DNA of 35,230 bases from an uncultured Clostridia bacterium (lineage in GTDB: Bacteria > Bacillota > Clostridia > Christensenellales > Pumilibacteraceae). Within the stretch, counting starts at the first letter, position 1. The number at the start of each line of letters is the position of its first letter. Below, piece after piece: positions 1 through 35,230 of the stretch. The position numbers were made by a program, and so were the translations under genes. Below the pieces are notes generated by a model. It was not told the DNA's origin. It did not search any database and saw only the letters and a program-made list of their open reading frames with translations. The stretch is from contig CANDGE010000009.1 in NCBI GenBank assembly GCA_947384195.1, positions 1 to 35,230 on the forward strand, read 5' to 3'.

Positions 1-47
1 GAGATTGACCTTAGTGACTGGAGTTCAGACGTGTGCTCTTCCGATCT
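1..47 (+). other. Illumina P7/TruSeq adapter with 8-base index (contamination)
   Basis: Positions 14-47 match the 34-base Illumina TruSeq read-2 adapter end to end, finishing in CTCTTCCGATCT. Positions 1-5 (GAGAT) match the 3' end of the P7 oligonucleotide, and positions 6-13 (TGACCTTA) sit exactly where the 8-base i7 index lies. Real genomic sequence therefore starts at 48. A GTG at 33 lies inside the adapter and would give the first gene a false start. Confidence 0.97.
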
Positions 48-437
48 GTCACTGCGCAGAGCTTAAAGACGGCATTGCTGTTTTCTTATGCTTTCAACGA
101 GCTCGGTTATGAAACTTTGCCGAAGCCGTGCGATAGATTCGGCGATATAATTTGCTCCGTCAAATTCGGAGATGAAGCCAAATTGATAGAGTTTTGTCGC
201 GCCGTGCAAAGCGTTTCGCCGATAGACAGCTTTGCATTGCCCGAGCCGTGGGATATGCCGGGATATAACGATCGGGTAATAATGGCGGCCGGCGCGTTTG
301 TGCAGGGCGCGTCCATAGAGCTTTCCTGCGACGCGCCGATACGTCCGCCGTATATAGCGTATTTGCAAGGCGGACTGACGTTCGAGCACGGCGTTATCGC
401 GCTCGAAAAGTGTTTGGACACGTTATCGAAAATATAG
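48..437 (+). CDS. Methionine gamma-lyase / aluminium resistance family protein, C-terminal fragment
   Basis: This is the last 129 residues of a PLP-dependent fold-type I enzyme of the Met_gamma_lyase (aluminium resistance, YnbB-like) family; the 5' part is lost at the contig end. Recognisable family segments are PEPWDMPGY near residue 69, the block VIMAAGAFVQGASIELS, and the terminal YLQGGLTFEHG. Members are usually near 400 residues, so about a third is present and the PLP lysine is not. The reading frame runs upstream into the adapter (1-47), so no start codon can be assigned. The family is often described as a methionine or cystathionine lyase, but the true substrate is poorly established. 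It is followed by an AT-rich gap and the enolase promoter. Confidence 0.85.
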   Translation, partial: VTAQSLKTALLFSYAFNELGYETLPKPCDRFGDIICSVKFGDEAKLIEFCRAVQSVSPIDSFALPEPWDMPGYNDRVIMAAGAFVQGASIELSCDAPIRPPYIAYLQGGLTFEHGVIALEKCLDTLSKI

Positions 438-488
438 TTTTTTAAAACCGCATCGCCGCAAAATATTGTGCCTTTTTTATTAAATCAC

Positions 489-1851
<1,363 letters not shown>

Positions 1852-1887
1852 GTAAACGCCGATCGGCGATATGATCGTACGATATAC

Positions 1888-1920
1888 AAAAGCGATACGG
1901 CTTAGGTCGTGTCGCTTTTT
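1888..1920 (+). terminator. Rho-independent terminator after eno
   Basis: Stem 1888-1901 pairs with 1906-1919 (14 bp with two G-U pairs) around the loop TTAG; the 3' arm ends in a run of T. The arms begin AAAAGCGA and end TCGCTTTT, so it could also act in the reverse direction. Confidence 0.85.
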
Positions 1921-1954
1921 GCGTGTGGCAAATCAAAAATGTAGTTATATATTA

Positions 1955-1983
1955 TTGCAAATTCGTCCGAATTGTTGTATAAT
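1955..1983 (+). promoter_or_regulatory. Sigma-A promoter of the HIT-TCS-thiI operon
   Basis: TTGCAA (1955-1960), a 17-bp spacer and a perfect TATAAT (1978-1983) lie about 50 bp upstream of the HIT gene. The genes that follow overlap or nearly touch up to 7482, so this is the only obvious promoter for seven genes. Confidence 0.75.
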
Positions 1984-2033
1984 ATATTCAAAGTAACGCG
2001 ACCTGTGCGTTTAAACACGTATGCGAGGTATTT

Positions 2034-2387
2034 ATGGACGATTGCATTTTCTGCAAGATCGTTGCGGGCGATATCCCCGCAAAAAAGTATTACGAAGACG
2101 AGCTGATGATCGTTATAGCCGATATTTCGCCCAAAGCAGAAAAACATTATTTGGCTATACCCAAAAAGCATTATAAGCTGTTTTCGGAAATGACCGAAGC
2201 CGATGCCGCCGATTTGGGCAAATGTATTCGCAAGATCGGCGAGATCGCTCCGTCGCTCGGGCTCGAGAACGGTTTCCGTTTTATCGTCAATCAAGGCGAT
2301 GACGCCGAACAAACCGTTTTCCATTTGCATATGCACTTGCTCGGCGGACAAAAGCTGTCTACGCATAGCTATAAGCGCGATGCGTGA
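2034..2387 (+). CDS. HIT family hydrolase (Hint/HinT-like)
   Basis: Small cytoplasmic histidine-triad nucleotide-binding protein of 117 residues, the usual size. Hint-like members hydrolyse phosphoramidate or AMP-linked substrates. It opens with CIFCKIVAGDIPA, typical of the PKCI/Hint branch, and carries the histidine triad H97-L-H99-M-H101, where the middle His is the nucleophile in this family. The ATG at 2034 has GAGGT about 5 bases upstream. It is the first gene after the promoter at 1955-1983 and overlaps the next gene by 8 bases. The physiological substrate cannot be told from sequence. Confidence 0.93.
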   Translation: MDDCIFCKIVAGDIPAKKYYEDELMIVIADISPKAEKHYLAIPKKHYKLFSEMTEADAADLGKCIRKIGEIAPSLGLENGFRFIVNQGDDAEQTVFHLHMHLLGGQKLSTHSYKRDA

Positions 2388-2919
2388 AAAGTCTGTCGTC
2401 ACGAGCGGAGAAAAAGTCGTTAACGCATACAATGAGTCGCGCTTTGTCGATTCGGCGATTGGCGAATATGTTTTCGGCGATATGGGATATCGAAAAGCGT
2501 CGGACGCATTTCGTCGCGAATGCCAGGTGCTGTTTGCGTTGTCTGTCGGTGACGGGCTTGTGGAGCGTCGAGAAGATATGCGCAATTATATTGTCAAAAT
2601 ATTGCTGTATATCGGGCTGTTGCCGCGCGATAACGGGTTTGCGGTAGTGGCGCGTCTTATCGAAACGGCAGCTATTCGCGCCGACATGGAGCTTGAAAGC
2701 GTAATAGACGGTTTTGCGAAAGCGCACGGCGCGGATCGTGCGGCAGTCGAAAGGATAGTCGAAAAGAATTTCGATCCGTACGACGCCGAGCTTGTCGATC
2801 GCGTGACGACGCTTATCGGAACGCAACCGTTTACGGCAAAGGACGTCTTGTGCGATATCGCGGTGTTTGTACGCCTTAGATACTATGACGGGATATATCG
2901 CGATGAACGAGTTTTTTGA
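2380..2919 (+). CDS. Unrecognised protein, possible stand-alone Spo0A C-terminal-like domain (copy 1)
   Basis: The 179-residue product is not confidently assigned. The start is the ATG at 2380, inside the end of the HIT gene (8-base overlap); a longer frame exists upstream but lies inside HIT. No signal peptide or membrane segment is visible. The last ~110 residues can be laid by eye along the helical C-terminal DNA-binding domain of Spo0A: IVKILLYIGLL against the first helix, AAVERIVEKNF against the SRVERAIRHA recognition helix region, LIG against LFG, and VLCDIAVFVRLR against FIAMVADKLRL. No receiver domain precedes it; the N-terminal ~65 residues are not recognised. The next gene has the same pattern, which supports a related pair. 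Without a profile search this remains an inference. Confidence 0.4.
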   Translation: MREKSVVTSGEKVVNAYNESRFVDSAIGEYVFGDMGYRKASDAFRRECQVLFALSVGDGLVERREDMRNYIVKILLYIGLLPRDNGFAVVARLIETAAIRADMELESVIDGFAKAHGADRAAVERIVEKNFDPYDAELVDRVTTLIGTQPFTAKDVLCDIAVFVRLRYYDGIYRDERVF

Positions 2920-3400
2920 AAATAAATACTTAAAATCACGTAAGCTCGATTTTAAAAACTACTCGATAGACGATTTTTTGTATAACGAAACGGCGGTCGA
3001 AAAGTGTGTAGATCTTTCCGCGGTAATGCTTGCGGTATGCGGACTGCTGATTATGTCCGGGTTCGATATACATTTGCGCGGAACGCATTATTTGACGCAG
3101 TTGACAGCCGAGCGTTCCGTAAATGCTTGGTTTTCTCTCGACGAAACGATCGAACGCATAGCGCGAGAAGGCGAAACGGACAGCGCTTCCGTGATAGCGG
3201 AGATAGATGCGGCATTAAAGCGAAATTCGCGTTTCGGCGTTGTGATGTCGAGCTTGCTCGGCGAGTCTGTCGGCGACATTAACGGTCTCGGGCTTGCCGA
3301 TATAACCGAGATAGTCGTCGCCGCATTTAAAATATATTATAACTATGTGACGGATGAGTCCGTTGCGCAAAGGTCGGTCGGTAATGAACAACGAAAGTAA
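2903..3400 (+). CDS. Unrecognised protein, possible stand-alone Spo0A C-terminal-like domain (copy 2)
   Basis: Product of 165 residues from the ATG at 2903, overlapping the previous gene by 17 bases; a TTG at 2867 and an ATG at 2885 are other possible starts. By eye, SGFDIHLRGTHYL resembles the Spo0A segment IGVPAHIKGYLYL, SVIAEIDAALKRN sits where RVERAIRHAIEVA lies, SLLGE matches SLFGY, and ITEIVVAAFKIYY matches the last helix. There is no receiver domain and no clear transmembrane segment. It overlaps the response regulator gene by 17 bases, so the two are probably translationally coupled. If the likeness is real, this would be a DNA-binding output protein; if not, it is an orphan family tied to the neighbouring two-component system. 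Confidence 0.42.
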   Translation: MNEFFENKYLKSRKLDFKNYSIDDFLYNETAVEKCVDLSAVMLAVCGLLIMSGFDIHLRGTHYLTQLTAERSVNAWFSLDETIERIAREGETDSASVIAEIDAALKRNSRFGVVMSSLLGESVGDINGLGLADITEIVVAAFKIYYNYVTDESVAQRSVGNEQRK

Positions 3401-4070
3401 AATAAAGATTTTGATCGTCGACGACGACGAAAATATTTGCAGATTGCTCGAGCTGTATTTAAAGCGCGACGGTTTTGGCGCAGAGTATTGTCATAACGGC
3501 GAAACAGCGTTGTCTAAACTGAATTCCAATAGCTACGACGCAGTTTTTCTCGACGTGATGATGCCCGTAATGGACGGGTTCGAGGTCCTGTCGGCTTTGC
3601 GCAAATTCTCAAACGTGCCCGTTATCATGCTGTCGGCGCGAGGCGAATCGATGGACAAGATATCCGGGCTCGATTGCGGCGCGGACGATTATATAACCAA
3701 GCCGTTCGAGCCGGGTGAGGTAATAGCGCGGTTGCGCGCAGTATTGCGGCGTTTCAAACCCGCGGATGAGATCAAACGTGTAGATCTTTTCAATCTTTCT
3801 GTCAATATTTCCGATTACACCGTCACGCTCGACAACGAAAAGCTCGACATGCCGCCGAAAGAGATAGAGCTGCTGTATATGCTCGTCAAAACGCCGATGC
3901 ACGTTTTTACGCGAGACGATCTTTTAAAAGAAATATGGGGGCAGAGCTATTCGGGCGATTCCCGTACCGTCGACGTGCACATCAAGCGCGTGCGCGAAAA
4001 GCTCGGCGAAAACGCACACTGGCGGCTTACTACCGTATGGGGCGTCGGTTATAAGATAGAAGTTTTTTAA
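3384..4070 (+). CDS. OmpR/PhoB-family response regulator
   Basis: Cytoplasmic two-component response regulator of 228 residues. The receiver domain (about 1-120) has the acidic pair D13/D14, the phospho-acceptor D57 in FLDVMMP, S84 in the switch position and K106 in DDYITKPF. The C-terminal winged helix (about 133-228) ends with the family signature SRTVDVHIKRVREKLG. The ATG at 3384 is preferred over an upstream frame opening at 3354: AAAGG lies about 10 bases before it and the receiver begins immediately. It overlaps the preceding gene by 17 bases and is 14 bases before the kinase gene, its likely partner. Regulon unknown; PhoP/YycF/WalR-like by overall architecture, but none can be singled out. 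Confidence 0.94.
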   Translation: MNNESKIKILIVDDDENICRLLELYLKRDGFGAEYCHNGETALSKLNSNSYDAVFLDVMMPVMDGFEVLSALRKFSNVPVIMLSARGESMDKISGLDCGADDYITKPFEPGEVIARLRAVLRRFKPADEIKRVDLFNLSVNISDYTVTLDNEKLDMPPKEIELLYMLVKTPMHVFTRDDLLKEIWGQSYSGDSRTVDVHIKRVREKLGENAHWRLTTVWGVGYKIEVF

Positions 4071-4084
4071 ACAACGGAGAAAGC

Positions 4085-5227
4085 ATGTCGGATAAACAAT
4101 CCAAATCCAAAAAATTTTACAGATCGCATATTTTCAGGATAATCGTCGGCGCGGTATGCTTGTTTAGTACCGTATTTTTTCCGTTTGTATTTGCTTATCC
4201 TGCCGTCGATCGTATAATGCGCGCGGTGATAATAGGATGTGTGTCGGCGGCGTGCGTTGCCGAGACAGTAATATTTGCCGTTGTTACGCATTTTTGCGTG
4301 TATGCGCGTATCGAACACGCTTCGGATTGTCTTAACGATATGGCCCACGGCGGGATATTGCAAAATATCGACGAATGTGAGTCGGACAACACCGCATCGA
4401 GCGTTGTTGCGGCTGTAAACGCTACCGTCGACGAATATGCAAGACTCGAACAAGTGCGCAAATCGTTCGTTGCCAATGCGTCGCACGAATTGCGTTCGCC
4501 GCTTACGTCGGTACAAGGATTTTTGCAAGCGGCGTTGGACGGTACGGCAGACGATGCAGATAAAGGAAAATATCTCGAGATCGCGTTGAGCGAAACAAAA
4601 AGGCTTAACGGTTTGATTAGTTCAATGCTCGATCTGTCGCGGCTCGATTCGGGTAAAAATCCGCTTGTTATGACCAAATTCAATATAAACGACGTGATAA
4701 ACGACGTCGTCGCAAAATTCGAGCCCACGCTCGTTAAAAAATCGATCCAGACAAATACCGATTTTTCGGCGCCTACTTGTTATGTTTTTGCCGATAAGGA
4801 TAAGATCATACAGGTCATGACAAATCTTATCGATAATGCTATAAAGTATTCGCCCGTGTATTCGCGAATAGAAATCATGACCGAAGTGCATGAAAGCAAA
4901 GTGCAGATAACCGTACGTGATTTCGGCTACGGTATCAGCAAGCGCGATCAAATGTTGATATGGGATAGGTTTTACATGACCGATAAGTCGCGATCGCCCG
5001 TCAAGACCAAGGGCTCGGGATTGGGACTTTCCATAGTAAAAAAGATAATCGACGAGCACGACGAAATAATTTGGGTGGAAAGCAGTCGCGGCGCGGGCGC
5101 GAAATTTATTTTTACTTTGACTTTGTTCGATCCGAACAAGCATAAAGTTTCGACGGGCAACGTTATAAAAACGTCGGACGTCGTCGGCGCAGGCATAACG
5201 GAGACAGATAATGATATACTTGGATAA
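4085..5227 (+). CDS. Sensor histidine kinase with two close transmembrane helices
   Basis: Membrane histidine kinase of 380 residues, partner of the response regulator upstream. Two hydrophobic segments (about 17-38 and 46-69) are separated by under ten residues, so there is practically no extracellular sensor domain; this is the layout of intramembrane-sensing kinases. After a linker without a recognisable PAS domain comes the dimerisation domain with H134 in ASHELRSPLTS, then the ATPase domain with the N box MTNLIDNAIKYSP, G1 DFGYGIS and G2 GSGLGLSIVKKI. CGGAG precedes the ATG. The 3' end overlaps the cysteine desulfurase start by 17 bases. No transporter lies next to it, unlike BceS-type kinases, so the signal is unknown. 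Confidence 0.93.
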   Translation: MSDKQSKSKKFYRSHIFRIIVGAVCLFSTVFFPFVFAYPAVDRIMRAVIIGCVSAACVAETVIFAVVTHFCVYARIEHASDCLNDMAHGGILQNIDECESDNTASSVVAAVNATVDEYARLEQVRKSFVANASHELRSPLTSVQGFLQAALDGTADDADKGKYLEIALSETKRLNGLISSMLDLSRLDSGKNPLVMTKFNINDVINDVVAKFEPTLVKKSIQTNTDFSAPTCYVFADKDKIIQVMTNLIDNAIKYSPVYSRIEIMTEVHESKVQITVRDFGYGISKRDQMLIWDRFYMTDKSRSPVKTKGSGLGLSIVKKIIDEHDEIIWVESSRGAGAKFIFTLTLFDPNKHKVSTGNVIKTSDVVGAGITETDNDILG

Positions 5228-6335
5228 TGCCGCCACGACGCGTGTGTTCGATCGTGCGATATCTGCGGCAAGCGAGGTAATGCGCGAAAGGTTTTACAAC
5301 CCAAACGCTACGTACGAAAGCGGAGTAAAAGCGCGTGAAAGCATAGAACACGCGCGTAGAACGATAGCCGACGCCGTCGGCGCCGCGGCGGACGAGCTGA
5401 TATTTACTTCATGCGCTACCGAGTCCAATAATTGGATTTTCGCTTGCGGCAAGAAGTACAAAAAAGGCAATATAGTTATCACGGCAGGCGAACACGCATC
5501 GGTATACGAACCTGCCATGCAACTTAAAAGTCGCGGCGACGACGTTCGTATTGCGCCGCTTACCGCCGACGGGAATGTGGACGAGAACGCACTTTTAAGT
5601 CTTGTAGACGAAGAAACGTCGCTTGTATCGCTAATACACGTCAACAACGAAACAGGCGTCGTAAACGATATCGAGCGGCTTGTCGCGGCAGTAAAAGCCC
5701 GTTCGCCGCGTGCATACGTGCACAGCGACGGGGTCCAAGGTTTGCTTAAAACGGGTATGCCGTTGCGCGATCTCGGCGTTGATTTTTACAGTGCGAGCGC
5801 GCATAAGCTCGGTGCGCCTAAGGGGATCGGCTTGTTATACGTAAAACACGGAATAAACATATCGCCGTATTTGTCGGGCGGCGGACAGGAGCGTAATCTG
5901 CGTTCCGGCACGCAAAATACGCCGTATATCGCCGCTTTTGCGGCGGCTGTCGAAGAATTCGGTAAAGCGAACGATCGTATGCGGATTTCGGCGTTGCGTG
6001 CAGAGCTGTGCGAATATTTCGTATCGCACGGCTGCAAGATCGTCGGAAATCATAATAATTCGGGATATATCGCTTGCGTGCTAGTACCGAATGTAAAAGC
6101 GGAAATATTGCAAAATGTTGCGCACGACAGCGGAGTCGTTATAGGCAAAGGCGCGGCATGTTCCGGATCTAAGCGCGGCAATCGTGTTTTGAGTGCCATG
6201 GGCTTGAAGCAAAACGAAATAGAAAGCTGTATAAGGTTAAGTTTGTTTGCGGACACAAAGCGCGACGACGCGCTCGAAGCCGCGCACATAATAATCGACG
6301 CGGCGCGTCGGTTGGGGAGTAAACATGTCGGATAA
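5211..6335 (+). CDS. Cysteine desulfurase (NifS/IscS family), partner of ThiI
   Basis: PLP enzyme of 374 residues that takes sulfur from cysteine as a protein persulfide. Seen: MIYLDNAATT at the N-terminus, the HVNNETG motif near 143-149, the PLP lysine K199 in SASAHKLGAPKG, and the catalytic C317 in GKGAACSGS, which marks the short-loop NifS-like group. The start ATG at 5211 follows GGAG and lies 17 bases inside the kinase gene. It overlaps thiI by 11 bases; in Bacillus subtilis the equivalent NifZ donates sulfur to ThiI for 4-thiouridine in tRNA, and the pairing suggests the same job. A role in general Fe-S assembly cannot be excluded. Confidence 0.93.
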   Translation: MIYLDNAATTRVFDRAISAASEVMRERFYNPNATYESGVKARESIEHARRTIADAVGAAADELIFTSCATESNNWIFACGKKYKKGNIVITAGEHASVYEPAMQLKSRGDDVRIAPLTADGNVDENALLSLVDEETSLVSLIHVNNETGVVNDIERLVAAVKARSPRAYVHSDGVQGLLKTGMPLRDLGVDFYSASAHKLGAPKGIGLLYVKHGINISPYLSGGGQERNLRSGTQNTPYIAAFAAAVEEFGKANDRMRISALRAELCEYFVSHGCKIVGNHNNSGYIACVLVPNVKAEILQNVAHDSGVVIGKGAACSGSKRGNRVLSAMGLKQNEIESCIRLSLFADTKRDDALEAAHIIIDAARRLGSKHVG

Positions 6336-7482
6336 CGTTATTTTGATAAGGTTCGGGGAGCTTTATCTCAAAGGCAAAAACAAAGACTACTTCGAGAATA
6401 TTCTTAAAGATAATATACGAAAAAAGCTCGCAGGGCTCGACTGTAAGCTGTATTTCGGGCGCGGACGCTATGTCGTCAAAGATTACGATCGATCGGACGA
6501 AAGCGCCGTTATAGCGCGATTAAAGCAGGTTTTCGGCGTGCATTCCGTGTCGGTTGCACGACGGTGCGGTTATGATATGGACGAGATAGCCGCGCTCGCC
6601 GTCGAGCTTACTCCCGACATCGGCAGTTTCAGAGTAACGGCGCACCGTTCGTATAAAAAATATCCGCTCGATTCGTTGCAGATCAATAAGCAGTTGGGCG
6701 AGCGTATATTACAAGCCAAACCGCAGTTGACCGTCGATCTTCACAGACCCGACTGTGTTTTGCATGTCGAAGTGCGCGAAGACGGCGATGTGTATTTATA
6801 CGACAGCTCGGAGCGTTGCGCCGGCGGTATGCCGTACGGAACCGGCGGTAACGGCTTGTTATTGCTGTCGGGCGGTATAGACAGTCCCGTAGCAGGTTAC
6901 ATGCTCGCCAAGCGCGGTATGAGCATAAAGGCATTGCATTTTCATTCGTATCCGTATACGTCGCAGGCCGCCAAGGAAAAGGCCGTCAAGCTCGCTCGCA
7001 TACTCGGCGAATATTGCCCGAGCATAAAATTGATGTGCGTATCGCTTACCGAGATACAGGAAACTATCCATAAACAATGCAAACCGAACTATATGATAAC
7101 GCTTGTCCGACGCTTTATGATACGTATAGCGAATGAAGCGGCAAAGCAAAACGATTGCGGTTGTATTATAAACGGCGAGAGCTTGGGGCAAGTGGCAAGT
7201 CAGACGTTGGAGAGCATAACCGTAACTAATGCCGTCGCGGATGTGCCTGTTTTTCGTCCGCTCATAGGCATGGATAAGGACGAAATAATCGAGATAGCAC
7301 AAAAAATAGGCTCGTTTGAAACGTCGATCGAGCCGTTTGAAGATTGTTGTACAGTTTTTCTGCCCGAGTTTCCGCTCATCAAGCCGACTGTCGAAAAGGT
7401 CGAGGAACAGGAAGCTCGTATCGAAAATTATAACGAGTTGATACAAAAAGCGCTTGAAAATATCGAATATATCGATCTTTAA
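6325..7482 (+). CDS. thiI: tRNA 4-thiouridine synthetase ThiI (no rhodanese domain)
   Basis: Cytoplasmic enzyme that adenylates U8 of tRNA and replaces its oxygen with sulfur. The 385 residues hold an N-terminal ferredoxin-like and THUMP region (about 1-165), the PP-loop LSGGIDSPVAGYM with SGGID at 182-186, and the C-terminal AANH domain with FEDCCTVFLP. The rhodanese domain of the E. coli enzyme is absent, as in Firmicutes, where the adjacent cysteine desulfurase hands over sulfur directly. The ATG at 6325 has GGGGAG upstream and lies inside the desulfurase gene. It is the last gene of the operon and its stop is one base from the stop of the converging penicillin-binding protein gene. Confidence 0.96.
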   Translation: MSDNVILIRFGELYLKGKNKDYFENILKDNIRKKLAGLDCKLYFGRGRYVVKDYDRSDESAVIARLKQVFGVHSVSVARRCGYDMDEIAALAVELTPDIGSFRVTAHRSYKKYPLDSLQINKQLGERILQAKPQLTVDLHRPDCVLHVEVREDGDVYLYDSSERCAGGMPYGTGGNGLLLLSGGIDSPVAGYMLAKRGMSIKALHFHSYPYTSQAAKEKAVKLARILGEYCPSIKLMCVSLTEIQETIHKQCKPNYMITLVRRFMIRIANEAAKQNDCGCIINGESLGQVASQTLESITVTNAVADVPVFRPLIGMDKDEIIEIAQKIGSFETSIEPFEDCCTVFLPEFPLIKPTVEKVEEQEARIENYNELIQKALENIEYIDL

Positions 7483-7483
7483 G

Positions 7484-9451
7484 CTAATTTTCTTCCCATA
7501 CGAATTTATCGTAAAAATCGATGATATCGATACTTTTTCTGATGGGCAAATGTCGTTTGGAAAGCAATGCGCGCATTCTGTAACGCGCCGGTAATGTTGG
7601 ATCGGCAAGATATACTTCATGCGATTTGTTAAGCTCGCTCGCATCTATCTCGTAATAAGCGACAGAATCGGGCATGCGGAACTTGCCGTTTGTACCCATA
7701 TCGGCGTTGTCGCAAATATATTTGATGATGTTACAACAGCTTGCGCCTGTGATCTTGTTATCGATCAAGCCGTCGGTCGGCGCGCCGAACCAAACGGCGA
7801 TAGTATATTCGGGCGTGTATGCTATGCCGTAGCAGTCGTAATTTCCGTCGGCGTCGCCGTTCGTGCCTGTTTTGGCGGCTATCGCCCCCGAATATTTAAG
7901 CTTTTTAGCCGTGCCTGTTTTGGCGCACTCGCTAAGCATATCCGTCAATAGAAACGCGGTATCTTCTCCGACGGCACGGGTTTTAGTTGTCTCGACAAAA
8001 CGATCGCCGTCAACGGATCCGATCGTTTGCGCATAACAAACGGGCGAGTAAACGCCGTTGTTTGCAAGCGTGCGATATGCGTTTGCAAGCTCCGTCAAAG
8101 TGACGCCGTTTGTCATTCCGCCTAATGCAATCGATAACGAGTCGTCGGTATCGGCGAATGTCAGACCGAACGAGCTCGCGGTGGATTTTGCGGATCCTAC
8201 GCCTGTTTGCTGTAAAAGCTTGACGGCGGCGACGTTTGACGAATATATCAAGCAGTCTTTCAGCGATATATAGCCGCGATAAACGTTTTTGTAATTGCTC
8301 GGCGAATAGTCGCCGAAAACGGTCGGTTCGTCAACGATCTGCGAAAGGGGATTTGCACCGTTTTCGAGCGCCGGAGCGTAGGAAATAAACGGTTTGATCG
8401 TAGATGCGGGCGAGCGGCGCGGATCGATATAGCCGGTCGTATTGGTTTCGTCGCAAACGATATTACCCGAGTCATTGTCGAGAATAAGCACTCGGGCGAC
8501 ATATCGTTCGTCGGTATCGGCGAATTGTGCCAGCGCTTGTCGCGCCGCTGTCGCTATGCTTTTGTCATATGCGGTTTTTATCGTAACGTTTTTGCCGAAT
8601 AACGCTTTTTCGGAGCAATGCAATCGAGCGCAAGCGTCTTTCAAAACTCCCGAAACATATTGGCTTTGCTGGTCCTTGGCGAATACGATATTTTCGTCGA
8701 GCGCCGCAGAATACTCGCTTTCCGAAATATAGCCCTGATCGAGCATTTGACCGAGCACCAACTCCTTACGCCGTGATAGGTTTTGCGGATTGTTATACGG
8801 ACTGTATTTTGACGGATTATTGATAATGGAAGCAAGCGCGGCGGACTGGGCGAGCGTAAGCTCGGATGCGGGCTTACCGAACATGACGCGGCTTGCCGTG
8901 CCGAGTCCGCGTATTCCCGAACCGAAATACAGGATATTCAAATAGCTTTCCAATATTCGGTCTTTGTCGTACACTCGTTCGAGCGCGCGCGCAAGACGAA
9001 TTTCGGTAAGCTTGCGTTTTAAAGTCTTTTCATTGGACAAGTGCGTATTTTTGATAAGCTGTTGCGTTATTGTCGACGCGCCTTCGCGGAAACTGCGCGA
9101 TTTGACGTTCGCAATAAAAGCCGACGCCATTCGTTTATAATCGATCCCGTCATGCTTGTAAAAGCGTTTGTCCTCTATAGCGATAAACGCGTTGAGCGTG
9201 TAGCCGTGCAAGTCGTCTATATCGACGTAGATCTTATTGTTGTCGTACAGCGCGTCATCCAAAGGTTTACCGTTTGCGTCTAAAATCGTTACCGTATCCG
9301 TGTATGATATAAGCTTGTCCGTGTCAAGCTCGGTCGAATCAAACAGCTTGAATTCGGGTTCTATCAACAAAAAGAAAAATCCGACCGTGAGTGCGATCGT
9401 TACGACAAACACCGTTACGCATATCAATGTGATCTTAGCCGATCTTTTCAT
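7484..9451 (-). CDS. Class A penicillin-binding protein (PBP1A type)
   Basis: Bifunctional murein polymerase of 655 residues, anchored by one N-terminal membrane helix (about 7-30). The GT51 glycosyltransferase domain has the catalytic E93 in AIEDKRFYKHDGID and the GASTITQQLIKN motif near 124-135. The transpeptidase domain has S350-TIK353, the SSN motif at 404-406 and KTG at 527-529 (a second KTG at 511 lies in the preceding GTA turn). The protein stops soon after the transpeptidase fold, without a long C-terminal tail. No good ribosome site is visible before the ATG at 9451. It is transcribed alone, with a 297-bp gap upstream, and converges on thiI. Confidence 0.95.
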   Translation of the reverse strand: MKRSAKITLICVTVFVVTIALTVGFFFLLIEPEFKLFDSTELDTDKLISYTDTVTILDANGKPLDDALYDNNKIYVDIDDLHGYTLNAFIAIEDKRFYKHDGIDYKRMASAFIANVKSRSFREGASTITQQLIKNTHLSNEKTLKRKLTEIRLARALERVYDKDRILESYLNILYFGSGIRGLGTASRVMFGKPASELTLAQSAALASIINNPSKYSPYNNPQNLSRRKELVLGQMLDQGYISESEYSAALDENIVFAKDQQSQYVSGVLKDACARLHCSEKALFGKNVTIKTAYDKSIATAARQALAQFADTDERYVARVLILDNDSGNIVCDETNTTGYIDPRRSPASTIKPFISYAPALENGANPLSQIVDEPTVFGDYSPSNYKNVYRGYISLKDCLIYSSNVAAVKLLQQTGVGSAKSTASSFGLTFADTDDSLSIALGGMTNGVTLTELANAYRTLANNGVYSPVCYAQTIGSVDGDRFVETTKTRAVGEDTAFLLTDMLSECAKTGTAKKLKYSGAIAAKTGTNGDADGNYDCYGIAYTPEYTIAVWFGAPTDGLIDNKITGASCCNIIKYICDNADMGTNGKFRMPDSVAYYEIDASELNKSHEVYLADPTLPARYRMRALLSKRHLPIRKSIDIIDFYDKFVWEEN

Positions 9452-9748
9452 ATGAATAGTATCGAATATAATAACGGTTTTTATGTGCGATAAAATTGTC
9501 GTAAAGCGTTCGCGATAAGTCCCCGATAAAGCGTATAAGGTCTTTTAAAGAAATTGAGCAAATAAAGATAAAGTCGTATATCGTATAAAACATCCCCATA
9601 AAAACCCCTTAAAACACTATTATCACTTCGCAAAAGCTGTCTTTTGCGAAGTGATAAGTTTTATGCTATCGACAAAATTTTAGTTCCCTACTTTGGTCTT
9701 AATATCGTTATGAGTTGTTTTTCGAGTGTTATATTTCGGGTGCATAAA
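9452..9748. other. Intergenic region between the PBP gene and mtaB
   Basis: This 297-bp AT-rich gap must hold the end of the mtaB operon and the promoter of the penicillin-binding protein gene, both on the minus strand. The one clear element is the perfect inverted repeat at 9620-9657. A weak minus-strand promoter-like pair (TTGCTC, 18 bp, TATACG) lies about 100 bases before the PBP start but is too poor to call. I see no small gene here. Confidence 0.6.
9620..9657 (-). repeat. Perfect 17-bp inverted repeat with 4-base loop
   Basis: Positions 9620-9636 and 9641-9657 are exact reverse complements around the loop CTGT. Flanking AAAAC (9611-9615) and GTTTT (9658-9662) can pair outside it after a 4-base bulge. 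It lies 92 bases past the mtaB stop. On the minus strand it is followed by TAGTGTTTT, an imperfect T run, so a terminator for pta-prmA-rsmE-mtaB is the plainest reading; a protein-binding palindrome or a small hairpin element are others. Confidence 0.8.
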
Positions 9749-11032
9749 TCAAGCAACAGGTTCACCGAGTAAGCCTGTGCCATACGGTTTTACGAGTTTA
9801 AGATCGGTTATTTCGCCGCAGTTTGCCGTCGAATAAACTTTGATATAGTTTTCGGTATATCCGACGTTAAAACCGTCTTCGGAGTCTTCTACGTAAACCG
9901 ATTGAACGGTATCGATATTTTTCAACAAAAATTGGTTATGCAATGTGTTTTTGACATCAAGCAATCGATCGACGCGGGCTTTCACCGTATCGGGCGGTAA
10001 TGTCGAGTATTTTTTTGCCGCCAATGTCCCCGTTCGCCGACTGTACGGAAATACATGTATATCGGAAAATGCACACTTTTCTATAAATTCGAGACTTTCT
10101 TTAAAAAATTCGTCCGTTTCGGACGGAAAACCTACTATAACGTCGGTCGTTATGCCTGCCGACGGAAAATATTCGCGTATCATCTCGATTTTTTCGTAAT
10201 ATAGTTCTGTATTGTACTTGCGGTTCATCGTTCTCAATACTTCACTGCTGCCGCTCTGTAAAGACAAGTGAAAATGAGCGCAATATCCCCCGTCGCTCAT
10301 TGCTTTAAGAACATTGCGATCGATAGCTTCGCATTCCAGCGAACCCAATCGTTTCCGAACTTTTATTGCGGATAAAGCCGATAACAACTCCGCAAACGTA
10401 TGCCCTATATCTTTTCCGTACGCAGACATGTCTATCCCTGTCAGCACTATCTCACGCGACGCTATCTCGTCGCATTCGCGCAGGATATCTTCTATCGATC
10501 TCGACCTGCTCCTGCCGCGCAAATACGGTATAATGCAATAGGAGCAAAACCTGTCGCACCCGTCCTGTATCTTAATAAATGCGCGAGTTTTGTTTCTTAA
10601 CGGATAACTTTCGTAACAATACTCCCGTTTTTCGCTCGAAATGAGCGATTTATTACTATGTATTATATCTGATAGAGTATTATAATCATTACATTTATAT
10701 ATGTTTATTATGGCATTTAAGACCGATCTTGACTTATCGTTTGTTCCGTATATGGCTAAAACATTGTTTTGAATGAATTTTTCGGGAGCGTTTTGAGTGC
10801 TGCACCCTATTGCTATAATTATGCAATTCGGATTCAGCTTGCGCATTTTTGCGAGATATTGTCTTGACTTTTTATCGGCTTCGGCTGTTACCGAGCATGT
10901 GTTCAATACATAAACGTCGGCAGGCTCTAAGCCTTCCGACGCATTGTATCCGTGCGCGACGAGCGTCGCAACTATGGACGCGCTTTCGCATTGATTGACC
11001 TTACAGCCGAGCGTAACTACCTTGACGATCAA
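9749..11032 (-). CDS. mtaB: tRNA t6A37 methylthiotransferase
   Basis: Radical SAM enzyme of 427 residues that adds a methylthio group to t6A at position 37 of ANN-decoding tRNAs. The N-terminal UPF0004 domain starts VKVVTLGCKVNQCES, with further cluster cysteines in NTCSVT and GCSTQ; the radical SAM cluster is in DGCDRFCSYCIIPYLRGR; a TRAM domain fills the last ~60 residues. The KVNQ form of the first motif fits MtaB better than MiaB or RimO. The start is TTG at 11032 (TTGA overlap of 4 bases with the rsmE stop), with GGGAG about 11 bases upstream; a longer frame extends over rsmE but carries no family sequence. Last gene of the pta operon. Confidence 0.93.
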   Translation of the reverse strand: MIVKVVTLGCKVNQCESASIVATLVAHGYNASEGLEPADVYVLNTCSVTAEADKKSRQYLAKMRKLNPNCIIIAIGCSTQNAPEKFIQNNVLAIYGTNDKSRSVLNAIINIYKCNDYNTLSDIIHSNKSLISSEKREYCYESYPLRNKTRAFIKIQDGCDRFCSYCIIPYLRGRSRSRSIEDILRECDEIASREIVLTGIDMSAYGKDIGHTFAELLSALSAIKVRKRLGSLECEAIDRNVLKAMSDGGYCAHFHLSLQSGSSEVLRTMNRKYNTELYYEKIEMIREYFPSAGITTDVIVGFPSETDEFFKESLEFIEKCAFSDIHVFPYSRRTGTLAAKKYSTLPPDTVKARVDRLLDVKNTLHNQFLLKNIDTVQSVYVEDSEDGFNVGYTENYIKVYSTANCGEITDLKLVKPYGTGLLGEPVA

Positions 11033-11739
11033 AGATCCCACTCTCCCATTTCGTAATACACGACAGAAAGCGCGGCGATAGCCGCTGTTTCCGCGCGGAG
11101 TATGCGCGCGCCGAGCGTGACCGCTTTTGCGCCCGCTTGTGTGAGCGCTGTTTTTTCGGGCTCGGTTATTCCGCCTTCCGGACCAACGAACACCGCAACA
11201 TCCGTTTGTGTTTTGTCTATTGCAGATTGCATTGTACCGTGAAGTTCTCTTTCCCACAGAAATATCATGCTCGTATTTTTGGCGCGATCGAGCAAAGTAT
11301 CAAAGTCGATCGCTTGTTCTATGGTCGGTATCACGCTCCGCCCGCACTGTTCGCACGCCGCGATCGCTATTTTGTTTAATCGGTCGTAGTTGAGCGAAAA
11401 ACTGCGTTGAGTAAACGTCGTAAACACGGGTACTATTTTGTTTACGCCGAGCTCTGTCGCTTTTTGAACAGCCATTTCAAATTTATCTTGTTTGATGACT
11501 GAAAGATACAGCGATACCGTTATTTCGGCTTCGCCGGTATTTTGCGCCGTCTCGATGATTTCGAGCAAGGTTTTATCTTTTTTGATATCCGTCACTTTGC
11601 AAACGTAATCGTTGCCATTTCCGTCGAAAACTGTTATACGGTCGCCTGTTCTGATACGCAAGGCATATGCGGCGTGCGTATGTGCTTCGCCTGTAAGCTC
11701 GGGTTTGGTTTTATCTATGTTCGGGTAGTAAAATCTCAT
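11029..11739 (-). CDS. rsmE: 16S rRNA (uracil1498-N3)-methyltransferase
   Basis: SPOUT-class methyltransferase of 236 residues acting on U1498 of 16S rRNA. The N-terminal PUA-like region starts MRFYYPNI; the knotted C-terminal domain has the SAM-binding motifs VGPEGGITEPE and LGARILRAETAAIAAL. Its ATG overlaps the prmA stop in ATGA, and its own stop overlaps the mtaB start. The order prmA-rsmE-mtaB is the conserved Firmicutes order usually found behind dnaK-dnaJ. Confidence 0.95.
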   Translation of the reverse strand: MRFYYPNIDKTKPELTGEAHTHAAYALRIRTGDRITVFDGNGNDYVCKVTDIKKDKTLLEIIETAQNTGEAEITVSLYLSVIKQDKFEMAVQKATELGVNKIVPVFTTFTQRSFSLNYDRLNKIAIAACEQCGRSVIPTIEQAIDFDTLLDRAKNTSMIFLWERELHGTMQSAIDKTQTDVAVFVGPEGGITEPEKTALTQAGAKAVTLGARILRAETAAIAALSVVYYEMGEWDL

Positions 11740-12644
11740 GATTCAAACAGGAATGCGCTCCATTCGTTTTTTTGTATGTGTTCTTTCAGCGTAAAATCGC
11801 GTGCATACGCTTGCTTGACAAGTTCGGTTTTATCCGAAATTATACCGCTTACTATGGCATAGCCGCCCTTTTTGAGCGCCGATCTGACGATAGGTTCGAC
11901 TGCCGTCAATACGTCTGCCGTTATGTTTGCAATGACTACGTCTGCGGGCTCTGTCAGTTCCCGTACGTCGCGTAAAAATACTTCGGGGTCTTTTATTCCG
12001 TTGATCTTGCAGTTGTAATACGTGGCGGTGACGGCTTGCTCGTCGGTATCGGCAAACAATACCGATCCCGCGCCGAGCGCTGTCGCGCAAACGCCCAAGA
12101 TCCCGCTTCCGCAACCGAAATCGAGCACGCGTTTATCTTTGAGTTCTATGCGTTGCATCAGATCGATGCACATCGAAGTGGTTTCGTGCATGCCGGTCCC
12201 GAACGCCAAGCCGGGATTGAGTTTTATCGGTATATCGCCGCCGACGGCGTTGTAGTCGAGCCATTCCGGCACGACGACGATCTTGCCGATATTGAACGGT
12301 TTATAATATTTTTTCCACTCGTTTTCCCATTCTTCGGAATCTATCGTTTCGATACTTGTTTCCATACTCGAAAAATCGGCAAAGTCATTTTTTCGCAATT
12401 CGTCGAGCTTGTGTAATACCGTATTTTCGTCCGTTTCGATCGTAAAAAAGCCGCCGACGGCACAACCGTCGGAAACGTCGAACAGCGAAGCGTCCGCATA
12501 GTCCCAGCGTTTTTCGTCCAATACTTGTTTTACGTCGTTGTAATCGTCGAAAACTTCGCCCATGCTGCCCGCTTCGTGCAGTGCGTACGCGATCGTTTCC
12601 GCCGTATTCGACGTGCATTTGACGGTGATCTTTTTAAATTTCAT
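11736..12644 (-). CDS. prmA: Ribosomal protein L11 methyltransferase
   Basis: Class I SAM-dependent methyltransferase of 302 residues that trimethylates ribosomal protein L11. The N-terminal substrate-recognition domain spans about 1-125; the catalytic domain has VLDFGCGSGILGVCATALGA (motif I), followed by FADTDEQAV and the active-site NIT in VIANITADVL. The ATG at 12644 comes only 9 bases after the pta stop and has no strong ribosome site, so coupling to pta is likely. Overlaps rsmE by 4 bases. Confidence 0.95.
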   Translation of the reverse strand: MKFKKITVKCTSNTAETIAYALHEAGSMGEVFDDYNDVKQVLDEKRWDYADASLFDVSDGCAVGGFFTIETDENTVLHKLDELRKNDFADFSSMETSIETIDSEEWENEWKKYYKPFNIGKIVVVPEWLDYNAVGGDIPIKLNPGLAFGTGMHETTSMCIDLMQRIELKDKRVLDFGCGSGILGVCATALGAGSVLFADTDEQAVTATYYNCKINGIKDPEVFLRDVRELTEPADVVIANITADVLTAVEPIVRSALKKGGYAIVSGIISDKTELVKQAYARDFTLKEHIQKNEWSAFLFES

Positions 12645-12653
12645 ATTAAGCGA

Positions 12654-13652
12654 TCATTTGCCGATCGTGCTTTGCAAAGCCGTCATAGCTACGACGTTTA
12701 CTACGTCCTCGCTACTGCAACCGCGCGACAGGTCGTTTACGGGACTGTTAAAGCCTTGACAAATAGGACCTATTGCTTCCGCGCCCGCCAAACGTTGAAC
12801 GAGTTTATACCCGATATTGCCCGCTTGCAGGTCCGGGAAGATCAAGACATTTGCTTTGCCCGCGACGGTACTGCCGGGCGCTTTGAGATCGGCTACCGTC
12901 GGCACGAGCGCGGCATCGGCTTGAAGTTCGCCGTCGATCTGCAAGTTCGGGCGTGCTTTTTTGACGATGTCGAGCGCGGCGGTCACTTTGTCGACGAGCT
13001 CGCTTTTTGCCGAGCCTTTGGTGGAGAAAGACAATAGTGCGACTTTGGGCGTGATGCCCGCAATGGCTGCCGCAGTATCCGCCGAAGCAATGGCGATGTC
13101 GGCAAGCTGTGCCGAATCGGGATTGGGATTGACTGCGCAATCGCCGAATACCATTACGCCGTTTTCACCGTATTCGGTGTTTTTGTTCAACAGCATGATA
13201 AAGCACGAACTGACTGTTTTAATGCCCGGGGCCGTTTTGATTATTTGCAATGCGGGACGCAAAACATCGCCTGTCGCGCGTATCGATCCTGCGACCATGC
13301 CGTCCGCTTCCCCGCGTTTTACCGACAGAACGCCGAAATACAGCGGGTCGTGCGCGAGCTTGCGCGCAGTTTCCATGTCCATTCCTTTGGCTTTACGCAG
13401 TTCGTACAACAATTCTGCATACGGCTGTATATCTATCTTATTAACGTCGATTATTTTAATGCCCGAAAGATCTGCGTCGGGGCATTTCGCGGCTATCGTT
13501 TCGGGGTCGCCCAAAAGAATAAGCTTGGCAATGCCTTCCGCTTGGATCTTTACCGCGGCGGTGATGATGCGCGGCTCTTCGCCTTCGGCAAGCACAATGG
13601 TTTTTTGCAAGCTTTTGGCTTTTTGACGTACGGACTTTAATAAATCGTTCAT
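12654..13652 (-). CDS. pta: Phosphate acetyltransferase
   Basis: Makes acetyl phosphate from acetyl-CoA and phosphate; with acetate kinase it gives the acetate/ATP fermentation branch. The 332-residue protein is the short, catalytic-domain-only form of Pta. Family segments include LAEGEEPRII near the start, SVKRGEADGMVAGS in the middle, and the C-terminal FPDLQAGNIGYKLVQRLAGAEAIGP (split here as FPDLQAGNIGYK and AGAEAIGP). The ATG at 13652 follows a strong GGAGG (13658-13662). It leads the operon pta-prmA-rsmE-mtaB from the promoter at 13721-13749 and is divergent from tmcAL. ackA is in the same window but 18 kb away. Confidence 0.96.
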   Translation of the reverse strand: MNDLLKSVRQKAKSLQKTIVLAEGEEPRIITAAVKIQAEGIAKLILLGDPETIAAKCPDADLSGIKIIDVNKIDIQPYAELLYELRKAKGMDMETARKLAHDPLYFGVLSVKRGEADGMVAGSIRATGDVLRPALQIIKTAPGIKTVSSCFIMLLNKNTEYGENGVMVFGDCAVNPNPDSAQLADIAIASADTAAAIAGITPKVALLSFSTKGSAKSELVDKVTAALDIVKKARPNLQIDGELQADAALVPTVADLKAPGSTVAGKANVLIFPDLQAGNIGYKLVQRLAGAEAIGPICQGFNSPVNDLSRGCSSEDVVNVVAMTALQSTIGK

Positions 13653-13720
13653 AATATCCTCCGATTTGTATTTACTTTTTTTCGCGATTGTGTTACAATC
13701 ATATTGTATGTACACGAAAT

Positions 13721-13749
13721 ATTATACTCCGAATAACGAGCAAAGTAAA
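13721..13749 (-). promoter_or_regulatory. Sigma-A promoter of pta-prmA-rsmE-mtaB
   Basis: On the minus strand TTTACT (13744-13749), a 17-bp spacer and a perfect TATAAT (13721-13726) lead to a leader of about 60 bases before pta. No equally good plus-strand promoter for tmcAL was found in this 105-bp divergent gap. Confidence 0.7.
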
Positions 13750-13757
13750 GTGAAATC

Positions 13758-14942
13758 ATGAAAAATTGTGCTGTCGTTTGCGAATATAACCCTTTTCACA
13801 CGGGGCATGGATATCAATTGCGTCAAGCGCGCGAAAGCGGCGTCGGATCGATAGTTTGCGTAATGAGCGGAGCGTTTGTTCAGTCGGCTATGCCTGCGTT
13901 TTGCGATAAGGCTTTGCGCGCCAAATGTGCGGTAGTCGGCGGTGCGGACGCGGTGATCGAATTGCCGACTGTTTATTGTACGGCAAGCGCACAGCTGTTT
14001 GCCGAAGGCGCTGTCAAAATCATCAAGGAAATAAAAAACATCGGATATATGGCTATGGGTGCGACTGCCGAACCCGATTCGATATGCAAGATCGCCGAAT
14101 TTAAGATAAAGCATAACGCTAAAATAGCCGATAAATTAAAAACGCTTATGCAGTTCGGTAAGAGCTATAATGCGGCGAGCATGACCGCTTTGACCGAGCT
14201 GTACGGCAATGCTTATCCCGCCGACGGAGATATCGGGAATATTCTTGTCGAGCCTAACAATATGCTGTGCGTCGAATATATCGCCGCGGCAGACAAGCTG
14301 TGCGCCGATGTTGAGCCGCTTATTATAAAGCGTGTCGGCGCGACGCATAACGACGCCGATCGATCGGGAAAATATATATCCGCTACGGCGATACGCAATG
14401 CAGAACGCGACGGGAACTTCGCGTCAGTACTCGATCGTATCCCGCACTTCGCCGACGAAATAGCCGAGTGGCGCAATGCTCACTCGCCCGACATGTCTGC
14501 TTTTAAGGCTTTGATCGTTTTCGCGTTGAAATGCGCCGAGCCGTACGCGATAGCCCAAGCTCGAGATTGCTCCGAAGGGCTCGAATATTTGTTGAAAAAC
14601 GTGTCAAAAACGTATGACTACGACGGAATAGTCGACGCGGTATCGGGTAAACGCTACACGAAAAAGCGTATAGCGCGATTGTTGTTGGATATATTGTTAT
14701 CGATCGATAAGTCCATGACGCAAAAACGGTTTTGCACTCGCCTTTTGGCATGCAAAAACGGTTTTGACTTCGGCATTTTACCCGACTTAGTCAAGACCGA
14801 CAACGCGTCGATAAAAGCCGCCGCAAATGCCGACGACGAAGTGCGCGACGTGCTGAACGTCGATATAAGAGCAACGGCGTTGTATAATACCGTTTGCAGG
14901 ACGGACGGCGATTACTTTAATTATTCCATCGTGAAAATATGA
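13758..14942 (+). CDS. tmcAL: tRNA(Met) cytidine acetate ligase
   Basis: Nucleotidyltransferase-fold enzyme (YlbM family, 394 residues) that activates acetate with ATP and acetylates C34 of elongator tRNA-Met. Seen: the adenylyltransferase signature EYNPFHTGHGYQL with H14-T-G-H17, then YISATAIRNA, the conserved site usually written as S-x-T-x-I-R. The C-terminal half is all-helical as in the family. In Clostridia this gene often sits beside pta/ackA, and here it is divergent from pta. Whether acetate supply links the two is inference. The ribosome site is weak. The stop overlaps the next ATG in ATGA. Confidence 0.92.
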   Translation: MKNCAVVCEYNPFHTGHGYQLRQARESGVGSIVCVMSGAFVQSAMPAFCDKALRAKCAVVGGADAVIELPTVYCTASAQLFAEGAVKIIKEIKNIGYMAMGATAEPDSICKIAEFKIKHNAKIADKLKTLMQFGKSYNAASMTALTELYGNAYPADGDIGNILVEPNNMLCVEYIAAADKLCADVEPLIIKRVGATHNDADRSGKYISATAIRNAERDGNFASVLDRIPHFADEIAEWRNAHSPDMSAFKALIVFALKCAEPYAIAQARDCSEGLEYLLKNVSKTYDYDGIVDAVSGKRYTKKRIARLLLDILLSIDKSMTQKRFCTRLLACKNGFDFGILPDLVKTDNASIKAAANADDEVRDVLNVDIRATALYNTVCRTDGDYFNYSIVKI

Positions 14943-15418
14943 TGAGATCGAATATCCCCGATAGCTTGCTTTATAAATTGGCAGACGGCTCAAAAAACAC
15001 GTGCTTTCGCGCACAGGTAGACAGAGCCGTATCGATCCGTTTTCGCAGTGTTCATTATCTGTCGAGTATTTCGGTCGCCGATTGTATTACGCTTAATCTA
15101 TTGCTTAACGATAAAATAACGCCGTATTCCGCCGACACCGTCATAGCGAGTATGCGTCGTAAAAACAGATCGTTCTATACCACTACGGACAGTGCGTTTC
15201 GGGCTATATCCGATCGCTTCGACGAATATGCAAAGCAAATACTCGGCGACGATCGCGAGTCCGTGCTCGCGCTCGGAATGCGCTCCGTCAATTATATCGT
15301 ATATGTGATATCTCTTGATCTGTCTGCAAATGCGAAGCTCAATAAAAACGAAATATTGTATACGGCGCTCGATTATGACGAATTGCGGGAATACAGGGAT
15401 ATTTTATCGAACGATTAA
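14939..15418 (+). CDS. Hypothetical protein, 159 residues
   Basis: Not recognised. It starts at the ATG at 14939, overlapping tmcAL by 4 bases (ATGA), so the pair is probably translationally coupled. The product is soluble in appearance: no signal peptide, no membrane helix and no zinc motif; it looks mixed alpha/beta at first (RFRSVHYLSSISVADCI) and helical later. Cysteines at about residues 22 and 49 are isolated. Base composition matches the neighbours. Its stop overlaps the stop of the converging mutS2 gene by 4 bases. Its place suggests a link to tmcAL, but no function can be given. Confidence 0.75.
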   Translation: MMRSNIPDSLLYKLADGSKNTCFRAQVDRAVSIRFRSVHYLSSISVADCITLNLLLNDKITPYSADTVIASMRRKNRSFYTTTDSAFRAISDRFDEYAKQILGDDRESVLALGMRSVNYIVYVISLDLSANAKLNKNEILYTALDYDELREYRDILSND

Positions 15419-17730
15419 CGTATCTCGACTATCGTAACGCCCGTATCGCCTTCCCCGTAGCGCCCGTATCGAAATGTTTTTATGCGCGGTAACCGTCGCA
15501 AATATGCTTGTATGCCTTTACCGAGCGCGCCCGTGCCTTTGCCGTGAACGATGCGCAAAGTGCTGTGCGGCGGAATATCGGATATTATTCGGTCCAGCTC
15601 CGCCGTCGCATCGTCGACTGTCATGCCGAGCATCATTACTTCCTTATCTATCGGTTCGCCGACGGAGCTAACGATGTGCTTTTGTTTGGGTTCCGTTTGC
15701 GTAACTATCAGCGAGAGCGACGCTATCGGCAGTTCGGTTTTGATCGATCCGATCGCTACGACGGCTTTATTTCCGCGCAGTGCGCTCGCTATAACGCCTT
15801 CCTTATCCAACCCGTTCACGTATACGCGCGTTCCGACCGTCAAGCGTTCGGGAGTAGCGGGCTCTTTCGATCTTATCGGCTTTACGGTGTCCGCAGGCAC
15901 GGTATCGGCAAGTTTTTTGGCGGCTTTGCGCGCGCGGAACAGCGCCGCTTCGTCGGCGGCTTTAAGCTCGGCTTTTATTTCATCTATTATGCTTTCGGCG
16001 CGCTCCGCATAATCGTCGGCACGCTTGCGTATTATAGCGCGCGAATTCTCGTTTAGTTCCGCGAGCTTGTTTTCGTATTCCGCACGAAGCTTGCGCGCTT
16101 TCTCGTTGTGCTCGCGCGCTTCGCGTTCGAGCGCGGCGCATTGTTGTTTTTCCGCTATTATGTCGTTACGCAATGTTTCGGCTTCCCGCATTATGGTGTC
16201 GAACGCTATTTTTTCGTCGCTCAACGCCGAGCGAGCATCGTTTATCAATGTTTTGTCGAGCCCTAATCGTTCGGCTATTTCGAGCGCATAGCTCGACCCC
16301 GATACTCCCTGCAAAAGCTTGTATGTCGGTTTAAAATTGACGGGATCGAACTGCATACAAGCATTGGCTATTCCCCCGCACCCGAGCGCAAACTCTTTTA
16401 CGGAATTGAAGTGCGTCGTTACTATCGCGGTAACGTTCGCCGCAAGCAATTTTTTAATGATCGCCGTAGCGAGCGCCGCACCCTCGTCGGGATCGGTCCC
16501 GTCGCCGGGCTCGTCGAGCAATACGAGCGAGCGTTCGGTCATTTGCGAGATTATACGCGAAATATTGACTATATGCGCCGAAAATGTACTCAGTGACTGT
16601 GCGATGCTTTGAGAATCGCCGATATCGCAATATATGTCCTTAAAGATACATATCTCGCTGCCGTCCTCGGTCGGCAAATATACGCCGCATGCGGCAAGTA
16701 ACGCAAACAATCCTACGGTTTTGAGCGCGACCGTTTTTCCGCCCGTATTCGGACCCGATATCAATAAAACTCTCTTATCGTTAAGCGAGATGTCGACCGG
16801 TACGACGGTATCTGCGGAAATAAGCGGATGGCGCGCGCCTTTCAGCGCGATACGCCCGTCGCAATTTATAAGCGGACGGTATGCGTTTATATGCTTGGAG
16901 TATTCGGCTTTGGCGAATATGATCCCACACTCGATCAAGATATCGTTGCCTTTCGTCAGCTCCGACGCATTGGCGGCTACCGCTTTACCGAGCTCGGCAA
17001 GTATTCGTTCGATTTCGTACGCTTCTTCGTTTTTGAGCGTAATGAGCTCGTTGTTAGCCTCTACAACGGCGAACGGCTCTATAAACACGGTCGCGCCCGT
17101 CGATGAAACGTCGTGAACAAGTCCCTTTACGTGCGATCTGCAATCGGATCTGACAGGCAAAACATATCGCCCGCCGCGCACCGTGACTATGTTGTCACGC
17201 AAATATTTGCCGATCTCGCTCTGCCCCGTGTAACCGTCGAGTCGATCTTTCAGTTTTGCGGCGGCACGCAATATGGATCTGCGCAAAGACCGAAGTTTAT
17301 CGCTCGCATCGTCTTTTATCTCGTTCTCGTTTTCGATAGTTTTATCTATCGAATATTCCAGTTCGTCGCAGTTTCGCGCACCTTCTATTATATCTTTCAG
17401 CGAATCGCAACCGTCGGTGGCGTTAATACTGTTTTTGACCGAACGCAAGCACGATATGTTTGTTTTGACCCGCAAAAATTCTCGCGGCGTAAGCGTTGCG
17501 CCGACGCAAGCCTTGTTGACTATGGGCGCAATATCGTCGAATGCGAGATCGGGACGGTGCGACGCAAGAACCTTTATCGCATCGCCCGTTTGCGTCAACA
17601 GCTTATCGGCAGTATCGAGATCGGTCGTCGGGACGCTCGATATTATTTTTTTCGCCGTGATGTCCGCCGCCGCATACGCCGCGATCTTTTGCAGTACGGT
17701 ATCGAAATCGAGATGTTTTGTATCGTTCAT
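15415..17730 (-). CDS. mutS2: Endonuclease MutS2 / ribosome-rescue ATPase
   Basis: MutS-family ATPase of 771 residues; in Firmicutes MutS2 suppresses recombination and also splits collided ribosomes. Domains: core/lever region (1-300), ATPase with Walker A GPNTGGKT at 326-333 and Walker B SLVLLDEPGDGTDPDEGAAL, a coiled coil (about 515-600), a KOW-like segment starting LTVGTRVYVNG, and a C-terminal Smr domain. The Smr domain keeps HGKGTGALG, but where relatives have LDLRG it reads VMMLGMT, so the conserved Asp and Arg are missing. ATG overlaps the U32 stop by one base (TAATG). Last gene of the T-box operon. Confidence 0.95.
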   Translation of the reverse strand: MNDTKHLDFDTVLQKIAAYAAADITAKKIISSVPTTDLDTADKLLTQTGDAIKVLASHRPDLAFDDIAPIVNKACVGATLTPREFLRVKTNISCLRSVKNSINATDGCDSLKDIIEGARNCDELEYSIDKTIENENEIKDDASDKLRSLRRSILRAAAKLKDRLDGYTGQSEIGKYLRDNIVTVRGGRYVLPVRSDCRSHVKGLVHDVSSTGATVFIEPFAVVEANNELITLKNEEAYEIERILAELGKAVAANASELTKGNDILIECGIIFAKAEYSKHINAYRPLINCDGRIALKGARHPLISADTVVPVDISLNDKRVLLISGPNTGGKTVALKTVGLFALLAACGVYLPTEDGSEICIFKDIYCDIGDSQSIAQSLSTFSAHIVNISRIISQMTERSLVLLDEPGDGTDPDEGAALATAIIKKLLAANVTAIVTTHFNSVKEFALGCGGIANACMQFDPVNFKPTYKLLQGVSGSSYALEIAERLGLDKTLINDARSALSDEKIAFDTIMREAETLRNDIIAEKQQCAALEREAREHNEKARKLRAEYENKLAELNENSRAIIRKRADDYAERAESIIDEIKAELKAADEAALFRARKAAKKLADTVPADTVKPIRSKEPATPERLTVGTRVYVNGLDKEGVIASALRGNKAVVAIGSIKTELPIASLSLIVTQTEPKQKHIVSSVGEPIDKEVMMLGMTVDDATAELDRIISDIPPHSTLRIVHGKGTGALGKGIQAYLRRLPRIKTFRYGRYGEGDTGVTIVEIR

Positions 17731-19847
17731 TATTTCAAGCCTTTATTTATATTGCCGCGCGTGTATCCGCCGCTCGGACATTCTCCGTCCAATATCTTCG
17801 ATATGGTCGTCTTGTCAACGACCGTGCAATCGTAAAATGTGTTTTTGTACGACTGTATCTGCGGAATATCGCATAAATAATGCGGAACGCAATTGAGTAA
17901 TTGCCAATAGCAATGCGCGGCTTTATAGCGACGCAACGCGAAACGTCGTCCGCTATCGTCTTTGAGCGTGTCCGAACCGGAGCAATCAACGCATTTGCCG
18001 TACGGGCAATGACAAAGCGTCATTACGGGCGCATAGCCGAAAACATACGCGAATCCGCCGTCGAAGTCGTCCGCTTCAAACGACCGCACGTGCGGCATAT
18101 CGCATTTTCCGATAATATTATGTCCGTGACCGAGCAAAACGGGTTTGTCGGTGAGCGATAGCGTGTAAAGGTTATTCGATATCACGCCGAATATCCCGTC
18201 GCGTTCGATCGCCGACGATATTACTTCCCTGTCGTTTCCGCGCATTGTTATAGGAGCGTTTAGTAGAATCGGCTTGCTTATTTCGGGGATATCGAAGCGC
18301 GTATAATCGCGCGGATTGAGCGCCACATAATCTACTTTGTCGAGTATCGATTTGTCGAGTTGATCGGACGTTTCCACCATCAGTATGCGACCCTGTCCGT
18401 CGAAACGATCGTAATCGAGCCCGATATACGGTACGGACACCCGACGCGGCTTATTGCCGTCTGTAATTGCGCGTTCGAGCGCATTGTAAGCCTTGCGCCT
18501 GAATTCGTTTAACGCCGATATCGGCATGAACGCATTGTCGGCTATTTCGATACTTATTTTCGGCGCAAAAGGTTTATCGGAAGTTTTGGAAAATGCGCGC
18601 AAAACGTCGTCTGCCGACAACGCGCGCGAATGCGCGGGCTGAGCCCTATCGTCACCTGTCACGGTCACCGTTGTTCCGTTGTGTTTCAATACCGCGGTCG
18701 GGAACGCATCGGCGGCAAGCGTGACCCGTACGTCGACATCGAGCTTGCGCGCGATTGTTTTTATCTTTTGCGCAAGCTCCCCGTCGAATGTCAAATGCAA
18801 GCTGTCGCCAACTTTGCAGTCGCCGTCGGCTGTCAATTGTCCGCCGCGCACGCTCGCGCCGCAAAGCTCCCGTCCGTCGCGTATGACCTTGTACCCGTCG
18901 AGCGCGTTGGGAGAATGTCCTTTCACCGTAAGTTTTTTACCGCTAACGGCAGAAACACTGCCTACGAATTTGCCTATATTCGATTGTGTTTGCGGGTATA
19001 TGACACGAAACGGCGCGTTTACGTCTAAGTATCCCGTGCAATAATTTCCGCGATTAAACACCGATTTAAGCTCGTTTAACGCACGATCGGTCGGCATACC
19101 CGATTTATAAACGCTCGCCGCTTTATATGCGTATTCTTCGGAACGCATACGCCCTTCGATCTTGACGGCGTCGACTCCGAGCGATTCGAGTTCGTGTAAT
19201 TTGTCGTAAAGACACAGATCTTTTGCCGACAAATAATATCCGCGCTTTCCGCCGAATTCGTATTGTTTGCGGCAAAGTTGCATACATTTTCCGCGGTTGC
19301 CGCTGTACGACGATGCGAGCGACGAAAAATAGCAGTTGCCCGAAAAGCATACGCACAGTGCGCCCTGCACGAAGTATTCGATTTCGAGCCCGGTCGCCTT
19401 GATCTCGACTATGTCTTGCGGCAATGTTTCGCGCGCGAGCACTGCGCGTTTGATGCCGAGCCGCGCCAAAGCTTTTGCGCCGTCGGCGTTGTGTATGCCC
19501 ATTTGCGTGCTCGCATGTAACGGGAGATCGGGCAAACGATTTTTCAACAGCTCAATAAAGCGCAGATCTTGAACGATCGCCGCATCCGCACCGCTATCGT
19601 ATACGAACTTCGCGGTTTTATAAGCTTGTTCGATCTCGCTGTCTTTTATCAATGTGTTAAGCGTAACGAATACCTTTACGCCGAAAAGATGCGCATATGC
19701 GACAGCTTGTTTAAATGTTTGCTCGTCGAAATTTTCGGCTTTTGCTCGCGCGCCGAACTGCGGCATACCGAGATATACCGCGTCCGCACCGCCGTTTATG
19801 CTTGCGCGGAGTCCGCCGAAGCTACCCGCAGGTGCGACCAACTGCAT
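17730..19847 (-). CDS. U32 family peptidase / RNA hydroxylase-like protein (long form with DUF3656)
   Basis: Member of the U32 (collagenase-like) family, 705 residues. It opens LVAPAGSFGGLRASINGGADAVYLG, and the cysteine-rich core CVCFSGNCYFSS...GKCMQLCRKQY is followed by LSAKDLCLYDKL and VKIEGRMRSEEY, the U32 signature. The roughly 300-residue C-terminal extension fits the long RlhA-type architecture that includes DUF3656. E. coli RlhA and TrhP members hydroxylate rRNA or tRNA, so an RNA-modifying role is more likely than proteolysis, though this is inference. Further cysteines near the C-terminus (CHCPYGKCVDCSG) may bind metal. Overlaps both neighbours by one base (TGATG with pheT, TAATG with mutS2). 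Confidence 0.9.
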   Translation of the reverse strand: MQLVAPAGSFGGLRASINGGADAVYLGMPQFGARAKAENFDEQTFKQAVAYAHLFGVKVFVTLNTLIKDSEIEQAYKTAKFVYDSGADAAIVQDLRFIELLKNRLPDLPLHASTQMGIHNADGAKALARLGIKRAVLARETLPQDIVEIKATGLEIEYFVQGALCVCFSGNCYFSSLASSYSGNRGKCMQLCRKQYEFGGKRGYYLSAKDLCLYDKLHELESLGVDAVKIEGRMRSEEYAYKAASVYKSGMPTDRALNELKSVFNRGNYCTGYLDVNAPFRVIYPQTQSNIGKFVGSVSAVSGKKLTVKGHSPNALDGYKVIRDGRELCGASVRGGQLTADGDCKVGDSLHLTFDGELAQKIKTIARKLDVDVRVTLAADAFPTAVLKHNGTTVTVTGDDRAQPAHSRALSADDVLRAFSKTSDKPFAPKISIEIADNAFMPISALNEFRRKAYNALERAITDGNKPRRVSVPYIGLDYDRFDGQGRILMVETSDQLDKSILDKVDYVALNPRDYTRFDIPEISKPILLNAPITMRGNDREVISSAIERDGIFGVISNNLYTLSLTDKPVLLGHGHNIIGKCDMPHVRSFEADDFDGGFAYVFGYAPVMTLCHCPYGKCVDCSGSDTLKDDSGRRFALRRYKAAHCYWQLLNCVPHYLCDIPQIQSYKNTFYDCTVVDKTTISKILDGECPSGGYTRGNINKGLK

Positions 19848-22216
19848 CAGCGTAGCTTTGCTCCGTAGTCGGCTTGCGCCTTTTCTATTACGGCGTCCAT
19901 TATAGCTTTTATTTCGCCGTCTGAAAACGTAGTGTCGGTCGGCTGTATTCGCATGGAAAACGCAACGCTCTTGTATCCGTCCGCTATCTGTTCACCGTCG
20001 TATATGTCGAATAACTTAACGTCCGCGATATACGGACTGACCGTTTTGACGGCGGCAAGCATATCGCCCACCGCTATGCCTTTTTCGACGACGAGCGCGA
20101 GATCGCGGTCGACGGGATGAAGCTTGGACAGCGGTGTATGCTTGGCGATCGTCAAAGGGCGTTCGAGCGCATCCGTCAAATCGATATGCGCGACGAAAAC
20201 TTCGGCAGGCAGTCCGAAATTCTCGCAAACAAGCGGGTGCAGTTTTCCGAATTCGCCTGTCACGCCCGTTGCTTCTATGCGTAACGATTGTTTGGGGTGC
20301 AGATATGCTGCGGCGGATACTGTAAACTTAGGTGTTCCGAACAGACTCGCCACTTCTTTTACCAGCGATTTAAGCGTGTAAAAATCGCCGTCGTTGCATG
20401 ATCCGGTACACAAAACATCGCGTTCACAAGGCAATTCGACGATCGGCAACGCTTTGGGTATGAAAGTTTTTCCGAGCTCGTAAAACCGCATTTTGTCGTT
20501 TTTGCGCGCGCAATTTCTCGCCATCGACGTAAGCATAGATGATACGAGTTGTGTGCGCATTACCGAAATATCGCGGCTGATCGGGTTTTTGAGTGCAATT
20601 TCGTTGCGCAATGCGGAGTTTTGAGCGATAAGCAGTTTATCGAGCGCGTCGGGCGAAATAAACGAGTAGTTAAGTATCTCGTCGGCGCCGAGCGACTGCA
20701 TCAAGCTTTTAACGCGTTCGACATTTTCGTCGTGGATATTTCTTCCGCCGCGTGTTTGATGAGTATTTTCGGAGTGTGTCGACACGATGTTGTCGTAACC
20801 GTAAAAACGCATAACGTCTTCCGCAAGATCGGCGTAGCCATCTATGTCTTCGCGTACGAGCGGGATCGTGCATACGAGCGTCTTGCCTTCGCTTTTTACG
20901 TTAATGCCTTGTTTTTTGAGTATAGATACAATTACTTTTTTATCTATATCTATGCCGAGCAAGCCGCATATCTCCGATTTGGTTGTGCGTATAACTTTTT
21001 CGACGGGCTGTTGCTCGCCGTCCGACGTTATGCCTTGCATGACCTTACCGCATTCGAGCATATCGACAAGCGCAAGCGCGCGTTCCGAGCCGAGCTCGAC
21101 GGAACGCCAATCGACGCCTTTTTCAAAACGTGCCGACGAATCGGAGCGCAAGCCGATGTTGCGCGACGTGCGCCTGATATTGCTGCGCTCGAATCGCGCC
21201 GCTTCCAAAAATACGTTGCGCGTGTCGGGAAATATGCTTGTATATTCGCCGCCCATTATGCCCGCTATCGCAAGCGGTTTGCGCGCGTCCGCAATGACCA
21301 AAACACCGTTAACTTCGTACTCTTTGCCGTCAAGCGCCGTTATTTTTTCGTTCGGGGCGCCATTGCGAACGATTATGCGCTCGTCGATGTATTTCATATC
21401 GAACGCATGTAACGGTTGTCCGAATTCCAGCAACACGTAATTTGTAATATCCACAAGATTGCATATGGGGCGGATCCCGCACATTCTGAGCCTGTCGCGC
21501 ATCCATTTGGGCGATTTTTCTATTTTGACGTCGGTTATCGCGCGTCCCAAATACCTGCTGCAAAGTGTTTTGTCCTGTATGGATACGTGCGGTAGCGCAT
21601 ATTCGCCGTGACATTTGTAGGTAAGCTTCGGCATCTTGAACGGTTTATCCAATAATATGGATATCTCCCGCGCAAGATTGACTATCGCTTGACAGTCGGG
21701 ACGGTTTGCTGTGATCGATACATCGAGAACGGTATCGTCTATTCCGAGCGTCCGCATGATGTTTTCGCCTATCGTCGAGTTTTCGGGCAATATCAATATA
21801 CCGTCGACGCTCGCGCCGTCTATAACGTCGTCATCCACTCCGAGCTCGCTTCCGCCGCATAACATGCCGCAGCTTTCTGCGCCGCGTAATTTTGCCGCAA
21901 CGATCTTTTTCCCGTCGGGCAACTCTGCGCCCACGGTAGCGACGGGCACGCGATCGCCCTGTTTGACGTTTTGCGCGCCTGTAACTATTTGCACGCGTTC
22001 CGAGCCTATGTCGATTTGACATATCCACAGCTTGTCCGAATTTTCGTGACGCGCGATTTGCTCGACGCGTCCCACGACCACGCCCTTTATATCCGTGCGC
22101 GGCGAAATTATTTCCTCCACCTCAAACCCGATGGACAGCAATTTATCGGCGAGCTCTTGCGGAGTTGTTTCGCCAATATCCACATAATCTTTCAACCAAC
22201 TTAAAGGCAGTTTCAT
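19847..22216 (-). CDS. pheT: Phenylalanine-tRNA ligase beta subunit
   Basis: The beta chain of the alpha2-beta2 cytoplasmic PheRS, 789 residues, normal for bacteria. Domains in order: N-terminal lobe (MKLPLSWLKDYVDI), the EMAP/tRNA-binding domain (about 40-150; VVGRVEQIARHENSDKL), B3/B4 editing domain (about 210-390), B5 (about 400-470), the catalytic-like core, and the C-terminal anticodon-binding fold (about 695-789, LSKLHPVDRDLALVV). AAGGAG precedes the ATG. It lies 10 bases after pheS and overlaps the U32 gene by one base. Confidence 0.97.
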   Translation of the reverse strand: MKLPLSWLKDYVDIGETTPQELADKLLSIGFEVEEIISPRTDIKGVVVGRVEQIARHENSDKLWICQIDIGSERVQIVTGAQNVKQGDRVPVATVGAELPDGKKIVAAKLRGAESCGMLCGGSELGVDDDVIDGASVDGILILPENSTIGENIMRTLGIDDTVLDVSITANRPDCQAIVNLAREISILLDKPFKMPKLTYKCHGEYALPHVSIQDKTLCSRYLGRAITDVKIEKSPKWMRDRLRMCGIRPICNLVDITNYVLLEFGQPLHAFDMKYIDERIIVRNGAPNEKITALDGKEYEVNGVLVIADARKPLAIAGIMGGEYTSIFPDTRNVFLEAARFERSNIRRTSRNIGLRSDSSARFEKGVDWRSVELGSERALALVDMLECGKVMQGITSDGEQQPVEKVIRTTKSEICGLLGIDIDKKVIVSILKKQGINVKSEGKTLVCTIPLVREDIDGYADLAEDVMRFYGYDNIVSTHSENTHQTRGGRNIHDENVERVKSLMQSLGADEILNYSFISPDALDKLLIAQNSALRNEIALKNPISRDISVMRTQLVSSMLTSMARNCARKNDKMRFYELGKTFIPKALPIVELPCERDVLCTGSCNDGDFYTLKSLVKEVASLFGTPKFTVSAAAYLHPKQSLRIEATGVTGEFGKLHPLVCENFGLPAEVFVAHIDLTDALERPLTIAKHTPLSKLHPVDRDLALVVEKGIAVGDMLAAVKTVSPYIADVKLFDIYDGEQIADGYKSVAFSMRIQPTDTTFSDGEIKAIMDAVIEKAQADYGAKLR

Positions 22217-22226
22217 AACATTCTCC

Positions 22227-23246
22227 TTACTTGAATTGCCGCAAAAAGCGCACGTCGTTTTCCCATAACAACTTGATGTCGTTTATGGCGCATTCTATCA
22301 TGGTTATGCGGTCGAGCCCCATGCCGAAAGCAAATCCGTGATATTCGTCAGGGTCGATCCCGCAATTTTCGAGCACTTTGCGGTTAACCATGCCCGCTCC
22401 GAGAATCTCTATCCAACCCGTGTTTTTGCAAACTCTGCAACCTTTGCCGCCGCATTTGAAGCATGAAACATCGACCTCGACGCTCGGCTCGGTAAACGGG
22501 AAATAGCTCGGGCGAAAGCGTATAGTCGGTTGTTCGCCGAAGATAAACTTGGCAAAGCTTTCGAGCGTGCCTTTAAGATCGCACAGCGTGACGTTTTTGT
22601 CTACCACCAAGCCCTCCATTTGGTGAAACACGGGAGAATGCGTGGAATCGTCGTCGTTGCGAAATACTCGACCGGGGCATATCATTTTTATCGGCGGCTT
22701 GAATTTTTCCATGAGCCTGATTTGTCCCGCAGACGTTTGTGTGCGCAATAAAATGCCGTCGTTTATGAAAAACGTATCCTGCATATCGCGCGCGGGATGA
22801 TCGGGCGGTACGTTGAGCGCCTGAAAATTATAGTAATCGGTCTCTATTTCGGGGCTGTCGTAAACTACGTAACCGTTGCCTATAAAATAATCTATCAGCC
22901 TGTTTTTGACGGTATTGAGCGGATGACGCGCGCCGACGGTGCGGCAAGGCTTGTCTATCGAAAGATCGATCTGCTCGGCGTTCAACGCTTCTTCTATAGC
23001 GAGCCTGTGCAATTCTTTTTCCTTTTTGTCGCACAAGGCGGCAAGCTCGACGCGCACGTCGTTGATCTCCTTGCCTGCCTTGGGGCGTTCGTCCTGCGGA
23101 AGGTCTTTAAGCGACTTCATCAGTCCCGTCAAAACGCCCGATTTGCCGAACAAATGCGTTTTGAGCGCGGCAAGGTCGCGCTCCGATCGTGCGTGCATTG
23201 CCGCGAGTTTCTTTCGCGCTTCTTCGCGAATTTCGTTTAGTTTCAT
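22227..23246 (-). CDS. pheS: Phenylalanine-tRNA ligase alpha subunit
   Basis: Catalytic chain of PheRS, 339 residues. An N-terminal coiled coil (about 1-85) is followed by the class II core: motif 1 region GARHPLN, motif 2 GRVFRNDDDSTHSPVFHQMEGLVVD, and motif 3 GFAFGMGLDRITM; FPFTEPSVEVDV is the Phe-pocket segment. A CxxC...CxxC zinc-like set (CFKCGGKGCRVC) is visible near 275-286, as in many PheS. The ATG at 23246 has CGGAGG just upstream; a longer frame extends into the T-box leader and is rejected. Expression should depend on uncharged tRNA-Phe via the leader at 23247-23486. Confidence 0.97.
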   Translation of the reverse strand: MKLNEIREEARKKLAAMHARSERDLAALKTHLFGKSGVLTGLMKSLKDLPQDERPKAGKEINDVRVELAALCDKKEKELHRLAIEEALNAEQIDLSIDKPCRTVGARHPLNTVKNRLIDYFIGNGYVVYDSPEIETDYYNFQALNVPPDHPARDMQDTFFINDGILLRTQTSAGQIRLMEKFKPPIKMICPGRVFRNDDDSTHSPVFHQMEGLVVDKNVTLCDLKGTLESFAKFIFGEQPTIRFRPSYFPFTEPSVEVDVSCFKCGGKGCRVCKNTGWIEILGAGMVNRKVLENCGIDPDEYHGFAFGMGLDRITMIECAINDIKLLWENDVRFLRQFK

Positions 23247-23486
23247 GGTTCCTCCGAAAATTTCAAACAAAAAGCCCCGATAGGTATCGGGGCGTGTGAT
23301 AACGCTGTACCACCCGAGTTTGGGCTCTTTATGCTCGTAACGCGGCATACGCCGTCGCTTAATATAACTTTCGGCGACGGTGCTCGTACGGTGAATATTT
23401 TGAAGCGCGTACCGTCTTTCAGCCGCGGACGGTTCTCTGTTTTTTGCGCTTTGTCTTGTGCCGTACTCAAACGCATCTTGTATTAC
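23247..23486 (-). promoter_or_regulatory. T-box leader, Phe-specific (UUC)
   Basis: The untranslated leader of pheS has the elements of a T-box riboswitch. T-box/antiterminator: ACTCGGGTGGTACAGCG (23319-23303), whose TGGT can pair with the ACCA end expected for tRNA-Phe. A terminator follows at 23269-23293. Stem I is built from GTACGG/CCGTAC (23461-23466 with 23386-23391), AAGCGC/GCGCTT (23446-23451 with 23403-23408) and ACCGTC/GACGGT (23428-23433 with 23411-23416). The 3' side of the lower internal loop shows TTC (23395-23393), a Phe codon, followed by A and the closing helix: the specifier position. A further 7-bp stem (23374-23380 with 23352-23358) fits Stem III. The 5' end is inferred from the promoter. 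Confidence 0.92.
23269..23293 (-). terminator. T-box attenuator terminator of pheS
   Basis: Minus-strand stem GCCCCGAT / ATCGGGGC (23286-23293 with 23274-23281) around ACCT, followed by five T (23273-23269). Its 5' arm overlaps the sequence needed for the antiterminator, as expected for attenuation. Confidence 0.93.
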
Positions 23487-23492
23487 GCATAT

Positions 23493-23521
23493 ATTGTAAC
23501 ACGTTTAGCTTCGTTTCGCAA
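23493..23521 (-). promoter_or_regulatory. Sigma-A promoter of the pheST operon
   Basis: On the minus strand TTGCGA (23516-23521), a 17-bp spacer and TACAAT (23493-23498) place the transcript start near 23486, directly before Stem I of the T-box leader. Confidence 0.75.
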
Positions 23522-23548
23522 TCGTTTTAACGTCGTTTTCGAGTAATT

Positions 23549-24232
23549 TTACGATTGATTGGCTGCAAGGTCGAGAAGATCGCCGACAGAAGTCGATTGT
23601 AAATATGTAGGCGGAACTTCGCCTATTATTATCATTTCGCTCATCAATACTTGCGTTTTGGTGTTGACGGTGGACGGCAATCCCGGGACTGCGACCGCAA
23701 CAGAGCTCGCTATGTTGAAATACAGCCTGTGCAACGTTTGATTTATGCCCGATTCGGTAAACTCCGACGTGATCTGCGTTTTTGTAGAGCCTACGAGATA
23801 TATCTTTATCTTGATATCGGGTCCCAAGCCCGTAAACAGCGTAACGCCGCTTAGCGAGCCAACGGGTATGGCTATGCCGTCGTTGCCTACGGCATTGATA
23901 TTGCTTTGCGCTTTTATCGTTATTCTTTGTGCGAGATCGTTTATCGCGTCGATGTTCATATCGACGCTTTTTATCTTTTTGTCGTCATCGCGTTCGATCT
24001 TTAAAAATTCCAGTCCCGAGTTTTCGCTCATCACGTCGAGCACCGCCGCGCTCACGGCTTCGGTAGTCATAGCGCGTATCTTCTCGTTGGAGATAGTGAC
24101 GATCATCGGATTTACGTTTTGCTTGATGAATAAACAAACGCCGACGACGATCGCGCCTAAAAACAAAAGCACAACAAACAATATCTTTCGTTTGCTGCGC
24201 TTGCGTTTTATCGTTTTGCACCGTACGCTCAT
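23549..24232 (-). CDS. yunB: Sporulation protein YunB
   Basis: Membrane-anchored sporulation protein of 227 residues. A basic N-terminus (KRKRSKRK) leads into one hydrophobic helix (about 17-36), then an extracytoplasmic domain with NPMIVTISNEKIRAMTTEAVSAAV, DMNAIN-like DMNIDAINDLAQRI, and the conserved PVGSLSG and TGLGPDIKIKI segments typical of YunB. B. subtilis YunB is needed for normal sporulation; its molecular role is unknown. The ATG at 24232 is chosen because the family begins there; the frame stays open to 24658 but the extra part runs over spoVAE and has no family likeness. It lies 41 bases after spoVAE. Confidence 0.85.
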   Translation of the reverse strand: MSVRCKTIKRKRSKRKILFVVLLFLGAIVVGVCLFIKQNVNPMIVTISNEKIRAMTTEAVSAAVLDVMSENSGLEFLKIERDDDKKIKSVDMNIDAINDLAQRITIKAQSNINAVGNDGIAIPVGSLSGVTLFTGLGPDIKIKIYLVGSTKTQITSEFTESGINQTLHRLYFNIASSVAVAVPGLPSTVNTKTQVLMSEMIIIGEVPPTYLQSTSVGDLLDLAANQS

Positions 24233-24273
24233 AGCATTATATATATGCCGATAGATGCGTATTTGATACGAAA

Positions 24274-24648
24274 TTATTTTGTACGCGGGTTGAATACCAG
24301 CGTGACTATATAGCTCATGACTACCGCCGCGCCTACGCCGTACGCCGTGCGTACGAGTCCGCCCGCAAACGCGCCCAAAAACCCTACGGAACGCGCCATT
24401 TCTATCGAACCTTTTGCGAGCGCCGCGCCGAATCCGACTATCGGCACGCTTATGCCCGCCTGACACACCTTGAATATATAATCGTATACGCCGACGCTTT
24501 CCAGTATTATTCCCGCTATAAGAAATATTACGAGAATTCGCGCAGGGGTCAGCTTTGTGCGAATGACCAACAGCTCGGCGATCGCGCACAACGCGCCGCC
24601 CGTCGCAAAAACTATTGCGTAAGTTCCTATGTTTTGCAGTACTTGCAT
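24274..24648 (-). CDS. spoVAE: Stage V sporulation protein AE
   Basis: Small integral membrane protein of 124 residues, part of the SpoVA channel that moves dipicolinic acid into the forespore and out at germination. It has about four hydrophobic segments and the family motifs GGALCAIAELL near the start, ILESVGVYD, and the glycine-rich ISVPIVGFGAALAKG; the tail FAGGLVRTAYGVGAAVVMSYIVTLVF is typical (longer than quoted segments elsewhere, given in two parts: FAGGLVRTAYGVG and AAVVMSYIVTLVF). Start overlaps the spoVAD stop by one base (TAATG). The order spoVAC-spoVAD-spoVAE is the core Clostridia set. Confidence 0.95.
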   Translation of the reverse strand: MQVLQNIGTYAIVFATGGALCAIAELLVIRTKLTPARILVIFLIAGIILESVGVYDYIFKVCQAGISVPIVGFGAALAKGSIEMARSVGFLGAFAGGLVRTAYGVGAAVVMSYIVTLVFNPRTK

Positions 24649-25757
24649 TATTTTTCACCCCCGAACGGACTCTCGACGATAACGGCGTGCGAAATGCACG
24701 GTATGGTTTCGCCCTGATAACAGCTTTGCGTGCTCATCAACGCGCCTGTCGCAAGATACGCGACGCGCCTGTATTCGCCCGAAATAAGCTTTTCCATGAT
24801 GAACGAATTGAAAATAGTTGCCGAGCAAGCGCAACCGCTCCCGCCTTGATAGCATTTTTGTTCGACGTCGTAAATGATATTGCCGCAATCGATATAGTTT
24901 TGACCTAGCTTTATTCCCCGTTCGCGCATCAGATCGCGTAAAATATCCGAGCCGAGCTTGCCGAGATCGCCCGTAACGATCATATCGAAGTCGTTTTCCG
25001 TAAAGCCCGACTGCGTAAGCATGGTATACATAGTATCGAGCGCGGCGGGCGCCATTGCCGCGCCCATGTTGTTGAGATCGTTGACGCCGTAATCGGTGAT
25101 AAGACCGGGGATCGCCGCCACTATCTTGGGAAAGCGTTCGGTCTGTTCGTTGTTTGTCGAAATTACCGACGCCCCCGCGCCCGTGACCGTCCATTGAGCG
25201 TACGGCGGACGTTGACAACCGTATTCCAACGGGTACCTGAACTGCCGTTCCGCCGTCGCGAAATGGCTCGACGCCGCGCAAACGACGTTTTTGTAATACC
25301 CGCTGTCCACAAGCGTCGCCGCAAGCATCAATCCTTCGGTCATAGTCGAACATGCGCCGTATATGCCTATATGCGGTATGCCGAGATCGCGCGCGGCATA
25401 GCTCGACGTAGTCATTTGGTTGAGCAGATCGCCGGAAACCATTACGTCTATATCGTCCAGCCCCAAACGCGCGTCGCGTATCGCGCCGCGGACTGCGGTA
25501 TCGAACATGCGTATCTCCGCGCGCTCGAATGTTTTTTCGCCCATTTTATCGTCGGTTTCGCACTTGGCAAAATATTTGCCGACGGGTCCCTTGCTTTCTT
25601 TTTCCCCTACTACGCTCATTTTGCCGACGATACGCGGCGTGTTGAAAAACCGCATCACGCGTTGTCTCGGCGACGGCGTGCGTAACGGAAATTCGGCGCT
25701 GTTTTGTTCGACTTGCGTTTCGGCGGTATTCTTGTTCGATCTTTTAAACAGCGACAT
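24648..25757 (-). CDS. spoVAD: Stage V sporulation protein AD, with N-terminal extension
   Basis: Thiolase-fold protein of 369 residues on the inner spore membrane; SpoVAD binds dipicolinic acid. Family parts: GPVGKYFAK near residue 60, DVMVSGDLLNQM, GIYGACSTMTEGL, FRYPLEYGCQRPP and GGSGCACSATIF. The start is the ATG at 25757, overlapping the spoVAC stop (TAATG). Family members start near the FNTPRIVGKM segment, so about 33 residues precede the usual start; this extra part is polar and rich in Lys, Arg, Asn and Gln, without known motif. No other start fits better, because the next methionine lies directly before that segment without an evident ribosome site. Confidence 0.95.
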   Translation of the reverse strand: MSLFKRSNKNTAETQVEQNSAEFPLRTPSPRQRVMRFFNTPRIVGKMSVVGEKESKGPVGKYFAKCETDDKMGEKTFERAEIRMFDTAVRGAIRDARLGLDDIDVMVSGDLLNQMTTSSYAARDLGIPHIGIYGACSTMTEGLMLAATLVDSGYYKNVVCAASSHFATAERQFRYPLEYGCQRPPYAQWTVTGAGASVISTNNEQTERFPKIVAAIPGLITDYGVNDLNNMGAAMAPAALDTMYTMLTQSGFTENDFDMIVTGDLGKLGSDILRDLMRERGIKLGQNYIDCGNIIYDVEQKCYQGGSGCACSATIFNSFIMEKLISGEYRRVAYLATGALMSTQSCYQGETIPCISHAVIVESPFGGEK

Positions 25758-26230
25758 TATTTCATCCCCAGTATCAAAAGGTTGATAAGCCCCGCGACAG
25801 ACGACCATACTATGCCGTTGACTACGACCGGACCTACGACAGAAAAAAGCTTTACGCTCGTACCGAATATCAAGCCTTCGGTCTTGAATTCCATGGACGC
25901 GCTTGCCATTGCGTTTGCAAAACCCGTAATGGGCAAAAACGAGCCCGCTCCGCCTTGACGCGCGATCACATCGAAAAAGCCGAGCCCCGTAAACAGTATG
26001 GCAACGGTCACCAATATCATGGATGTGATGTTGGAAACCATATCGGTCGGCATAGTCGGCGAAATGAGTTTGACTATATCGCCTATTCCCTGTCCTATGA
26101 CGCAGGTAAGTCCGCCTACCGCAAAGCTGTGAAAAAGCGCTTTGGGTATGCTCGTTTTGGGCGTAACTGTTTCTACGTATTTGTTGTAGCGCTCATTGCG
26201 CGCTTTGACGGCATTCGTATTCTCCGACAT
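25757..26230 (-). CDS. spoVAC: Stage V sporulation protein AC
   Basis: Integral membrane protein of 157 residues, the mechanosensitive channel component of the SpoVA complex. After a polar N-terminus come several hydrophobic segments; the family signature is GAGSFLPITGFANAMASASMEFKTEG (seen as GAGSFLPITGFANAM, then EFKTEG) and KLFSVVGPVVVNGI. The ATG at 26230 has GGAG 5-6 bases upstream, and that site overlaps the TAG of a 32-codon frame. A candidate sigma-G promoter lies at 26343-26373. Confidence 0.95.
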   Translation of the reverse strand: MSENTNAVKARNERYNKYVETVTPKTSIPKALFHSFAVGGLTCVIGQGIGDIVKLISPTMPTDMVSNITSMILVTVAILFTGLGFFDVIARQGGAGSFLPITGFANAMASASMEFKTEGLIFGTSVKLFSVVGPVVVNGIVWSSVAGLINLLILGMK

Positions 26231-26238
26231 GATCTCTC

Positions 26239-26337
26239 CTACAACTTTTCGCGCGGCTTATCTTTTTTCGGCGCCCATTGCTCGCGTTCCGATACTACCG
26301 TAAGCCCTTCGCCTATGTGATTTCCCGAATTTTTCAT
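26239..26337 (-). CDS. Small ORF of 32 codons before spoVAC
   Basis: ATG at 26337 to TAG at 26239 encodes a polar 32-residue peptide with one Trp, ending in a Lys/Asp/Pro/Arg-rich tail (KKDKPREKL). The TAG sits within the ribosome site of spoVAC (TAGGAG), the layout expected for translational coupling. Against it: there is no ribosome site before the ATG, and the candidate sigma-G promoter would start transcription about at the ATG, so it would be leaderless or simply an untranslated leader. No family recognised. Confidence 0.35.
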   Translation of the reverse strand: MKNSGNHIGEGLTVVSEREQWAPKKDKPREKL

Positions 26338-26342
26338 ATAAT

Positions 26343-26373
26343 TAATTTGTCGTAGAGAATGCGATAATATTCA
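26343..26373 (-). promoter_or_regulatory. Candidate sigma-G promoter of spoVA operon
   Basis: On the minus strand TGAATA (26368-26373), an 18-bp spacer and CAAATTA (26343-26349) resemble the sigma-G consensus (gaATR, 17-18 bp, CATnmTA). The spoVA operon belongs to the sigma-G regulon in B. subtilis. It lies downstream of the sigF terminator and about 110 bases before spoVAC. Confidence 0.5.
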
Positions 26374-26393
26374 ATCGGCGGTCAAAAAACCGC

Positions 26394-26426
26394 AAAAAAA
26401 TAAAAGGTACCGCAAAATACCTTTTA
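26394..26426 (-). terminator. Rho-independent terminator after sigF
   Basis: Minus-strand stem TAAAAGGTA / TACCTTTTA (26426-26418 with 26409-26401) around an 8-base loop, followed by seven T (26400-26394). It separates spoIIA-sigF from the spoVA operon. A second small stem (GCGGT/ACCGC) lies just beyond. Confidence 0.85.
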
Positions 26427-26452
26427 TCCCGATATGCCGTTGAAAGTAGACG

Positions 26453-27172
26453 CTAACCGTTTTCGGCGTATTCCGTGCGCATTTTGACTAAAATCTTGTT
26501 TTCCAAGCGCGATATCTGCACTTGCGAAACGTGTAAAACGCGTGCGACCTCCGATTGCGTTTTATCGGCAAAGTATCGCAAAAGAATGATCTTTTTATCG
26601 CGCGCGGGAAGATCGTTGAGCATTTTTTTGAGCATCATTTTATCGAGTTTTTCTTCCTCGTTTTCCGCCGTTTGAAGTTTATCGAGCAGAGTACGCGAAT
26701 TATCGTCGTTGCTGTCGTAAATGGATACGGGATATCTGCCCGAATCCATGATGAATACGGCTTCCTGCGGCTCGATGCCGAACTTTTCGGCTATGACGTC
26801 TATCGTCGGCGATTCGCCGTTTTCGTGCTTATATTCTTCTGTAAACCGCGCTATTTTGATTGCGGCGGCTTTTGTTCCGCGCGACACTTTGATAGGTCCG
26901 TCGTCGCGCAAAAAACGTTTCACTTCGCCGGCGATCATCGGTACGGCATAAGTGGAAAATCTCACGTCGAACGCCGTAGAAAAGTTTTTAATCGCCTTGA
27001 TAAACCCTACGCAACCAAGCTGATAAAGATCGTCGTATTCCACGCCTTTGTTTTTATAGCGACGTATCACCGACTTTATCAGCGGAGAATTATCGGTAAG
27101 CAGTTGCTCGCTCGCCGTTTTGTCGCCGTGCTGAGCGCGGTCTATCAGTTTAAGTGTTTCTTCTCTTTCCAA
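26453..27172 (-). CDS. sigF: RNA polymerase sigma factor SigF (forespore)
   Basis: Sigma-70 family factor of 239 residues for early forespore transcription. Region 2 is YDDLYQLGCVGFIKAIKNF and VRFSTYAVPMIAGEVKRFLRDDGPIKVSR (shown in parts: FSTYAVPMIAGEVKRF); region 4 has KKIILLRYF and the helix-turn-helix TQSEVARVLHVSQVQISRLE. Sigma-G is similar in sequence; the place behind spoIIAA-spoIIAB identifies this one as sigma-F. The start is a TTG at 27172 with GAGGTG just upstream; no ATG is available, and the gene start overlaps spoIIAB by 28 bases. It should be held inactive by SpoIIAB until SpoIIAA is dephosphorylated. Confidence 0.94.
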   Translation of the reverse strand: MEREETLKLIDRAQHGDKTASEQLLTDNSPLIKSVIRRYKNKGVEYDDLYQLGCVGFIKAIKNFSTAFDVRFSTYAVPMIAGEVKRFLRDDGPIKVSRGTKAAAIKIARFTEEYKHENGESPTIDVIAEKFGIEPQEAVFIMDSGRYPVSIYDSNDDNSRTLLDKLQTAENEEEKLDKMMLKKMLNDLPARDKKIILLRYFADKTQSEVARVLHVSQVQISRLENKILVKMRTEYAENG

Positions 27173-27600
27173 TCCGCACCTCGTATCGTTTTTATCATGG
27201 TAACCACCGTACCCGACGGTGTGTTATGCTCCACCTTCAACGAATCCATAAAAGATTCCATTACGGTAAAGCCCATGCCGCTCCGTTCCTGATCGGGTTT
27301 GGTCGTATAAAACGGCTGTACGGCATCGTCGATATTGTCTATGCCGACGCCCGTATCGGAAACGACGATATGTACGGAGTTATCCATGATAGTCGTGGTG
27401 ACGGTTATCTTATTGTCTGCGGTGTTATCGGGATAAGCGTGGACTATACAGTTGGTCACGGCTTCCGACACGGCTGTTTTTATATCGTTGATTTGGTCGA
27501 CGGTCGGGTCGAGCGTAACGCAAAACGCCGCAACCGTATTGCGAGCGAATGCTTCGTTTTCCGACAAAGCGTCGAAAATAACAGTCATTTCGTTTTTCAT
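27145..27600 (-). CDS. spoIIAB: Anti-sigma F factor / serine kinase SpoIIAB
   Basis: GHKL-ATPase of 151 residues that binds sigma-F or, with ATP, phosphorylates SpoIIAA. Motifs: N box SEAVTNCIVHAYP, G1 SDTGVGIDNI, and the lid/G2 RSGMGFTVMESFMD. The ATG at 27600 is 3 bases after the spoIIAA stop. The last 9 codons overlap the start of sigF, so the two are made together, which fits a 1:1-type inhibitor and target. Confidence 0.96.
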   Translation of the reverse strand: MKNEMTVIFDALSENEAFARNTVAAFCVTLDPTVDQINDIKTAVSEAVTNCIVHAYPDNTADNKITVTTTIMDNSVHIVVSDTGVGIDNIDDAVQPFYTTKPDQERSGMGFTVMESFMDSLKVEHNTPSGTVVTMIKTIRGADWKEKKHLN

Positions 27601-27603
27601 AAA

Positions 27604-27912
27604 TCAACCTGCCTTGATCATAATATTGTAAATTCCGGACAACGCCAAAACGCGGTCTACCGTCGGTCGCGGCGATTGGATAAAAATAGGCACGCCGCGC
27701 GGTTTGAGCCGCTTATATCTGCCTATCAATACGCCCACGCCCGTCGAATCCATAAAGGCGAGTTCGGACATATCGATAAACAGGCGTTTGATGTTGCTTC
27801 CGTCAATGAGCGAATCGAGCGACAAGCGAACATACCCGCTCGTGTGTTCGTCCAGCTCGCCCAACAGCTTTACGTGTAATTCATCCGATTTTCGGAAATG
27901 CTCGATCTTCAT
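27604..27912 (-). CDS. spoIIAA: Anti-sigma F factor antagonist SpoIIAA
   Basis: STAS-domain protein of 102 residues. The phosphorylated serine is S56 in FMDSTGVGVLIGRYK, equal to the DSSGLGV site of B. subtilis SpoIIAA. The dephosphorylated form releases sigma-F from SpoIIAB. GGGAG lies upstream of the ATG. The promoter should be read by sigma-H; the 149-bp gap upstream holds no convincing sigma-H -10, so I did not call one. Confidence 0.96.
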   Translation of the reverse strand: MKIEHFRKSDELHVKLLGELDEHTSGYVRLSLDSLIDGSNIKRLFIDMSELAFMDSTGVGVLIGRYKRLKPRGVPIFIQSPRPTVDRVLALSGIYNIMIKAG

Positions 27913-27972
27913 GGTTTTAGCTCCCGTGTATAAGTACCAGTTGCGACCTTTTTTCTTCGTTTCTATGATAGC

Positions 27973-28003
27973 AAAAAAAATACGGTCGATTTTGACCGTA
28001 TTT
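27973..28003 (-). terminator. Rho-independent terminator after the DEDDh exonuclease gene
   Basis: A 10-bp perfect stem AAATACGGTC / GACCGTATTT (28003-27994 with 27987-27978) around a 6-base loop runs into a T tract on the minus strand. It insulates spoIIAA from the genes upstream. Confidence 0.87.
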
Positions 28004-28061
28004 GTCGCAAAAGCTGTGATTTGATCGAAATGTAGTGAGCGTATCTAAGCTATAATCGGAT

Positions 28062-28634
28062 CTATCCCAAATTAAAGTCGCGCTGTGACAAGAGTGCGTT
28101 TTTGATATTGATATAACAGGCGTTGCATATTTCGCAATCTCTAGTTGCTCTGTGCGCGCCGTCGGTCGCAATGCCGTAATACTCCGCGATAGTCGTTTGT
28201 TTGTGGTTCGGTAAGTGCGGCAACGCCTTTCTCGCGAGCCGCAAAGTGTCTACAAACGAATTGTCGAGTATAAGACCGTTGTGCGACAGCAAATTGTCAT
28301 ATAGAAAATCGACGTCGAAATTTACGTTATGTCCGATGATGATATCTTTTTCTACAAAGCCGTAAAACGCCCGCATTACGTCTGCGACGTTAGGCGCGTT
28401 TTCAACCATTGCGTCCGTGATGCCCGTAAGCCGCGTAATAAACCGATCGATATGAGCGACGGGTTTGATAAGCGTCGAAAATACGTCCCGCAATTTTTCG
28501 TTACGGTATTTCAGTGCGGCGACTTCTATTATTTCGCAAGCGCCCGCTATAAGTCCGGTCGTTTCTATGTCGACAACGGTATAATCGGACGGAAACGCAA
28601 ACAGACTCTTGCCTTTATGCTCTCGTATCGTCAT
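28062..28634 (-). CDS. DEDDh 3'-5' exonuclease (DnaQ/PolC-epsilon-like)
   Basis: RNase-T/DnaQ-fold exonuclease of 190 residues. Exo I is VVDIETTG with the metal-binding D22 and E24, Exo II is IIGHNVNFDVDFLY, and Exo III ends with GAHRATRDCEI, carrying the histidine of the DEDDh group. The sequence is closest in style to the exonuclease domain of Firmicutes PolC and DinG, but here it stands alone, with no polymerase or helicase part. Such single-domain proteins are often annotated as DNA polymerase III epsilon, which is not safe in an organism expected to use PolC. One base separates it from the mmcQ-like gene, so they are co-transcribed. Confidence 0.85.
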   Translation of the reverse strand: MTIREHKGKSLFAFPSDYTVVDIETTGLIAGACEIIEVAALKYRNEKLRDVFSTLIKPVAHIDRFITRLTGITDAMVENAPNVADVMRAFYGFVEKDIIIGHNVNFDVDFLYDNLLSHNGLILDNSFVDTLRLARKALPHLPNHKQTTIAEYYGIATDGAHRATRDCEICNACYINIKNALLSQRDFNLG

Positions 28635-28635
28635 G

Positions 28636-29028
28636 CTATTTCGCCTTTCCTTTCGCGATGGCGTAACTTGCGTCTACAAGACCGAATACGGTAGATACAT
28701 CGACCGAGCCGTCCAATAACACGCTTATCCAATTATCTTTGTATAAATGATATGCGGGCAAAAAAACCCGCTTGTTTCTGAAAATTTCACGTACGACGGT
28801 ATCGCATTTAACGTCCAATATATCCACATGTTCCCGTCCGTCAAGACCTAACTTATACTTCGGTATATCCATGATGACGGCATACCATTTTTTATTGTCG
28901 GGTCGGCGAAAAATCGAATATAACGGAAAGCGTAGCCATAAAAATTCGGGCGGAGTGCCGTATGTTTTTTCGGCGTATTCGGTCACGGATCCGCGCGTTG
29001 CGCCGTTTTCTATACTTACGTTGTCCAT
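28636..29028 (-). CDS. MmcQ/YjbR family protein
   Basis: Protein of 130 residues of the MmcQ/YjbR (DUF419) family, with a fold likened to DNA-binding proteins (CyaY-like). Family segments: YGTPPEFLWLRFP, the PDNKKWYAVIMDIP motif, KLGL, VDILDVKCD, FLPAYHLYKDNWISVLLDGSV. The biological role of the family is not established. The ATG at 29028 is preferred to the GTG at 29037 because GGTGA lies at a suitable distance. It precedes the DEDDh exonuclease gene by one base. Confidence 0.87.
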   Translation of the reverse strand: MDNVSIENGATRGSVTEYAEKTYGTPPEFLWLRFPLYSIFRRPDNKKWYAVIMDIPKYKLGLDGREHVDILDVKCDTVVREIFRNKRVFLPAYHLYKDNWISVLLDGSVDVSTVFGLVDASYAIAKGKAK

Positions 29029-29048
29029 TGTCGTCACCGTTTATTGTT

Positions 29049-29078
29049 AAAAAGCCACCGTGTTACCGATGGCTTTTT
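29049..29078 (-). terminator. Rho-independent terminator after rny
   Basis: Arms AAAAAGCCA and TGGCTTTTT (29049-29057 with 29070-29078, 9 bp) around a 12-base loop. The symmetric A/T flanks let it work on either strand; on the minus strand it ends RNase Y transcripts. Confidence 0.8.
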
Positions 29079-29100
29079 ATTGCATTGTTTGGTTGTATCA

Positions 29101-30702
29101 TTACTTTGCATATTCGACTGCGCGAGTTTCGCGTATGACGTTGACTTTGATCTGACCGGGATATTGCATGTCTTGTTCGATCTGTTTGGCGATCTCTTTG
29201 GACATATACATCGCTTTGACGTCGTCAACGACTTCGGGCTTGACGATTATGCGGACTTCGCGTCCCGCCTGAACGGCAAACGCCTTTTCTACGCCGTCGT
29301 AGCTGCTTGCTATTTCTTCGAGCTTTTCCAAGCGTTTGACGTAGTTGTCGAGCGATTCGCGGCGCGCTCCGGGACGTGCGCCGGATATGGCGTCCGAGCA
29401 CTGAACGATAATGGCCTCGACCGTTTCGGGCTCTACATCGTTGTGGTGCGCCGCTATACAATGCACGACTTCCTTGCTCTCTTTGTATTTTTTTGCGACG
29501 TCAACGCCTATCGATACATGCGTACCGTCTATCTCGTGGTCGAGCGCTTTACCGATGTCGTGCAAAAGCCCCGCGCGCTTACAAAGCTGTACGTTTGCGC
29601 CGAGCTCCGCCGCCATTATACCGGCAAGATTGGAAGTTTCGATCGAGTGACGCAATACGTTTTGTCCGTAACTCGTGCGGAACCGCAATCTGCCGAGTAT
29701 GCGCGCAAGATCGGGATTGAGCCCGAAAACGCCCGTTTCGTACATTGCGTTTTCGCCCGCTTCTTTGATCTTGGCGTCCACTTCCTTTTGCGCTTTTTCC
29801 ACAAGGTCCTCTATCCTGCCCGGGTGGATACGCCCGTCGCTTATAAGCTTTTCGAGCGCGATGCGAGCCACTTCGCGGCGGATGGGATCGAAACATGACA
29901 ACACTACGGCTTCGGGCGTATCGTCGATTATAAGATCGCAACCCGTCGCTGTTTCCAAAGCGCGTATATTGCGCCCTTCGCGACCTATTATACGCCCTTT
30001 CATATCGTCGTTGGGCAAAGCGACTGTCGAAACGGTGATTTCCGCACTGTGATCGACAGCGCAACGCTGAACGGCGAGCGACACTATTTTTTGTGCGCGC
30101 TTATCGGCTTCTTCCTTAGCTTCCGCATCTATCTCGCGTACCATTTTCGCGGCGTCGTGCTTGGCTTCGTCGCGTATGGCATCTATGAGCTGAGCCTTGG
30201 CTTCGTCCTTGCTCATATTCGCGACATGCTGGATCTCTTCCAATATCTTGCTTTGCGCGCCTGCGAGCTCCGTTTTGAGCTTGTCCGTCTCCGCGTGCTT
30301 TTGCGCAAGCGCTTTGCGTTGAGAGTCGAGTTCATCCGCCTTTTTGTCGAGATCGTCGGACTTTCTGTCGAGCTGTTGTTCCTTCTTGTCCAAGGTCTCC
30401 TCGCGTTGCAATATCCTTTGCTCGGCGCGGGAAATATTGGCTTGTTTTTCGCGAAGTTCTTTTTCTTGTTCGCTGCGCTCTTTGTCGAGCTCGTCTTTCG
30501 CTTCGCGAGCCGCGGCTTTGCGCATTTCTTTTACTTCGTTTACGGCGTCTTCGACCATTTTATTTGCGGTAGCTTTTGCGGCGCCGAGCTTTTTGCTTTG
30601 GTACAGTTTGAAAAACAGCACGCCGAATCCTGCGCCGACAATTACGCCGATTATAGGTAAAACCGCATATAAAACAGCCTCCGTACTTGAAAGTAGGGTC
30701 AT
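29101..30702 (-). CDS. rny: Ribonuclease Y
   Basis: Membrane-anchored endoribonuclease that starts mRNA decay in Firmicutes; 533 residues, normal length. Parts in order: N-terminal membrane helix (about 9-31), a long charged coiled coil (about 35-195), the KH domain with [15 protein letters not shown], and the HD domain with [13 protein letters not shown] and the second conserved block [11 protein letters not shown]. The ATG at 30702 has AAAGGAGA upstream; the frame continues to 30750 but without support. A strong promoter lies at 30805-30833 and a terminator directly after the gene, so it is probably a single-gene unit. Confidence 0.97.
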
Positions 30703-30804
30703 GACATTCTCCTTTAAATATTTTTTTGCGTTTATTATATGCCGTAGCAAAATTATGCCGACGGCCTAAAACTCACACTGCGGCGCAATACAACGCCTAC
30801 CGAT

Positions 30805-30833
30805 ATTCTAACATTTTCGGCATAGATAGTCAA
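30805..30833 (-). promoter_or_regulatory. Sigma-A promoter of rny
   Basis: On the minus strand TTGACT (30828-30833), a 17-bp spacer and TAGAAT (30805-30810): 5 of 6 in each box. The leader is about 100 bases long. Confidence 0.82.
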
Positions 30834-30849
30834 GTTATTTTAAGGATAT

Positions 30850-31596
30850 TTATCTACGAAAAAGAGATATATCCGTTTGCGGCGCATCGAGCAAGGGGCG
30901 TTCGGGCACCGACGCAAAAGTCAAAACGTACACGCTTTTTGCGCCCGCTCTTTTCAGTATTCGCGCACACTCGTTTACGGTCGCGCCCGTAGTCATAACA
31001 TCGTCTATCAATACGACGTTATCGGGCGGATCGCCGTCCGCTTTAACGGTGCCTTTAAGATTTTCAAGTCGTTTTGCTCGGTCGAGCTTGGCTTGATTTA
31101 CGGTAGCCGTCGTTTTTTCGAGCAAAGAAATGCACGGCGCGTCGATGTGCTCGCACAGCTCGAGCGCGATCAGTTTTGCTTGATTATAGCCGCGCTTGCG
31201 TTCTCTTTTGGCGTGCATCGGAACAAATGCGATACAGTCCACGCGCCAATCGGATAACAGTAAAATGTCGAGCAAAAACTGTGCGATCGGTTTTGCGAGA
31301 TACCGCGCGCCGCCGTATTTGAGTCGTTGCACGATATCTTTTGCGGTCGCATCGTAGTTGACCGCCGAACGCGCTTCGTCGAAATATACGTGACTGCCCG
31401 CGCACTCGTCGCAATGATCGCCCGTTCCGACTTTATGCCTGCCGCACCGTACGCAATAGTTGACATTGATATCGAGCTTGCAATCGCCGCACAGTCCGTA
31501 GCGGTTGGGATGTATTTCCCTGCCGCAAACGATACACTTTATATCGTCGGGATACAGCACTTGGATCAGCTCGTTGACGATCGATCGCTTTTTCAA
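30850..31596 (-). CDS. comF: ComF family phosphoribosyltransferase-like protein
   Basis: Protein of 248 residues of the ComF/GntX family, linked to DNA uptake during competence in B. subtilis. An N-terminal zinc ribbon has cysteine pairs C21/C24, C36/C39 and C48/C51; the C-terminal phosphoribosyltransferase fold has the PRPP loop NVVLIDDVMTTGATVNE. The start appears to be the TTG at 31596, overlapping the ackA stop in TTGA; no ribosome site is seen, so translation would depend on coupling to ackA. Whether the organism is competent cannot be judged from this gene alone. Confidence 0.9.
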   Translation of the reverse strand: MKKRSIVNELIQVLYPDDIKCIVCGREIHPNRYGLCGDCKLDINVNYCVRCGRHKVGTGDHCDECAGSHVYFDEARSAVNYDATAKDIVQRLKYGGARYLAKPIAQFLLDILLLSDWRVDCIAFVPMHAKRERKRGYNQAKLIALELCEHIDAPCISLLEKTTATVNQAKLDRAKRLENLKGTVKADGDPPDNVVLIDDVMTTGATVNECARILKRAGAKSVYVLTFASVPERPLLDAPQTDISLFRR

Positions 31597-32783
31597 TCGT
31601 TTTTATGTTTGACCGTTTCGCGCGCTATATACAGCTCCTCATTGGTCGGGATAATGAATATCTTGACCTTGGAAGTTTTTGCGCTTATCTCGAATTCGGT
31701 GTCGCGCGGAGCACCGAGATTGAGTTTGCCGTCGAGCTTAATGCCTAAAAACTCCATATCGGCGCAAACGGCTTCACGCACGCATTCGGTATGCTCGCCT
31801 ATCCCGCCCGTAAATACCAAGCAGTCGAGCCCGCCCATTGCCGCGGCATACGAGCCGACGTATTTTTTTACGCGGTACGAGAACATATCGAGCGCAAGCT
31901 TGGCGCGCGGATTTCCGTCCTTTACCGCCGCTTCGAGATCGCGAAAATCGGAGCTGACGCCGCTTACGCCCAAAACGCCGCACTTCTTGTTGAGATAGTC
32001 GGTCATTTGATGAACGTCCAAGCCTTTCTTGCCCATAAGATATTCGACTACCGCCGCATCTATATCGCCGCTGCGAGTGCCCATTACCAATCCTTCGAGC
32101 GGGGTCAAGCCCATAGACGTATCTATGCACTTGCCGTTTTTGACGGCGCTTATGCTCGCGCCGTTGCCGAGATGGCAAACGACGGTTTTTATTCGATCCG
32201 TACCCATGAGCGCGGATGCTCTGCCCGATACATACGCATGGCTCGTTCCGTGAAAACCGTATTTACGCACTTTGTACTTTTTGTAATCGTCATAATCTAT
32301 GCCGTACATATATGCGTGATCGGGCATGGTCGAGTGAAATGTAGTGTCGAACACCGCTACCATCGGCGCGTCGGGCATTACCTTGCGACACGCTTTTATC
32401 CCCATGATGTTGGGCGGCATGTGCAACGGACCGAGATCGGTGTTCTTTTCTATGCGTTCGAGCGTTTCGGGCGTAACGAGCACCGAGTCGTCGAATTCCT
32501 CCCCCGCATGCAATACGCGGTGACCGACGGCGGCGATCTCCGACATGGACGAGATAACGCCGTGCTCGGGATCGACGAGCGCGTTCAAAACAAGCTGTAT
32601 CGCTTCGTTGTGTGTGGGCATAGGCGCGTCGATCTTAACCGCTTTTGCCCCTTTATGATTGAGCGTGGAGCCGTCGGTGCCTATCCGTTCGCAAACGCCT
32701 TTGGCGAGTACGGCTTCGGTTTCCGTTTCGATCAATTGATATTTGAGCGATGAACTTCCCGCATTGATTACGAGTACTTTCAT
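31593..32783 (-). CDS. ackA: Acetate kinase
   Basis: Converts acetyl phosphate and ADP to acetate and ATP; partner of Pta at 12654-13652. Length 396 residues, normal. ASKHA-fold motifs: VLVINAGSSSLKYQL at the N-terminus, VGHRVLHAGEEF, VFDTTFHSTMP, YGFHGTSHAYVS, HLGNGASISAVKNGK and DFRDLE. The ATG at 32783 follows GGAGGA; the longer frame to 32822 is not supported. comF overlaps its end by 4 bases. The leader can fold (32824-32871). Confidence 0.97.
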   Translation of the reverse strand: MKVLVINAGSSSLKYQLIETETEAVLAKGVCERIGTDGSTLNHKGAKAVKIDAPMPTHNEAIQLVLNALVDPEHGVISSMSEIAAVGHRVLHAGEEFDDSVLVTPETLERIEKNTDLGPLHMPPNIMGIKACRKVMPDAPMVAVFDTTFHSTMPDHAYMYGIDYDDYKKYKVRKYGFHGTSHAYVSGRASALMGTDRIKTVVCHLGNGASISAVKNGKCIDTSMGLTPLEGLVMGTRSGDIDAAVVEYLMGKKGLDVHQMTDYLNKKCGVLGVSGVSSDFRDLEAAVKDGNPRAKLALDMFSYRVKKYVGSYAAAMGGLDCLVFTGGIGEHTECVREAVCADMEFLGIKLDGKLNLGAPRDTEFEISAKTSKVKIFIIPTNEELYIARETVKHKND

Positions 32784-32928
32784 GACTGTCCTCCGTGACG
32801 ATATGTTATTGCGCGACCGCACGTTCGCTTGCGGACATGCTTGTCCGAATAAAGTACGGTCGTGGTGATTTTTTAATGAATAAACGTTTTGCGTCTATGT
32901 TGAAGATAATGTTTACAAACACAAATAA

Positions 32929-32947
32929 CCGCCGATATTATCGGCGG
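32929..32947 (-). terminator. Hairpin after dnaJ, probable terminator
   Basis: An 8-bp GC-rich stem CCGCCGAT / ATCGGCGG around 3 bases lies 16 bases after the dnaJ stop. On the minus strand it is followed by GTTATTTGTGTTTG, a weak T tract, so termination is likely but may be incomplete. Confidence 0.65.
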
Positions 32948-32962
32948 CTTTGCGTCGTTTGA

Positions 32963-34066
32963 TCACTTTTTAATGAATTCCCGTGCTTTGTCGTACTGTT
33001 CGGGCTTAAAGCTTTCGTGCAGTTCCTTGATCTTTTGACGTTGCTCTCGGGTAAGATTTTTGGGCAACTCTATATCGATGGTGACGAGCAGATCGCCTTT
33101 GATTTGTTTCTTGGGATTCTCCAAGCCCTGTTCTTTGAGCTTGAAAGTCATCCCGCTTTGCGCGCCTTCGGGCAAAGTGAACGCTATCTTATTTCCTTTC
33201 AGCGCGGGCACGAGCACTTTGTCGCCCAACAACGCTTGCGTAAACGATATTGGAATATCGACGAGCAGGTCGAGTCCTTTGCGACGGAACAGCTTATGCG
33301 GCTGAACGGTTATCGTAAGAATGAGATTGCCTGCTTTCGCGCCCGAGCGCGTGCGTTCGCCCTCGCCGGGAATTGTCATTATCTGATTGGGCTCTACGCC
33401 CGGCGGGAAGGTTATGCGCAGATTGGAATTTTTACGCAACGATCCGCGACCGCCGCACGAAGTGCACGGTTCTTTGACTATACGTCCGGTTCCGTTACAC
33501 ACGTTGCACGACTTCATGCTTACGACCCTGCCGAAAGGCGTTTCCTGCGCGTACCGCACTTTACCCGTGCCGCCGCAGTTTGTACATTTGACAAACTGCG
33601 TTCCGCCCTTGGCGCCGGTACCGCGGCACGCCGCACAGGGCTCGAAACGGTTAACGGTGATCTCTTTTTGCGTGCCGAACGCCGCCTCCTCGAACGTAAG
33701 CGTAACGTTAAGGCTTATATCTCCGCCGTTGCTTGTTTGACCGCCGCCGCCGTGGTGGTCGTTGTTGAACATGTTGACGAACTCGTCGAAAAAGCTGCTG
33801 CCGGCGTTACCGCCGCGCTGACCGCCGCCGAAACCTGCGCCGGAGCCACCGCCGCCCGCTTGGGCGGCGTCGTACTCCGCGCGTTTTTGTTTGTCGGAAA
33901 GCGTTTCGTAAGCTTCGTTCACTTCCTTGAACTTGTTTGCCGCAACTTCGTCGCCCGGATGCAGATCCGGGTGATACTGTCTGGCAAGCTTACGGAATGC
34001 GGCTTTTAGCTCATCGTCGGTCGCGGTCTTAGACACGCCCAACGTTTCATAATAATTCTTTGCCAT
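32963..34066 (-). CDS. dnaJ: Chaperone DnaJ
   Basis: Hsp40 co-chaperone of DnaK, 367 residues. The J domain (about 1-70) has H32-P33-D34; a Gly/Phe-rich linker follows (about 75-110); the zinc domain has four CxxCxGxG-type repeats (CAACRGTG, CTNCGGTG, CNVCNGTG, and CTSCGGRG, the last with Arg in place of Thr before the final Gly); the C-terminal beta domains end the protein. It is a type I DnaJ. GGAG precedes the ATG at 34066. It follows dnaK by 57 bases and has a likely terminator after it, so prmA is not next, unlike the common Firmicutes order. Confidence 0.97.
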   Translation of the reverse strand: MAKNYYETLGVSKTATDDELKAAFRKLARQYHPDLHPGDEVAANKFKEVNEAYETLSDKQKRAEYDAAQAGGGGSGAGFGGGQRGGNAGSSFFDEFVNMFNNDHHGGGGQTSNGGDISLNVTLTFEEAAFGTQKEITVNRFEPCAACRGTGAKGGTQFVKCTNCGGTGKVRYAQETPFGRVVSMKSCNVCNGTGRIVKEPCTSCGGRGSLRKNSNLRITFPPGVEPNQIMTIPGEGERTRSGAKAGNLILTITVQPHKLFRRKGLDLLVDIPISFTQALLGDKVLVPALKGNKIAFTLPEGAQSGMTFKLKEQGLENPKKQIKGDLLVTIDIELPKNLTREQRQKIKELHESFKPEQYDKAREFIKK

Positions 34067-34123
34067 TTTTAACTCCGCGATCCGAAAGACTCATTATCCG
34101 ACACAACGATCGGATACGGTCTG

Positions 34124-35230
34124 TCAGTTGTTGTCGTCGGACGGTACTTCTTCGGGATTGTCGACAACGACGTCCTCTTCGGGCGCTTGCGCTCCGCCGT
34201 TCTCGTACAGTTTGGAGAATATGCCGTTGGACAGCTTTTGGAGCGTTTCCACCGCGTCGCGAATAGCCTCGAGCTCGTCGGTCTTTATGACTTCCTTAAC
34301 GTTAGCCATTTCTTTGTTGAGCTCCGCTTTGTCGTCTGCGGAAATGGTGTCGCCGTTTTCGTGCAAGAACTTTTCGATAGAGAATACGAGCATATCCGCT
34401 TGGTTCTTCGCATCGACTACTTCCTTGCGCTGAGCGTCCTCGTCCGCGAATTTTTCCGCGTCCTTGATCGCTTGCTGTATCTGCGCTTCCGTAAGATTGG
34501 TGGACGCAGTGACGGTAACGCGCTGTTCCTTGCCCGTGCCCTTATCCTTTGCCGATACGTGCACTATGCCGTTTGCGTCGATATCGAACGTGACCTCGAT
34601 CTGAGGAACGCCGCGCGGTGCGGGCGGGATACCGCCGAGCTCGAACCGAGCAAGCGTCTTGTTGTGCGCGGCGATCTCGCGCTCGCCCTGCAAAACGTGG
34701 ATGTCGACGGACGGCTGATTATCGGTAGCCGTGGAGAACACCTGCGATTTTTTGGTCGGTATAGTCGTGTTTCTCGGAATAAGCTTGGTAAATATACCGC
34801 CGACAGTTTCGATACCGAGCGAAAGCGGCGTAACGTCCAAAAGCAATACGTCCTTGACTTCGCCGGCAAGAACTCCGCCCTGAATAGCCGCGCCGACCGC
34901 GACGCATTCGTCGGGGTTGATGCCCTTGAACGGCTCTTTGCCCGAAAGCTTACGAACGGCCTCGACGACCGCGGGGATACGCGTCGAACCGCCGACGAGT
35001 ATGACCTTGTCGATATCGTTGTTAGTATAGCCTGCGTCCGCCATCGCCTTTTTGGTGAGCTCGATGGAACGGTCTATGAGTTTTTGCGAAAGCGCTTCGA
35101 ACTTGGCGCGAGTGATCTCGTATTCGAGATGCTTGGGACCCGTCGCATCCGCCGTGATAAACGGCAGACTTACCGTGGTCTTTTGCGTGCCCGAAAGGTC
35201 GATCTTGGCTTTTTCCGCCGCTTCTTTAAG
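34124..35230 (-). CDS. dnaK: Chaperone DnaK, C-terminal part (5' end outside the window)
   Basis: The last 368 residues of Hsp70; the frame is open to the window edge, and the first residues read [13 protein letters not shown], which lies near residue 245 of a full DnaK. Present: the end of the nucleotide-binding domain ([30 protein letters not shown]), the interdomain linker [14 protein letters not shown], the substrate-binding beta domain and the helical lid with EKFLHENGD. The acidic tail ends [10 protein letters not shown] methionine at 35044 is internal and not the start. grpE and hrcA are expected beyond the edge but cannot be seen. Confidence 0.97.

What the first reader, a model, noticed from the sequence alone, without database searches (positions are those of the whole stretch)
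2380..3400. Tandem stand-alone proteins resembling the Spo0A DNA-binding domain, without receiver
Two adjacent overlapping genes encode 179- and 165-residue proteins whose last ~110 residues can be aligned by eye with the Spo0A C-terminal domain (IHLRGTHYL against AHIKGYLYL; AAVERIVEKNF and SVIAEIDAALK against the RVERAIRHA helix; LIG/LLG against LFG; a matching last helix). They appear to be diverged duplicates lacking a phospho-acceptor domain and are embedded in an operon with a two-component system. If true, they could be unphosphorylated rivals, partners or modulators of Spo0A, or a separate output branch of the adjacent kinase.
Basis: inference. Interest (0 to 1): 0.75.

Follow-up and report, generated by a model that had tools for sequence, protein, structure and literature searches.

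The report
Receiver-less Spo0A-type protein pair
Two neighbouring genes in a gut Clostridia bacterium encode small, strongly diverged relatives of the DNA-binding half of Spo0A, the sporulation master switch, without the half that receives phosphate; the pair is kept across its genus beside a two-component system, and its likely DNA-contact surface has been worn away, so it may now work by protein contacts.

Summary
P1 (2380-2919, 179 aa) and P2 (2903-3400, 165 aa) are overlapping genes under purifying selection in an apparent operon HIT-P1-P2-RR-HK-cysteine desulfurase-thiI. Neither matches Pfam or NCBIfam alone. Their family profiles, however, match a profile of 62 short Spo0A_C proteins over the whole domain (hhalign 96.0% and 96.9%; shuffles and eight other genes of the region give nothing similar), and searches link them in both directions. 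No receiver was matched.

The pair occurs in 18 of 20 genomes of the genus of Anaerocaecibacter muris, each time with this regulator. No P1 orthologue was found outside the genus in 297 sampled genomes of the order.

P1 and P2 have on average lost the positive charge of Spo0A_C; P1 keeps one recognition-helix basic position and reverses another, P2 keeps none at the first and 3 of 18 at the second. I infer a repurposed pair acting mainly through protein contacts; partners and function are untested. Receiver-less Spo0A is known in gut phages (PMC10294663), so this is a new variant of a known kind.

The parts
1955..1983 (+). sigma-70-type promoter-like site (TTGCAA-17-TATAAT) upstream of the HIT gene; possible start of the operon
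   Evidence: consensus scan, 10 of 12 matches; 11 such sites found in 1700-7700 against a shuffle mean of 8.1, so weak on its own
2034..2387 (+). HIT-family hydrolase gene, first gene of the apparent operon
   Evidence: Pfam HIT 3.9e-21; overlaps P1 by 8 bases
2380..2919 (+). P1: 179-aa receiver-less Spo0A_C-type protein
   Evidence: profile-profile match 96.9% to short Spo0A_C proteins; found at E 9.3e-6 by a Spo0A_C profile that holds neither P1 nor P2; dN/dS 0.12-0.23 in 7 ortholog pairs
2578..2889 (+). P1 Spo0A_C-like domain, residues 67-170
   Evidence: hhalign range
2737..2772 (+). P1 segment aligned with the Spo0A recognition helix (residues 120-131): R125 at the R214 position, E128 at the R217 position, K129 at the H218 position (B. 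subtilis numbering and contact roles recalled)
   Evidence: 18 orthologues: R14 H4; E15 D3; K12 R3 S2 N1
2903..3400 (+). P2: 165-aa receiver-less Spo0A_C-type protein
   Evidence: profile-profile match 96.0%; 5 of 18 orthologues, not the window's own, found by the Spo0A_C profile A7; reverse search; dN/dS 0.07-0.26 in 7 ortholog pairs
3023..3334 (+). P2 Spo0A_C-like domain, residues 41-144
   Evidence: hhalign range
3182..3217 (+). P2 segment aligned with the Spo0A recognition helix (residues 94-105): A99, D102, A103 at the R214, R217, H218 positions
   Evidence: 18 orthologues: G7 A4 D3 S3 N1; N8 K3 T2 D1 E1 V1 A1 L1; G6 A4 T2 E2 K2 S1 F1
3384..4070 (+). OmpR/PhoB-type response regulator (receiver and winged helix)
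   Evidence: Pfam Response_reg 8.5e-30, Trans_reg_C 2.7e-24; start overlaps P2 by 17 bases
4085..5227 (+). histidine kinase of the PhoR/WalK/PnpS type
   Evidence: Pfam HisKA 2.2e-19, HATPase_c 5.9e-23; best NCBIfam matches PnpS, WalK, PhoR, all below their cut-offs
5211..6335 (+). cysteine desulfurase-like gene, overlaps the kinase gene
   Evidence: Pfam Aminotran_5 4.3e-61; ORF table
6325..7482 (+). thiI-like gene (name recognised by eye), overlaps the desulfurase gene
   Evidence: ORF table; found downstream in 12 of 14 named loci

Best explanation
P1 and P2 are two chromosomal, receiver-less, strongly diverged Spo0A_C-type proteins (shown by sequence profiles, about 0.93). They probably arose by duplication of a short Spo0A_C gene in the ancestor of this genus and settled between a HIT gene and a two-component system (inferred). 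They are probably transcribed and translated together with that system (inferred from overlaps). Having no receiver, they cannot be switched by phosphorylation of a receiver of their own; their level would follow operon expression. I infer that the domain has been repurposed: both have on average lost the net positive charge of Spo0A_C, P2 has lost most DNA-reading residues and P1 has reversed one of them, so the pair most likely works as co-made partners (perhaps a P1-P2 complex) that modulate another protein - Spo0A, another Spo0A_C protein, or the adjacent regulator or kinase - with P1 possibly keeping weak or altered DNA contact.
For: Homology: hhalign 96.0% and 96.9% over 104 columns against 62 short Spo0A_C proteins, no shuffle near it; eight other proteins of the region all under 2% (the PBP control is one sequence, the others 13-15). 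Forward: a 61-sequence Spo0A_C profile (A7) with neither P1 nor P2 finds 5 of 18 P1 and 5 of 18 P2 orthologues, nine of them at E 5e-9 to 2.8e-4, among them P0001 at 9.3e-6. Reverse: the P1 profile's one non-orthologue match at E<=1 in 74 genomes (2.5e-5) is a PF08769 protein (6.4e-14); the P2 profile's six non-orthologue matches at E<=0.005 in 74 genomes all lie on places found by PF08769 (4) or A7 (2). A7 itself hits the solved Spo0A DNA-binding domain 1lq1 at 3.4e-27. Pairing: 18 of 18 genus genomes with the regulator have both genes; P1-P2 gaps of -32 to -1 bases in 15 loci; highest partial distance correlation (0.60) of 15 gene pairs. Charge: domain mean +2.1 Spo0A (35), +3.0 short Spo0A_C (62), -1.2 P1 (18), -1.2 P2 (18); recognition-helix columns.
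Against: Neither window protein hits Pfam or NCBIfam at E<=10; among P1 orthologues two unrelated Pfam families score slightly better than Spo0A_C (0.043, 0.045 against 0.15). Against canonical Spo0A domains alone the profile match is weak (P2 37%, P1 4%), so the link rests on intermediate relatives. 26 of 36 pair members, the window's P2 among them, were not found by A7 at E<=10, and the tenth hit (0.0132) lies among probable chance hits. Five further P2-profile matches at E 0.04-0.31 include only one known Spo0A_C place. No fold model. The modulator role rests on charge and residue loss only: a shifted alignment in the recognition helix (gapped at its end) or another DNA-binding mode would undo it. 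Charge ranges overlap (P1 -5 to +3, P2 -9 to +2, short Spo0A_C -6 to +12). The 0.60 partial correlation has close rivals (P2 with an upstream gene 0.54) and the control sets differ between pairs. No partner was identified.
Confidence: 0.4

Rival explanations
1. P1 (alone or with P2) is a constitutively active sequence-specific DNA-binding regulator with changed specificity, acting like a receiver-less Spo0A on its own set of promoters.
For: P1 has R or H at the R214 position in 18 of 18 (R14 H4) and K or R at the H218 position in 15 of 18; other short Spo0A_C proteins keep on average a positive domain and recognition segment, so DNA binding is the likely ancestral role.
Against: Charge reversal at the R217 position (E15 D3 of 18), mean domain charge -1.2; no 0A-box-like site (up to one mismatch; consensus recalled) at the operon promoter, the nearest ones lying inside P1 at 2443 and 2590.
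Confidence: 0.25
2. The pair competes with Spo0A for 0A boxes or for its dimer partner and so delays sporulation.
For: The genome keeps full-length Spo0A (PF08769 2.4e-42; TIGR02875 2.6e-80), and receiver-less Spo0A of phages has been proposed not to need the normal host signals (PMC10294663, passages read).
Against: The recognition residues are not kept in P2 and only partly in P1; the profile match is far better to other short proteins than to Spo0A. Competition through protein contact stays open.
Confidence: 0.15
3. The pair is a dedicated accessory of the adjacent kinase-regulator system only, with no link to Spo0A signalling.
For: Present in 18 of 18 genus genomes that have the regulator; the two genus genomes without the pair (84% and 78% complete) also lack the regulator; overlapping genes.
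Against: The regulator stands without P1/P2-like genes in the 12 sister-genus loci read of 17, so it does not need them; operon position can be chance fixation.
Confidence: 0.18
4. The resemblance to Spo0A_C is a chance likeness of small helical proteins.
For: No direct Pfam hit for either protein; identity to the profile only 15-16%.
Against: Shuffle, reverse and neighbour controls, and searches in both directions.
Confidence: 0.04

Closest known systems
Spo0A (TIGR02875), C-terminal effector domain Spo0A_C (PF08769; solved as 1lq1, 1fc3)
   Same: The whole effector domain is homologous by profile through short relatives; the positions of the recognition helix and of the LFG motif correspond.
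   Different: No receiver, 15-16% identity to the short-protein profile, negative mean charge, recognition-helix residues lost (P2) or reversed (P1).
Truncated spo0A of human-gut phages (PMC10294663; passages read)
   Same: Effector domain without the receiver.
   Different: Here in a conserved chromosomal gene order of one genus, in two adjacent copies, and with no relative found in viral contigs.
Short Spo0A_C proteins of the same bacterial family (unnamed; collected here)
   Same: Effector domain alone or nearly so, 104-182 aa in the 62 collected, sometimes in tandem.
   Different: They were found with PF08769 itself (E<=0.004, several below its cut-off), keep on average a positive charge and more often the recognition-helix arginines (R or K in 47 of 62 and R in 41 of 62).

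Membership tests
Spo0A (full regulator) | N-terminal receiver domain | tested here: not met
   no receiver family matched in 18 P2 and 18 P1 members at E<=10
Spo0A (full regulator) | TIGR02875 equivalog match | tested here: not met
   no NCBIfam match for P1 or P2 at E<=10
Spo0A_C domain family | PF08769 match above the curated cut-off | tested here: not met
   none for the window proteins; 1 of 18 P2 members at 0.027 and 1 of 18 P1 members at 0.15
Spo0A_C superfamily | profile-level homology over the whole domain | tested here: met
   hhalign 96.0% and 96.9% over 104 columns with controls; searches in both directions
Spo0A_C superfamily | six-helix effector fold | not testable with these tools
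   structure prediction switched off
Spo0A_C superfamily | recognition-helix residues that read the 0A box (contacts recalled, not from a call) | tested here: not met
   P2: 0 of 18 basic at the R214 position, 3 of 18 at the R217 position; P1: R14 H4 and then E15 D3
Spo0A_C superfamily | binding of a TTTGTCRAA-like box | not testable with these tools
   needs a binding assay
Phage-borne truncated spo0A | carried by a phage | tested here: not met
   conserved chromosomal gene order in 15 loci; no relative in viral contigs for the P1 and P2 queries used (subsets of 10 and 8 orthologues)

The most novel reading that the evidence does not exclude
A Spo0A-type DNA-binding domain was duplicated, stripped of its DNA-reading surface and turned into a two-subunit protein-contact module wired into a two-component operon, giving one bacterial genus a phosphorylation-independent link between that system and the Spo0A network (Spo0A or its short paralogues).
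Probability: 0.25. Interest if true: 0.75.

Novelty: new variant of a known kind. Interest (0 to 1): 0.5.

Why it matters
Spo0A_C has been used as the mark that sets Spo0A apart from other response regulators (PMC6136694, passages read). In this order 135 of 198 sampled genomes carry two or more Spo0A_C matches at E<=1e-4 (hand count; at least some second copies are full length), and in the window's family many matches lie in open frames too short for a receiver. Gut Clostridia may thus run a wider Spo0A-type regulatory family than one master regulator. The pair described here is a strongly diverged branch of it, kept across a genus, and its place beside a kinase-regulator pair gives a concrete site at which to ask how receiver-less members are controlled. 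It also shows that such proteins can fall below Pfam detection.

Tried and rejected
Direct Pfam and NCBIfam searches with the two proteins, and a PDB search with P2: nothing. PDB searches with the P1 and P2 profiles: stathmins, designed repeats and other helical segments, best E 0.0046 and 0.0013, rejected as likeness of helical segments. PHROGs: nothing for P1/P2; six other short Spo0A_C proteins tried all hit phrog_24603, and four of them phrog_37855 at E<=3e-6. Viral origin of the pair: no relative in viral contigs. 0A boxes (consensus recalled): 42 sites with up to one mismatch in the window against 25.9 expected (2 of 100 shuffles reach 42), but none at the operon promoter; not used. Promoter and terminator counts are near those of shuffles. 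First genome-contig scan with P2 alone: no relative. Literature, by search listings: on stand-alone or receiver-less Spo0A gave one precedent, the phage paper (passages read); the Epulopiscium paper (passages read) concerns ordinary Spo0A, for contact residues, gave nothing useful, so those roles are recalled, on the taxon, listed four papers, none opened. The tree placement of the pair next to the C83-type short proteins has support 66 only and is not claimed.

Full report
What is there. The plus strand encodes P1 (2380-2919, 179 aa) and P2 (2903-3400, 165 aa), overlapping by 17 bases; P1 overlaps the HIT gene before it by 8 bases and the response-regulator start (3384) overlaps P2 by 17 bases. 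A histidine kinase (4085-5227), a cysteine desulfurase-like gene (5211-6335) and a thiI-like gene (6325-7482, named by eye) follow, each close to or overlapping the one before. The best-scoring upstream promoter-like site, TTGCAA-17-TATAAT at 1955-1983, lies before the HIT gene, but such sites are near chance frequency here. I read this as one operon (inference). Its genus is placed through genome G016, whose P2 is identical to that of the record of Anaerocaecibacter muris (L055); NCBI puts Anaerocaecibacter in Pumilibacteraceae.

Are the genes real? Orthologues of both were found in 18 of 20 genomes of the genus (the two without, G003 and G007, are 84% and 78% complete and also lack the regulator). 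In the 14 named loci and the window the gene order HIT-P1-P2-regulator-kinase is the same. dN/dS estimates for seven ortholog pairs are 0.12-0.23 for P1 and 0.07-0.26 for P2. Both evolve fast: mean pairwise differences 0.56 and 0.55 against 0.22-0.28 for HIT, regulator, kinase and an upstream gene.

Are they Spo0A_C relatives? Alone they match no Pfam or NCBIfam model at E<=10. Among orthologues, Spo0A_C is the best of the 10 Pfam families matched by any P2 member (0.027, 1 of 18) and the third of the 6 matched by any P1 member (0.15, 1 of 18; two unrelated families at 0.043 and 0.045), out of 24,736 families; three of 18 P2 orthologues ring at E 0.07-0.37 in a genome search with PF08769. The decisive step was to collect short Spo0A_C proteins that PF08769 itself finds in the same bacterial family (E<=0.004). 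Profile comparison with 62 of them gave 96.0% (P2) and 96.9% (P1) over 104 columns each; 100 column shuffles of each reached scores of at most 22.4 and 23.1 against 58.5 and 67.5, reversed profiles 15.1 and 23.8. Eight other genes of the same region gave probabilities below 2%. Against canonical Spo0A domains alone the match is weak: 37% for P2, 4% for P1. A profile of 61 short proteins (A7), containing neither P1 nor P2, found 5 of 18 P1 and 5 of 18 P2 orthologues; nine have E 5e-9 to 2.8e-4, P0001 among them at 9.3e-6, and the tenth (0.0132) lies among probable chance hits; 26 of 36, the window's P2 included, were not found at E<=10. In reverse, the P1 profile's only non-orthologue match at E<=1 in 74 genomes (2.5e-5, G063, another genus) is a PF08769 protein (6.4e-14). 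The P2 profile's six non-orthologue matches at E<=0.005 in 74 genomes all coincide with places found by PF08769 (4) or A7 (2); of five more at E 0.04-0.31 only one does. A7 hits the solved Spo0A effector domain at 3.4e-27.

How the domain has changed. In the merged alignment the Spo0A helix VERAIRHA aligns with P1 VTRIIEK-like and P2 VIGCING-like segments. At the R214 position (B. subtilis numbering and DNA-contact role recalled) P1 has R14 H4 and P2 G7 A4 D3 S3 N1; at the R217 position P1 has E15 D3 and P2 N8 K3 T2 D1 E1 V1 A1 L1; at the H218 position P1 has K12 R3 S2 N1 and P2 G6 A4 T2 E2 K2 S1 F1 (18 each). The 35 Spo0A have R, R, H without exception; the 62 short proteins have R36 K11 at the first and R41 at the second. 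Mean net domain charge is +2.1 for 35 Spo0A, +3.0 for 62 short proteins, -1.2 for P1 and -1.2 for P2; the recognition segment is +1.0, +1.4, -0.3, -0.7. Ranges overlap. This suggests lost or altered DNA binding, more so in P2.

Origin. P1 and P2 form sister clades (ultrafast bootstrap 89) apart from the short proteins, in keeping with duplication, but both are diverged and their direct profile match is only 56%. The P1 profile matches 6 of 297 sampled genomes of the order at E<=0.001, all of the same genus; P1 and P2 queries found nothing in viral contigs. The regulator is more widespread: it has orthologues in 35 of 74 genomes of the family at E<=1e-60, 17 of them outside the genus, and in the 12 of those 17 loci that I read (0.6-1.5 kb upstream of the regulator) no frame of 60 aa or more matches the P1, P2 or short Spo0A_C profile at E<=0.1; a kinase frame follows in 11 of the 12, the other locus ending there; in 10 of 12 the upstream frame looks like MutS2 (by eye). 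So the pair probably joined an existing system.

How it most likely works. Shown: homology, lack of receiver, pairing, neighbourhood, mean loss of charge. Inferred: operon co-expression, a P1-P2 complex (partial distance correlation 0.60, the highest of 15 gene pairs, the next 0.54, with control sets that differ), and action through protein contact rather than DNA reading. The target could be Spo0A (full-length copy on C51), one of at least five short Spo0A_C proteins in this genome (C83, C107, two on C127, C48, the last two matches below the Pfam cut-off), or the adjacent kinase or regulator. I cannot choose between targets with the data at hand.

What is known. Human-gut phages carry truncated spo0A with the effector but not the receiver domain (PMC10294663; passages read). 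I found no paper in this library on chromosomal receiver-less Spo0A_C proteins, which does not prove there is none. In the order, 182 of 198 sampled genomes match PF08769 and 135 of 198 have two or more matches at E<=1e-4 (hand count; at least some second copies are full length). The finding is therefore a new variant of a known kind: a diverged, genus-conserved, two-gene, receiver-less branch with a worn DNA-contact surface, fixed beside a two-component system.

Noticed in passing
G000 contig C83 = L142:5122-5487 (+): A short Spo0A_C protein (PF08769 2.6e-10) lies about 590 bases downstream of a spore-germination gene set: GerA 708-2120 and GerAC 3343-4533 by Pfam, a GerB-like frame between them by eye.
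   Followed up: partly
G000 contig C127 = L144:2793-3194 and 3292-3675 (+); similar pairs on G009:C3 (L146), G027:C8 (L129), G016:C6 (L149): Tandem pairs of short Spo0A_C genes recur at other sites and in other genomes, so tandem arrangement is not peculiar to the window.
   Followed up: partly
G027 (97% complete), G082, G086; G056, G109, G144, G156, G214, G251, G252: In these genomes no Spo0A_C match is as strong as a canonical Spo0A (best E 1.3e-12 to 8.5e-25), although weaker matches remain (short frames seen for G027, G082, G086). Possible loss of the master regulator with paralogues kept, or missing contigs.
   Followed up: no
L055:7869-8582 (+); no room for it at 5211-5227 of the window, nor in L054: A 237-aa frame that looks like a membrane protein sits between the kinase and desulfurase genes in L055. 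The gap between these genes is about 570-724 bases in 12 of 13 named loci that show both genes, but none in L054 or the window. The frames in the other loci were not read.
   Followed up: partly
window 24274-27600 (-): Frames that look by eye like SpoVAC, SpoVAD, SpoVAE, sigma-F and SpoIIAB, so the organism carries sporulation genes.
   Followed up: no
proteins 3-8; Phage families phrog_24603 and phrog_37855, listed as unknown function, match short Spo0A_C proteins; 13 gut phage records without annotation encode a relative of L102:2413-2841.
   Followed up: partly
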